DNA of 55,044 nucleotides. Origin: Alphaproteobacteria bacterium (GTDB lineage: Bacteria > Pseudomonadota > Alphaproteobacteria > SP197). Where the stretch lies: positions 1-55,044 of the forward strand of contig VGDP01000022.1 of NCBI GenBank assembly GCA_016869675.1. The letters are read 5' to 3'. Under the pieces are notes generated by a model that saw nothing but the letters and a program-made list of their open reading frames with translations, had not been told where the DNA came from and ran no database searches. Both the position numbers and the translations under genes were made by a program. This document shows positions 1 to 55,044 of the stretch, piece by piece (positions within the stretch are counted from its first letter, which is position 1; each line of letters starts with the position of its first letter).

Positions 1-1
1 C

Positions 2-478
2 ATGCCCAGCCACATCTACCGCCAGGGCCGCGTCGGCATCGTCGGCCGCTCGGGCACCCTCGGCTACGGGGCCGCGGCCCAGATGGCCGAACTTGGCATC
101 GGCGTGTCGACCAGCGTCGGCATCGGTGGCCATCCGATCAACGGCTCGTCCTTCCGCGACATCCTCGAGCTCTTCGAGGCCGACCCCGCGACCGATGCCG
201 TGGTCATGATCGGCGAGATCGGTGGCCCGCAGGAGGCCGAGGCGGCCGAGTTCATCCGGACGTCGATGAAGAAGCCGGTGGTCGCCTACGTCGCCGGGCT
301 CAGCGCGCCCAAGGGGCGGCGCATGGGGCACGCCGGCGCCATCATCTCGGCGTTCGGCGAAAGCGCGGCGGCCAAGGTCGAGATCCTGAGGGATGCCGGC
401 GCGACCGTGGCGCCCAGCCCGGCCGAGCTCGGCACCACCGTCGCCGCGGCGCTGAAGCGCGCCGGCCTGATGTCCTAA
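2..478 (+). CDS. Succinate/malate-CoA ligase alpha subunit, C-terminal part (5' truncated by window edge)
   Basis: The alpha subunit of an ADP-forming acyl-CoA synthetase (SucD/MtkB family) carries the phosphohistidine and binds CoA. The visible 158 residues start inside the gene. They contain RSGTL (about 16-20), GEIGG (71-75) and GRRMGHAGAI, with the phosphorylatable His near residue 110. SucD normally reads RSGTLTYEA; here it is RSGTLGYGAAAQM followed by IGGHPINGSSF, which is closer to malate thiokinase MtkB. The following genes (2-hydroxyacid dehydrogenase, PEP carboxylase remnant) are serine-cycle genes, which also favours malate-CoA ligase over succinyl-CoA ligase. The choice between them is inference; the family is clear. 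Confidence 0.88.
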   Translation: MPSHIYRQGRVGIVGRSGTLGYGAAAQMAELGIGVSTSVGIGGHPINGSSFRDILELFEADPATDAVVMIGEIGGPQEAEAAEFIRTSMKKPVVAYVAGLSAPKGRRMGHAGAIISAFGESAAAKVEILRDAGATVAPSPAELGTTVAAALKRAGLMS

Positions 479-500
479 CCCTGAAGGAAGACGCACCGCC

Positions 501-1472
501 ATGGCTAAGCCCAATGTCCTGGTCACCCGCCGCTGGCCCGCCGAGGTGGAGGCGCGGCTGACCGAGGTGTTCGACGCGACACTCAGCCGCGATGACGTTC
601 CGCTCGGCGCCGAGGGCTTGAAGGCTGCCCTTGGTGCCTACGACGCGGTCATGCCGACGGTGACCGACCGGGTGAACGCCGACGTGCTGGCAGTGGAACC
701 GTTGCGCGCGCGGGTCATCGGCAGCTACGGCGTCGGCTTCAACCACATCGATGTGGCCGCCGCGAAGCAGCGCGGCATCGTGGTGACCAACACGCCCGAC
801 GTGCTGACCGACTGCACCGCCGATCTGGCCATGACGCTCTTGCTGATGGCGGCGCGTCGCGCCGGCGAAGGCGAGCGGCACTTGCGCGCCGACGCCTGGA
901 CCGGCTGGCGCCCCACCCACATGGTCGGCACCAAGGTGACCGGCAAGACGCTCGGCGTCGTCGGCATGGGGCGCATCGGCCGCGCGGTCGCGCGCCGCGC
1001 CCACCACGGCTTCGACATGGCCGTCCTGTATCACGACGCCGTCCGCCTGACGTCCGAGCAGGAGCTCGAGCACGGCGCGCGCGCGTGCGCGAACCTGGAG
1101 GAGCTGCTCGGCGCCGCCGATTTCGTCTCGCTCCATTGCCCGGCGACGCCCGAGACGCGGCACCTGATGAACGCGTCTCGCCTCAGCCGCATGCGCAAGG
1201 ACGCCATCCTGATCAACACGGCGCGTGGCGACGTGGTCGACGAAGCGGCGCTTGTCGAGGCCCTGCGGTCCGGCGCCATCGCCGGCGCGGGGCTCGATGT
1301 CTACGAGGCCGAGCCCAAGGTGACCGACGCGCTCAAGACCATGGAGAACGTCGTCCTGCTGCCGCATCTCGGCAGCGCCACGCGCGAGACCCGCGTGGCC
1401 ATGGGCCTGCGCGTGATCGAGAACGTCCAGGCGTTCTTCGACGGCCGGACGCCGCGCGACCGCGTGGCGTGA
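501..1472 (+). CDS. D-2-hydroxyacid dehydrogenase (hydroxypyruvate/glyoxylate reductase type)
   Basis: This NAD(P)H-dependent reductase of 323 residues belongs to the D-isomer-specific 2-hydroxyacid dehydrogenase family. The nucleotide-binding motif GMGRIG is at about 155-160. The catalytic Arg lies in INTARGD (R242), the Glu in DVYEAEP (E271) and the His in LLPHLGSAT (H289). The ATG follows a purine-rich GAAGGAAG stretch. It lies 22 bp behind the acyl-CoA synthetase subunit and directly before a PEP carboxylase remnant, so hydroxypyruvate reduction in a serine cycle is the likely role. The sequence resembles GyaR-type glyoxylate reductases, so glyoxylate may also be a substrate. Sequence alone does not fix the substrate. 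Confidence 0.85.
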   Translation: MAKPNVLVTRRWPAEVEARLTEVFDATLSRDDVPLGAEGLKAALGAYDAVMPTVTDRVNADVLAVEPLRARVIGSYGVGFNHIDVAAAKQRGIVVTNTPDVLTDCTADLAMTLLLMAARRAGEGERHLRADAWTGWRPTHMVGTKVTGKTLGVVGMGRIGRAVARRAHHGFDMAVLYHDAVRLTSEQELEHGARACANLEELLGAADFVSLHCPATPETRHLMNASRLSRMRKDAILINTARGDVVDEAALVEALRSGAIAGAGLDVYEAEPKVTDALKTMENVVLLPHLGSATRETRVAMGLRVIENVQAFFDGRTPRDRVA

Positions 1473-2277
1473 CCGAAAGCGCGCCTGGCGCGGGCGCGCG
1501 GCGCTCGAGAACGCGCCCGCGTCCGACACGGTGGCGCTGCTCCAGGCCTTCGGCATCTGGTTCCAGCTCGTCAACATCGCCGACGAGAACGTGGCGATGC
1601 GGGCGCGCCGGCGCATCGAGCGCGACGGTGGCCCCGATCGCCTGGCGGGGACCTTCGCCCACGCCATCGCCGCCGCCGCCGCCGCCGGCCTGGACGCGGC
1701 GGCGGTCGGGCGCATTGTCGGCGCGCTCGACGTACGCCCGACGCTCACCGCGTTCCCGACCGAGGCCAAGCGCGTCACGGTGCTCGAGATCCACCGGCGC
1801 GTCTACCGAAGCCTCGTCACCTCGAGCAGACGCGCTGGACGCCGTGGGAACGCGAGCGCCTGGTTAGCGCGCTGCGCGACGAGATCGACCTGCTCTGGTT
1901 GACCGGCGAGCTGCGCCTGAGCCAGCCGACCGTCGACCAGGAGGTCGCCTGGGGCATCCACTTCTTCCGCGAGGTGCTGTTCGAACGGGTGCTCGACATC
2001 CTCGATCGGCTCGAGGCCGCGCTTGCCCGGCACTACCCCGAGGTTGCGCCCGACGTGCCGGCGTTCGAGGCGCTGTCGGGCCTGTCCTACGTGGCGTACC
2101 GGCGGTTCGTCGAGCACCCGGGTCTGATCGACTATTTCCAGGCGGCCAGCCCGGTCGAGGAGCTGGCCTCGCTGCGCATGGGCTCGCGCCCGTCCCGGCG
2201 CTTCGGCGCCGCGACGCTCGGCGATTTGCGCGCGATTCCCTGGGTTTTCGCCTGGAGCCAGAACCGGCACATGCTGC
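1473..2277 (+). pseudogene. ppc: Phosphoenolpyruvate carboxylase remnant (frameshifted, core deleted)
   Basis: Pieces of a methylotroph-type PEP carboxylase are readable but broken. From about 1501 one frame reads LENAPASDTVALLQAFGIWF and later LTAFPTEAKRVTVLEIHRR. Near 1818 a one-base deletion moves the frame, after which TRWTPWERERLVSALRDEI and WLTGELRLSQPTVDQEVAWG follow. After HYPEVAPDVPAFE the text jumps to the far C-terminal domain (GSRPSRRFGAATLGDLRAIPW, then VFAWSQNRHMLP). The whole catalytic middle is therefore missing. Homology stops at about 2277, short of the expected C-terminus. The N-terminal part is also absent. No functional enzyme can be made. It directly follows the hydroxyacid dehydrogenase, as in serine-cycle operons. 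Confidence 0.88.
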
Positions 2278-2543
2278 CAGACATACGCCTCCTGCAGGCA
2301 GATCGAACCCCAAGCGAAGACGTAACGCAGCACGACGACGGCCGCGCACACCAGCACGGTGCCGAGGGTGACCCAGGCCACGACGCGACCAATCCACTCG
2401 TTGATGCCGTCCGCGACCCGGATCAGGCCGACGAGAAAAGCCACCCCAGCACTCCCTGTCGTGGGGCGCTCGCTGGGCGGCCCATCGTTCTGCGGCCCCA
2501 GGCTAGGCGGTTCGATGATCGGTCGCCACAGCTTTGTCTTCAA
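2272..2543 (-). pseudogene. TRAP transporter small permease (DctQ-type), N-terminal remnant
   Basis: On the minus strand, from a TTG at 2543, the frame reads a DctQ-like N-terminus: a first hydrophobic stretch with INEWIGRVVAWVTLGTVLVC, then VVLRYVFAWGS and LQEAYVWQH. These are the first two helices and the E-x-Y-V-W signature of TRAP small permeases. Homology ends at about 2272, where the sequence becomes the antisense of the PEP carboxylase remnant. The second half of the permease and its large-subunit and binding-protein partners are absent. This is a truncated gene at a rearrangement junction. A GTG further in (G-V-A-F-L-V) could be the original start. Confidence 0.7.
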
Positions 2544-2589
2544 CCGTCGCTACGGCTAATGTCCGCGCCGTGAGCCACCGGGGGTCGCG

Positions 2590-3750
2590 ATGGATTTCAC
2601 CCTGACGACCGAGCACAACCTGATCGTCGACACCGTGCGCAAGTTCGTCGACGTCGAGCTGCTTCCCCACGAGGACGAGGTCGACCGCACCGGCGAGGTC
2701 AGCGAGGCGATCAAGGCGCGGGTGCGCGAACGCGCGCTGGCCGAAGGGCTCTACGCCATGAACATGCCGGCCGAGGTCGGCGGCGGCGGGCTCGACAACG
2801 TGACCATGATGCTGGTCGAGAAGGAGCTGGGCCGTGCCGGCTACGCCCTGCACTACCTGGTGGCGCGCCCCTCCATGATCCTGATGGCGTGCCAGGGCGA
2901 ACAGCGCGAGCGCTACCTGCTGCCCACGGTCAAGGGCGATCGCGTCGATTGCTTCGCCATCACCGAGCCGGGCGCGGGCTCGGACGCGTTCGGCATCACC
3001 AGCCGCGCCGTGGCCGATGGCGAAGACTTCGTGATCAACGGCACCAAGCATTTCATCAGCCACGCGGACCTGGCCGATTTCGTCATCGTGTTCGCGGTCA
3101 CCGGCATGGCCGAGACACCCAAGGGCCCGCGCAAGCAGGTCACGTCTTTCCTCGTCGACAAGGGCACGCCCGGTTTCTCATGCACCCGCCAGCCCGATGC
3201 CATCAGCCATCGCGGGTTTCACCAGTGCACGCTGACCTTCGAGGACTGTCGCGTGCACAAGCGGCAGATCCTAGGCGCGCTGCACAAGGGTTTCGACGTC
3301 GCGAACGAGTGGCTCTACGCCCAACGCCTAGTGCTAGCGGCCAACTGCCTGGGCCGGGCCGAGCGCATCCTGAAGCTGGCGGCAGAATGGGCCGGCGGGC
3401 GCAAGCAGTTCGGCCAGACCATCAGCAAGTTCCAGGGCGTGTCGTTCAAGTTCGCCGACATGGCGACCGAACTGGCGGCGGCCGAGCTCCTTACCCTGCG
3501 CGCGGCCTGGAAGGCCGACCAGGGCACCATGACCGCCGAGGACGCGGCGATGGCCAAGCTCAAGGCGAGCGAAATGCTGGCCATGGTCGCCGACGAAGGC
3601 GTGCAGGTGTTCGGCGGCATGGGTGTGATGGGCGACATGGCCATCGCGCGGCTGTGGCGCGACGCTCGGGTCGAGCGTATCTGGGACGGCACGTCCGAGA
3701 TCCAGCGCCACATCATCAGCCGTGCCGTCCTCCGCCCCTTCGAGACGTGA
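2590..3750 (+). CDS. Acyl-CoA dehydrogenase family protein
   Basis: This 386-residue FAD flavoprotein should catalyse alpha,beta-dehydrogenation of an acyl-CoA. The FAD/substrate motif FAITEPGAGSDAFGI is near residues 118-132. The C-terminal helix bundle ends in RIWDGTSEIQRHIISRAV. The position that is usually the catalytic Glu (YEGTxEI) is Asp here (about D366). Such replacements occur in subfamilies that keep their catalytic base elsewhere, so substrate assignment is not possible. The start is preceded by GGGGG. It stands just downstream of the broken ppc/dctQ region and 10 bp before the LOG gene, with which it may be cotranscribed. Confidence 0.88.
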   Translation: MDFTLTTEHNLIVDTVRKFVDVELLPHEDEVDRTGEVSEAIKARVRERALAEGLYAMNMPAEVGGGGLDNVTMMLVEKELGRAGYALHYLVARPSMILMACQGEQRERYLLPTVKGDRVDCFAITEPGAGSDAFGITSRAVADGEDFVINGTKHFISHADLADFVIVFAVTGMAETPKGPRKQVTSFLVDKGTPGFSCTRQPDAISHRGFHQCTLTFEDCRVHKRQILGALHKGFDVANEWLYAQRLVLAANCLGRAERILKLAAEWAGGRKQFGQTISKFQGVSFKFADMATELAAAELLTLRAAWKADQGTMTAEDAAMAKLKASEMLAMVADEGVQVFGGMGVMGDMAIARLWRDARVERIWDGTSEIQRHIISRAVLRPFET

Positions 3751-3760
3751 CCGTTCAACC

Positions 3761-4624
3761 ATGACCGACGCACCCAAGCCGCCGCAACCGGCGAACCCCG
3801 GCGCGACCGCCACGACCAGCCGCTATCGCGCGGTCAAGGCCTACCGGAACGAGCAGTTCCTCAACAGCCGCGACGCGCGCGCGCTGCGCATCCTGTCGGA
3901 GTACCTGGAGCCGGCCGGCCGGTTCGACAAGCTGGGCGTGCGCGACACCATCGTGTTCTTCGGCTCGGCGCGCATCCCGTCGGCGGAGAAGGCCCAGGCG
4001 GCCCTGGCCGCCGCGCGCGCGGACGGCGGCGACGTGGCGGCGGCCGAGCGTCAGGTCGTCATGGCGCGCTACTACGAGGCCGCGCGCGCGTTGGCGCATC
4101 GACTCACCACCTGGTCCAAGGGTCTCGAGGGCCAGGATCGGCGCTTCGTCGTGTGCACCGGCGGTGGCCCCGGCATCATGGAGGCGGCCAACCGCGGCGC
4201 CTCGGAGGCCAAGGGCGTCAATGTCGGGCTCGGCATCTCGCTACCCGATGTCGAGCCGCCCAACCAGTACGTCACGCGCAGTCTGGCGTTCGAGTTCCAC
4301 TACTTCTTCATGCGCAAGTTCTGGTTCCTCTACCTGGCCAAGGCCATCGTCGTGATGCCGGGCGGGTTCGGCACCATGGACGAGTTCTTCGAGGTCATCA
4401 CCCTGATCCAGACGTTCAAGATTACCAAGTGCATGCCCATGGTGCTGTTCGGCGAGTCGTTCTGGGACGACGTGGTCGACTTCGAGGCGCTCGTGCGCTG
4501 GGGCACCATCGGCCGTGATGACCTCAAGCTGTTCCTACGCACCGATTCGGTCGACGAAGCCTATGCTTTCCTGACGACCGAGCTGGTCGCGCACGGGCTC
4601 GATTTGCCGGGTCCGTCGTTGTAG
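3761..4624 (+). CDS. LOG-family (TIGR00730-like) Rossmann-fold protein, possible nucleotide-5'-monophosphate phosphoribohydrolase
   Basis: The 287-residue protein has the two LOG signatures: GGGPGIMEAANRGA near residue 133 and PGGFGTMDEFFE near residue 199. LOG enzymes release cytokinin-type bases or cleave nucleoside monophosphates, and older annotations call them lysine decarboxylases. The protein is longer than minimal LOG proteins (about 190 residues), with an N-terminal helical extension. This is typical of the larger bacterial subgroup, whose physiological substrate is often unknown. ATG 3761 is chosen over ATG 3722 because the latter lies inside the preceding acyl-CoA dehydrogenase gene. 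Confidence 0.85.
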   Translation: MTDAPKPPQPANPGATATTSRYRAVKAYRNEQFLNSRDARALRILSEYLEPAGRFDKLGVRDTIVFFGSARIPSAEKAQAALAAARADGGDVAAAERQVVMARYYEAARALAHRLTTWSKGLEGQDRRFVVCTGGGPGIMEAANRGASEAKGVNVGLGISLPDVEPPNQYVTRSLAFEFHYFFMRKFWFLYLAKAIVVMPGGFGTMDEFFEVITLIQTFKITKCMPMVLFGESFWDDVVDFEALVRWGTIGRDDLKLFLRTDSVDEAYAFLTTELVAHGLDLPGPSL

Positions 4625-4627
4625 CGC

Positions 4628-5113
4628 TCAGGGATCGATCAGCATCCGCTCCATCACGAACCGGCGTAAGGCGACGCCGTCGCGTTCGACCGTCTCCTCG
4701 CGTCGTGTCGCGAAGCCGCGCGCCGTGAAGAAGGGCCGCGCGATCGGGCTCGCCTCGGTGACGAGGCGGCGTGCGCCCAGGTCGCGTGCCTGGGCGATCA
4801 CGGCGTCGAGCAGCGCAGTCGCGACGCCCTGGCCCTGGTGGTCGGCGTCGACATAGAGCATGTCCAGATGGTCCGGCGGATCGAACTCGGCGAATCCGAC
4901 GATCGTGTCACCAATCATGGCGACCCGTGTCGGGCGCGCCGTCATGCGGCGTTGCCAGACGGCGGCATCGGGCACCACCGGCGACCAAGCGCGCCGTTGC
5001 TGGGTGTCGTCGTGCGGCGACGGCACGCGATGGACTGAATCGTGGAACAGCGCCGTGAGCCGCGGCGCGTCGCCCTCGATATAGGCGCGAACCGTGATGG
5101 TGGCTGGGGTCAT
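4628..5113 (-). CDS. GNAT family N-acetyltransferase
   Basis: The 161-residue protein has the GNAT fold. An N-terminal substrate half (RAYIEGDAPRLTALFHDSVH) is followed by the acetyl-CoA motif A YVDADHQGQGVATALLDAVI around residues 88-107, and then a C-terminal EASPIARPFFTARGF segment. GNAT enzymes transfer an acetyl group to amines, and the target here is unknown. It converges on the LOG gene with a 3-bp gap and is probably monocistronic. The pattern resembles YafP/ElaA-like small acetyltransferases. No partner gene suggests a substrate. Confidence 0.88.
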   Translation of the reverse strand: MTPATITVRAYIEGDAPRLTALFHDSVHRVPSPHDDTQQRRAWSPVVPDAAVWQRRMTARPTRVAMIGDTIVGFAEFDPPDHLDMLYVDADHQGQGVATALLDAVIAQARDLGARRLVTEASPIARPFFTARGFATRREETVERDGVALRRFVMERMLIDP

Positions 5114-5486
5114 TGATCAACCAGACAACCTTGAGCCCCGTCCCGGCGAGGGAGCGGGGCTCTGGAGGCTGTTAGCCAGCTGTCGGAAGGACAGCATCTA
5201 TCGCGCGAACATTCCCTGCACCATTGGTGCGCGCCGTCCGCGGGCTTGAACATCGTCGTTTGTCGGTCGGTTCCGTCGTGCTTGGCCAGGCAGTGCGATC
5301 GCTCTCGGAACCGCGGCCTCGCCTCTCAGCGAGGCCCGATCAAATGATCCGGTGGAGTCATGCTGGCGCGTCCTCCCTGCCGCTTTCGGGGTGCTCAAGC
5401 GACCGCAGCGGCATCGCCGATCACGGTGCGACGAGCATGCGAATCGTGCGCCTCGTCCCGGCGCGAGTCAAGCAAAGCCGGACCGA
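5114..5486. other. 373-bp noncoding interval with two small hairpins
   Basis: No convincing gene is present. Two short inverted repeats are visible. GAGCCCCG (5133-5140) pairs with CGGGGCTC (5155-5162), just upstream of the acetyltransferase start. GCCTCGC (5316-5322) pairs with GCGAGGC (5329-5335), downstream of the MscS gene on its strand. Neither has a T-tract, so terminator function is uncertain. Short open frames on both strands here have no recognisable protein pattern. Confidence 0.5.
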
Positions 5487-7682
5487 TCAAGCACCGTCGA
5501 GTGCGCCCAATTCGGTATCGGTGGGCGCGCCCACTTGGCGCACCGTCACGATGCGTTGCGGCAGGGGGCGATCGATGCCCTCGCGCTCGAACGCCTTCTT
5601 GATCGCGGCCAGGTAGCGCCGCTGGATCGTCCACTGCAGGCCGGCCCGCGTCTTGACGCGCGCGCGCATGGTCACCGAGGAGACCGCGAGCGCGGTGACG
5701 CCGTGGATCTCGATGGGTTCCAGCACGGCGGCCGCCACGTCCGGCTCGCGTCGCAAATCGCGGTCAAGCGCCTGGAGCACGGTGGCGATGCGGTCGGTGT
5801 CGTCCTGGTAGCCGACACCTACGTCGAGCACGGCGAACGCGAAGTCGCGTGTCATGTTGGTGACCATGGTGACGTTGCCGTAGGGGATCGTGTGCACGTT
5901 GCCCGACACGTCGCGCAGCGTCACGGTCCGTATGGTCATGCTCTCCACCACGCCCGAGGTGCCGCCCAGGTCGACAACGTCGCCGATGGCGATCTGGTTC
6001 TCGAACAGGATGAAAGCGCCTGTGATGACGTCCTTGACCAGGGCCTGGGCGCCGAAGCCGATGGCAAGTCCGATCACGCCGGCGCCGGCCAGCATCGGCG
6101 CGATGTCGACACCCAGCTCGGCCAGGGTGGTGAACACAGCGATTGTTATCACGAAGATCAGGATCGTGTTGCGCGCCAGCGGCAGCAGTGTGCGCAGCCG
6201 CGCGCTGCGCACCACGGCCTGACCCGCAGCGTTCCTCGCCTCCAGGAAGCGGGTGACGATGCCGTCGGTCACCTCAATGACCAGCAGCGCCAGGACACCG
6301 ATACCCACGATGGTGACGACGCGGCCCAGCACGTCGCGCGCCCACGGGCTGGTCAGCCACGCGACCGCGTCCAGGTCCCAGGCCTCGGCGATCGTCACGG
6401 CCATGGCGAACAACACCGCGCCCGTCAGGCCGAAGCGCAGCACCGGCAGGTACCAGTTGGCTCTGAGTTCGACCCCGGGCGCACGCTCGGCGATGTCGTC
6501 GATGACCTGCAGCAGCCGGTCAAGTCCCACTTGCCCGGCGAACAACGCCAGCTTGCCCACGACGACGACGATGGTCGTGCCGATAACACCCTGCGTGATC
6601 GTGCCCAGGGTATTCTCAGCCTCGATCGCCCAGGCACCGAACGCCAGCCCGACCGCGACGATCGCCAGCACGTGCCAGACGTCGGCCAGACGGCCCAGCA
6701 CAAGGCGCAAGACGTGGCCGCCATCGCCGCTGTCGTCGCGTCGCAAGTACTCGGCCACCAAGGCGCGGTTCTGCAGGACCAGGACGATCGCCAGGATGGC
6801 GAAGACCAAGCCCGCGATGCGCAACACGAGGCCGGCGCCGACCGGCGGCACGCCCAGCAGCGACAGCGCCTGACTGGCAAACCCACCGTAGGCCCCGATG
6901 CGCACCAGGCGGCGGATCCACACGTGCAGATAGGCGGCCGTCTCGTCGCTCATGGGCAGCGGGCGCGCGCCGGTCGCGAGCGGCGCCAGCACGGCGTTCG
7001 ACACCGCGGTCACGAGCTGCACCACGAGGGTCGCGTTGACCAGCGCCAGCGCCACGATGCGCGTCTCGTCCAGCGGATCGACGACGGCGAGAAGCGCATA
7101 GGCCGCGGCGGCGAAGGCGACGGCGGGCAGCACCTCGATCATTGCGCGGCCGACGACGATGAGGACGCGGGTGACCAACCCGTCGCCCCAGTGGCCGAAT
7201 AGAGCGCGCGACGGCGCGGCCAGCGCGCGTTGCGCCAGGAGGTAGGCCGCTAACGCAACGCCCACGACCACGGCGACTTTGGCCAGGGCGACTAGCCAGA
7301 TCGCCCGGCGGTCGGGATCGCGCAGTTCGGCGCCAAGCCATGCCGCCACGTCGCTCCAGCCGCCCACATCGCGCACGAGCGAGGTGAACTCCTGGCCGAG
7401 CCGCTTGAACGTGCCGCTGACCCGGCCGAGCAGGCCGGTGCGCTCCCCCGGCTCGCCCTCGACCGCGCGCTCGGCTTCGATCAGGGTCCTTAGGTTCTCC
7501 AGGAACGCGGCCCGGCTCTCGTCGTCCTCCAGGGTGTCGACCAAGGACTCGAGTTCAGCCGTGGTGGATTGCGACTCGTCCTGGGCCTGCGCGGGCGTCC
7601 CGGCGAGCACCAGGATCAGCGCGGCCGTGAGCCCGAGCCGCCACACCGGAAATTCAAGGATGACCTTCGCGAAGCGCGCCAT
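5487..7682 (-). CDS. Large MscS-family mechanosensitive ion channel
   Basis: The 731-residue inner-membrane channel starts with a signal peptide (MARFAKVILEF, hydrophobic core, AGTPAQA cleavage region). A periplasmic helical domain and several membrane segments follow. The MscS core comes next, with the pore-helix region GAGVIGLAIGFGAQALVKD and then FILFENQIAIGDVVDLGG and TIPYGNVTMVTNMTRDFAF. Length and layout match the YbiO/YjeP type that gates under hypo-osmotic shock. The ATG at 7682 is preferred over a TTG at 7700 because the signal peptide begins there. The SEL1 gene is divergent. Confidence 0.92.
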   Translation of the reverse strand: MARFAKVILEFPVWRLGLTAALILVLAGTPAQAQDESQSTTAELESLVDTLEDDESRAAFLENLRTLIEAERAVEGEPGERTGLLGRVSGTFKRLGQEFTSLVRDVGGWSDVAAWLGAELRDPDRRAIWLVALAKVAVVVGVALAAYLLAQRALAAPSRALFGHWGDGLVTRVLIVVGRAMIEVLPAVAFAAAAYALLAVVDPLDETRIVALALVNATLVVQLVTAVSNAVLAPLATGARPLPMSDETAAYLHVWIRRLVRIGAYGGFASQALSLLGVPPVGAGLVLRIAGLVFAILAIVLVLQNRALVAEYLRRDDSGDGGHVLRLVLGRLADVWHVLAIVAVGLAFGAWAIEAENTLGTITQGVIGTTIVVVVGKLALFAGQVGLDRLLQVIDDIAERAPGVELRANWYLPVLRFGLTGAVLFAMAVTIAEAWDLDAVAWLTSPWARDVLGRVVTIVGIGVLALLVIEVTDGIVTRFLEARNAAGQAVVRSARLRTLLPLARNTILIFVITIAVFTTLAELGVDIAPMLAGAGVIGLAIGFGAQALVKDVITGAFILFENQIAIGDVVDLGGTSGVVESMTIRTVTLRDVSGNVHTIPYGNVTMVTNMTRDFAFAVLDVGVGYQDDTDRIATVLQALDRDLRREPDVAAAVLEPIEIHGVTALAVSSVTMRARVKTRAGLQWTIQRRYLAAIKKAFEREGIDRPLPQRIVTVRQVGAPTDTELGALDGA

Positions 7683-7764
7683 GACGCGCGACCGTAGCAA
7701 AGGACGCGTCGGGTCCCAAGCCGCGAGCCGTTGCCGGACGCGGGTGGCTCGCTAAACTAAGGCC

Positions 7765-8349
7765 ATGATACGCGTGATCCTGGTCGTTCTCTGCCTGGTA
7801 GTGTCACCGGTTCGGGCCGCCGAGTTCGAACGCGGCATGGCGGCCATGGGGCGGGGGGATTTCGCCACCGCCATGGCCGAGTGGGCGTCCTTGGCCGAGG
7901 CCGGTCATCCGCGCGCCCAGAACGGGCTTGGCATCCTCTTTGGCAACGGCTTCGGCGTCGCCCGCGACTATAGCCGCGCGCTCGCGTGGTTCCGCCGCGC
8001 CGCCGTCCAGGGACTGCCCGATGCCCAGAACAACATGGGCCGGCATTACCGCTTCGGTCTGGGCATCGGCACGGACACCATCGAGGCGGCGCGCTGGATC
8101 AAGCGCGCGGCGCTCGCCGGCTACGTGCCGGCGCAGGGCACCATGGGCGCGCTCTACGCCCGGGGCGAGGGCGTGCCCAGGGATCTGTTGCGCGCCTACT
8201 TCTGGTGGTCGCTCGCCGCCGCCGAAGGCGATCGTGCCTCGATGATCGCGCGCGAGGACGCCGCCGGTCTGATGACCGCGCGCCAGATCCGCATCGGCAA
8301 CCTGCTGGCCGAGGGCTGGCGACGCGAGCCGGTGACGACGGGGCCCTAG
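7765..8349 (+). CDS. Secreted SEL1/TPR-like repeat protein
   Basis: The 194-residue protein begins with a signal peptide (VILVVLCLVVSPVRAAEF). At least three SEL1-type helical repeats follow: AQNGLGILFGNGFGVARDY, AQNNMGRHYRFGLGIGTDT and AQGTMGALYARGEGVPRDL. Each repeat contains the A-x-x-x-L/M-G and G-x-G-V-x-R-D pattern. SEL1 proteins are periplasmic protein-interaction scaffolds. Nothing catalytic is visible and the partner is unknown. The gene is divergent from the MscS channel. Confidence 0.9.
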   Translation: MIRVILVVLCLVVSPVRAAEFERGMAAMGRGDFATAMAEWASLAEAGHPRAQNGLGILFGNGFGVARDYSRALAWFRRAAVQGLPDAQNNMGRHYRFGLGIGTDTIEAARWIKRAALAGYVPAQGTMGALYARGEGVPRDLLRAYFWWSLAAAEGDRASMIAREDAAGLMTARQIRIGNLLAEGWRREPVTTGP

Positions 8350-8480
8350 GCCGATGGCGGACGCTTGCGCCGCCGTGCGGGCCGATGCTAGTGGAGGCTC
8401 CAACGGGTCGGTGTCCGACGCGGTTCGAGCGGTGGTGCTCGCGGGCCGGGGATCGATACACTTAGGGAACGAGGGCCTCG

Positions 8481-8606
8481 ATGTCCGACTGGCACAACGC
8501 CGAACACCAGAACTTGGGTACCTACCGCGGGTTCATCCGCATGTCCGTCGTCGGCCCCATCGTCGTCGTCTTATCGCTGATCATCATGGCGATCACGCTG
8601 GTCTAG
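8481..8606 (+). CDS. aa3-type cytochrome c oxidase subunit IV microprotein
   Basis: This 41-residue protein begins MSDWHNAEHQNLGTYRGFIR and ends in a single hydrophobic helix (VVGPIVVVLSLIIMAITLV). It matches the pattern of the bacterial aa3-type cytochrome oxidase subunit IV family: a short polar N-terminus with W/T-Y-x-G-F, then one membrane span. These peptides bind the surface of the terminal oxidase in alphaproteobacteria. The start follows GGGAACGAGGG. No other oxidase gene is nearby, which is normal for this peptide. Confidence 0.8.
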   Translation: MSDWHNAEHQNLGTYRGFIRMSVVGPIVVVLSLIIMAITLV

Positions 8607-8637
8607 GACAGGCGGGCTGAACCGACCGGTACAGCTC

Positions 8638-8670
8638 GGGATCGCGGCTGTTTAGGTCCAGCCGCGACCC
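8638..8670. terminator. Candidate bidirectional terminator hairpin
   Basis: GGG-A-TCGCGGCTG (8638-8650) pairs with CAGCCGCGACCC (8659-8670), giving a 12-bp stem with one bulged A. It lies between the CoxIV-like gene and the convergent DEAD-box helicase. No clear T-tract follows on either strand, so intrinsic termination is only plausible. Confidence 0.45.
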
Positions 8671-8691
8671 CTCATTGGTGTCGTCCGTCAG

Positions 8692-10014
8692 TTAACGAGT
8701 AAGCCCAGCGTTCGGCGTGCGCCCCAGCATGCGCTTCAAGCCGGCGTCCGCGCCTGCGGTGTCCGCTCGGTGCGAACTGTGAGAACGGTGCGCTCGCTGC
8801 TGCGACGTGTCGGCGCGTGGCCGGGCCGACGTGACAGGTGGCGCGCCAGCGCTCCGCGATGGCGGCACGGCGGCGGTGACCGCCGGCCGGGCGCCATGCG
8901 CGGCGACCGGCACCTTGACCCCGGTCGTCTTCTCGATGTCACGTAGGTAAGGGCGCTCGGAGGGATCGCAGAACGAGATCGCGACGCCGCCCAATCCGGC
9001 GCGCGCCGTGCGGCCGATGCGGTGGACGTAGCTTTCAGGCACGTTGGGTAGCTCGAAGTTGATGACGTGGCTCACGGCGTCCACGTCGATGCCGCGCGCG
9101 GCGATGTCGGTCGCTACCAGGATCGGCGTGCGGCCTGACTTGAAATCGCTGAGTGCACGCTCGCGCTGGACCTGGCTCTTGTTGCCGTGGATCGCGGTGG
9201 CCCCCAGTCCGATGCCGTCGAGGTGGCGGGCGACCTTGTCCGCGCCCCGCTTGGTACGGGTGAACACCAGCACGCGATCGAAGCCGGACGAACGCAGCAG
9301 GTCAGCCAGCAGCGCCCGCTTGGCTTGGGCGTCGACCAGGTACACCCGCTGGTCGACCTTGTCGGCGGTCTTGGCCGGCGGCGTCACCGCCACGTGGGCG
9401 GGATCACGCAGGTGCTCGCGCGCGAGCGCGTCGATCGGTCCGGGCATAGTCGCCGAAAACAGCAGGGTCTGCCGCTCCTTCGGCAGCGCGCGCAGGATAC
9501 GCTTGATCGGCACGATGAAGCCGAGATCGAACATGTGATCGGCCTCGTCGAGCACGACCGTCGTGCACGTATCCAGCCGGATCGCGCCGGCGGTCATGTG
9601 GTCGAGCAGCCGGCCCGGTGTCGCGACCAGCACGTCGACGCCGCGCGCCATGGCGCGGATCTGCGGGCCCGGCTTGGCGCCGCCGATGACGACCGCGACG
9701 GTCAGGTCGATGCATCGGCCGTAGGCCTCGAAGCTGTCGGCGATCTGGGCCGTCAACTCGCGCGTCGGCGCCAGTACCAGGGCACGGCAGCGCTTCTCGC
9801 GGCGCCGGTCGGGGTTGGCGATCAGCCGGTGCAGGATGGGCAGCGCGAACGCCGCGGTCTTGCCGGTGCCGGTCTGCGCCAGCCCGATCAGGTCGCGACC
9901 GCCCAGCACGGGCGGGATGGCTTGGGTCTGGATGGGCGTAGGGGTGGTGTAACCTTCGTGCTTCAGGGCACGAAGCAAGGGCTCGGCCAGGCCGAGCGTA
10001 TCGAAGCTATGCAA
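8692..10014 (-). CDS. DEAD-box ATP-dependent RNA helicase (RhlE-like)
   Basis: The 440-residue helicase has all core motifs: Q motif (TPTPIQTQAI, about 24-33), Walker A AQTGTGKT (46-53), PTRELTAQI, VLDEADHMF, SAT, and HRIGRTARAG in the second RecA domain. A roughly 70-residue low-complexity basic tail (PSRSAGAPP, then R/H/S-rich) probably binds RNA. RhlE-type helicases remodel rRNA and mRNA structure, often in the cold. The short tail and the PFRxxEK-like linker (PYLRDIEKTTGVKVPV) fit RhlE rather than DeaD/CsdA. It is transcribed alone. Confidence 0.92.
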   Translation of the reverse strand: MHSFDTLGLAEPLLRALKHEGYTTPTPIQTQAIPPVLGGRDLIGLAQTGTGKTAAFALPILHRLIANPDRRREKRCRALVLAPTRELTAQIADSFEAYGRCIDLTVAVVIGGAKPGPQIRAMARGVDVLVATPGRLLDHMTAGAIRLDTCTTVVLDEADHMFDLGFIVPIKRILRALPKERQTLLFSATMPGPIDALAREHLRDPAHVAVTPPAKTADKVDQRVYLVDAQAKRALLADLLRSSGFDRVLVFTRTKRGADKVARHLDGIGLGATAIHGNKSQVQRERALSDFKSGRTPILVATDIAARGIDVDAVSHVINFELPNVPESYVHRIGRTARAGLGGVAISFCDPSERPYLRDIEKTTGVKVPVAAHGARPAVTAAVPPSRSAGAPPVTSARPRADTSQQRAHRSHSSHRADTAGADAGLKRMLGRTPNAGLTR

Positions 10015-10267
10015 GAAACTGCTTTCCGCGGGCCTGGTCGCGCGGGTGGCGCGGGACGATGGGGCCCGTCTTGTGGAGGATGGACCCCGCGTACCTGGGC
10101 CCTACCGGTGTTGCGATGAAGCGCGCTCGCCAGGCGACAATCAACTTGTCGTTCACGCGGCGAAAGCGTCACTCGATGGTGCACGATGCACGCGGCACTC
10201 TATATAGGGCGGGGCTGGACGGTGTCCAGTCCTGCCGACCCCCTTTGTTCCGAGGACCGCGCCGCTC

Positions 10268-10960
10268 GTGTCCGACCTTACGACGCTGATTTACCATGCC
10301 ACCACGTGGGTGCTCCCGGCCCTTTTCGCGATCACGTTCCACGAAGCGGCCCACGGTTGGGTGGCATCGAAGCTCGGCGACGACACGGCGCGGCAGGCCG
10401 GCCGGGTCAGCTTCAACCCGTTGCGTCACATCGACCGCTTCGGGACCGTGATCCTGCCCGGCCTGCTGGTGCTGTTCCACGCGCCCTTCATCTTCGGCTA
10501 CGCCAAGCCGGTCCCGGTCGATTTCCGGCGCCTGCGCCAGCCCAAGCGCGACATGGTTTGGGTCGCCACGGCGGGGCCGGCCATAAACATCGCGCTCGCG
10601 CTGGCCTGCGCCTTCGCCGTGCATGGGGCGAACCGGCTGCCGGATTTCGTTGCCCATTGGGCCGTGGCCAATCTGACCAACGCGTTCGTGCTCAACGTCG
10701 TCCTGGCGGTGTTCAATTTGCTGCCCCTGCCGCCGCTGGATGGCGGGCGTATCCTGGTCGGGTTGCTTCCGCCGCCGTGGGATCGCCGGCTGGCGCGCAC
10801 CGAGCGCTGGGGCATGGCGATCCTGATCGGGCTTCTGATGCTGCCGCCCCTGATCGGCATGCAGTTCGGCGTCGATCTCAGCGTGATTGGCTGGCTCCTT
10901 GGGCCCGTCGTCGACTGGCTGTTGCGCCTGATCGAGGCGATCGCCGGGTTCTCGGCCTGA
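10268..10960 (+). CDS. Site-2 protease family (M50) membrane metalloprotease
   Basis: The 230-residue polytopic protein has the zinc motif HEAAH at 25-29 and the third-ligand motif NLLPLPPLDGG at about 150-160. This is the diagnostic pair of the compact Rv/YwhC-type M50 proteases without a PDZ domain. It should cleave within the membrane; the substrate is unknown. A GTG start is used at 10268, after GTTCCGAGGACC. It precedes scpA by 64 bp on the same strand. In many alphaproteobacteria nagZ occupies the slot before scpA; nagZ is not seen here. Confidence 0.9.
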   Translation: MSDLTTLIYHATTWVLPALFAITFHEAAHGWVASKLGDDTARQAGRVSFNPLRHIDRFGTVILPGLLVLFHAPFIFGYAKPVPVDFRRLRQPKRDMVWVATAGPAINIALALACAFAVHGANRLPDFVAHWAVANLTNAFVLNVVLAVFNLLPLPPLDGGRILVGLLPPPWDRRLARTERWGMAILIGLLMLPPLIGMQFGVDLSVIGWLLGPVVDWLLRLIEAIAGFSA

Positions 10961-11024
10961 CAGGGCCGCCAAGGGTGGTGACAAGCCGGGGGAATCGGCG
11001 CAGGAATGGGCCCGAGGATCCGCC

Positions 11025-11807
11025 GTGACCGAGACCCGACCCTTCGAGGAAGCCTGGGAACCGCCCGCCGACGATGCCGAGCGCTTCGTCGTCGATCTGG
11101 CCGGATTCGAAGGCCCACTGGACGTTCTGCTCGAGCTGGCGCGGCGCCAGAAGGTCGATCTGACGCGTATCTCGATCCTCGCGCTCGCCGACCAGTACCT
11201 CGCCTTCATCGCCGAGTTGCGCACGGTGCGGCTCGACATCGCCGCCGACTATCTGGTCATGGCGGCGTGGCTCGCCTACCTCAAGTCGCGGCTGCTGCTG
11301 CCGCCCGAGGAGCAGGAGGAGCCGAGCGCCGAGAAGATGGCCGAGGCCCTGGCCTTCCGCCTGCAGCGGCTCGAGGCCATGCGCGGCGCGGCGGACCGGC
11401 TGATGGCTCTGCCGCGCCTGGGCCAGGACGTCTTCGCGCGCGGCGCGCCTGAAGGCGTGCCGGTCGAGAAATCCGTCCGCTTAGAGGCGACCCTGTTCGA
11501 GCTGCTGTCGGCCTATGCCGAGCAGAAACGCTGGCGCGAGGTCCACGAGGTGCTGCGCATCCGCCCGCCGCGCGTCATCACCATCGAGGAATCGCTGATG
11601 CGCCTGCGCCGGCTGGTGCCTGACGTACCCGAGTGGGAGGCGCTGTGGCGCTTCCTTCCTGCCGGCCTAGCGGATCCGCAGCTCAACCGCTCCGCGATCG
11701 CCTCGACCCTGGTCGCGGGTCTCGAACTGGCGCGCCAGGGCTCGCTGCAACTGCGGCAACTTGCGCCCTTTGGCCCCATCTACGTGCGTCGGAGCACCAC
11801 GGCATGA
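11025..11807 (+). CDS. scpA: Segregation and condensation protein A
   Basis: ScpA is the kleisin subunit that bridges SMC heads with ScpB in chromosome condensation. The 260-residue sequence shows the kleisin N-terminal motif LAGFEGPLDVLLELARRQKV DL near residue 25 onward, followed by YLVMAAWLAYLKSRLLLP and a C-terminal winged-helix region. It starts with GTG (CGCCGTGACC). Its stop overlaps the scpB start as ATGA, so the two are translationally coupled. Confidence 0.95.
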   Translation: MTETRPFEEAWEPPADDAERFVVDLAGFEGPLDVLLELARRQKVDLTRISILALADQYLAFIAELRTVRLDIAADYLVMAAWLAYLKSRLLLPPEEQEEPSAEKMAEALAFRLQRLEAMRGAADRLMALPRLGQDVFARGAPEGVPVEKSVRLEATLFELLSAYAEQKRWREVHEVLRIRPPRVITIEESLMRLRRLVPDVPEWEALWRFLPAGLADPQLNRSAIASTLVAGLELARQGSLQLRQLAPFGPIYVRRSTTA

Positions 11808-12463
11808 CCGACCAGACCCTGCATAAACGGCTGATCGAGGCGCTGCTGTTCGCCGCCGCCGAGCCCCTTGCCGTCGACGAGCTCCAGGCCCGCCTGCCGG
11901 AGGGCACATCGGCCGAAGCCTTGTTGGCGGAACTCGCGGCGGACTACGCCGAGCGCGGGGTCAATCTGGTCGCGGTGGCGGGGCGCTGGCAGTTCCGCAC
12001 CGCAGCCGATCTGGGGCCCCTGATGCGCCTTTCGATCGAGTTAAAACGCAAGCTGAGCCGCGCGGCGCTCGAGACCCTGGCGATCATCGCGTACCACCAG
12101 CCCGCGACGCGGGCCGAGATCGAGGAGGTGCGTGGCGTGTCGGTCAGCAAGGGAACGCTCGACCTGCTGCTCGAGATCGGCTGGATCAAGCCGCGCGGCC
12201 ACCGCGATGCGCCGGGCAAGCCGACGCTGTGGGTCACCACCGAGGCGTTCCTCGAACACTTCGGTCTGGCGGCGCTGGACGATCTGCCGGGCATGAGCGA
12301 ACTTCGCGCCTCGGGCCTCTTAGACAACAAGGGCCCCATGGCAGCCATGCCGGTGCTGGCTGGCGGCGGCCAGCCCGACGAAGCGTCCGACAACGACGAG
12401 CTGGTCGAGGACCAGGAGCCGGACGACGTGCACGGGCTCAGCGCTGGCGGCGAAGCGGCCTAG
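11804..12463 (+). CDS. scpB: Segregation and condensation protein B
   Basis: ScpB is the winged-helix partner of ScpA in the SMC-ScpAB complex. The 219-residue protein has two winged-helix domains: ALLFAAAEPLAVDELQARLP at the N-terminus and ALETLAIIAYHQPATRAEIE, then VRGVSVSKGTLDLLLEIGWI, in the second. The C-terminal acidic tail after about residue 190 is poorly conserved in the family. The start at 11804 overlaps the scpA stop by four bases, which fixes it. Confidence 0.95.
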   Translation: MTDQTLHKRLIEALLFAAAEPLAVDELQARLPEGTSAEALLAELAADYAERGVNLVAVAGRWQFRTAADLGPLMRLSIELKRKLSRAALETLAIIAYHQPATRAEIEEVRGVSVSKGTLDLLLEIGWIKPRGHRDAPGKPTLWVTTEAFLEHFGLAALDDLPGMSELRASGLLDNKGPMAAMPVLAGGGQPDEASDNDELVEDQEPDDVHGLSAGGEAA

Positions 12464-12482
12464 TCGCCGCGAACGCCGCTGC

Positions 12483-13220
12483 ATGATCGGCCTCGACGAA
12501 TACGGCGACGGCGAACGCTACGATCAAGAGTACGGCGCCTGGGAACCCGACGGCCCGTTCTACGAACGCCTTGCTCATCGCTACGGCGGGCCCGTGCTGG
12601 AACTCGGCTGCGGCACGGGGCGCGTCGCGCTGGGTCTCGCGCGCCAGGGGTTTGCGGTGGTGGGCGTCGAAGTGGCGCCGGCCATGCTGGCGCGGGCGCG
12701 GGCGAAAGCGGGACACTTCCCAGTCGAGTGGCTTGAGGCCGATTGCCGAGTTCTTGGCCTGGGCCGTCGGTTCTGCACCGTGTTCATGGCGGCCAACGGC
12801 TTCCAGCACCTGGTCACCGCCGAGGATCAGATCGCCGCCATGGAGGCGGTCCACCGGCATCTGGAACCCGGTGGCGCCTTCGCTTTCAACGCACGCAACC
12901 CGGTCACCAACGAGGACGCCCGCGACGTCGACGAGGAGTACCCCTGGCACAGCTACCGCGACGGGCAGGGGCGCGCGGTGCGGGTCTCCGGCTACCATCG
13001 TTGGAGCCCGGAAACCCATACTCTCGTCTACACGACCATCCGCCGCGTCGGCGGGGCCGTCGACCGGCGCGACCTGACCCTGCGCTTCGCGCCCATACCC
13101 TGGCTGGTCGCCAGCCTGAGACACGTGGGCTTTCGCGCCATCACGGTCCGCGCCGGGTTCGCCGACGAGCCCTTCGACGAGGCCTCCAGCCAGGACGCCG
13201 TGATCGTGGCCGAGGCTTAG
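12483..13220 (+). CDS. Class I SAM-dependent methyltransferase
   Basis: The 245-residue protein has the Rossmann methyltransferase motif I VLELGCGTGRVALGLARQG at about 39-57, then the acidic motif II VVGVEVAPAMLARARAK. Motif III with MAANGFQHL follows, and later FAFNARNPV and a C-terminal beta-strand region. The substrate is not recognisable. It sits between scpB and tatA, a position usually empty or short in related genomes. The start is 20 bp after scpB, so cotranscription is possible. Confidence 0.85.
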   Translation: MIGLDEYGDGERYDQEYGAWEPDGPFYERLAHRYGGPVLELGCGTGRVALGLARQGFAVVGVEVAPAMLARARAKAGHFPVEWLEADCRVLGLGRRFCTVFMAANGFQHLVTAEDQIAAMEAVHRHLEPGGAFAFNARNPVTNEDARDVDEEYPWHSYRDGQGRAVRVSGYHRWSPETHTLVYTTIRRVGGAVDRRDLTLRFAPIPWLVASLRHVGFRAITVRAGFADEPFDEASSQDAVIVAEA

Positions 13221-13256
13221 GTCGGGCGGCATCGTATCGACTCGTCGGTTTGCTTT

Positions 13257-13273
13257 TTGCAAACGGTTTGCAA
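13257..13273. promoter_or_regulatory. 17-bp perfect palindrome, candidate operator
   Basis: TTGCAAAC-G-GTTTGCAA is a perfect 8-1-8 inverted repeat in the gap between the methyltransferase and the ABC ATPase gene, about 70 bp before the latter. It is much more AT-rich than its surroundings. An odd-centred 8-1-8 site fits a Fur-family operator. LacI-family operators also contain GCAAAC/GTTTGC half-sites, but usually with an even CG centre. Because the downstream ATPase is of the ferric-iron type, a Fur-family site is my preferred reading; this is inference. Confidence 0.55.
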
Positions 13274-13341
13274 TAAGATGGCAGGAAGTTCCGGGCGTGT
13301 TCCGCTGAACCCGCTGCGGTGCCATTCGAGGACGGAACGAC

Positions 13342-14457
13342 TTGCGGCACGGCGAGCTTCAGGCGGCGGAAATGGGACGCGCGGCGTTCGCCGGCGCGGC
13401 CCATGTCGCGCTTTCGTTCGACCGCGTCACGCACGCGTTCCGGCGCCGGGTCGTCGTCGACGACGTCTCGCTCGATCTGCGTCATGGTGAGATCGTGTGT
13501 CTGCTCGGTCCATCGGGATGCGGCAAGACGACGCTTCTGCGCATCGCCGCCGGGCTCGAGCCCTTGCAGCGGGGGCGCATCCTGCTGAAGGGACGCGTCG
13601 TCGCCGAGCCGGGGCGCGAAGTGCCGGCCGAGCGCCGCGGCATCGGCTTCGTGTTCCAGGACTACGCGCTGTTCCCGCACCTCGACGTGCTGGCCAACGT
13701 CATCTTCGGGCTCGACGGCCTGGCGCCCGCCGTGCGCCGCGAACGTGGGCTCGCCCTGCTGGAACGGGTGCGCATGGCCGGCCACGCGGCCAGTTTCCCC
13801 CACATGCTGTCGGGCGGCGAGCAGCAGCGGGTCGCGCTCGCCCGCGCGCTGGCGCCCGAGCCCGACGTGATCCTGCTCGACGAGCCGTTCTCCAATCTGG
13901 ACGTGCGCCTGTGCGAGGACGTGCGCGCCGAGACGCTGGCGATCCTGCGCGAGGCGGGCGCAAGCGCGCTCATGGTTACCCACGACGCCGAGGAGGCCAT
14001 GTTCATGGCCGACCGCATGGCCGTCATGCGCGCCGGGCGCCTGATCCAGGTCGACACGCCGGACGCCGTCTACCTCCGTCCCGCCACCACCTTCGTCACC
14101 AAGTTTCTGGGTTTCGTGAACGCGGTCCACGCCACCGTGGCCGGCGGCCGCGTCGCCTCGACCTTCGGCGAGCACCGCGCGCCCGGCCTGGGTGACGGCA
14201 CCTTGGTCGACGTGCTGGTCCGGCCCGAAGGCGTGCGGCTGGCCGAGCCGGGCGGAGCGGTCGAGGCCACGGTGGTCTCGCGTCACCGCCTCGGGGCCGA
14301 CAGCCTGATCGTGTTGTGCCTGGCGGACGGCGGCGGCTCCGTGCGCGCCCGACTTGCCCGCGACGACGGGCCGGCGGTGGGCTGCCGGGTTTCGCTCGAC
14401 ATCGATCCCGAGGCTGTGTTCCTGTTCCCCTGCGACGCGCCGGGGGACCGCGCCTAA
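13342..14457 (+). CDS. ABC transporter ATP-binding protein, FbpC/PotA-like
   Basis: The 371-residue ATPase has Walker A GPSGCGKTT, signature LSGGEQQRVALARAL, Walker B VILLDEPFSNLD and the H-loop VTHDAEEA. A C-terminal TOBE-type domain contains VLVRPEGVRL. This layout is that of the CUT1/ferric-iron/spermidine importers, closest in feel to FbpC. No permease or binding-protein gene is adjacent, so it must work with components encoded elsewhere. The TTG at 13342 has a good GAGGA nine bases upstream. An in-frame ATG at 13372 is the alternative and loses only ten residues. A palindromic candidate operator lies upstream. Confidence 0.85.
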   Translation: MRHGELQAAEMGRAAFAGAAHVALSFDRVTHAFRRRVVVDDVSLDLRHGEIVCLLGPSGCGKTTLLRIAAGLEPLQRGRILLKGRVVAEPGREVPAERRGIGFVFQDYALFPHLDVLANVIFGLDGLAPAVRRERGLALLERVRMAGHAASFPHMLSGGEQQRVALARALAPEPDVILLDEPFSNLDVRLCEDVRAETLAILREAGASALMVTHDAEEAMFMADRMAVMRAGRLIQVDTPDAVYLRPATTFVTKFLGFVNAVHATVAGGRVASTFGEHRAPGLGDGTLVDVLVRPEGVRLAEPGGAVEATVVSRHRLGADSLIVLCLADGGGSVRARLARDDGPAVGCRVSLDIDPEAVFLFPCDAPGDRA

Positions 14458-14566
14458 GCGTCGGCCGCGCGCCGGAACCCACCCCGGTGGGTTCGTTGCC
14501 TTGCCCCCCTCTTTCTGACAATATCCGCCCGCGCCGGAAGCCCATCACCGTCAAGGAGCCAAGTTC

Positions 14567-14800
14567 ATGGGATCGTTCAGCATTTGGCACTGGTTGATCG
14601 TCCTCGTCATCGTCGTCCTGTTGTTCGGACGCAACCGGATACCGGCGGTCATGGGCGACCTGGCCAAGGGCATCAAGGCGTTCAAGTCGGGCATGAAGGA
14701 CGACAAGGACGAGGCCAGCGCCGAAACGCCGTCCAAGCAGATCGCCAACGAGGCCGTGGGCGACGCGCTCGCCGGCAAGGACAAGGCGGTCAAGAGCTAG
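14567..14800 (+). CDS. tatA: Sec-independent protein translocase subunit TatA
   Basis: This 77-residue protein has an N-terminal transmembrane helix ([19 protein letters not shown]), the hinge and an amphipathic helix ([18 protein letters not shown]). A charged, disordered tail follows. TatA oligomerises to pass folded twin-arginine substrates across the inner membrane. The start follows AAGGAGCC. It is first in tatABC, and Tat-like signals are visible in the binding proteins near 48 kb and 51 kb. Confidence 0.95.
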
Positions 14801-14828
14801 CCGAGAGCCCCGCGCGCGGGGCGCGATC

Positions 14829-15188
14829 ATGTTCGGCATCTCCTGGTACGAGATGGCGGTGATCTCGGTCATCGCCCTGATCGTCATTGGGCCGAAGGAT
14901 CTGCCGCGCATCCTGCGCACGCTCGGCCAGTGGATGGGCAAGGCGCAGCGTCTGGCCAACGAGTTCCGTCGCGGGCTCGACCAGATGGCCAAGGAATCCG
15001 GCGTGGACGAGGTCAAGCGCCAGGTCGAGAAGGCGGCCAGCCTTCACCCGGCGAACCAGGTCAAGAAGGCTGTGCTCGGTACCGGAACGGCCGCCTCGGC
15101 GCCGGCCGCGAGCCCGGCGCCCGCGCCGACCAACGGGACGGGTGCTACGGCGACGGCCCCCGAAACGACCCGCGCGTCCGGCGCCTAG
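14829..15188 (+). CDS. tatB: Sec-independent protein translocase subunit TatB
   Basis: The 119-residue protein starts with MFGISWYEMAVISVIALIVI and the GPKDLPRILRTLGQWMGK hinge/amphipathic segment diagnostic of TatB. A coiled, charged middle and an Ala/Pro-rich tail follow. TatB forms the substrate receptor with TatC. It lies 28 bp after tatA and 27 bp before tatC, in one operon. Confidence 0.95.
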   Translation: MFGISWYEMAVISVIALIVIGPKDLPRILRTLGQWMGKAQRLANEFRRGLDQMAKESGVDEVKRQVEKAASLHPANQVKKAVLGTGTAASAPAASPAPAPTNGTGATATAPETTRASGA

Positions 15189-15215
15189 GCCCGTCGTCGG
15201 ACACGTTCGCGCATC

Positions 15216-16097
15216 ATGGTCATCCGCGACATCGACGACACCAAGCGTCCGTTGCTCGAACATCTGGTCGAGCTGCGCAAGCGCCTGATCCGCTCGGCCA
15301 TCGCGCTCCTGGTGTGCTTCGTCGCGGCGTTCGTCGTCTCCAAGCCGATCTTCCGCTTCCTCCAGGTGCCGCTCTACGAGGCGTTCATCCGCGCCGGCTA
15401 TCCGGACGCGCGGATGATCTTCACCAGCCCGATCGAGTTCTTCTTCACCCTGGTCAAGGTCGCCTTCTTCGTCGGCCTATGCGTGGCCTTTCCGCTGATC
15501 GCGCACCAGCTATGGCTGTTCGTGGCGCCGGGGCTCTACAAGCGCGAGAAGCTGGCAGCGCTGCCGTTCCTGCTGATCGGACCGATCCTGTTCCTGATCG
15601 GCGCATCGGTCGTCTACTACGTGTTCTACCCAGTCGCCCTCGACTTCTTCCTGACGTTCCAGGAACGCCCCGCGCCCGGGTCGCTGGCGATCGAGCTGGA
15701 GACGCGGGTCAGCGAGTACTTCTCGCTGCTGCTCACCTTCCTGCTGGCGTTCGGCGCGGCGTTCCAGATGCCGCTGGTGTTCACGCTGTTGGCGCGCATC
15801 GGCTTCGTCTCGTCGGGCCAGCTCAAGGGCGCGCGCAAGTACGCCATCGTCGGCGCCTTCGTGGTGGCGGCGGTGATCACGCCGCCCGATCCGTTCAGCC
15901 AGATTGGCCTCGCGATCCCGCTGATCCTGCTCTACGAGATCTCAATCTGGTGCGCGTACCTTGTCGAGAAGCAGCGCGCCAAGGCGGAAGCGGCCGAGAC
16001 CGAAGCGGCGGGCGGGGCGGTGGTCGCCGCCGGCGCGGCCAGTACCGCGGCGCCGATCGACGAGTTCCAGGAAACCGACTTCAACCAACCGCGCTGA
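15216..16097 (+). CDS. tatC: Sec-independent protein translocase subunit TatC
   Basis: The 293-residue polytopic protein begins with [20 protein letters not shown], the conserved TatC cytosolic N-terminus that recognises the twin-arginine motif. Six hydrophobic segments follow, with [20 protein letters not shown] and the conserved F-x-x-P-L region ([13 protein letters not shown]). The C-terminal 45 residues are a charged, Ala-rich extension beyond the usual end. It is followed 64 bp later by serS. Confidence 0.95.
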
Positions 16098-16161
16098 CCG
16101 CTCCCCCTCGCATGGACGCGCGGACCGCTGGCCCCTTATAGAAGGCGCCGGGAGACCATCC

Positions 16162-17769
16162 ATGCTCGACATCGACTGGATCCGCGACAACCCCGAGGCG
16201 CTCGACAGGGCCTTGGCGAACAGGGGCGCCGAACCCCTGGCCCAACACCTGCTCGTGCTGGATGCGCGCGTGCGTGCCGCCAAGACCCGGTTCCAGGTCA
16301 CCAAGGCCAAGCGCAACGACGCCAGCCGCCGCATCGGCCAGGCCAAGGCCAAGGGCGAGGACGCGGCGGCTATCATGGCCGATGTCGCGCAGCTCAAGGA
16401 CGAGGCCCAGAAGGCCCAGGACGACGAGCGCGCCGCCACTGCCGAGCTTGAGGGGATGCTGGCGACCATCCCCAACGTGCCCGACTCGGCGGTGCCCGTG
16501 GGGCCGCGTTACGAGGACGGCACCGAGCTGCGCCGCTGGGGCACCCCGCGCGCCTTCCCGTTCAAGCCCAAGGAGCACTACGAGCTGGGAGAGGCGCTCG
16601 GCTGGATGGACTTCGAGCGCGCGGCGCGCCTCTCCGGCGCGCGCTTCACCGTGCTCTCCGGTCCGCTCGCCCGGCTCGAACGCGCGCTCGCGCAGTTCAT
16701 GCTCGACCTGCACACGTCCGAGTTCGGCTACGAGGAGACCAGCCCGCCCTTGCTGGTGCGCGAACAGACGGCGTTCGGCACCGGCAACCTGCCGAAGTTC
16801 GCCGACGACCTGTTCGCGACCAAGAAGCCAATTGAAGAGAAGGTTCATGAACTTGTGCTTACTGAATTCGATAGAAACATTAAGGGACTTCGTGATGTAT
16901 TTAAGAAATATATCAGAGACAATATAATTAGTAATAGTGATTTTTTTCTTAGAAGATCTAATAATAATTTGAGAAAAATGCAGAAATTTCTGATAAGTAA
17001 TTCAAATAAAAACACAAATGTTTGTTCTTTTATGTTGAATATTAATGATATCGCAGAAGCATCCTTATCGGCCGCATCTGGACTGATTACCGAAAAACTC
17101 CCCTCAGTAATGTGGGAGATTGCAAATACGATGACCAAGAGTAAGCAGGCGTTCGAGACGATGTATTTGATCCCCACGGCCGAGATGCCGCTGACCAACT
17201 TGGTGGCGGACCAGATCGTCGACGAGGACCGCCTGCCGTTCCGCTTCACCGCGTTCACGCCGTGCTTCCGCTCCGAGGCTGGGGCGGCCGGCAAGGACAC
17301 GCGCGGCATGCTGCGCCAGCACCAGTTCTACAAGGTCGAGCTGGTCAGCATCACGACGCTCGAACAATCCGAGGCCGAGCACGAGCGCATGGCCGCGTGC
17401 GCCGAGGAGGTGCTGAAGCGCCTCGGCCTGCCCTACCGGGTGTTCCTGCTCTCGACCGGCGACATGGGCTTCGCCGCGCGGCGGACCTACGACCTGGAGG
17501 TCTGGCTGCCTGCCCAGAACACCTACCGCGAGATTTCGAGCTGTTCCAACTGCGGCGACTTCCAAGCGCGGCGCCTGAAGGGGCGTTGCCGGGCCAAGGG
17601 CCAGAAAGGCACGCGCTTCGTCCACACGCTCAACGGGTCGGGCATCGCCGTGGGGCGCGCCCTGATCGCCGTGATGGAGAACTACCAGGAGGCCGACGGC
17701 ACCATCACGGTGCCCGACGCGCTCAAGCCCTACATGGATGGCCTGAACCGCATCGGCCCGCGCCTCTGA
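16162..17769 (+). CDS. serS: Seryl-tRNA synthetase with a ~110-residue AT-rich in-frame insertion
   Basis: SerS charges tRNA-Ser. The N-terminal coiled-coil arm spans about residues 30-105. The class II core shows motif 2 ([20 protein letters not shown]), the TxE serine-binding loop ([14 protein letters not shown] at about 339-341) and motif 3 ([19 protein letters not shown]). Bacterial SerS is about 420-430 residues; this one is 535. The excess is a single block between FADDLFAT (to residue 220) and MYLIPTAE (from 334). That block is AT-rich and encodes Asn/Lys/Ile/Phe-rich helices, while both flanks are ordinary high-GC serS in the same frame. If translated, the block would emerge near the active site. 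The catalytic residues are intact, so function may be retained. Confidence 0.93.
16826..17160 (+). other. AT-rich in-frame insert within serS (foreign origin)
   Basis: The segment replaces a loop of only a few residues in ordinary SerS. By hand count 42 of 180 bases at 16861-17040 are G or C (about 23%), against clearly GC-rich flanks. GC rises again towards 17160. The frame stays open for about 110 codons, although AT-rich random sequence should contain several stops, so it looks like coding sequence. The encoded text includes [37 protein letters not shown] and [20 protein letters not shown], and is probably mostly helical. There are no intein splice motifs, no inverted terminal repeats and no target duplication that I can see. 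I do not recognise the family. Confidence 0.85.
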
Positions 17770-17784
17770 CCGGGCCGTTCGGCA

Positions 17785-18516
17785 TCAGTCGATGGTCTCA
17801 CCGCCGTCGACCACGTACACCGAGCCGGTGACGAAGCTGGCCAGGTCCGAGCTGAGGTAGAGCGCCGGCCCCGCGATCTCGCGCACGTGGGCGATGCGCT
17901 TCTGCGCCGCCGCGTCGGGCGACAGCATCGCGTAGCCGGCCTCGACCGTGCCGCCGATGCGCACGGCGAGCGCGCGCAGCATGTCGGTGTCCACGCCGCC
18001 CGGGCAGATGGCGTTGACCCGCACCTCGGGCGCCAGCTCCAGCGCGTGGCAGCGGGTCATGTTGATGACGACCGCCTTCGAGGCGCAGTAGGCCGAGGAG
18101 CCGGCGACACCGATCAGGCCGAACACCGAGGCGATGTTGACGATGCAGACCTTGGACTGGCGCAAGGCCGGGGCCGCGGCCTGGGTGACGAAGAAGGCGC
18201 CCTTGAGGTTGGTGTCGACGACCCGGTCCCAATCCTCCTCCGTCGCCTTGTCCAGGCGCGTGGCGCCGCCGGCGCCAGCGTTGTTGATCAGCACGTCAAG
18301 CCCGCCGAGCCCGGCCAGCGCCGCCGCGACGATTGCGCGGCGACCACACGACCGCCAGCTCCAAGAGCGCGCAGGGCCGCGTCGGTGGTCGCGGCGCGGC
18401 TGCCGTTCACGGCGACGCGCGCCCGCCGCCAGGAAGGCGTCGACGATGCCGCGGCCGATGCCGCGCGATCCGCCGGTCACCAGGACGCGCTTGCCGGTCA
18501 TGTCGATGGTGGTCAT
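17785..18516 (-). pseudogene. SDR family oxidoreductase with a frame-disrupted segment
   Basis: The open frame begins MTTIDMTGKRVLVTGGSRGI and contains the TGxxxGIG cofactor loop, NNAG, the catalytic Y-x-x-x-K in AYCASK and a normal C-terminus (VYVVDGG). Between residues about 34 and 61 (18336-18417) the text becomes Arg-rich and un-SDR-like (ARRRERQPRRDHRRG). Reading the neighbouring frame there restores VAVNGSRAATTDAALRALGA. NNAG comes at about residue 78, roughly ten residues early. The simplest explanation is one small deletion near 18416 and a second, frame-restoring deletion near 18336 that removed the acidic D-V loop. The cofactor pocket would be damaged. Sequencing error is the alternative. 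Confidence 0.65.
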
Positions 18517-18527
18517 GGGCGCGAGCC

Positions 18528-19928
18528 TCACTTCCGTCGGGTGGTGGATGGGGTCTTGGGCCTGGCCGGAGCGGGCGACGCCCGCTTGGCCAGGTCCTTC
18601 CGCACGCGGGCGATCACGTCGTCCCAGCGGCCGGGCGTCTTCTGCCGGTAGAGCCGCATAGACGGGTACCACGGCGAATCGTCGCGCTCGCTCAGCCAGC
18701 GCCAGTCGGCGGCGTAGCACAGCAGCACCCAGACCGGGCGCCCGAGCGCGCCGGCCAGATGGGCGACCGCGCTGTCGGTCATGATCACCAGGTCGAGCCG
18801 CTCGAGCAGTGCCGCCGTATCCGCAAAATCGTCGAGCACTGGGTCGGCGTCCATGATCAGCCCGCGACAGCCCGAGCCGTGCAGTTCGGCGATCGGCAGA
18901 CCCTTCTGCAGGCTGATGAACGCGACGCCCGGCGTCTCGAGCAGCGGCAGAAAGGTGCGCAGGGTCGTGGCGCGGTTGCGGTTGTTCTTGAAGGTCACGC
19001 TGCCCGACCACACCAGACCGACCTTCAGCCGCCTGGCCGCGGGCGCCAGGAACGCGTCGATCTTGGCGCTCGCGCCGGCCGGCGGCGCCATGTAGGGAAC
19101 CGGTCCGGGCAGGTCGCGCAGGTCGATGCGCAGGACCATGGGCAGGCTGAGCAGCGGACAGTGCACGTCGAAGGCGGGGGCGGGCGCGCCCGCGACCGCG
19201 ATCTCGTCGATACCCTGCACCGTCGCCAGCAGGCGCGCGAGCGGCGGCCGCGTCTCGACGATCACGTGGCCGCCCAGCGCCTTGACGCGCGGAACGAAGC
19301 GGGCGAACTGCAGGCTGTCGCCGAAGCCCTGCTCGCTGGTCAGCAGGATGCGCCGACCGTCGAGCGGCGCGCCGTCCCAGCGCGGCTGGGCGTACGTGGG
19401 CGCCACCACGTCCTTGAGCCACCAGCGCGCTTCATAGGCCGGCCAGCCGCGCGCGAAGTCGGGTTTGGCCAGCAGCGCGAGCGCCGTGTCCCACGGGATG
19501 TCGCGGTCGTCCGGGCGCAGGCTCTGCGCGCGCGCGTACTGGGCCAGGGCCTCGTCCAGCCGCCCGGCGTGCTTCAGCGCGATGCCCAGGTTGTAGACGA
19601 TGCCGGCGTCGTCGGGGCGCAGCGCCACGGCCCGGCGCAGCGTCGCGATCGCCTCGTCCAACCGGTGCAAGTCCTTCAGCGCGTTGCCCAGATTCGACAG
19701 GGTCTGGGGGTTGTCCGGGTCCGCTTCGAGCGAGCGGCGGTAGCACGCCACCGCCTCGGCGAACCGCTCGGTCTTGCGTAGCGCGACGCCCAGGTTGTTG
19801 AAGGCGGGCAGGTGGTTCGGGGCGCGCGCCAGCAGCGCGTTGTAAAGGGCGATGGCCTCGTCGTCGCGGCCCTGGCGCTGGGCCTGCAGGCCTTGGTCGA
19901 ACAGCGCCTTGGGATCGGGCTCCGCCAT
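18528..19928 (-). CDS. TPR-repeat protein with glycosyltransferase-family-9-like C-terminal domain
   Basis: This 466-residue protein has an N-terminal array of about four TPRs, for example DEAIALYNALLARAPNHLPA, AFNNLGVALRKTERFAEAV and LSNLGNALKDLHRLDEAI. A GT-B-like domain follows, with ILLTSEQGFGDSLQFARFVP, KVGLVWSGSVTFKNNRNRA and a terminal DLVIMTDSAVAHLAGALGRP motif of the ADP-heptose transferase type. Such proteins are common in alphaproteobacteria and probably glycosylate surface or flagellar components; the acceptor is unknown. The start is MAEPDPKALFDQG. It is followed by the damaged SDR on the same strand with an 11-bp gap, so the two may share a transcript. Confidence 0.88.
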   Translation of the reverse strand: MAEPDPKALFDQGLQAQRQGRDDEAIALYNALLARAPNHLPAFNNLGVALRKTERFAEAVACYRRSLEADPDNPQTLSNLGNALKDLHRLDEAIATLRRAVALRPDDAGIVYNLGIALKHAGRLDEALAQYARAQSLRPDDRDIPWDTALALLAKPDFARGWPAYEARWWLKDVVAPTYAQPRWDGAPLDGRRILLTSEQGFGDSLQFARFVPRVKALGGHVIVETRPPLARLLATVQGIDEIAVAGAPAPAFDVHCPLLSLPMVLRIDLRDLPGPVPYMAPPAGASAKIDAFLAPAARRLKVGLVWSGSVTFKNNRNRATTLRTFLPLLETPGVAFISLQKGLPIAELHGSGCRGLIMDADPVLDDFADTAALLERLDLVIMTDSAVAHLAGALGRPVWVLLCYAADWRWLSERDDSPWYPSMRLYRQKTPGRWDDVIARVRKDLAKRASPAPARPKTPSTTRRK

Positions 19929-19940
19929 GGCGAAAACCTA

Positions 19941-20020
19941 GAGCAACTTCCGATCAGGCTGAACCACTTAGGTTCAGCCTGATCGGAAAAGGTTGCTCGC
20001 GATTCAACAAGCTAGAGCGG
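19941..20020 (+). repeat. Dispersed 80-bp palindromic repeat, copy A1
   Basis: A 16-bp perfect stem (19950-19965 with 19971-19986, loop ACTTA) is enclosed by an outer 7-bp pair, GAGCAAC (19941-19947) with GTTGCTC (19992-19998). The tail GCGATTCAA-n-TAGAGCGG follows. The same 80-bp arrangement occurs inverted at 54915-54994 with 61 of 80 positions identical by hand alignment. It lies just upstream of the TPR gene start on the minus strand. Confidence 0.85.
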
Positions 20021-20057
20021 GGACCGAGGAAACCGCGTCGGTGGCCGCTCGAAACGA

Positions 20058-20081
20058 GAACGGGGCCCGCGGGCCCCGTTC
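20058..20081 (-). terminator. Perfect GC-rich palindrome, likely terminator of the PuuD-like gene
   Basis: GAACGGGGCCCG-CGGGCCCCGTTC is a 24-bp perfect palindrome 24 bp beyond the stop of the PuuD-like gene on the minus strand. On that strand it is followed by TCTCGTTTC, a weak T-tract. It probably forms the transcription terminator. Confidence 0.6.
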
Positions 20082-20104
20082 CCAGTCTCCGATCGCCCCG
20101 GCGA

Positions 20105-20713
20105 TCAGTAGAGATTCTGCGCCGAGACCATGGCGTAGAGCATCGGCACAGACAGCATGGTGTTGGTGCGCGAGAACAGCATCGCCCGGCGCGCCGCCGC
20201 CTTCTTCTCGTCGGGCGTCGCCTCGACGATGCCTAGCGCCTTCTTCTGGTTGGGCCAGATGACCATCCAGACGTTGAACGCCATGATGCCGCCCAGCCAC
20301 ATGCCGATGCCGATGGCGGTGTGCTTCTCGACGCCGTCCGACAGACCCAGCACGATCGCCTCGATCAGGTAGCCGTTCATGGCCGCGACGATCAGGCCGG
20401 TGACCAGCGTCACCAGGGCGGCCCAGCGGAACCAGAACAGCGCGGTGGGCGCGATCACCTTGCCGATCGCCGGCTTCTGCTCGTCGGGGATCTTCGGCAT
20501 GCTCGGGATCTGCACGAAGTTGAAGTAGTAAAGCAGGCCGATCCACATGATGCCGGCCAGCACGTGCAGCCAGCGGAACGCGAACGTCCACCAGGCGTGG
20601 CCCAGCGCGAGCACGTTCGAGCCATGCCACAGCAGCATGATGACGATCATGATCACCAGCAGCACGAAACCGGCGATCACCGTCGTGTTGAGCTTCTCCA
20701 GGATCTTAGCCAT
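20105..20713 (-). CDS. Urate-hydroxylase PuuD-like membrane domain protein
   Basis: The 202-residue polytopic protein resembles the membrane domain of PuuD-type urate hydroxylases (urate oxidase N-terminal family). Recognisable features are WTFAFRWLHVLAGIMWIGLL, the segment YYFNFVQIPSMPKIPDEQKP, KHTAIGIGMWLGGIMAFNVW and WPNQKKALGI. True PuuD proteins also carry a C-terminal cytochrome c domain. It is absent here, so urate oxidation by this protein alone is doubtful. It may be a stand-alone homologue with another redox partner. The ATG at 20713 follows GGGGGAAGGGA on its strand, a strong ribosome site, and is preferred over one 15 bases upstream. Confidence 0.78.
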   Translation of the reverse strand: MAKILEKLNTTVIAGFVLLVIMIVIMLLWHGSNVLALGHAWWTFAFRWLHVLAGIMWIGLLYYFNFVQIPSMPKIPDEQKPAIGKVIAPTALFWFRWAALVTLVTGLIVAAMNGYLIEAIVLGLSDGVEKHTAIGIGMWLGGIMAFNVWMVIWPNQKKALGIVEATPDEKKAAARRAMLFSRTNTMLSVPMLYAMVSAQNLY

Positions 20714-20797
20714 TCCCTTCCCCCGCAATCGAGGCGCCCGCCCGCCGCGGGGCGTTGGTCTCGAATCGGCGGCACTATAACGGAAAGTGCCGTTGCC

Positions 20798-22060
20798 TCA
20801 ATGCCTTTCGCTCACAATCGCATGGGCCAGCGCGGCTGCGGTCTCGCCTGAAAGCGCGGCGCTGTCGATGGTCGCGGGAAGGCCCGTCGCCGTCCAGTCC
20901 CCGGCCAGGATCAGGTTGCGCGACGTCGTGCGGGCCGCTGGGCGCCGCGCCACCTCGGTCGGCGTCTGGGCGAAGGTCGCCAGCCGTTCCTTGACCACCC
21001 GGTGGCGCGGTAGCGGGCCGTCGAGGCCGAGGGCACGGGCCGCGTCGCGCCAGATCGCCGCGGCGATCGCCTCCGCCGACTGTTCCGCCAGGGCGACGGC
21101 GGCGCTCACCGTCGCCAAGAGCAGCGCGCCGCGCCGATGGAACCAGTGCGCCGTGCCGCCCAACACGCCGACCAACGGCTCGGGGTTCGTGGGCGAGCCG
21201 TCGAGCGCGATGTGGACGTTGACGATGGGCCGGTGGGCAAGCGGCACCGTCAGCCCGGGAACCAAGTTGGCGGCCACGCCCGCCGGCACCGCCAGGACCA
21301 CCGCGTCGCCCACGGCGATCGCGATGCGGGCATCGTCGAACACCAGCCCGGTGACCCGCCCGTGCGTCACGTCCAACTGGCGCAGGCGGGCGCCGAGGCG
21401 TGCGGCCACGCCGTGTTGGGCCAGCAGCGCGAGCGCCGGTTCGATAAACGCGGGGCCCAGACCGTCACGCGCGACGTGAACCCGGGCGGCATCGGCGCCG
21501 CCCATCAGCATGCCGCGCACCACCGGCACCAGCAGGCGGGCCGATGCCTCCTCGGGCGCCGTGTTCAACGCCGCCTCGGTCAGCGGTCGCCACAGCCGGT
21601 CCATCAGCGGGCCGTGGCCAAGGCACGCGGCGACCGTGGCGTCGGGCGCTGCGGCGAACAGGCGGGATAGGCGCAGATGCTCGCCGAGTCCCGTGCCGGG
21701 GATCCGCCGGCCGGGAAACAACATCCACCACGGGACCGCGCCGCCGCCCAGCCGCGCGCGCCAGCGTTCGCCGCGCGCCAGGTCGACGAAGGGTACGCCG
21801 CCGTCGCCCAGCGCCATCACGCGGTCCTCGGCGCCGATCCGGCGCAGGTAGCGGAAGGCCGCCCGGTTGGCGCCGACCAGCACGTGGGTACCGTTGTCGA
21901 TGGTCCGGCCCAGCACGGCGTCGTGGTAGCTGCGGCACCGCCCGCCCGCGTGGCCCGTTGCCTCGTAGAGCGCGACGCGCGAGCCCCGACCGGCCAGGGC
22001 CGTGGCGGCCGACAGCCCCGCGATGCCCGCGCCCACGATATGGACCGTTGCGGCGCTCAA
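20798..22060 (-). CDS. hpnE: Hydroxysqualene dehydroxylase / squalene-associated FAD-dependent desaturase HpnE
   Basis: This 420-residue flavoprotein of the amine-oxidase/phytoene-desaturase family has the FAD motif HIVGAGIAGLSAATALAGRG at the N-terminus. GGRCRSYHDAVLGRTIDNGT and the conserved HVLVGANRAAF segment follow. The C-terminal FAD motif ILAGDWTATGLPATIDSAAL typifies HpnE. It converts hydroxysqualene to squalene for hopanoid synthesis. The start is a TTG that overlaps the hpnC stop (TTGA), implying coupling. The usual third gene, hpnD, is not adjacent. Confidence 0.88.
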   Translation of the reverse strand: MSAATVHIVGAGIAGLSAATALAGRGSRVALYEATGHAGGRCRSYHDAVLGRTIDNGTHVLVGANRAAFRYLRRIGAEDRVMALGDGGVPFVDLARGERWRARLGGGAVPWWMLFPGRRIPGTGLGEHLRLSRLFAAAPDATVAACLGHGPLMDRLWRPLTEAALNTAPEEASARLLVPVVRGMLMGGADAARVHVARDGLGPAFIEPALALLAQHGVAARLGARLRQLDVTHGRVTGLVFDDARIAIAVGDAVVLAVPAGVAANLVPGLTVPLAHRPIVNVHIALDGSPTNPEPLVGVLGGTAHWFHRRGALLLATVSAAVALAEQSAEAIAAAIWRDAARALGLDGPLPRHRVVKERLATFAQTPTEVARRPAARTTSRNLILAGDWTATGLPATIDSAALSGETAAALAHAIVSERH

Positions 22061-22938
22061 CGGATCACTCTGAGCGCGCCTCGCGCGACGCACAGCGCCC
22101 GCGCCGCCTTGGACAGCGCGATGCGGCGCGCCAGCGGGTCGCCGCGCCGCAGGCGTCGGGCGAGCCGCGCGGCGATGGCGACGATGGTCGCCGCCTCGAC
22201 GCGGAACCCGGTACGGCGGATCAGACGGGGCAGCGGCCGTGCCGTGATGTTCAGCTCGTCGACCCGATCGAGCACGCGGTCGATGACCCGGCGCAGCGCC
22301 GGGCTGGTGCGCGGAGCACCCAGGTCCTCGATCGAGCAGCCCTCGGCCTTCAGCCACTGCTGCGGCAGGTAGACGCGCTGGCGCAGGCGGTAGTCGTCCT
22401 TGATGTCCTGCAGGTGGTTCAGCACCTGGAGCGAGGCGCACAGAGCGTCCGATGCCGGGTAGGCCTCGGCCGACTCGCCGTGGACGTCGATCAGGAACCG
22501 GCCGACCGGCGCCGCCGAGAACCGGCAGTAGGTGATCAGGTCGCTCCACGACCGGGTGGGGTCGTTGCGCGCATCGCGCGTGAACGCCTGCAGCAGGTGC
22601 TTCGCATAGAGCGGCGTCACGCCCGACAGGGCGAGGTCGGCGGACAGGCGCGCCGCGGCGTGCTCGGCCGGTGTCGTCGGTGTCTGGCCGTCGAGCGCGG
22701 CGCCCACCGCGGCCAGGCCCGCTAGCTTGGCCGCGCGGTCCAGCGTCGGGCTGTCGGCGATGTCGTCGGCGGCACGCGCGAAGGCATAAAAGGCCAGCAC
22801 GTGCGGCCGCACGTCCTCGGGCTGCAGCCAGGACCCCACCGGGAAGTTCTCGTCTTGCGTGGTCTTGCCTTCGATAACGTACCGGGTCAAGGGCTCCTGC
22901 TCGAAACGCTCGTCTTCGCGGGTAGGGCGCGCGATCAT
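22057..22938 (-). CDS. hpnC: Hydroxysqualene synthase HpnC
   Basis: The 293-residue trans-isoprenyl-diphosphate synthase-like protein carries the HpnC signature ENFPVGSWLQP near residue 30. The first Asp-rich motif is in FYAFARAADDIADSPT, and the second is in LQVLNHLQDIKDDYRLRQRV. ITYCRFSAAPVGRFLIDVHG lies between them. HpnC turns presqualene diphosphate into hydroxysqualene, the substrate of HpnE encoded next. The ATG at 22938 is 36 bp from the start of a divergent squalene-synthase-like gene, so both promoters must overlap in that gap. Confidence 0.88.
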   Translation of the reverse strand: MIARPTREDERFEQEPLTRYVIEGKTTQDENFPVGSWLQPEDVRPHVLAFYAFARAADDIADSPTLDRAAKLAGLAAVGAALDGQTPTTPAEHAAARLSADLALSGVTPLYAKHLLQAFTRDARNDPTRSWSDLITYCRFSAAPVGRFLIDVHGESAEAYPASDALCASLQVLNHLQDIKDDYRLRQRVYLPQQWLKAEGCSIEDLGAPRTSPALRRVIDRVLDRVDELNITARPLPRLIRRTGFRVEAATIVAIAARLARRLRRGDPLARRIALSKAARALCVARGALRVIR

Positions 22939-22974
22939 AGGCCGACCGACCGCCGTACCCAACCCGGACCGGCC

Positions 22975-23823
22975 ATGGCCACCACGACGTTGTCGCCTTG
23001 CGCGGCTCAAGTCAGGCGCGACGATCCCGACCGCTATCTGGCGACTCTGTTCGCGCCGGCCGAGGCGCGCGAGGACTTGTTCGCGCTCCATGCCCTGAAC
23101 GACGAACTGGCGCGTGCCGGCGAGGTCGCGACGGAACCGCTGATCGGCGCCATGCGGCTGCAATGGTGGCGCGATGCCCTGGACGGCATCGACGCCGGGA
23201 CGCCGCGCCGCCACCCGATCGTCGAGGCCTTGGCGCGGGGTCGCGCACGAGCCGTCTGGACACGCCCCGACTTGGAGGCGCTGATCGACGGCCGCACGAA
23301 CGAGGAAGGCGCGCCGGCGGTACCCGATCTGCGCTCGCTCGAGGCGCATGTGGCCGCGACCGCGGCGGTCTTGGCCGGCCTGGCGCTGGACGGCCTAGGC
23401 GTGCGCGACGCGGCCGTGCGCCGGGCGTGCCGCCATGCCGCGCTCGCCTATGGCCTGGTCGGCGTGCTGCGTTCGGTCCCTGCCGACGCCCGACGTGGCC
23501 GTGTGCTGTTGCCGCGCGACTTGATGGCCCAACGCGGCCTGGAGCCCGAGCGCATCGCGGCGTCGGCCGCGCGCGAGGCACGCGCGGCCGTTACCGCCTC
23601 GGTCGCCGAACTTGCGGGCGCGCACCTGCTCGCCGCGCGCTCGACGGCGATCAGGCCGGAGGCACGTCGCGCGTTGCCGGTCCTCCTGTGGGCGACGTTC
23701 GCGCGCTGGGACCTGCGGCATTTCGCCCGCGTCGGCTACGATCCCGTCGCCCCATCGTTGACCAACCCGTCGGGGCTTAGACGGCTCTACGTCGCTTGGC
23801 ACGGCTGGCGCGGGCGGTTCTGA
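22975..23823 (+). CDS. Squalene/phytoene synthase family protein (NDUFAF6-like)
   Basis: The 282-residue protein has FAPAEAREDLFALHALNDEL and EPLIGAMRLQWWRDALDGI, the N-terminal pattern of the squalene/phytoene synthase fold found in the mitochondrial complex I assembly factor NDUFAF6. The second Asp-rich motif of true synthases is not evident (RHAALAYGLVGVLRSVPADA, then VLLPRDLMAQRG), so prenyl-transfer activity is doubtful. It is not HpnD. It is divergent from hpnC. The role could be respiratory complex assembly, or an isoprenoid-related function suggested by its position. Confidence 0.75.
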   Translation: MATTTLSPCAAQVRRDDPDRYLATLFAPAEAREDLFALHALNDELARAGEVATEPLIGAMRLQWWRDALDGIDAGTPRRHPIVEALARGRARAVWTRPDLEALIDGRTNEEGAPAVPDLRSLEAHVAATAAVLAGLALDGLGVRDAAVRRACRHAALAYGLVGVLRSVPADARRGRVLLPRDLMAQRGLEPERIAASAAREARAAVTASVAELAGAHLLAARSTAIRPEARRALPVLLWATFARWDLRHFARVGYDPVAPSLTNPSGLRRLYVAWHGWRGRF

Positions 23824-23879
23824 CCCGACGGTTGGCCGGAATGGCGGTCCGGGGCTACGCTGCGCCCCGGAGGTGCGGC

Positions 23880-25142
23880 ATGACCCAAACGGATGTCATC
23901 ATAATTGGGGCCGGGGCGGCGGGGTTGGGCGCGGCGAAACGGGCTCGCGAACTCGGCCTGAGCTTCGTGTTGGTCGAGGCCGGCCATCGCATCGGCGGCC
24001 GTGCCTACACCGAAGCCATCGCGCCGGGCGTGCCGTTCGATCTCGGTTGCCACTGGTTGCATTCGGGCAGCATCAACCCGTTCACGAAGATCGCCGACGC
24101 ATGCGGCTTCGCCTACGAGAACGACTTCACCTGGGAGCGCAAGCTGCACAGCGCTGGCCGTTGGGCCAGCGCCGAGGAATCGGCCGCGCGCGAGGCGTTC
24201 ATGGACGCTGCGTACGCTGCCGTGAACAAGGCGGGCGAGGCGGGCCAGGACATCTCGTTCGCCGACGCAACCGACCGGGAGTCCCGGTTCACCCCGTTCT
24301 TCGACCACGTGGCGTCGCTGATGGCCTCGGTCGATTCCGATCAGATCTCGGTGCTCGACGCCGCGCGCTACAACGACACCGGCGAGAACTGGCCGGTGGC
24401 GATGGGCTACGGCGCCCTCGTGGCGGCGTGGGGTGCCGACGTGCCCGTGACCCTGAACGCGCCGGTGACGCGGCTGGCATGGGGTGGACCGGGCATCGAG
24501 GCGGTCACGTCCAAGGGCACGATCCGGGCCCGCGCGGCCATCGTCACGGTTTCGACGGGTGTGCTCGCCAACGGCGCCATCGCGTTCGATCCGGCGCTGC
24601 CAGGATGGAAACGGGCGGCGTACGAGGCCCTGCCGCTCGGTGTGCACAACCGCATCGGCATCGCGCTCGACCGCGATCCCTTCGGGTCCGAGGTCGCGCG
24701 TGGCCTGATTCATGCGGATGCCGACCACGAGCCCATGCACATCCAGATCCGCCCGTTCGGCCACCCGTTCGTGGTCGGCCTCACCGGCGGCCGGTTCGGC
24801 GCCTGGCTGGAACGCGCCGGGGTCAACGCGGCCGTCGATCATCTCACGGACCGGCTCAAGGCCGTGTTCGGCAACGATGTGGCCAAGGGCTTCGGCCGCG
24901 CCATCGTCACGGCGTGGGGCGGCGACCCCTGGACGTTCGGCAGCTATTCGGCCGCGACGCCGGGCACCGGCTGGAAGCGGCCCGATCTGGCGCGCCCCAT
25001 TGACCAGCGGTTGTTCTTCGCCGGCGAGGCCACGTCGCTCGACTTCTTCTCGACGTGTCACGGCGCCATGCTTTCAGGCGTTCGCGCGACCGACGAAGCC
25101 TCGGGGGCGCTCGGTGTCGACCGTCGTGCCGCTGCGTCGTAA
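23880..25142 (+). CDS. FAD-dependent amine oxidase family protein
   Basis: This 420-residue flavoprotein has the dinucleotide motif VIIIGAGAAGLGAAKRAREL, then EAGHRIGGRAYTE and DLGCHWLHSG in the FAD-binding half. The C-terminal block RLFFAGEATSLDFFSTCHGA is typical of monoamine and polyamine oxidases. Primary or secondary amines are likely substrates, oxidised with release of peroxide; the exact amine is unknown. The start at 23880 follows CGGAGGTGCGGC. An ATG upstream is possible but has no ribosome site. It follows the NDUFAF6-like gene by 56 bp. Confidence 0.87.
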   Translation: MTQTDVIIIGAGAAGLGAAKRARELGLSFVLVEAGHRIGGRAYTEAIAPGVPFDLGCHWLHSGSINPFTKIADACGFAYENDFTWERKLHSAGRWASAEESAAREAFMDAAYAAVNKAGEAGQDISFADATDRESRFTPFFDHVASLMASVDSDQISVLDAARYNDTGENWPVAMGYGALVAAWGADVPVTLNAPVTRLAWGGPGIEAVTSKGTIRARAAIVTVSTGVLANGAIAFDPALPGWKRAAYEALPLGVHNRIGIALDRDPFGSEVARGLIHADADHEPMHIQIRPFGHPFVVGLTGGRFGAWLERAGVNAAVDHLTDRLKAVFGNDVAKGFGRAIVTAWGGDPWTFGSYSAATPGTGWKRPDLARPIDQRLFFAGEATSLDFFSTCHGAMLSGVRATDEASGALGVDRRAAAS

Positions 25143-25271
25143 CGAAGGGATTGTTGACCCAAGAATCCAATGGCTTCGACCCCGGTCGGCCGGTTTCGAA
25201 GCGTCATGACGTTGTATGCGGATTGATGTAGGATTCCAGTTCACGTGTTCCGCAAGCCGGGAGGTGGGGCC

Positions 25272-26783
25272 ATGCGCCCGGTGGTCAAGTGCTCGGATCC
25301 GCTGGAGCAGGATGCCGGGTTCATCGAGGAGACCGATCCCGCGCTGATCGTCCAGGCGACGGTCGATCGCCTCGCGGCGGGCATGGCGCCGGAGCGGCTA
25401 TTGAAGGCCGCCGGCATCGCGGTCAGTCGTTCGACAGAACTGCCGGCCGATCACCATGGTGGCCCGGTCCATCCGGTATGCGGTCTGCACCCGGTGCTGG
25501 CGATGTCGCGGCGGCTCGACGGCGCCGCGTCGTGGGTCCCCATCGTCCAGAGCGTCGCGCTCGCCAACAAGCATGTCCACAGCGACGACATGGGCCCGAC
25601 CCTGATGCCGGCACTCGATCCTCTGCCGGTCACCGGTGACGCCGACAGCCAGAAGGCCTTCCTGGACTCTCTATGGCACCGCAAGCCGCTGGCCGCCGAG
25701 CGGCGGCTGACCGGAGCGCTGAGCGCCCTGTCGTCGGGCCAGGTGCTCGATCTGCTGCTCGACATCGCGGTGCCGCGCAACAGTCTCGACGATCACTATC
25801 TCCTCTATCCGGTCTATGCGGCGCGCGCGCTCGACGCACTCGGCTGGGACCACGGCGATATCGTGCTGCGCCCCTGCGTGCGCTACCTGGCGGGCAATCC
25901 GCTGCTGGACACGCCGTCGCGGGACACCGCGTACGACGGCTACTACGACACCAACCAGCGGGCGTTCCGCGCGTTCTCGGCGATCGACGAACTGATCGAC
26001 CGGCACGGCCTGCTGGAGCGGGGTGGCGCGGCCGGTGCGCACGAAAGCGCCGCGATCGGCGCGCTCGGTGAGCGCCTCGGCGAGCTGGACGACTACGACC
26101 GTGTCGCCGAGCTTGTGGCCCAGGCCATGGCCGACGGCCTGTCGCTGGCGGGCACGGCCGAAGCGCTGTCGTACGGCGCCGGCCTGCTGTCCCTGCGCAC
26201 GGACAGCGGCAACCCGTTCAACAGCCACTTCCACACGGGCATCAACGCGCGCCGCTGGCTGCTGACGCGCGAGGGCATCGGCGCGCGCACCCGGTTGCGC
26301 GCGCTGCTGAGCTGGGCGTGCGGCCCCGAGGTGCGCCTGATGCGCGATACCATGGTGTGGTCGGCGAGCGCCGAACCCACCGCGCTCGACCGCCTGCCGC
26401 GCCAGTCCGCCGCGATCGGCGCGGCGATCGAGGCGCTGGTGCGCGGCGCCGCGCCGCTCGACATCGACTCCAAGGGCAACGTCAACGACTTCCACCTGCC
26501 CAAGGAGGTGCGCCAGGTCATGGCGCTGGCCCAGCGCCACGAGGCGCTGGGGTTCGACGCAGCGCCGCTGTTCGACCGGCTGGTCCGGCTGACCGCGACC
26601 GACGACCTGTCGGAAATGCACGTCTACAAGCTGGTCCAGGCGGCGTACGAGGAGTACCACGCGACGCGCGCGCCGTTCCGCTGGGTGCATCTGGCGACGG
26701 CGGCGAAGCACGTCTACTGCTGCTACGCCTTCCACCCGCACGCGGTCTACGATCAGGCGCGGCCGTTCCTGGCCGCCGAGTAG
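25272..26783 (+). CDS. Conserved-looking hypothetical protein, 503 residues, function unknown
   Basis: I do not recognise a named family. The protein appears soluble and mostly helical, with His-rich conserved-looking patches: HHGGPVHPVCGLHPVLAMSR (about 70-90), QSVALANKHVHSDDMGPT, NSLDDHYLLYPVYAARALDA, PFNSHFHTGINARRWLL and EMHVYKLVQAAYEEYHATR. Repeated His/Asp clusters suggest bound metal or heme, but no standard motif is present. The start at 25272 is chosen because GGGAGGTGGGG lies just upstream; a GTG at 25245 is less likely. It ends one base before the convergent trmFO. Possible cotranscription with the amine oxidase (129-bp gap). Confidence 0.8.
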   Translation: MRPVVKCSDPLEQDAGFIEETDPALIVQATVDRLAAGMAPERLLKAAGIAVSRSTELPADHHGGPVHPVCGLHPVLAMSRRLDGAASWVPIVQSVALANKHVHSDDMGPTLMPALDPLPVTGDADSQKAFLDSLWHRKPLAAERRLTGALSALSSGQVLDLLLDIAVPRNSLDDHYLLYPVYAARALDALGWDHGDIVLRPCVRYLAGNPLLDTPSRDTAYDGYYDTNQRAFRAFSAIDELIDRHGLLERGGAAGAHESAAIGALGERLGELDDYDRVAELVAQAMADGLSLAGTAEALSYGAGLLSLRTDSGNPFNSHFHTGINARRWLLTREGIGARTRLRALLSWACGPEVRLMRDTMVWSASAEPTALDRLPRQSAAIGAAIEALVRGAAPLDIDSKGNVNDFHLPKEVRQVMALAQRHEALGFDAAPLFDRLVRLTATDDLSEMHVYKLVQAAYEEYHATRAPFRWVHLATAAKHVYCCYAFHPHAVYDQARPFLAAE

Positions 26784-26784
26784 G

Positions 26785-28122
26785 TCACGCTGCGGCGCGG
26801 TCGCCGAGCCAGCGGCTCAGGTCGGCGCGGGCGCGCGCGACCATCGCGGCGCGACGCTGCGCTTTCGGCACCATCGCGCCGAGAGGCGGGAACAGGCCGA
26901 AGTTCACGTTCATGGGCTGGAACGACGCGGCGTCCGCGCCCTGCGTGATGTGCGCCACCAGCGCGCCCAGGGCCGTGGATGGCGGCGGCGTCTCCGCCGC
27001 GCGGCCCAGGCGTTCGGCGGCGGCCAGACGGCCCGCAACCAGACCCATCGCCGCGCTCTCGACGTAGCCCTCGACGCCGGTGATCTGCCCGGCGAAGCGC
27101 AAGGTCGGGCGCACGCGCAGCCGCAGGCGGCTGTCCAGCAGGCGCGGGCTGTTCAGGAACGTGTTGCGATGGATGCCGCCCAGCCGGGCGAACTGCGCCT
27201 CGCCGAGGCCGGGGATGGTGCGGAAGACGCGCGCCTGCTCGCCATGCTTCATCTTGGTCTGGAACCCGACCATGTTGAACAGGGTGCCAAGCGCGTTGTC
27301 CTGGCGCAGTTGCACCACCGCCCAGGGGCGCCGGCCGGTGCGCGGATCGGTCAGGCCGATCGGCTTCATGGGGCCGAAGCGCAGGGTGTCGCGGCCGCGC
27401 GCGGCCATCACCTCGATGGGCAGGCAGCCCTCGAAGTAGGGCATGTCCTTCTCCCACGGGCGGAAGTCCGCTGCCTCGGCCGCCAGGATCGCGTCGACGA
27501 ACGCTTCGTACTGGGCGCGGTCGAGCGGGCAGTTGATGTAGTCAGCGCCGTCGCCCTTGTCCCAGCGGCTCTGCTTCCAGGCAAACGCGTGGTCGATCAT
27601 CTCGGCGTGGACGATAGGCGCGATGGCGTCGAAGAACGCCAGCGCGTCCTCGCCGGTCAGGGCGCGAATCGCCTGGGACAGGGAAGGGGAGGTCAAGGGG
27701 CCGGTGGCGACAATGACCGAATCCCAGTCCGCCGGAGGCAAGCCCGCGATCTCCTCGCGCGCCAGGGTGACCAGCGGCTCGGCGAGCAATGCCTGCTCAA
27801 CCGCTTCGGCGAAGCCGACCCGATCGACCGCCAGCGCCGCCCCGGCCGGGACACGGTGGCGGTCGGCCGCCGCCAGGACCAGCGAGCCGGCGCGGCGCAT
27901 CTCCTCGTGCAGCAGGCCCACCGCGTTGGTGTCGGCCTCGTCCGAGCGGAACGAGTTGGAACAGACCAGTTCGGCCAGGTGACCCGTCGCATGCGCCTCG
28001 GTCGACCGATGGGGGCGCATTTCGTGCAGGACCACGGGCACCCCGGCGCGCGCGATCTGCCAGGCGGCCTCGGATCCCGCCAGGCCCCCACCAACGACGT
28101 GGATCGACTGTGCTTTCGTCAT
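26785..28122 (-). CDS. trmFO: Methylenetetrahydrofolate-tRNA-(uracil-5-)-methyltransferase TrmFO
   Basis: TrmFO makes 5-methyluridine at tRNA position 54 using methylene-THF and FADH2. The 445-residue sequence begins near [19 protein letters not shown] (FAD site) with [14 protein letters not shown]. It then has the conserved [21 protein letters not shown] segment, and later [31 protein letters not shown] and [18 protein letters not shown], all TrmFO hallmarks. ATG 28122 places the start right before the FAD motif; an in-frame start at 28155 adds eleven residues. Confidence 0.95.
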
Positions 28123-28279
28123 GCTGCCTACGAATTGGGGCACTGTCGCGTTCACCGAACCGCGACGCCCGGCTACACTACGGTTTCATCCGGTTCCGTG
28201 GAACCGCCATGGTGACGCGCGACCGGCACGGCTCGCCCCGGCCTCTGGGTGGGCGAGACGCCGGCTTACGAGAAGGGTC

Positions 28280-29308
28280 ATGGCCATGGATCAGGCCTCG
28301 ACGGTTGCCGCGGGCCGCCAGGCGGGGTTGCGCTTCGCCTGCACCCTGGATGGCAATGGTGGCTGCCGCTACCTGGATTGGGACGGCGTGCGCGCCTGGC
28401 GCCCCGGCGATGGCGTCCTGTGGGTGCACCTGGAGCGCGACGACCCCCACGCCCAGAATTGGCTGAACGAGGAATGCGACGTCGATCCGGTGTCGCGCCG
28501 CGCCCTGCTGGCAGAGGAATCCCGGCCGCGTGTGGAAGACGTCCACAACGCCCTGCTGGTCGTCCTGCGCGGCGTCAACCTGGGGGCGGACGACGACCCG
28601 GAGGACATCAACGCCGAACGCGACTTGGTGCCGATCCACATCTGGGTCGAGGAAACGCGCCTGATCACCTTGCGCGACAAGGGTCATCACCTGATCGCCC
28701 TGAGCGACATCCGCGATGCGCTCGCCCAGAAGCGCGGGCCCAACACCTCGGGCGGGCTGTTGGTCAAGATCGCCGAGAAGCTGGTCAAGTACGCCGAACC
28801 GATCATCGACGACCTGGAGGAGCAGGTCGAGCACCTGGAGGACCATCTGACTAAGCTGGATCCCGAGGCGATGCGCGGCAGTCTGTCCGAGATCCGCCAC
28901 GCGGCGATCGAGCTCAGGCGCTATCTAGCGCCCCAGCGCGAGGCGCTGATCCACATCCAGGTGGAGGAGGTGACCTGGCTGACGCGCAAGAACCGCACCC
29001 ACCTGCGCGAGTGTGCCGACAAGGTTCAGCGTTTCATTGAGAGCCTGGACACCATCCGCGGCCGGGCGACGCTGCTGCACGAAGACCTGTCGGCGGTAAC
29101 CTCGGAGAAGATCGCCAAATCGTCGCACCGCCTGTCGATCCTGGCGGCGCTGATCCTGCCGCCCAGCCTGCTGGCCGGCGTCTTCGGCGCCAACCTGGGC
29201 GGTATTCCGGGCAGTCAGGCGCCGTGGGCGCTGCTGGTCCTGTGCCTGGTGATCCTGGTGCTGATCCCGATCGAGCTCTGGGTGCTCAAGCGCCTCAAGT
29301 GGTTCTGA
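28280..29308 (+). CDS. zntB: Zinc transporter ZntB-like (CorA family)
   Basis: This 342-residue CorA-superfamily transporter has a large N-terminal cytosolic domain (WVHLERDDPHAQNWLNEE), a long helical neck (IIDDLEEQVEHLEDHLTKLD) and two C-terminal membrane helices. The pore motif is GANLGGIPG instead of the GMN of magnesium transporters, and GxNxGGxPG is the ZntB type. It probably moves zinc across the inner membrane. The ATG at 28280 follows GAGAAGGG. The last 94 bp are overlapped by the opposite-strand protease gene. Confidence 0.9.
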   Translation: MAMDQASTVAAGRQAGLRFACTLDGNGGCRYLDWDGVRAWRPGDGVLWVHLERDDPHAQNWLNEECDVDPVSRRALLAEESRPRVEDVHNALLVVLRGVNLGADDDPEDINAERDLVPIHIWVEETRLITLRDKGHHLIALSDIRDALAQKRGPNTSGGLLVKIAEKLVKYAEPIIDDLEEQVEHLEDHLTKLDPEAMRGSLSEIRHAAIELRRYLAPQREALIHIQVEEVTWLTRKNRTHLRECADKVQRFIESLDTIRGRATLLHEDLSAVTSEKIAKSSHRLSILAALILPPSLLAGVFGANLGGIPGSQAPWALLVLCLVILVLIPIELWVLKRLKWF

Positions 29309-30255
29309 AGCGCGACCGCCAACAGGCCGAGCACGAGGATCGACCACGCGCCGGGCTCGGGCACGGCGATGGCCGTCAGCCCGGTCAGGCCGGAGGAGCG
29401 ACCGAGCAGGCTCGCCGCCGAGGCGACCGGGCCGCCCTGGGCGATGACCGCGTCGATCCAGGCGTTGAACATCGACACGCGCGAATGGCCCGAGGCGTCG
29501 CCGCAACCGGCGTTGAACGTGCCGTCTTTGGCGCCGTAGCCGAACGAATGGACGCCCGCCAGCCCGAACGCGCCGTCGAAGTTCACGAACAGGCCGCCGC
29601 CGCTGTCGCCGGCCGCGATCAGGAACTCGCGCGAAATCGGCGTTGAGCTGCCCATGGAGCTTTCGCTGCTCATGCCGGGCCGGTCGAAGTCGGACAGAAG
29701 GATGCGGTCGGTCGCGCCCGGCGTGACCATCAGCTTGTCGATCTTGTTGCTGCCCGCCCGCTTCTTCTGGTCCGAGGTGACGGCGCCGGTCAGGCCCGTG
29801 CCGGTGCGGCCGAAGCCGACAGCGTGGCCGGTGCGACCGATCTCGTCGGTCCGGGTGAAGCGCCGGGCCAGCGCGATGCCGGTCGCCGCCGTCAGATCGA
29901 CGTCGAACCGGATCAACGCCATGTCGTAGCCCGCCGACAGGTTTCCGTTCCAGTCGGGGAAGGTGAACCACGACGACGCCTGGTAGGTGCCGCCGCCGAC
30001 CTTGAAGTCCATGGAGGTCGCGCGGTCGACCACGTGGGCGGCGGTCAGCACCCAGTTGGAGGCGATCAGCCTACCCGCCGCGTTGAACGAGAAGGTCGAC
30101 GTCTTACCCTTGATCTGGCCGACGCTGGCGAAGCGTGGGTCGGCGCCGAAATTCAGGTGGGTGGGGTCGGCAACGTCGTAGCGGATCACGCCGGCTTGGG
30201 CGGATCCCGCGAGGGCGGCCACGACCAGGGCGACAGCGGAAGCTCGTGCGATCAT
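29215..30255 (-). CDS. Trypsin-like serine protease with PEP-CTERM anchor
   Basis: The 346-residue exported protease has a signal peptide (ASAVALVVAALAGSAQAG). The chymotrypsin-fold triad is visible: His74 in LTAAHV, Asp111 in YDMALIRF and Ser218 in AAGDSGGGLF. A C-terminal sorting signal follows: VPEP at 298-301, a hydrophobic stretch (WSILVLGLLAVAL) and basic residues. PEP-CTERM proteins are cleaved and anchored by an exosortase, which is not encoded here. Normally the protein ends a few residues after the Arg cluster. This one runs on about 25 more, into the antisense of zntB, suggesting a lost stop or a frameshift near 29310. Confidence 0.85.
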   Translation of the reverse strand: MIARASAVALVVAALAGSAQAGVIRYDVADPTHLNFGADPRFASVGQIKGKTSTFSFNAAGRLIASNWVLTAAHVVDRATSMDFKVGGGTYQASSWFTFPDWNGNLSAGYDMALIRFDVDLTAATGIALARRFTRTDEIGRTGHAVGFGRTGTGLTGAVTSDQKKRAGSNKIDKLMVTPGATDRILLSDFDRPGMSSESSMGSSTPISREFLIAAGDSGGGLFVNFDGAFGLAGVHSFGYGAKDGTFNAGCGDASGHSRVSMFNAWIDAVIAQGGPVASAASLLGRSSGLTGLTAIAVPEPGAWSILVLGLLAVALQNHLRRLSTQSSIGISTRITRHRTSSAHGA

Positions 30256-30428
30256 AGTCCCGGTCTTCTCCGCGCCTTTGGGTTCCGGGTGTTCTCAGCA
30301 CGCCCCGTGCCAGACGCCCCGGACGACCGGAAACCGTTGTCAGGACTGACATTCTACCCTGGACGCTGAGCGCGCGCGCGGCCGAGTGTCAAGATTTCCG
30401 ACGCTCCTGGCCCCGCGCGGGACGAGTC

Positions 30429-33284
30429 TCAGGCGCGCTTGCGTTTGCGGCCGCGCACCCGCTCGACGTAGCCGGCCAGATAATGGCCGGTGAAGCTCTC
30501 GCCGACACCGATCACCTGCTCGGGCGGGCCTTCGGCCACCAAACGTCCACCCTTGTCGCCGCCGCCCGGCCCCAGGTCGATGATCCAATCGGCGGTCTTG
30601 ATGACCTCTAGGTTGTGCTCGATGACCACCACGGTGTTGCCGGTCTCGACCAGGGCGTGCAGCACCTCCAGCAGCTTGCGCACGTCCTCGAAGTGCAGAC
30701 CGGTGGTTGGCTCGTCGAGGATGTAGAGCGTCCGGCCGGTGGCCCGGCGGGACAGTTCCTTGGCCAGCTTGATGCGTTGGGCCTCGCCGCCGGAGAGCGT
30801 GGTCGCCGCCTGGCCGATCTTGATATAGCCGAGCCCGACCCGCTGCAGCGTGACAAGTTTGTCCCGTATCACGGGGACAACCTGGAAGAATTCGGCCCCT
30901 TCCTCGACAGTCATCTCAAGAACGTCGGCAATCGATTTGTCCTTGAACCGGACTTCAAGGGTCTCGCGGTTGTAACGGTGGCCCTTGCACACGTCGCACT
31001 GCACATAAACGTCGGGCAGGAAGTGCATCTCGATCTTGATCAATCCGTCGCCTTGGCAGGCTTCGCAGCGGCCACCCTTGACGTTGAACGAGAAGCGGCC
31101 GGGCTTGTAGCCGCGGGTCTTGGCCTCGGGCAGCCCGGCGTACCAATCGCGGATCGGCGTGAACGCCCCGGTGTAGGTGGCCGGGTTCGAGCGCGGCGTG
31201 CGGCCGATCGGCGACTGATCGATGTCGACCACCTTGTCGAGCAGCTCCATGCCTTCGATGCGGTCGTGCGCCATGGGCTGCTCGCGCGAGCCATTCAGCA
31301 CCTTCGCCACGGCGCGGAACAGGGTCTCGATCACCAGGCTCGACTTGCCGCCGCCCGAGACCCCGGTGACGCAGGCGAAGGTGCCCAGCGGGATGCGCGC
31401 GGTGACGCCGCGCAGGTTGTTGCCCTTGGCGCCGACGATGCGCAGCCACTGCCCCTCGTGGCCGGGCCGGCGCCGTTCCGGCAGGGGGATCTCGCGCCGC
31501 CCGGTCAGGTACTGGCCGGTCAGGCTTCCGGGGTTGGCCATGATGTCGGCCGGCTTGCCCTCGGCGACGATGTGGCCGCCGTGCTCGCCGGCGCCGGGTC
31601 CCATGTCGACCACGTGATCGGCCGTGCGTATAGCGTCCTCGTCGTGCTCGACCACGATGACCGTGTTGCCCAGGTCGCGCAGCTGGCGCAGGGTCTCCAG
31701 CAGGCGGTCGTTGTCGCGCTGGTGCAGGCCAATCGAGGGCTCGTCCAGCACATAGAGTACGCCGGTCAGCCCCGAGCCGATCTGCGAGGCGAGCCGGATG
31801 CGCTGGCTCTCGCCGCCCGACAGCGTGCCCGAGTTGCGCGAAAGCGTCAGGTAGTCCAGCCCGACGCGGTTGAGGAAGCCGAGCCGGGCGTTGATCTCGC
31901 GCAGGATGCGCTCGGCGATCTCGCGCTGCTTGGGCGACAGCGCGCGGTCGAGCCCGCCGAACCACTCCGCCGCGCGCGCCACCGAATCCTGGGCGACTTC
32001 GCCGACGTGCCGTCCGGCGATCTTGACCGCCAGGGCCTCGGGCTTCAGGCGGTGGCCGACGCACGCCTCGCACGGCGCGTTGCCCAGGAACCGGCCCAGC
32101 TCCTCGCGCACCCACTCGCTCTCGGTCTCGCGCCAGCGCCGGTCCAGGTTGGGCAGCACTCCCTCGAACGGCTTGTGCGTCTCGTAGGCGCGCACCCCGT
32201 CGTCGTAGCGCATGGTGATGGGCGCGTCGCCCGAGCCATCGAGGATCGCGGCGCGCACCTTGGCCGGCAGCTCCGACCATGGCGTCGCGGCGCTGGCCTT
32301 GAAGTGGCGGCAGATGCTGTCCAGCGTCTGGCTGTAGTACGACGACGACGAATTGGCCCACGGCGCGATGGCGCCGTCGCGCAGCGACAGGTTCGGGTCG
32401 GGCACCACTAGGTCCGGGTCGAAGTAGAGCTTGGTACCCAGCCCGTCGCACGCCGGGCAGGCGCCGTGCGGGTTGTTGAACGAGAACAGCCGGGGCTCGA
32501 TCTCGTCGATGGTGAAGCCCGAGACCGGGCAGGCGAAGCGGGCCGAGAAGGTGGTCACGGCACCGCTGTCGACGTCCTCGACGAAGACCAGGCCGTCGGC
32601 CAGGCCCAGCGCGGTCTCCAGCGAATCGCCCAGGCGCGTCGCCAAGCCCTCGCGCACCACCACCCGGTCGACCACCACCGCGATGTCGTGCTTGCGCTTC
32701 TTGTCGAGGCTGGGCGCGTCCTCGATGGCGCTGACCTTGCCGTCGATCTTGACCCGTTGGAAGCCGAGCTTGGCTAGGTCGGCCAACTCCTTGCGGTACT
32801 CGCCCTTGCGCCCGCGCACGATCGGCGCCAGGACCATCAGGCGCGTGCCCGGTGCCATGGCCATGACCCGGTCGACCATCTGGCTGACCGTCTGGCTCTC
32901 GATCGGCAGGCCGGTGGCCGGCGAGTAGGGCACCCCGACGCGCGCCCACAGCAGCCGCATGTAGTCGTAGATCTCGGTGACCGTCGCGACCGTCGAGCGC
33001 GGGTTCTTCGAGGTGGTCTTCTGCTCGATCGAGATGGCGGGCGACAGGCCCTCGATTGATTCGACCTCGGGCTTCTGCATCAGTTCGAGGAACTGGCGGG
33101 CGTAGGCCGACAGGCTCTCGACATAGCGGCGCTGGCCCTCGGCGTAGATCGTGTCGAAGGCGAGGCTCGACTTGCCCGAACCCGACAGTCCCGTGATGAC
33201 CACCAGGCTGTCGCGCGGCAGGTCGACGTCGATGCCCTTCAGGTTGTGCTCGCGCGCGCCGCGGATGCGGATCCAGGACTGCAT
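30429..33284 (-). CDS. uvrA: Excinuclease ABC subunit A
   Basis: UvrA is the DNA damage-recognition ATPase of nucleotide excision repair. At 951 residues it has the usual length. The N-terminal Walker A is [20 protein letters not shown]. The first signature is [20 protein letters not shown] and the second Walker [17 protein letters not shown]. Zinc-binding Cys motifs (CPACDGLG and CEACQGDG / CDVCKGHR) and a second signature [18 protein letters not shown] follow. The basic C-terminal tail is [10 protein letters not shown]. The ATG lies 4 bp from an SOS box. Confidence 0.97.
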
Positions 33285-33288
33285 GGGT

Positions 33289-33303
33289 GTTCCTAGGATG
33301 TTC
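33289..33303 (-). promoter_or_regulatory. Alphaproteobacterial LexA/SOS box of uvrA
   Basis: On the uvrA strand the sequence is GAAC-ATCCTAG-GAAC, exactly the GAAC-N7-GAAC direct repeat bound by alphaproteobacterial LexA. It ends 4 bp before the uvrA ATG. A TATAGT element lies about 8-13 bp further upstream, suitable as a -10. LexA binding would cover the transcription start. SOS control of uvrA is known in this group; the site itself is seen directly. Confidence 0.8.
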
Positions 33304-33361
33304 GCGCGGCACTATAGGGATGTCGCGCGCCGAGGGGAACCTCCGCGATGCGTCGTCACCC

Positions 33362-34753
33362 TCACAGGTTGGGTAGCGCGAGGATCGCGCGCAGGCCCGG
33401 CGCGTTGTCCTCCAGGCACAGGGCGCCGCGGTGCAGGCGCGCCACCGTCGCGACCAGGCTGAGGCCGAGCCCGCTGCCCGGCGTCGAGCGGCTGGCGTCC
33501 AGGCGCACGAACCGCTCGACCGCGCGCGCGTGGTCCGACTCAGGGATGCCGGGGCCGTTGTCGGCGACCGTGAGCGTGGCGCCGTCGCCGCGCGCGGCGA
33601 CCGCGACCACGACGCGCCCGTGCTCGGGCCCGTACTTGATCGCGTTGTCGAGCAGGTTGACCGCCGCCTGGGCCAGCAGGTGCCGATGGCCGCGCAAGCG
33701 CACCGGCGTCGGCGCCTCGATAGCCAGGTCGATCGCCTTGCGCTCGGCGAGCGGACGGTAGAGTTCCACCGCGTCCTCGGCGATGGTCGCCAGGTCGAGG
33801 TCCTCCATGGCCTCGGGCGTCGCCGCCTCGGCGCGCGCGATGGCGAGCAGGGCGTTGAACGTGGCGATGACCGAGTCGGTCTCCTCGACCGCGGCCTCGA
33901 CATCGGCGCGCCCGGCCGCCGCCTCGCCCATGGTGCGCAGGGCGGTCTCCAGGCGACCCTTCAGGCGCGTCAGCGGCCGGCGCAGGTCGTGGGCGACGTT
34001 GTCGCCGACCTCGCGCATGGCGCCCATCAGGCGTTCGATCTCGGCCAGCATGTCGTTCAGCCGCGCGCCGAGCTGGTCGAACTCGTCGCCCCGGCCGCGC
34101 AGTGGGATGCGCCGGCCCAGGTCGCCGCGCACGATGGTCGCAGCGGTGCGTTCGATGGTCGCGATGCGGCGCAGCACGCGCCGCGCCAGCAGATACCCGC
34201 CGGTCACGCCGAGCAGAGCGGTGGCGCCCAACGCCCAGGCCAGCGCCTCGACCATGGCGCCTTCCAGCGCCACCCGCTCGCGCAGGTCACGGCCCACCAG
34301 CAGGCGATGGCCGGCCGCCAGGTCGAAGACGCGCGCGCGCGCCTCGGCGCGGCTCGCGCCGCCGTCCTCGATGCGCGTCAGGTCGAACATGACCCACGGC
34401 CCGTCGCGCTCGATCTCGTCGGGCCAAGTGGAAATGTTGCCGATCAAGGTGCGGCCGCCGCCGTCGGCCAGCAGATAGAGCGTGTTGCGCCCCTGCGGCC
34501 CGTTCAGGCGCCGGTTCAGCTCGGCCGCCAGGCCCGGCATGCCGTCGGCCTCGTAGGCCTGGCTCAGGCCGGTGGCCTCGGCGACGATCGCCTCGTCGGC
34601 CTCGGTCTCCAGCACGTCGCCGATGCGCACGTAGAGGAACGCGACCAACAGCAGCACCGAGCCGCCGAACGCGCCGGCGTAGGCCAGCGTCAACCGGAAG
34701 ACCGAACTGTGGAGCAGGCTAGGCGGCGGCACGCAGGCAGTATCCCGCGCCAC
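33362..34753 (-). CDS. Membrane sensor histidine kinase (HAMP-HisKA-HATPase)
   Basis: The 463-residue kinase has an N-terminal membrane helix ([20 protein letters not shown]), a periplasmic sensor of about 130 residues and a second helix ([20 protein letters not shown]). A HAMP domain follows, then the phospho-acceptor His in [15 protein letters not shown]. The ATPase boxes are [18 protein letters not shown] and GSGLGLSLV. It pairs with the response regulator whose gene it overlaps. The GTG at 34753 overlaps the regulator by 35 bp; another GTG at 34732 overlaps by 14 bp, and either is possible. With degP upstream, the signal may be envelope stress. Confidence 0.93.
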
Positions 34754-35396
34754 GGACCGTGTGGAGAAGGGGCTCGGCGAAGTCGCGGTCGATCTTCTGG
34801 CGCAAGCGGCTGATGTGCACGTCGATCACGTTGGTCTGCGGATCGAAGTGGTAGTCCCACACGCCCTCCAGCAGCATGGTGCGGGTGACCACCTGGCCGG
34901 CGTGGCGCATCAGGTACTCGAGCAGCTTAAACTCGCGCGGCTGCAGGTCGATGCGCTGGCCGGCGCGGGTCACCGTGCGCGCCAGCAGGTCCATGGTCAG
35001 GTCGCCCACGGTCAGGCTGGTCACCGCCTGGGTCGGCGGCGGCCGGCGCAACAGCGTCTCGATGCGCGCCAACAGTTCGGCGAAGGCGAACGGCTTGGGC
35101 AGGTAGTCGTCGCTGCCCGCCTTCAGGCCGCGCACCCGCTCGTCCACGCGATCCAGCGCGCTCAACACCAGCACCGGCGTGGCGACGCCGGCATCGCGCG
35201 CGGCGCGAATGATCGCTAGCCCGTCCATCTTGGGCAACATGCGATCGACGATCATGACGTCGTAGGCGCCGTCGGTCGCCATGAACAGGCCTTCGCGGCC
35301 GTCGCCGGCGCGGTCGACCGTGTAGCCGCTCTCGGTCAGGCCCTTGACCAGGTAGGAGGCGGTCTCGGCGTCGTCCTCGATGACCAGGATGCGCAT
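34719..35396 (-). CDS. OmpR-family response regulator
   Basis: The 225-residue protein begins MRILVIEDDAETASYLVKGL (acidic pocket), with the phospho-acceptor D51 in MIVDRMLPKMDG and the conserved Lys in DDYLPKPF. A C-terminal winged-helix DNA-binding domain follows (LQPREFKLLEYLMRHAGQVV, then VIDVHISRLRQKID). It probably controls the degP-type protease gene upstream and its own operon. The start is taken at MRIL (35396); the frame extends upstream but without family similarity. Confidence 0.94.
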   Translation of the reverse strand: MRILVIEDDAETASYLVKGLTESGYTVDRAGDGREGLFMATDGAYDVMIVDRMLPKMDGLAIIRAARDAGVATPVLVLSALDRVDERVRGLKAGSDDYLPKPFAFAELLARIETLLRRPPPTQAVTSLTVGDLTMDLLARTVTRAGQRIDLQPREFKLLEYLMRHAGQVVTRTMLLEGVWDYHFDPQTNVIDVHISRLRQKIDRDFAEPLLHTVRGAGYCLRAAA

Positions 35397-35506
35397 ACCG
35401 GGGATCGTGCGCGTTGCAGTGATGGCGCAGGCTCGCGCGTCGACCTTCGGCGCGTCAAGCCCGGCGGCCCCGATACGCGAACCCGCGCCGCCGGTCTGGA
35501 CCAGCA

Positions 35507-36952
35507 TCATGCGCGCGCCACGGGCACGGCGACGAACAGCGCGTTACCGTCACGCTCGACCAGCAGAAGCAGGGTGTCGCGTTTGGCATCCTGGGCGGCG
35601 GCGACCGCATCGGCGACCTCAGCGGGCGCGGTGACCGGGTGCTGGGCCACCTGTCGGATGACGTCGCCGGGCCTCAGGCCGCTCGCCGCCGCCGGTCCGT
35701 CGGGGTCGACGTCGACGATCACCACGCCCTCCGCCTGGTCGGGCAGCCCGAACTGATGCCTGGCCTCGTCCGACATGGGCGCCAGGGCGAGCCCGAGGTC
35801 ACCCGGCTTGAACCCCTGGGCGGTGTCGTTGGTCGCGGCGACCCGCGTCGTCACAGTCCGCTCGCCGACGACAGCTGTTACCGTGTGCTCCGCGCCCTCG
35901 CGCAGGACGACGACGGCCACGCCCTTGTCCCGCGGCGTCAGGGCGACGACGCGGGGCAGGTCGCGCATGGCCTCGATCGCGTGGCCGTCGAAGGCGACGA
36001 TGACGTCGGCCGCCTCGAGGCCGGCGGCCTCGGCCGGGCTGCCCGGCTGCACCGCGGCGACCAGCGCGCCGTGCGGCGTGTCGAGGTCGAGCGCCGTGGC
36101 GATATCGGGCGTCACTTCCTGGATCTGCACGCCGAGCCAGCCGCGCTCGACCCTGCCGTCGTCCATCAGGTCCGCGACGACGGTTCGGGCGAGGTCCGAC
36201 GGAATGGCGAAGCCGATGCCGACGCTGCCGCCCGACGGCGAATAGATCGCCGCGTTGACGCCGATCACGCCGCCCGACTGGTCGAACGTGGGCCCGCCCG
36301 AATTGCCCCGGTTGATCGGCGCGTCGATCTGCAGGTAGTCGTCCAGCGGTCCGTTGCCGATGTCGCGGCCCCGGGCCGACAGAATGCCGGTGGTCACCGT
36401 GCCGCCCAAGCCGAACGGGTTGCCCACGGCGAGCACCCAGTCGCCCACGCGGACGGCGTCCGAGTCGCCCCACGCGAGCGCCGGCAGATCGTGCCCGGCG
36501 TCGACCTTGAGCAGCGCTAGGTCGGTGGTCGGGTCGGCGCCCACCAGGCTCGCCGGCAACTCGGTGCCATCCTCAAGCGTCACGGTGATGCTGTCGGCAC
36601 CGTCGATGACGTGGTTGTTGGTCACCACGTAGCCATCGGCGTCGACGATGAAACCGGAACCGAGCGCGCGCGCCTCGCGCGAAGCGCCATGCCCCTGATC
36701 GAAGTGGCGCTTGAAGAACTCCTCGAACGGCGAGCCGGGCGGGACGGCGAACGGCAGGGTCGGCGCCTCCGGGGACGCCGAGGCGTCGATACGCTGGGTC
36801 GTCGCGACATTGACCACGGCGGCGCTGACCTTGGCGGCGAGGTCGGCGAAGCCGTCCTGGTCGGCTCGCGCGTTGCTCCAAGGCACGGCGAGGGCGAGGG
36901 CGCTGGCGCCCGCCAGCAAGGAGGCGGTCAAGGCGGTGGTCCTGGTCGTCAT
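35507..36952 (-). CDS. Do/DegP-type periplasmic serine endoprotease
   Basis: The 481-residue HtrA protease has a signal peptide ([21 protein letters not shown]). The catalytic triad is His in [10 protein letters not shown], Asp in [10 protein letters not shown] and Ser in [10 protein letters not shown]. Two PDZ domains follow ([20 protein letters not shown] and [12 protein letters not shown] in the first, [15 protein letters not shown] in the second). It degrades or refolds misfolded envelope proteins. It is first in a minus-strand operon with the response regulator and kinase, a common alphaproteobacterial arrangement that implies envelope-stress feedback. Confidence 0.95.
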
Positions 36953-37156
36953 GGTCTCTCTCCGATCCGGGCGCCGGCGTCGGTCGGCGCTGTCACGGCG
37001 AGATATGGGCCGTGGCGTCTAAGCGGCATGAGTCCGCCGGATTACAAGGCCGTAAGGCGACACCCTGGCCCCGCTGCGGACATCGCAGTGGCGGGTCGTG
37101 GAGGAATCCGGTTAAATCCTCGGAACACGCGAGAGCAGGGTGCGGGAGGCGGGACC

Positions 37157-37654
37157 ATGGCGGGCAGCGTCAACAAGGTGATCCTGATCGGCAATCTGGG
37201 CCGGGACCCCGAGGTGCGCCATCTCAGCAGCGGCAGCCCGGTGTGCAACCTAAACATCGCCACGTCGGAAACCTGGCGCGACAAGGCGTCCGGCGAACGC
37301 AAGGAAAAGACCGAGTGGCACCGTGTCGTGATCTTCAACGAGCGCCTGTGCGACGTGGCGCAGAAGTACCTGCGCAAGGGCTCGAAGGTCTATGTCGAGG
37401 GCCAGCTCCAGACGCGCAAGTGGACCGACCAGCAGGGCCAGGAGCGCTACTCGACCGAGGTCGTGCTGCAGAACTTCCGCGGCGAGCTGACCATGCTCGA
37501 CGGGCGCGCTGGCGGCGGCGGTGGTGACGGGGACCGGGGCGAGCCCGACGACGGCGGCTTCGAGCGCGCTGGCGGCGGTTCCCGTGGCGGCGGTGGCGGT
37601 GGCGGTTCGCGCGGCGGGACGCGCGACGAGCTCGACGACGACATCCCGTTCTAG
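37157..37654 (+). CDS. ssb: Single-stranded DNA-binding protein
   Basis: The 165-residue SSB has an OB-fold starting [20 protein letters not shown], with [20 protein letters not shown] and [21 protein letters not shown] Gly-rich linker follows, and it ends in the acidic tip DELDDDIPF that recruits partner proteins. The ATG follows GCGGGAGGCGGG. No SOS box is visible upstream, unlike uvrA. It is first in a plus-strand run of four tightly spaced genes. Confidence 0.97.
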
Positions 37655-37672
37655 GGCCGTCGAATCTCAGCC

Positions 37673-38815
37673 ATGGCCACGCGCAAGCTGCGCCCGACGT
37701 TCCGCGACGCCCGTGCCGTCGCCGAGGCCCTGACGCCCAGCTATCCGATCTACTGCGTCAAGCCGAAGGTGCTGGAGGCGTCGGCCCGGCGGTTTCTCGA
37801 GCTGTTCCCAGGCCGCGTGCTCTACGCCGTCAAGTGCAACCCGCACCCGCGCGTGGTGCAGGCGCTCTACGACGCGGGCATCCGGCACTTCGACGTGGCC
37901 TCGCTGCCCGAGATCGCCCAGGTGCGCGAGATGTTCCGCGACGCCGAGCCCTACTTCATGCACCCGGTCAAGGGTCGCGCGGTGATCCAGAGCGCACGCG
38001 AGGTATACGGCGTGCGCCAGTACGTGATCGACCACGACGACGAACTGACCAAGCTGCTCGAGGAGACCCACGACGACGGGCTGACCGTGGTCGTGCGCAT
38101 GCAGACGCCGAAGACCGAGGCGCTCTACGACCTGTCGGCGAAGTTCGGCGCGCCGCCGGACGAGGCGGTCGCCTTGCTCAAACGCGTCGCCAAGGAGGGG
38201 CTGACGCCCGGCCTGGCGTTCCATGTGGGATCGCAGTGCACCACGCTGCTCGCCTACACCAAGGCCATGGAGATGGCGGCGGACGTCATCACTCGCTCGG
38301 GTGTCGCCCTGCACGTGCTCGATGTGGGCGGCGGCTTTCCGGCGGCCTATCCCGGCACCCAGGCGCCACCGCTCGAGACCTACATCGACGAAATCCTGCG
38401 CGCCGCCAAGGCGATGAAGCTGCGCAACGACTGCGTGCTGATGTGCGAGCCGGGGCGCGCCATGGTGGCCGAGGGCATGTCGCTGCTGGTCCAGGTGCAG
38501 TTGCGCAAGGAAGGGCAGGTCTACATCAACGACGGGCTCTACGGCGGGCTGTCGGAGACCAAGGTCGCCAACATCCGCCTGCCGGTGCGCGCGATCCGGC
38601 TGGACGGGGCGTTTGCCGACAAGTCCGCCGAGTTCATGCTCAACGGCCCAACCTGCGATTCGATCGACGTGCTGCCGCACGCCTACGCGCTGCCGGCCGA
38701 CATCCGCGAGGGCGACTGGATCGAGATCGAGCAGGTGGGTGCCTACAGCAACGCCAACGCCACGCGCTTCAACGGCTTCCACACCGACACCTTCGTCGAG
38801 ATCGAGGCCGCGTGA
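37673..38815 (+). CDS. Type III PLP-dependent decarboxylase, probably ornithine decarboxylase
   Basis: The 380-residue enzyme belongs to the alanine-racemase-fold decarboxylases. The PLP lysine is K54 in YAVKCNPHPRV. FHVGSQCTTLLAY, LDVGGGFPAAYPG and MCEPGRAMVAEGMSLLVQVQ bind phosphate and substrate. The Cys-containing motif LNGPTCDSIDVLPHAY near the C-terminus completes the active site of ornithine/lysine decarboxylases. Putrescine production is the likely role. Two polyamine-type binding proteins occur about 10 kb away. It starts 18 bp after ssb and overlaps the next gene by one base. Confidence 0.88.
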   Translation: MATRKLRPTFRDARAVAEALTPSYPIYCVKPKVLEASARRFLELFPGRVLYAVKCNPHPRVVQALYDAGIRHFDVASLPEIAQVREMFRDAEPYFMHPVKGRAVIQSAREVYGVRQYVIDHDDELTKLLEETHDDGLTVVVRMQTPKTEALYDLSAKFGAPPDEAVALLKRVAKEGLTPGLAFHVGSQCTTLLAYTKAMEMAADVITRSGVALHVLDVGGGFPAAYPGTQAPPLETYIDEILRAAKAMKLRNDCVLMCEPGRAMVAEGMSLLVQVQLRKEGQVYINDGLYGGLSETKVANIRLPVRAIRLDGAFADKSAEFMLNGPTCDSIDVLPHAYALPADIREGDWIEIEQVGAYSNANATRFNGFHTDTFVEIEAA

Positions 38816-39663
38816 TGCGGCAGGGCAGCCGCGAGGTCGAGGTTGCCGGCGCGCCTCGACGCATCGCCTTCACCGAATGGGGCGACCCGGGTGCCGAGCG
38901 CGTCGTGGTGTGCGTCCACGGCCTGACGCGCAACGGCCGCGATTTCGACGCGCTGGCTGCGGCGCTCGCCGATCGCGCGCGGGTGATCTGCCCCGACATG
39001 CCGGGGCGCGGCGGCAGCGCTTGGCTCGACGACCCCATGACCTACGCGGGCCCGATCTACGCGGCGGCGACGCTGGCTCTGCTCAAGGCGCTCGGCATCG
39101 CGCGCGCCTTGTGGGTCGGCACGTCCATGGGCGGCATCATCGGCATGCTGGTCGCGGCGGCGCCCGACACGTCCATTGAGCGCCTGGTGCTGAACGACGT
39201 CGGCCCGTTCATCCCCAAGGCGGCGCTGGCGGCGATCGGCGACTATGTGGGCCAGGACCCGCGCTTCGCCGACCTGACCGAGGCCGAGGCGTACCTGCGC
39301 CGGGTGCACGTGGGCTTCGGCCCGCTGCCCGACCCATGGTGGCGTCACATGGCCGAGCACGGCGTGCGCCCCGATCCGGCCGGCGGCCTGCGCCTGCACT
39401 ACGACCCGATGATCCGCGCACCCTTCGCCAAGGGCGTGGACAAGGACCTGGACCTGTGGGCGGGCTGGGACGCCATCCGCTGCCCCACGCTCATCCTGCG
39501 CGGCGGCGATTCCGGCCTGCTGCTGGCCGAGACAGCCGCCGAGGCCGGGCGGCGTGGTCCACGCGCCGCGACCGTGACGTTCCCCGGCGTTGGCCACGCG
39601 CCCGGCCTGGTCGACGCGGATCAGATCGGGCTGACGCGAGGCTTCCTGTTCGCGGCATCATGA
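38815..39663 (+). CDS. Alpha/beta-fold hydrolase
   Basis: The 282-residue protein has the oxyanion motif VVVCVHGLTRNGRDFD, the nucleophile elbow GTSMGGIIG (Ser near residue 100) and a C-terminal catalytic-His motif FPGVGHAPGLVDADQ. Substrate is unknown. Its start overlaps the decarboxylase stop (TGATG) and its stop overlaps the methyltransferase start (ATGA), so it is translationally coupled to both. The family includes esterases and C-C hydrolases. Confidence 0.9.
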   Translation: MRQGSREVEVAGAPRRIAFTEWGDPGAERVVVCVHGLTRNGRDFDALAAALADRARVICPDMPGRGGSAWLDDPMTYAGPIYAAATLALLKALGIARALWVGTSMGGIIGMLVAAAPDTSIERLVLNDVGPFIPKAALAAIGDYVGQDPRFADLTEAEAYLRRVHVGFGPLPDPWWRHMAEHGVRPDPAGGLRLHYDPMIRAPFAKGVDKDLDLWAGWDAIRCPTLILRGGDSGLLLAETAAEAGRRGPRAATVTFPGVGHAPGLVDADQIGLTRGFLFAAS

Positions 39664-40490
39664 CCTGCCCGATCTGCGCCGGTACCGAGGCGCGCGAGAT
39701 CCCGTGCAGCCGACGCTACACCGCTGGCTGGCCGATCCATGTCTGCACCGGCTGCCGCCTGGTCCACGTGCGGGAGCATTGCTCGGCCGATGCGATCGCG
39801 CGGGTCTGGTCCGAGGAGCTTTTCGCCGACAGCCCCGATCCGAAAAGCGTGCTCTACCAGGCCACGTTGCCGGCCGTGCTGGCGCGCCTGACCTACGTGG
39901 CCGCGACGCTCGACCAGTCGGTCGGCCTGAAGGACCGCGCGGTGATCGACATCGGCGCCGGCACCGTCGCCTTTCTCGATCTCGCGGCGGCACGCGGGGG
40001 GCGCACCTTCGGCATCGAGCCCTCGGCCGCGAACTGCGCGCGCCTGCGTGCCCAGGGCCACAGCTGCCACGAAGGCACGGTCGAGAGCTACGCGGCCGGT
40101 GGCGGCGCGGACCTGGTCACCATCCTGTGGACGCTCGAGTGTACGTCGGACCCGCGCGCCATGCTGGCGGCGGCGCACCGCGTGCTTGCCGATGGCGGCC
40201 GACTGTGTGTCGCCACCGGCAGCCGAATCCTGGTGCCGTTCAAGAAGCCGCTCGACTACTACCTGGGCGAGGGCAACCCGGACATCCACCCGTTCCACTG
40301 GAGCGCCGCGACGCTCGCGGCGGTCCTGGCGGTCGCCGGTTTCCGGATGACCTGGACCAACAGCTATATCGTCTCCGACGTGCTGTGCGTCATCGCGGCG
40401 AAGGGCGAGGCCGACTGGACCGGCGACCACCCCGACGCGGCTCTTGCCTTCTTCGACCGCTGGGACCGGGAATCCCCCATGTACCAGTAG
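39660..40490 (+). CDS. SAM-dependent methyltransferase with N-terminal zinc-ribbon
   Basis: The 276-residue protein begins MTCPICAGTEAREIPCS and VCTGCRLVHV, a four-Cys zinc ribbon. A methyltransferase domain follows, with motif I AVIDIGAGTVAFLDLAAARG, IEPSAANCARLRAQGH and VTILWTLECTSDPRAMLAAA. This architecture resembles sugar or polyketide C-methyltransferases, and also class I enzymes acting on lipid-linked sugars; the substrate is unclear. The stop codon lies inside a perfect palindrome at 40487-40515. Confidence 0.85.
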   Translation: MTCPICAGTEAREIPCSRRYTAGWPIHVCTGCRLVHVREHCSADAIARVWSEELFADSPDPKSVLYQATLPAVLARLTYVAATLDQSVGLKDRAVIDIGAGTVAFLDLAAARGGRTFGIEPSAANCARLRAQGHSCHEGTVESYAAGGGADLVTILWTLECTSDPRAMLAAAHRVLADGGRLCVATGSRILVPFKKPLDYYLGEGNPDIHPFHWSAATLAAVLAVAGFRMTWTNSYIVSDVLCVIAAKGEADWTGDHPDAALAFFDRWDRESPMYQ

Positions 40491-40515
40491 GGGCGGGTTT
40501 GAAACCCGCCCCTAC
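40487..40515. repeat. 29-bp perfect palindrome spanning a stop codon
   Basis: GTAGGGGCGGGTTT (40487-40500) and AAACCCGCCCCTAC (40502-40515) are exact inverted copies around a single G. The TAG within it is the stop codon of the methyltransferase. It lies between convergent genes and could terminate transcription from both sides. From memory, near-identical palindromes recur in unrelated GC-rich genomes, so it may be a REP-like mobile unit. Confidence 0.85.
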
Positions 40516-40567
40516 AACATCGATGACGCATCGGAACCGGATCGCCAGCCCGGGCCGGGCTTCGACG

Positions 40568-43693
<3,126 letters not shown>

Positions 43694-43735
43694 GGTGTGT
43701 CCTCCGCGCCCGTGCGAACCGGGCCCCAAAACGAG

Positions 43736-43763
43736 AAAAACCGCCGCAGCCTCGGCTGGGCGG
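43736..43763 (-). terminator. Intrinsic terminator between SAM-II aptamer and metY
   Basis: On the minus strand CCGCC-CAGC-CGAG-GCTG-CGGCGG forms a stem of about 9 bp with one bulge, followed directly by TTTTT. It lies between the riboswitch aptamer and the metY start, as expected for the expression platform. Confidence 0.75.
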
Positions 43764-43770
43764 TCAGACC

Positions 43771-43828
43771 GCTCACTTTAGCTGCATTTCTAACGCGCCC
43801 GCAAGCTGAACCTCAAATCGGCGCGAGG
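43771..43828 (-). promoter_or_regulatory. SAM-II riboswitch
   Basis: The minus-strand leader of metY matches the SAM-II aptamer layout. The P1 helix is CGCGCC (43825-43820) with GGCGCG (43799-43794). The loop is GATTTGAGGTTCAGCTTGCG. The conserved 3' element is AATGCAGCTAAAG, with GCTAAAG at 43782-43776. The known SAM-II RNA has the same order of CGCGC, GAUUUA, GCGCG and AAUG-AGCUAAA elements. SAM-II occurs almost only in alphaproteobacteria, upstream of methionine genes. SAM binding forms a pseudoknot that lowers expression. Confidence 0.9.
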
Positions 43829-43893
43829 CGGACGAAACAGCATCGCGCCGGGGCTGTCAAGCGCGGCCGTGACGAAGGGCCGGCAATGTTCCG

Positions 43894-44004
43894 CGTGCTT
43901 CGTGGCGCGCCTGCGGTGCGCGCCTCAGCACGAACGGGGTGAGGAAGATGTGGATGAACCCGCGGCCGCTCTGAGGCGGCCGCACCGCGGCCCACGAAGG
44001 GCGG
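43894..44004. repeat. Dispersed hairpin-pair repeat, copy B1
   Basis: A left hairpin (CGTGCTTCG ... CCTCAGCACG, 43894-43932, with GGCGCGCC inside) is followed by a divergent spacer. A right hairpin comes next (GGCCGC-ACC-GCGGCC, flanked by CTGAGG and CCCACGAAGG, ending at 44004). The same two halves and almost the same length recur at 53229-53338. It fills much of the gap between the SAM-II leader and the acyl-CoA dehydrogenase gene. Confidence 0.8.
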
Positions 44005-44083
44005 GTTCATAGAGACAGGCGGTGCCCACGGCGCCCGTTGACGTGGGCCCCGACGTGCTTCGATCATCGGCTGGGGCGCAGCC

Positions 44084-45238
44084 ATGGACTTCACGCTCGA
44101 CGAGGAACGCACGGCCTACCGCGACCTGGCGCGCGACTTCGCCGTGACCGAACTGGCGCCCAACGCCGCGCGCTGGGACGCCGACGCCGAGTTCCCGATC
44201 CCCACCCTGCGCAAGGCGGCCGAGCTGGGTCTGGCGGCGATCACCGTGCGCCAGGCCTCGGGCGGGCCGGGGCTGGGGCGCTTCGACGCCGCGCTGATCT
44301 TCGAGGAACTGGCGGCGGGCTGCACGGCGACCGCCGCCTACCTGTCGATCCACAACATGGTCGGTTGGATGATCGACCGCTTCGGCGACGACGACCAGCG
44401 CGCCCGCCACCTGCCGTCGCTGATCACCATGGACCGGCTGGCGAGCTACTGCCTGACCGAGCCGGGCAGCGGCTCCGACGCGGCCTCGCTGGCGACCCGC
44501 GCGGTGCTCGACGGCGAGGACTACGTGGTCGACGGCGCTAAGGCGTTCATCTCGGGCGCCGGGGCCAGCGATCTCTACCTGACCATGGCGCGCACCGGCG
44601 GGCCGGGGCCCGGCGGCGTATCGTGCCTGGCGATCGCCAAGGACACCGCCGGGCTGTCGTTCGGCGCGCCGGAACGCAAGCTCGGCTGGAACAGCCAGCC
44701 GACCGCCGCCGTGCGCTTCGAGGGCTGCAGGGTGCCCGTGGTCGAGCGCATCGGGGCCGAGGGCGAAGGCTTCCGCATCGCCATGGCCGGGTTGGACGGC
44801 GGCCGCGTCAACATCGCCGCGTGCGCCATCGGCACGGCGCGCGCGGCGTTCGAGGCGGCGCGGCGCTACCTCGGCGAACGGCACCAGTTCGGCCAGCCGC
44901 TCGCGGCGTTCCAGGCGCTGCGCTTCCGCCTGGCCGACATGGCGACCGAGCTGGAAGCCGCCCGGCTGATGGTCTGGCGCGCGGCGGCGGCGCTCGATTC
45001 CGCCGAGCAGGACGCCGGCGTGCGCTGCGCCATGGCCAAGCGCTTCGCCACCGACGTCGCGTTCAAGGTGTGCGACGAAGCCTTGCAACTGCACGGCGGC
45101 TACGGCTATCTGCGGGACTTCCCGCTCGAACGCCACCTCAGGGACGTGCGCGTGCACCGCATCCTCGAAGGCACCAACGAGATCATGCGGCTAATCATCG
45201 CGCGACGGCTGCTCGACGACTCTTCGGCCGCGTCGTGA
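44084..45238 (+). CDS. Isobutyryl-CoA dehydrogenase-like acyl-CoA dehydrogenase
   Basis: The 384-residue flavoprotein has LASYCLTEPGSGSDAASLAT in the FAD site and the catalytic Glu in RILEGTNEIMRLIIARRLL (about E362). The substrate call comes from the operon: 3-hydroxyisobutyryl-CoA hydrolase and 3-hydroxyisobutyrate dehydrogenase follow, so isobutyryl-CoA from valine is the likely substrate. The start is MDFTLDEERTAYRDLARDF. Its stop overlaps the GTG of the next gene. Confidence 0.9.
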   Translation: MDFTLDEERTAYRDLARDFAVTELAPNAARWDADAEFPIPTLRKAAELGLAAITVRQASGGPGLGRFDAALIFEELAAGCTATAAYLSIHNMVGWMIDRFGDDDQRARHLPSLITMDRLASYCLTEPGSGSDAASLATRAVLDGEDYVVDGAKAFISGAGASDLYLTMARTGGPGPGGVSCLAIAKDTAGLSFGAPERKLGWNSQPTAAVRFEGCRVPVVERIGAEGEGFRIAMAGLDGGRVNIAACAIGTARAAFEAARRYLGERHQFGQPLAAFQALRFRLADMATELEAARLMVWRAAAALDSAEQDAGVRCAMAKRFATDVAFKVCDEALQLHGGYGYLRDFPLERHLRDVRVHRILEGTNEIMRLIIARRLLDDSSAAS

Positions 45239-46287
45239 ACGCGCCTGTCCTGTTCGCCGAGCGCGGGTTGGCGCGCTGGATCACGTTGAACCGGCCCGAG
45301 GCGCTCAACGCCCTGACCCACGACATGGCTTTGGACATGGACAGCCGGCTGCGCATCTGGTCGCGCGACGCGTGCGTCGCGGCCGTGGTCATCGAAGGGA
45401 CGGGGGGCCGCGCCTTCTGCGCCGGCGGCGACATCCGGGTGCTCTACGACGCCATGCGCCGGCGCTACCTGGACCTGACCCGCATCTACTACCGCGACGA
45501 GTACCGGCTGAACCGGCTGATCGCCCGCTATCCCAAGCCCTACATCGCGCTGGTCGACGGCATGGCCATGGGCGGCGGGGTCGGGGTGTCGATCCACGGC
45601 TCCCACCGCATCGTGACCCAGGGCACCCTGTTCGCCATGCCGGAGACCGGCATCGGCCTGTTTCCCGACGTGGGCGCCACATACTTCCTGCCGCGCATGC
45701 CCGGCGCGCTCGGCCTGTACATCGGGCTGACCGGGGTTCGCCTGCGCGCGGCCGACGCGCTCTATGTCGGGTTCGGCACCCATTGCGTGGCGCGCGATCG
45801 CTGGGACGAGCTGCGCACAGCTCTGACCCGACTCGACGGCCTGCCCGGCAGCGTCGACCGTACGCTCGCGCGCCTGGCCGCCGATCCGGGTCCGGCGCCC
45901 CTGGCCGCGCACCGCGACGCGATCGACCGCTGCTTCGGCGCCGCGACGCTGGACGGCGTGTTCGAGGCACTCGCACGCGAAGGCAGCGACTTCGCGCGCA
46001 CCACGCTGTCGCTCTTGGGCGCCAAGTCGCCGACCAGCCTGACCGTGACCTTCCGACAATTGCGTGCCGGCGCGACGCTCAGCCTCGAGGACGCGATCCG
46101 GCTGGAGTATCGCCTGACCCAACGCTTCGTGCTGGGCTGGGACTTCCCCGAGGGCGTGCGCGCGACCATCATCGACAAGGACGGCCGCCCGGCTTGGCGC
46201 CCGGCCAAGCGCGAGGAGGTCGACCCCAAGACGATCGACGCGCTGTTCGCGCCGCTCGAGGGTGGCGAGCTCGGCTTCACGGACTGA
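45235..46287 (+). CDS. 3-hydroxyisobutyryl-CoA hydrolase (enoyl-CoA hydratase/isomerase family)
   Basis: The 350-residue crotonase-fold enzyme has TLNRPEALNALTHDMALDMD and GRAFCAGGDIRVLYDAM. The oxyanion hole is at MAMGGGVGVSIHGSHRIVT, followed by FAMPETGIGLFPDVGATYFL. A long C-terminal extension distinguishes HIBCH from simple hydratases. It hydrolyses 3-hydroxyisobutyryl-CoA in valine breakdown. The GTG start overlaps the preceding stop (GTGA), indicating coupling. Confidence 0.92.
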   Translation: MNAPVLFAERGLARWITLNRPEALNALTHDMALDMDSRLRIWSRDACVAAVVIEGTGGRAFCAGGDIRVLYDAMRRRYLDLTRIYYRDEYRLNRLIARYPKPYIALVDGMAMGGGVGVSIHGSHRIVTQGTLFAMPETGIGLFPDVGATYFLPRMPGALGLYIGLTGVRLRAADALYVGFGTHCVARDRWDELRTALTRLDGLPGSVDRTLARLAADPGPAPLAAHRDAIDRCFGAATLDGVFEALAREGSDFARTTLSLLGAKSPTSLTVTFRQLRAGATLSLEDAIRLEYRLTQRFVLGWDFPEGVRATIIDKDGRPAWRPAKREEVDPKTIDALFAPLEGGELGFTD

Positions 46288-46298
46288 CGGAGGGCGCC

Positions 46299-47192
46299 AT
46301 GGCGACCATCGGCTTCATCGGCGTCGGCAACATGGGCGGGCCCATGGCCGCCAACCTGGCCAAGGCCGGGCACGCGGTGATCGTGTTCGATCCGGTTCCG
46401 GCGGCGATGGAGCGCGCGCGCGCCGCTGGCTGCGCCGCCGCCGCGTCCATCGCCGAAACCGTGGTCGGCCGCGACGCCGTGATCACCATGCTGCCCTCGG
46501 GCGCGGAGGTGATCGCCGTTCACGCGGGCGAGGGTGGGGTCCTGGAGTCCTGCGCGCCCGGCGCGCTGCTGATCGATTGCTCGACCATCGACGTGGCCGC
46601 GGCGCGCGCCGTCGCCGCCCAGGCGGCCGAACGCGGGCTGGCCATGCTCGACGCGCCGGTCTCGGGCGGCGTGCGCGGCGCGGCGGCGGCGACGCTCACC
46701 TTCATGGTCGGCGGCGCGGCGGAAGCGGTGGCGCGTGCCGGCCCGCTGCTCGAAGCGATGGGCAAGACGGTCGTGCACACCGGCGCTTCGGGCAGCGGCC
46801 AGGCGGCCAAGATCTGCAACAACATGATCCTCGGCGTCTCGATGATCGCGGTCGCCGAGGCGTTCGCGCTGGCCGACCGGCTCGGGCTCGACCGCCAAGT
46901 GCTGTTCGACGTCGCGTCGCGTTCGTCCGGCCAGTGCTGGGCGCTGACGACCAACTGCCCGGTGCCCGGCCCGATGCCGGCGTCGCCGGCCAACCACGGC
47001 TACCGGGCAGGGTTCACCGCGGCGATGATGCTCAAGGACCTGCGGCTCGGGCAGCAGGCGGCGGGACAGGTGGGCGCGGCGACGCCGCTCGGCGCCGCGG
47101 CGACCGCGCTCTACGCGCTGTTCTGCAACGGCGATCACGGGGCCGAGGATTTCTCGGCGATCTTCCGCATGGTCGGCGCCGGATCGGCTTGA
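46299..47192 (+). CDS. mmsB: 3-hydroxyisobutyrate dehydrogenase
   Basis: The 297-residue NAD-dependent beta-hydroxyacid dehydrogenase has IGFIGVGNMGGPMAANLAKA at the N-terminus, LDAPVSGGVRGAAAATLTFM (substrate loop), and the catalytic Lys in GSGQAAKICNNMILG. With the two upstream genes it takes isobutyryl-CoA to methylmalonate semialdehyde. The next enzyme, MmsA, is not in this window. The ATG follows CGGAGGG. A strong hairpin follows the stop. Confidence 0.93.
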   Translation: MATIGFIGVGNMGGPMAANLAKAGHAVIVFDPVPAAMERARAAGCAAAASIAETVVGRDAVITMLPSGAEVIAVHAGEGGVLESCAPGALLIDCSTIDVAAARAVAAQAAERGLAMLDAPVSGGVRGAAAATLTFMVGGAAEAVARAGPLLEAMGKTVVHTGASGSGQAAKICNNMILGVSMIAVAEAFALADRLGLDRQVLFDVASRSSGQCWALTTNCPVPGPMPASPANHGYRAGFTAAMMLKDLRLGQQAAGQVGAATPLGAAATALYALFCNGDHGAEDFSAIFRMVGAGSA

Positions 47193-47197
47193 ACGAA

Positions 47198-47227
47198 AAC
47201 GCCCGCCGGTTGTCGCCGGCGGGCGTT
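47198..47227. terminator. Bidirectional intrinsic terminator
   Basis: AACGCCCGCCGG (47198-47209) pairs exactly with CCGGCGGGCGTT (47216-47227) around a six-base loop. It separates the convergent mmsB and PotD-like genes. On the minus strand the stem runs into TTTTCGTT, a usable T-tract. Confidence 0.8.
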
Positions 47228-47252
47228 CCAACTCGTATCGAGGTAGGTCGCG

Positions 47253-48380
47253 TCAGCCGCCGGCCTTGACCTCTTCGAAGATCTGGATCAGGCGCGTGCG
47301 GTAGTTGCCTTCCATGCCCTCGAAGAACACGCCGGCACCCATCACCTCGGTCGGGTTCTCCATGCCCAACCCGGCGACGATGGCCGGGTCGGCGAGGGCG
47401 AACGCCTTGCTGTTGGCGAAGCCGTAACCGTAGGTGTCGATCATGAACTTGCCGACCTCGGGCGACAGCGTCGCGTCGAGGTAGTCGTAAACGAGCTGCG
47501 GGTCCGCCGTGGAGCCGGCCAGGATCACCTGGGCGTCGACCCAGGTCAGGATGCCTTCCTTGGGCGTCATGTAGGCGACCGGCACGCCGGCCTCCTTCAG
47601 GCGCTTGTAGCCGTCGTTCCAGCCGTACGCCGCGACGATCTCGCCGGCGGCGAGCGCCTGCTCGATCTCGGACTGCGCGCTCCAGTAGAAGCGGGCGACC
47701 TCGTGGCCCTTGCGCATCAGCTCGCGCACCTGCTCGATCTGCTCGTCGGTCATGGCGTAGGGATCGAAGCCGAGCGCCAGCGCCGCCGGAATGGCGACGC
47801 CGTCCATGGCGTCGCGCGTGCCGATGCGGCCCTTGTACTTCTCGTCGAACAGGATCATCCACGAATCAGCCCCGACGTAATCGGGCGCCAGATCGGTGCG
47901 GAAGATGACCGAAGAGTTGCCCCACGCCCACGGCGCCGAGAGCTGCTTGCCGTCCGCCTGCGTGCCCTTGAGCGTCTTGAGCTCCTCGAACACATCGCCC
48001 CAGTTCGACAGGCGCGCGGTGTCGATCGGCTGGATCAGGCCGGCGTCCCACCACTTGCCGGTCATGTAGCCGGTCGGTACGGCGATGTCGGCCTGGAAGC
48101 CGGCCTTCACCTTCTCGATCGCCTCGTCGTTGTCGGCGAACAGCGAGAAGTCCGGCGATCCGCCGTGGGCGTCGATATAGGGCTGGTGCAGCTCGGGCAC
48201 TTCGTAGCCGCTCCAGGTGTAGACGGTCATGCCGCCGTCCGCCGTCGCGGGCCGCCGCATCATGGGCAGCGTGACGCTGGCCAGGCCGGCGCCGGCCAGG
48301 ATGCGGTTGACATCGCGCCGGCCGATGCGGCCGGCAGCGATCAGGCGGACAAGCTCTGCGGGTGTCGGGATCGTGCGCAT
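47253..48380 (-). CDS. PotD-like polyamine/amine ABC transporter substrate-binding protein
   Basis: The 375-residue exported binding protein resembles the spermidine/putrescine family: TVYTWSGYEVPELHQPYIDA, then APWAWGNSSVIFRTDL and YWSAQSEIEQALAAGEIVAA. The N-terminus has a twin-arginine-like R-R-D-V-N-R before a hydrophobic stretch (ILAGAGLASVTLP), which suggests Tat export, unusual for PotD of enterics. No ABC permease or ATPase is adjacent. A paralogue is at 51318-52430. The two flank three SDRs and a GcvT-like gene. Confidence 0.85.
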   Translation of the reverse strand: MRTIPTPAELVRLIAAGRIGRRDVNRILAGAGLASVTLPMMRRPATADGGMTVYTWSGYEVPELHQPYIDAHGGSPDFSLFADNDEAIEKVKAGFQADIAVPTGYMTGKWWDAGLIQPIDTARLSNWGDVFEELKTLKGTQADGKQLSAPWAWGNSSVIFRTDLAPDYVGADSWMILFDEKYKGRIGTRDAMDGVAIPAALALGFDPYAMTDEQIEQVRELMRKGHEVARFYWSAQSEIEQALAAGEIVAAYGWNDGYKRLKEAGVPVAYMTPKEGILTWVDAQVILAGSTADPQLVYDYLDATLSPEVGKFMIDTYGYGFANSKAFALADPAIVAGLGMENPTEVMGAGVFFEGMEGNYRTRLIQIFEEVKAGG

Positions 48381-48547
48381 GGTGAGCCTCCTGTTGGGGT
48401 GTGACGCGGACTAGCGGCCACAAGTTGGATTGGCCGTGAAACGGCAGCCGCCACGCTACGCCCTTGGCAGATTTGCGCAAGAGGCTCGCGGCCTGTATCC
48501 CCTCTTCGGTCTCATGCTAGAGAAGACGTCGAGGGAGGCGACGCATC

Positions 48548-49324
48548 ATGGACGTGGGCGTCAAGGGCAAGCGGGTCATCGTCACCGCCGGCGCGGCCGG
48601 AATCGGCCGGGCGATCGTCGGCCTGCTGGCGGGTTCGGGCGCGCGCGTGCACGCCTGCGACGTGGACGGCGCCGCCCTGGCCGCGCTGCCGCGCGATGTG
48701 CCCGGCGTCACCGTCACGTCGTGCGACGTGGCCGACCGCGCGGCGGTGGACCGGCTGTTCGCCGACGCCGAGGCGAAGCTCGGCGGCCTCGATGCCCTGG
48801 TCAACAACGCGGGCATCGCCGGGCCGACCGGCGCGGTCGATGCCATCGATCCCGCCGAGTGGGACCGCACGCTCGCGGTCAATCTGACCGGCCAGTTCAA
48901 CTGCGCCCGCCTGGCCGTGCCGCGTCTGAAGGCCGCGGGCGGCGGGGCGATCGTCAACATCTCCTCGGCCGCCGGGCGCTTCGGCTTTCCCTTGCGCAGC
49001 CCGTACGCCACCTCGAAGTGGGGCGTGGTCGGCTTCAGCCACACGCTGGCGGCCGAGTTCGGCGCCTTCGGCATCCGCTCGAACGCGATCCTGCCGGGGC
49101 CGGTGGCGGGCCCGCGCATCGACCGCGTGATCCAGGCCAAGGCCCAGGCGCGCAACGTCAGTTTTGAGGCCATGCGCGAGACCTACCTGCAATCGACGTC
49201 CATGAAGGCGTTCGTCACGGCCGAGGATGTCGCCAACATGGTAGTCTACCTGATCTCGGACGCCGGGCGTCTGGTCTCGGGCCAGGCGATCGGCGTCGAC
49301 GCCGGGGCGGTGGGCATCCACTGA
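48548..49324 (+). CDS. SDR family NAD(P)-dependent oxidoreductase
   Basis: The 258-residue classical SDR has the cofactor loop VTAGAAGIGRAIVGLLAGSG, D-V in SCDVADRAAV, NNAG, catalytic Tyr/Lys in SPYATSKWGVVGF and a C-terminal G-x-D-A-G motif. It is divergent from the PotD-like gene and its stop overlaps the next start (TGATG). The substrate is unknown. It is likely part of the same catabolic cluster as the GcvT-like gene. Confidence 0.92.
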   Translation: MDVGVKGKRVIVTAGAAGIGRAIVGLLAGSGARVHACDVDGAALAALPRDVPGVTVTSCDVADRAAVDRLFADAEAKLGGLDALVNNAGIAGPTGAVDAIDPAEWDRTLAVNLTGQFNCARLAVPRLKAAGGGAIVNISSAAGRFGFPLRSPYATSKWGVVGFSHTLAAEFGAFGIRSNAILPGPVAGPRIDRVIQAKAQARNVSFEAMRETYLQSTSMKAFVTAEDVANMVVYLISDAGRLVSGQAIGVDAGAVGIH

Positions 49325-50499
49325 TGGCCAAGCCGGCACGCAACTACGCCGGGTCCCACCCGACGATCCGCATCTCGTCGAAGCGCTTCCGCCTGTCGCC
49401 CTACGCCCCCTGCTATGCCACCGACGACACGGTGTGGGGTGTCTACAGCGGTCGGCTCTACGCCCTGACCTGGGGCGACGATCCCATCGAGCACTACTGG
49501 GCCTTGAAGCGCCGCGCCGCGCTCTACGACGTGCCCGAGCACCCCATCGCCATCGAGGGGCCGGACGCCGCGCGGCTGCTGGGGCGCGTGTTCTGTCGGC
49601 GCGTCGACGATCTGGCGGTGGGTCGCGCCCGCTATGCCATCGCCTGCCGCGACGACGGAGGCATCCTGATGGACGGCATTCTGCTGCGCCTGGCCGCCGA
49701 CCGCTTCTGGTACGTGCTGGCCGACGGCGACTTCGTGCCTTGGCTTCACGCCCACGCCCGCGGGTTCGACGCGCGGATCACCGATCCGGGGTCCTCGATC
49801 ATCCAGATCCAGGGGCCGCGCGCGTTCGACATCCTGGCCGCGGTCTGGGACGCGGATGCGGCACGCGCGCTCAAGTACTTCCACGTGCGCGAATGCGCCA
49901 TCGCCGGGCAGCGCCTGCTGGTCTCGCGCACGGGCTGGACCGGCGAGCTCGGCTTCGAGCTCTACACGCTCGATCCATCGCCCGACGGGCCGGCGCTGTG
50001 GCGCCATCTGCTTGAGGCCGGCACATCCTTCGGCTTGGTGGCCAGCAGCCTGGAGTCCATGGGCATCCGACGCATCGAGGCGGGCATCCTCGACAACGGT
50101 ACCGACATGGACCCGTCCATGACGCCCTTCCAGGCCGGCCTCGGACGCTTCGTCGAGTTCGACGCAGGCGACTTCGTCGGGCGCGCGGCGCTCGAACGCG
50201 CCGACCGGCGGACTTGCCTCTTGGGCGTCGCGTGCCACGTTGGTGTGCCGGTCGCGGGCATGACGATCGAGCACGAGGGACGCGCGGCCGGCCGCGTCAC
50301 CACGGGCGCCTGGTCGCCCCATCTCGGCCACGGCATTGGCTACGCGCGGATGGCCGAGCCGGGTTCCTGGCGCGACGCCGCGGTGGCGCTGGTCGACCGG
50401 GCCGGCGTGCGGTTCGACGCCACGCTGCTCGATCTGCCATTCTACGACCCGAACAAGCTGGTCCCGCGCGGCTTGGCGGAGGGCGGCCATGGGGCTTGA
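49324..50499 (+). CDS. GcvT/aminomethyltransferase-family protein (demethylase-like)
   Basis: The 391-residue protein has the T-protein fold. The N-terminal half reads HYWALKRRAALYDVPEHPIA and IQIQGPRAFDILAAVWDADA. The conserved SRTGWTGELGFELY folate-site segment and RRIEAGILDNGTDMDPSMTP follow. It ends in a T-protein C-terminal domain (YARMAEPGSWRDAAVALV). Members include glycine-cleavage T protein, DMSP demethylase and methylamine/sarcosine-type demethylases. Without gcvH/gcvP here, a free-standing tetrahydrofolate-dependent demethylase or aminomethyl transferase is more likely. It overlaps the upstream SDR by one base and the downstream SDR by eleven. Confidence 0.85.
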   Translation: MAKPARNYAGSHPTIRISSKRFRLSPYAPCYATDDTVWGVYSGRLYALTWGDDPIEHYWALKRRAALYDVPEHPIAIEGPDAARLLGRVFCRRVDDLAVGRARYAIACRDDGGILMDGILLRLAADRFWYVLADGDFVPWLHAHARGFDARITDPGSSIIQIQGPRAFDILAAVWDADAARALKYFHVRECAIAGQRLLVSRTGWTGELGFELYTLDPSPDGPALWRHLLEAGTSFGLVASSLESMGIRRIEAGILDNGTDMDPSMTPFQAGLGRFVEFDAGDFVGRAALERADRRTCLLGVACHVGVPVAGMTIEHEGRAAGRVTTGAWSPHLGHGIGYARMAEPGSWRDAAVALVDRAGVRFDATLLDLPFYDPNKLVPRGLAEGGHGA

Positions 50500-51244
50500 C
50501 GGCAAGGTCGCGCTTGTCACCGGCGCCACCTCGGGCAGCGGCGCGGCCATCGCGCGCGCCTTCGCGGCCTCCGGCGCGCGCGTCATGGCCAGCGGGCGCG
50601 ACGCCGCGCGCGGTCGGGCCACGCTCGCGTCGCTCGGTGCCGCCGGCGCCTTCCTTGGCGGCGACGTGGCCGATCGTGCCTTCTGCGACCGGCTGGTCGC
50701 CGCGACGGTCGAGCGGTTCGGCACGCTCGACATCCTGGTCAACAACGCCGGCGTCGCGTTCCGCCAGCCGGTCGAGACGACGACCGACGAACAGTGGAAC
50801 GAGACCATGGCGGTCAATGTCCACGCGGTTTTCTTCCTGTCGCGCGCGGCGCTCGGTGTCATGAAGGCGAAGGGGTCCGGCGTCGTCATCAACATCGCGT
50901 CCGATGCGGGCGTGATCGGCACGCCGAAGCTCGCCGCCTACTGCGCCTCGAAGGGGGCGATCATCCAGTTCACGCGCGCCGCGGCGCTCGACCACGCCAA
51001 GGACGGCATCCGCGTCAACGCCATCTGCCCGACCAACATCGACACGCCGATGATCGAGGGCGAGGCGCGCCAGCTCGGCGTCGACCTGGCCACCTACCGG
51101 CGCGAGAGCGCCGCCTGCGTGCCCATGGGCCGGGTCGGCACGGTGGACGAGGTCGCCGACATGGCGCTGTTCCTGGTGTCCGACCGCTCGCGCTTCGTCA
51201 CGGGCGCGGCGCTCCTGCTCGACGGCGGGGTGACCGCGGGATGA
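50489..51244 (+). CDS. SDR family oxidoreductase
   Basis: The 251-residue classical SDR has KVALVTGATSGSGAAIARAF (TGxxxGxG), GDVADRAF, NNAG, catalytic Tyr/Lys in AAYCASKGAIIQF and the C-terminal LLLDGGVTAG. It overlaps the GcvT-like gene by 11 bp, so the two are coupled. The substrate is unknown. It is followed 73 bp later by the interrupted binding-protein gene. Confidence 0.92.
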   Translation: MGLDGKVALVTGATSGSGAAIARAFAASGARVMASGRDAARGRATLASLGAAGAFLGGDVADRAFCDRLVAATVERFGTLDILVNNAGVAFRQPVETTTDEQWNETMAVNVHAVFFLSRAALGVMKAKGSGVVINIASDAGVIGTPKLAAYCASKGAIIQFTRAAALDHAKDGIRVNAICPTNIDTPMIEGEARQLGVDLATYRRESAACVPMGRVGTVDEVADMALFLVSDRSRFVTGAALLLDGGVTAG

Positions 51245-51317
51245 CGCGCGCGGACGGTGGAGGCGGCGGCATCGATCGTATACAGTTCGCTGGATCGACG
51301 TTCCAGGGGAGGACGTC

Positions 51318-52430
51318 ATGAACTATCAAGATTTCAAGACGCTGCTCGGTTCGAAGGGGCTGCGGCGGCGCGACATCGTCAAGGCCTTCGCCAGCGTCGG
51401 CATCGGTTCGGCGGTGATGCCCCTGGCTCGCGCGGCCCGTGCCGAACCCAACCTCGAAGTCTATACGTGGTCGGGTCACGAGCTGCCTGAGTTCCACCAG
51501 GCCTTCATCGACAAGAACGGCGGCAGTCCCTCCTTCACGTTCTTCGCCGAACTCGAGGAGGCGCTCAACAAGATCATCGCGGGCTACAAGGCCGACGTCA
51601 GCCACCCGTGCGCCTCGAGTGTGGACAAGTGGGTTGACGCCGGCATCGTCAAGCCGATCGACACGGCGCGTGTCGAACAGTGGGACAACATCTTCCCGCT
51701 CATGCGCGACATCCCGACCGTCCATCGCGCCGAGGGCGGCGCCTGGATGATGCCGTGGGATTGGGGCAACTCCTCCATCCTCTACCGCTCGGACCTGGTC
51801 GACATCTAGGAGGAGAGCTACGCGCTCTATCTCGACGAGCGCTACAAGGGAAAGATGAGTTTCTACGACTCCGCTGACGGATTTGTGCAGGTCACCGGCG
51901 CGATCATCAGAGCCAATGACGTCTTCGCCATGACCAAGGAGGAGTTTGCCAAGGCAAAGGAGACGATGAAGCAGATCCAGTCGAACATCCGTTTCTACGG
52001 GAGCGATCCGACCGAGATCGAGCAGGCCCTGGCCGCCGGCGAGATCGTCATCGCCTACGCCTGGAACGGCTCGGCGACGAACCTCAAGAAGCAGGGCGTG
52101 CCCATCAAGTTCATGGATCCCAAGGAAGGGATCTGGACCTGGGTGTGCGGTCTCTGCCTGTTCAACAACGGCGCCGGCAGTGAGGATCAGCAGTACGACT
52201 TCCTCAACGCGTTCCTCGACACCGGCACGGGCAAGAACCTGATCGAGATGTACGGATACAACCACGCCAACGCCGAGTCCTTCAAGCTCGTTGCCCAGGA
52301 GAAGCTGGACGAGCTCGGCATCGGCGACCCGATCGCCTTGATGGCGAAGGCGCGGTTCAGTCGGGCCATGAGCCCGGACTTCCGCCAGCAGGTCATCAAC
52401 GCGTTCGACGAGATCAAGGCGACCATGTAG
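51318..52430 (+). pseudogene. PotD-like substrate-binding protein interrupted by an in-frame TAG
   Basis: The reading frame begins MNYQDFKTLLGSKGLRRRDI, with a twin-arginine-like motif and the signal IVKAFASVGIGSAVM. It continues with LEVYTWSGHELPEFHQAFID, clearly paralogous to the gene at 47253. After RSDLVDI the codon at 51807-51809 is TAG. The same frame then continues for about 200 codons (EESYALYLDERYKGKMSFYD to AFDEIKATM) with normal similarity and no other damage. A single-base change of a GAG or CAG codon would explain it. The paralogue has continuous sequence at this point. Either a recent nonsense mutation, a base-call error or stop-codon readthrough is possible. No ABC partners are adjacent. 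Confidence 0.8.
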
Positions 52431-52437
52431 GTCGCCG

Positions 52438-53208
52438 GTGAACGCTTTCCGCCTCGAAGGCCGCGTCGCGCTGGTCACCGGCGCCACCTCAGGCATCGGC
52501 GCCGCGTGCGCCGAGGTGCTGGCTGAGGCCGGCGCGGCCGTGGTCGTCGCCGGGCGCAGCGTCCAGCGCGGCCAGGCGGTGGTGGAGGGCATCGCGCGCG
52601 CCGGCGGCCGCGCGCGGTTCCAGCCGCTCGACGTGTCCGACGACGCTTCGTGCCGCGCCGCCGTCCAGGCGGCGACGACCGCGTTCGGCCGGCTCGACAT
52701 CGTGGTCAACAGCGCCGGCATCGGCGCCGGCGGAGCGGTACTCGACACCACCGACGAGGACTGGCTCGCGGTGCTAGAGACGAACCTGACCGGCGTCTTT
52801 CGCATGTGCCGGGCCGCCGTGCCGCCGCTGCGCGCGGGCGGCGGCGCCATCGTCAACATCGGCTCCGACTGGTCGCTGTTCGCCGGCGCCGGCGCCGCGG
52901 CCTACTGCACCAGCAAGGGCGGCGTGCTGCTGCTGACCAAGGCCATGGCCCAGGACCACGCGCGTGAGGGCATCCGGGTCAACTGCGTCTGTCCGGCCGA
53001 GATCGATACGCCCATGCTGGCCACGACGGCCGACCGCCATGGTGTCGACCACGCCGAGGCGCTGGCGCGCTACGCCGAGGCGCTGCCCGTGGGCCGTGTC
53101 GGCACCCCGCGCGAGGTGGCCTACGCCGTGCTCTATCTCGCCTCCGACGAGGCCAGGTTCATCACCGGCATCGCGCTCCCCGTGGACGGCGGCTCGACCA
53201 GCCGGTAG
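52438..53208 (+). CDS. SDR family oxidoreductase
   Basis: The 256-residue SDR has GRVALVTGATSGIGAACAEV, LDVSDDASC, NSAG instead of NNAG, catalytic Tyr/Lys in AAYCTSKGGVLLLTK and a C-terminal PVDGGSTSR. It starts with GTG seven bases after the binding-protein stop, so it is probably in that transcript. The substrate is unknown. It is the third SDR of the cluster. Confidence 0.92.
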   Translation: MNAFRLEGRVALVTGATSGIGAACAEVLAEAGAAVVVAGRSVQRGQAVVEGIARAGGRARFQPLDVSDDASCRAAVQAATTAFGRLDIVVNSAGIGAGGAVLDTTDEDWLAVLETNLTGVFRMCRAAVPPLRAGGGAIVNIGSDWSLFAGAGAAAYCTSKGGVLLLTKAMAQDHAREGIRVNCVCPAEIDTPMLATTADRHGVDHAEALARYAEALPVGRVGTPREVAYAVLYLASDEARFITGIALPVDGGSTSR

Positions 53209-53228
53209 CGCCGGTTCGTTCAACCATT

Positions 53229-53338
53229 CGTGCTTCGCGGCGCGCCTTCGGCGCGCACCTCAGCACGGACGGATCTTGTTTGGCGGAAAAAGACCCCGCT
53301 AGCCCTGAGGTGGCCGCGCAGCGGCCCACGAAGGGCGG
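53229..53338. repeat. Dispersed hairpin-pair repeat, copy B2
   Basis: The left hairpin CGTGCTTCG ... CCTCAGCACG (53229-53267) contains GCGCGCC-TTCG-GCGCGC. The right hairpin (53303-53338) is GGCCGC-GCA-GCGGCC flanked by CCTGAGGT and CCCACGAAGG. It has the same arrangement as copy B1 at 43894-44004, with an unrelated middle. It lies between the last SDR and the convergent glutaryl-CoA dehydrogenase. Confidence 0.8.
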
Positions 53339-53356
53339 CTGGGTCCGGCGATGACC

Positions 53357-54568
53357 CTACCCCGTGAACGCCTGGATGCCGGTCTGGGCGCGGCCGAGGA
53401 TCAGGGCGTGCACGTCGTGGGTACCTTCGTAGGTGTTGACCGACTCAAGGTTCAGCACGTGGCGGATCACGTGGTACTCGTCCGAGATGCCGTTGCCGCC
53501 GTGCATGTCGCGCGCGGCGCGGGCGATCTCGATGGCTTTGCCGCAGCTGTTGCGCTTGATCAGCGAGATCATCTCGGGCGCGGCACGACCCTCGTCCTTC
53601 AGGCGGCCGACGCGCAGGCACGCCTGCAGGCCGATGGCGATGTCGGTCTGCATGTCGGCCAGCTTCTTCTGGATGAGCTGGTTGGCGGCGAGCGGCCGGC
53701 CGAACTGCTTGCGGTCCAGGGTGTACTGGCGTGCGGCGTGCCAGCAGAACTCGGCGGCGCCCAAGGCACCCCAGGCGATGCCGTAGCGCGCGTTGTTGAG
53801 GCAGCCGAACGGTCCCCTGAGCCCCTTCACCCCCGGCAGCAGGTTGTCGGTGGGCACGGCCACGTCGTGCATGACGATCTCGCCGGTGGGCGAGGCGCGC
53901 AGACTGAACTTGCCCTCGATCTTGGGCGTCTCGAGGCCCTTCATGCCGCGCTCCAACACGAAGCCGCGGATGTCGCCCTCGTCGTCCTTGGCCCACACCA
54001 CCATGACGTCGGCGAAGGGCGCGTTGGAGATCCACATCTTGGCGCCGTTCAGCACGTAGCCGCCGTCGACCTTGCGCGCGCGCGTCTTCATGCCGCCGGG
54101 GTCCGAGCCGTGGTCGGGCTCGGTCAGTCCGAAGCAGCCGACCAGTTGGCCGGTCGCCAGGCCGGGCAGCCACTTCTGACGCTGCGCCTCGGTGCCGTAG
54201 GCGTGGATCGGGTGCATGACCAGGCTGGACTGCACGCTCATCATCGAGCGGTAGCCGGAATCGACCCGCTCGACCTCGCGCGCGGCCAGGCCGTAGCAGA
54301 CGTAGTTGACCCCGGCGCAGCCGTAGCCGTCGATCGTCGAGCCCAGAAGCCCCATGTCGCCCATCTCCTTGAGGATCGAGCGATCGGCGCCCTCGTTGCG
54401 GAAGTCGGCCTTGACGCGCGTCATCAGCCGGCTCTGGGCGAACTCGCGCGCGGCGTCGCGGATCATCCGCTCGTCCTCGCTCAGCTGCTCGTCGAGCAGG
54501 AACGGATCGTCCCAGGCGAAGGCGGCGGGGGAGGCGGCGCTCGAAGACTTGGTCGCTGGCTGGGCCAT
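53357..54568 (-). CDS. gcdH: Glutaryl-CoA dehydrogenase
   Basis: The 403-residue acyl-CoA dehydrogenase oxidises and decarboxylates glutaryl-CoA to crotonyl-CoA (lysine/tryptophan catabolism). Diagnostic text includes [60 protein letters not shown], and the catalytic Glu in [16 protein letters not shown] (about E381). Gene length is normal. It is transcribed alone, with its promoter region towards the DUF6898-like gene. Confidence 0.93.
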
Positions 54569-54662
54569 CGCGGGCTCCTCGACGGGGCTATTCAGGATCC
54601 GGTAACCATGGAGCCGTAGTTATAGGCCGGTCCGGGACACCGCAACAGCCCGAGCGGCCGCC

Positions 54663-54905
54663 ATGCCCGACGCCACGACGCTGCAGGACGTCATCATCGA
54701 GTACGCCCCCGAGGGCGCGTAAGTGCGCGTCTCGGCGTTCGATCCGCGGACGCTGGCGGAGGTTTCCATTGTCGGCGCCGCCGCGGCCGGGCACGCGATC
54801 CTGGAACGCATGGTGCTGCGCAGGCTCGACTGGGTGCTGGCGCGCAAGCGCGGGTGGGCCAGAGTGGGGACCGATCAGGTGGCATCAGTTTGTGATTCCG
54901 CCTGA
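54663..54905 (+). pseudogene. DUF6898-like small protein interrupted by an in-frame TAA
   Basis: The ATG at 54663 opens MPDATTLQDVIIEYAPEGA and then codon 20 is TAA (54720-54722). The frame continues as VRVSAFDPRTLAEVSIVGAA and LERMVLRRLDWVLARK. Together the two parts match a small alphaproteobacterial protein pattern (V-x-V-x-A-x-D-P-x-T-x-x-E-V-S-I-x-G, then L-R-x-L-x-x-V-L) which I recall as DUF6898. A tyrosine codon TAC/TAT changed to TAA would explain the stop. GTG at 54723 directly after it has GAGGG upstream and could restart translation to give a 60-residue product. The C-terminal end runs beyond the usual length. Confidence 0.6.
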
Positions 54906-54914
54906 TCGGGCAAG

Positions 54915-54994
54915 CCGCTCTAAGACTTTGAATCGCGAGCAACTTCATCCGATCGGACGGAACCCGGACGGTTCCGCCCGATCGGATGTTGCTC
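54915..54994 (-). repeat. Dispersed 80-bp palindromic repeat, copy A2
   Basis: This is the reverse-complement copy of the unit at 19941-20020. The outer pair is GAGCAAC (54937-54943) with GTTGCTC (54988-54994). The inner 16-bp stem is 54949-54964 with 54970-54985, and the tail CCGCTCTA ... TTGAATCGC lies at 54915-54936. Stem bases that differ from copy A1 are mostly changed on both arms. A partial arm-like sequence, GATTCCGCCTGATCGGGC, precedes it at about 54894. Confidence 0.85.
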
Positions 54995-55044
54995 TAGGTT
55001 GGGCGCCCCAAGGCGCCCGCACCGACCGTGACCGCTTCCCCTGC

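Follow-up and report, generated by a model that had tools for sequence, protein, structure and literature searches.

The two related 80-bp units in the window (55,044 bases, the entire contig C22 of the 3.49-Mb draft genome G000) are, judging from sequence, very probably two copies of a non-autonomous IS630/Tc1-mariner-type miniature transposon (MITE). What moves is the entire composite of about 140 bp, in which a short linker connects two long imperfect hairpins. Insertion occurs at TA, mostly within CTAG, and the TA is duplicated.

Sequence comparison confirmed the two units where the original prediction had placed them, identical at 61 of 80 positions. A 22-base anchored pattern occurred twice in the window and in none of 100 shuffles; as the family also occupies about 24 places in the genome, chance is ruled out for the pair. 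The paired stem exists, although it was described as 16 bp and hairpin 1 is in fact longer, with 7 outer and 18 inner pairs and a 3-nt bulge on the 3' side; its predicted fold is about -46 kcal/mol in each window unit. Between copies A and B, the two paired changes first reported (A-T to G-C and T-A to G-C) and the G-T wobble were all present, but double changes number three in all, the third being T-A to A-T at the first inner pair of hairpin 1. Similarly, the conserved tail TAGAGCGG is present but is in fact the start of a second hairpin, in a repeat unit of about 140 bp.

Copy A (19938-20020, plus strand) has hairpin 1 and the linker but just the foot of hairpin 2. The TA at its 5' edge (19939..19940) lies inside a CTAG at 19938-19941 and is assigned as target-site TA from the sequence and from the TA duplication in sister genomes. 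Hairpin 1 spans 19941..19998 (outer stem 19941-19947/19992-19998, inner stem 19948-19965/19971-19988, bulge 19989-19991), the linker 19999..20012 with a GANTC site (GATTC, 20001-20005), and the foot of hairpin 2, TAGAGCGG, 20013..20020; the remainder of hairpin 2 is absent, and the foot is followed by GGGGACCGA, as in a flipped or truncated copy on contig C32. Copy B (54859..54997, minus strand) is a near-whole composite matched by the covariance model at 144.8 bits, with its right-hand TA decayed to TG. Sequence and fold place its hairpin 1 at 54937..54994 and its hairpin 2 (TAGAGCGG...CCACTCT) at 54861..54922, with GANTC at 54894. Both window copies look like settled or decaying members of the family.

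The three neighbouring genes described here lie on the minus strand. The start codon of a TPR-repeat protein (18528..19928) is about 10 bp from copy A, and the end of a Urate_ox_N domain protein gene (20105..20728) about 85 bp from it, with a G+C-rich terminator-type palindrome, read from the sequence only, near 20058-20081 in between. An acyl-CoA dehydrogenase gene (53357..54568) starts about 290 bp from copy B. The end of the contig (window 54918-55044) exactly overlaps positions 1-127 and 9412-9538 of contig C28, on which 1-569 and 9412-9980 are direct repeats of 569 identical bp lying 9.4 kb apart and starting at CTCTAAG within copy B; this is an assembly artefact or else the trace of a rearrangement that has one endpoint inside the element.

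The full unit was delimited by genome searches with hairpin 1 and then with its downstream sequence. A covariance-model search found about 24 distinct places in the genome at E values up to 0.001, including two on C28 that overlap the end of C22 in partly identical DNA. The prediction of a dispersed palindromic repeat family therefore stands: further genomic copies exist and keep the conserved pairing. Several are half elements. The general layout is TA-GAGC, hairpin 1, a linker with a conserved GANTC, TA-GAGC, hairpin 2 and GCTC-TA, over about 140 bp (135-140). Full copies in this genome read TA-GAGCAAC, hairpin 1, GTTGCTC, GCGATTCAA plus about 5 nt, TAGAGCGG, hairpin 2 and GCTC-TA. The element, mostly two hairpins, carries no gene, transposase included. 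GANTC was present in 9 of 9 full composites (mean 1.89 versus 0.52 in shuffles) and in 33 of 33 relatives, where it was partly built into the search pattern; its conserved position is the linker in this genome and a bulge near the stem foot in the relatives. In one copy (C1:180502-180662, L002), GTTGCTCGCGATTCAA... is tandemly duplicated over 21-22 bp at the junction of hairpin 1 and linker.

Related composites were found well beyond this genome. Covariance-model matches to hairpin 1 occurred in 10 of 16 same-family genomes, with the same layout and different stems. The pattern formed by the inner feet of both hairpins occurred in at least 119 stretches; among the matches listed were Pelagibius, Kiloniellaceae, Rhodospirillaceae, Rhodospirillales, Aquibaculum and Siccirubricoccus assemblies, and one record titled Anaerolineae. 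Of 289 alphaproteobacteria examined, just 2 carried a strict 18-base pattern of the composite, indicating that each subtype is restricted, and the exact long pattern had no match in public genomes outside G000, so the sequence type found here is lineage-specific. A distant blastn search of plasmid records found no relatives.

Target preference was assessed over many genomes, at 75 distinct sites of insertion. The element had TA to its left in 64 of these, to its right in 67 and on both sides in 58; position -3 was C in 48 and position +3 was G in 55, and there was no conservation farther out. Within the window CTAG is scarce: base composition predicts about 154 occurrences and 32 are seen, which makes the preferred target rare there. 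Empty sites were sought for eight elements of G031 (Pelagibius PL25a_bin.145) that lacked a partner in the hit list of G032 (Rhodospirillales bacterium BBD 1991-14), which was searched with the joined flanks of each element. All eight orthologous places in G032 were element-free, and in seven of them exactly one TA stood at the junction. Such single-TA empty sites are the signature of insertion with TA duplication, which is thus demonstrated in these two relatives. An earlier comparison of G001 with G005 and G009 gave no empty sites, one flank being too diverged. Transposases of the IS630/Tc1-mariner group duplicate TA, as was seen for ISY100 in vitro (PMC2170065), and IS630 prefers the TA in CTAG according to Tenzen and Ohtsubo (1991), as cited in PMC2170065.

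In G001, the gene upstream takes its TAG stop codon from the inserted element in several cases (L103, L108, L114), which fits the targeting of CTAG at the ends of genes. On contig C116 of the same genome (L118), a composite is directly adjoined by another TAGAGCGGATC hairpin and the two have a terminal CTAG in common, as expected of a nested insertion at the element's own CTAG.

Insertion sequences with similar ends were identified. In G000, an IS630-family element on contig C6 (1-1056; NF033545, 145 bits, cut-off 100) has two frames that overlap and join at an A run, and its ends, CTAGAGCGGTTTCAC and CTAGAGCCGATTCAAC, have the form CTAGAGC...GCTCTAG. Ten IS630 relatives on plasmids of Rhizobiales, Paracoccus, Lichenicola and Azotobacter carried exact CTAGAGC at the right end in nine cases and TAGAGC at the left end in eight. 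The similarity extended further for a 1,052-bp IS630 element in Pelagibius IP29b_bin.129: beyond TAGAGC, its right end matched the hairpin-1 outer arm at 17 of 22 positions and its left end the hairpin-2 outer arm at 16 of 22, neither reached in 20,000 shuffles to the precision printed, and the same ends did not match the inner arms of the composite (p 0.5-0.98). The resident IS630 element of G000 was not convincing as a cognate partner of the G000 composite (5-9 of 22 beyond TAGAGC, best p about 0.03); the hairpin-1 end was closer to a Siccirubricoccus IS630 end (15 of 22). The IS630 loci of G009 and G001 showed no clear pair of TAGAGC ends.

A DDE_3 profile found no match in five of nine element-bearing genomes, including both empty-site genomes; most of these genomes are draft assemblies from metagenomes, from which multi-copy insertion sequences are easily lost. 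The missing IS630 genes would suit a MITE moved by another TA-targeting DDE element, such as one of an IS5-family group; TA or CTAG is the target of some IS5-family elements too. An insertion sequence-like end, GTCACCGACTCATAAGCACGCAT, does stand directly at the terminal CTAG of two G000 copies (contig C79, L061 1639-1795, and contig C62, L003 1-23). However, this end lacks TAGAGC and looks like a secondary insertion into CTAG, as if another insertion sequence targets the CTAG left by the element. In Pelagibius, moreover, TAGAGC and the extended similarity are common to IS630 ends and outer arms, and we consider a mover other than IS630 unlikely.

The original prediction pointed to REP elements and a RAYT, a reading that would make this a REP/REPIN-type repeat whose single-stranded DNA is mobilised by a Y1/HuH transposase. 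The likeness to REPINs and REP doublets is real, in that two inverted hairpin units with a spacer form the mobile unit and show compensatory changes (PMC3116915). The search for a RAYT gene recovered one in G000, at C64:501-869, with Y1_Tnp above and REP_Tyr_transpos below the profile cut-off. However, this sole RAYT is bracketed by a different, unrelated palindrome, GTAGGGGCGGGTC, that recurs at dispersed sites of the genome, the window among them: the gene sits between GTAG-type REP hairpins TGTAGGGGCGGGTC...GACCCGCCCCTACGG on both sides, and a matching palindrome, GTAGGGGCGGGTT...AACCCGCCCCTAC, lies at window 40487-40515. Genome-wide, the RAYT-type REP pattern gave 15 exact and 26 one-mismatch matches, versus 26 in all for the reversed control pattern. 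The element itself begins CTAGAGC without a GTAG- or GGAG-type tag beside the hairpin and has no linked RAYT. HuH/Y1 transposition makes no TA target duplication, and the duplications at empty sites fit DDE chemistry instead. Movement by RAYT is therefore extremely improbable.

The predicted stem covariation proved genuine. Over 14 genomic copies of hairpin 1, double changes affected 8 of 18 inner pairs (4.2 in shuffles), with 23 double-change cells versus 7.5 in shuffles (none of 500 reaching 23), pairing cells of 92.6% versus 85.8%, and a covariation score of 0.217 versus 0.094; sliding controls scored far lower. Across the whole composite, double changes occurred in 17 of 51 predicted pairs in G000 and in 28 of 49 among 33 relatives. 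The paired changes are thus real, but they do not prove the selection on an RNA or single-stranded DNA hairpin that was first proposed: the arms could equally stay complementary through template switching from arm to arm or because transposition requires it.

If the hairpins were instead kept for a host RNA function, as terminator, mRNA stabiliser or small RNA, their mobility would be incidental. The very stable predicted folds would suit such a role. Eight presumed orthologous insertions in G031 and G032 were compared, of which three pairs may be wrong alignments; with that reservation, stem bases differed less (about 30 of 794, ~4%) than unpaired bases (26 of 250, ~10%), and four double changes kept a pair. 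However, 13 single changes in the same orthologues broke a pair, outnumbering the compensatory ones, and seven were one-sided changes to another standard pair. The pattern, suggestive only, fits a mixture of constraint or homogenisation with decay and does not single out an RNA function. An Rfam search of the window matched neither hairpin, and insertions are present or absent between sister genomes; a host RNA role thus appears improbable. The only Rfam match elsewhere in the window was a SAM_alpha (SAM-II) riboswitch at 43757-43834 (minus strand, 40.3 bits), upstream of a minus-strand ORF.

For the IS630-type MITE, we infer that the DDE transposase of an IS630-family element would act in trans on the outer ends, recognising TAGAGC and about 20 bp more, and move the element by cut and paste, as ISY100 of the same family does in biochemical assays (PMC2170065). 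The internal stems would then be free to change as long as the arms stay complementary, either because a single-stranded DNA or RNA hairpin is needed or through homogenisation by template switching. More speculatively, and with considerable doubt, transposition could be tied to the cell cycle through the GANTC (CcrM-type) sites in the bulge or the linker: an IS630-type transposase might be licensed when, behind the replication fork, these sites are hemimethylated or the hairpin is extruded, and this requirement would keep the two-hairpin form.

By mechanism, the element belongs with IS630-type MITEs such as RUP of Streptococcus pneumoniae (an IS630-Spn1-type MITE), which likewise is gene-less, uses TA targets and shares ends with an IS630-family element (PMC2229807). 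Going by its description, RUP is about 100 bp with one stem-loop formed from its two ends, whereas the present element has two separate hairpins. RIME (Rhizobium-specific intergenic mosaic elements), also judged by description only, are similarly dispersed alphaproteobacterial repeats with conserved secondary structure (PMC2573895). The layout agrees in form, except in length and GANTC position, with the CIR repeats known from Caulobacter, Brucella and further alphaproteobacteria (Chen and Shapiro 2003, through the account in PMC2229807). As far as that review describes them, CIR are small, gene-less, dispersed repeats with two long inverted-repeat arms and a linker, TA termini and conserved GANTC (CcrM) sites; they are about 110 bp rather than 135-140 bp, and their GANTC lies at or near a terminal loop of one hairpin, in contrast to the stem-foot bulge or linker here.

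That 2007 review listed CIR target duplication as unknown and the mobility mechanism as unresolved (PMC2229807). A target-site duplication and an insertion-sequence partner are proposed here for the present element, which is likened to CIR through the published description as far as the review gives it. The combination of empty sites, a TA/CTAG target and shared IS630 ends offers a specific, testable answer to how a CIR-like element moves. It also follows that a repeat is not necessarily moved by a RAYT with which it shares a genome, and that strong stem covariation among copies of a mobile repeat is, by itself, no proof of RNA function. If the cell-cycle reading were true, the CIR-like repeats of alphaproteobacteria would be a replication-timed MITE superfamily.
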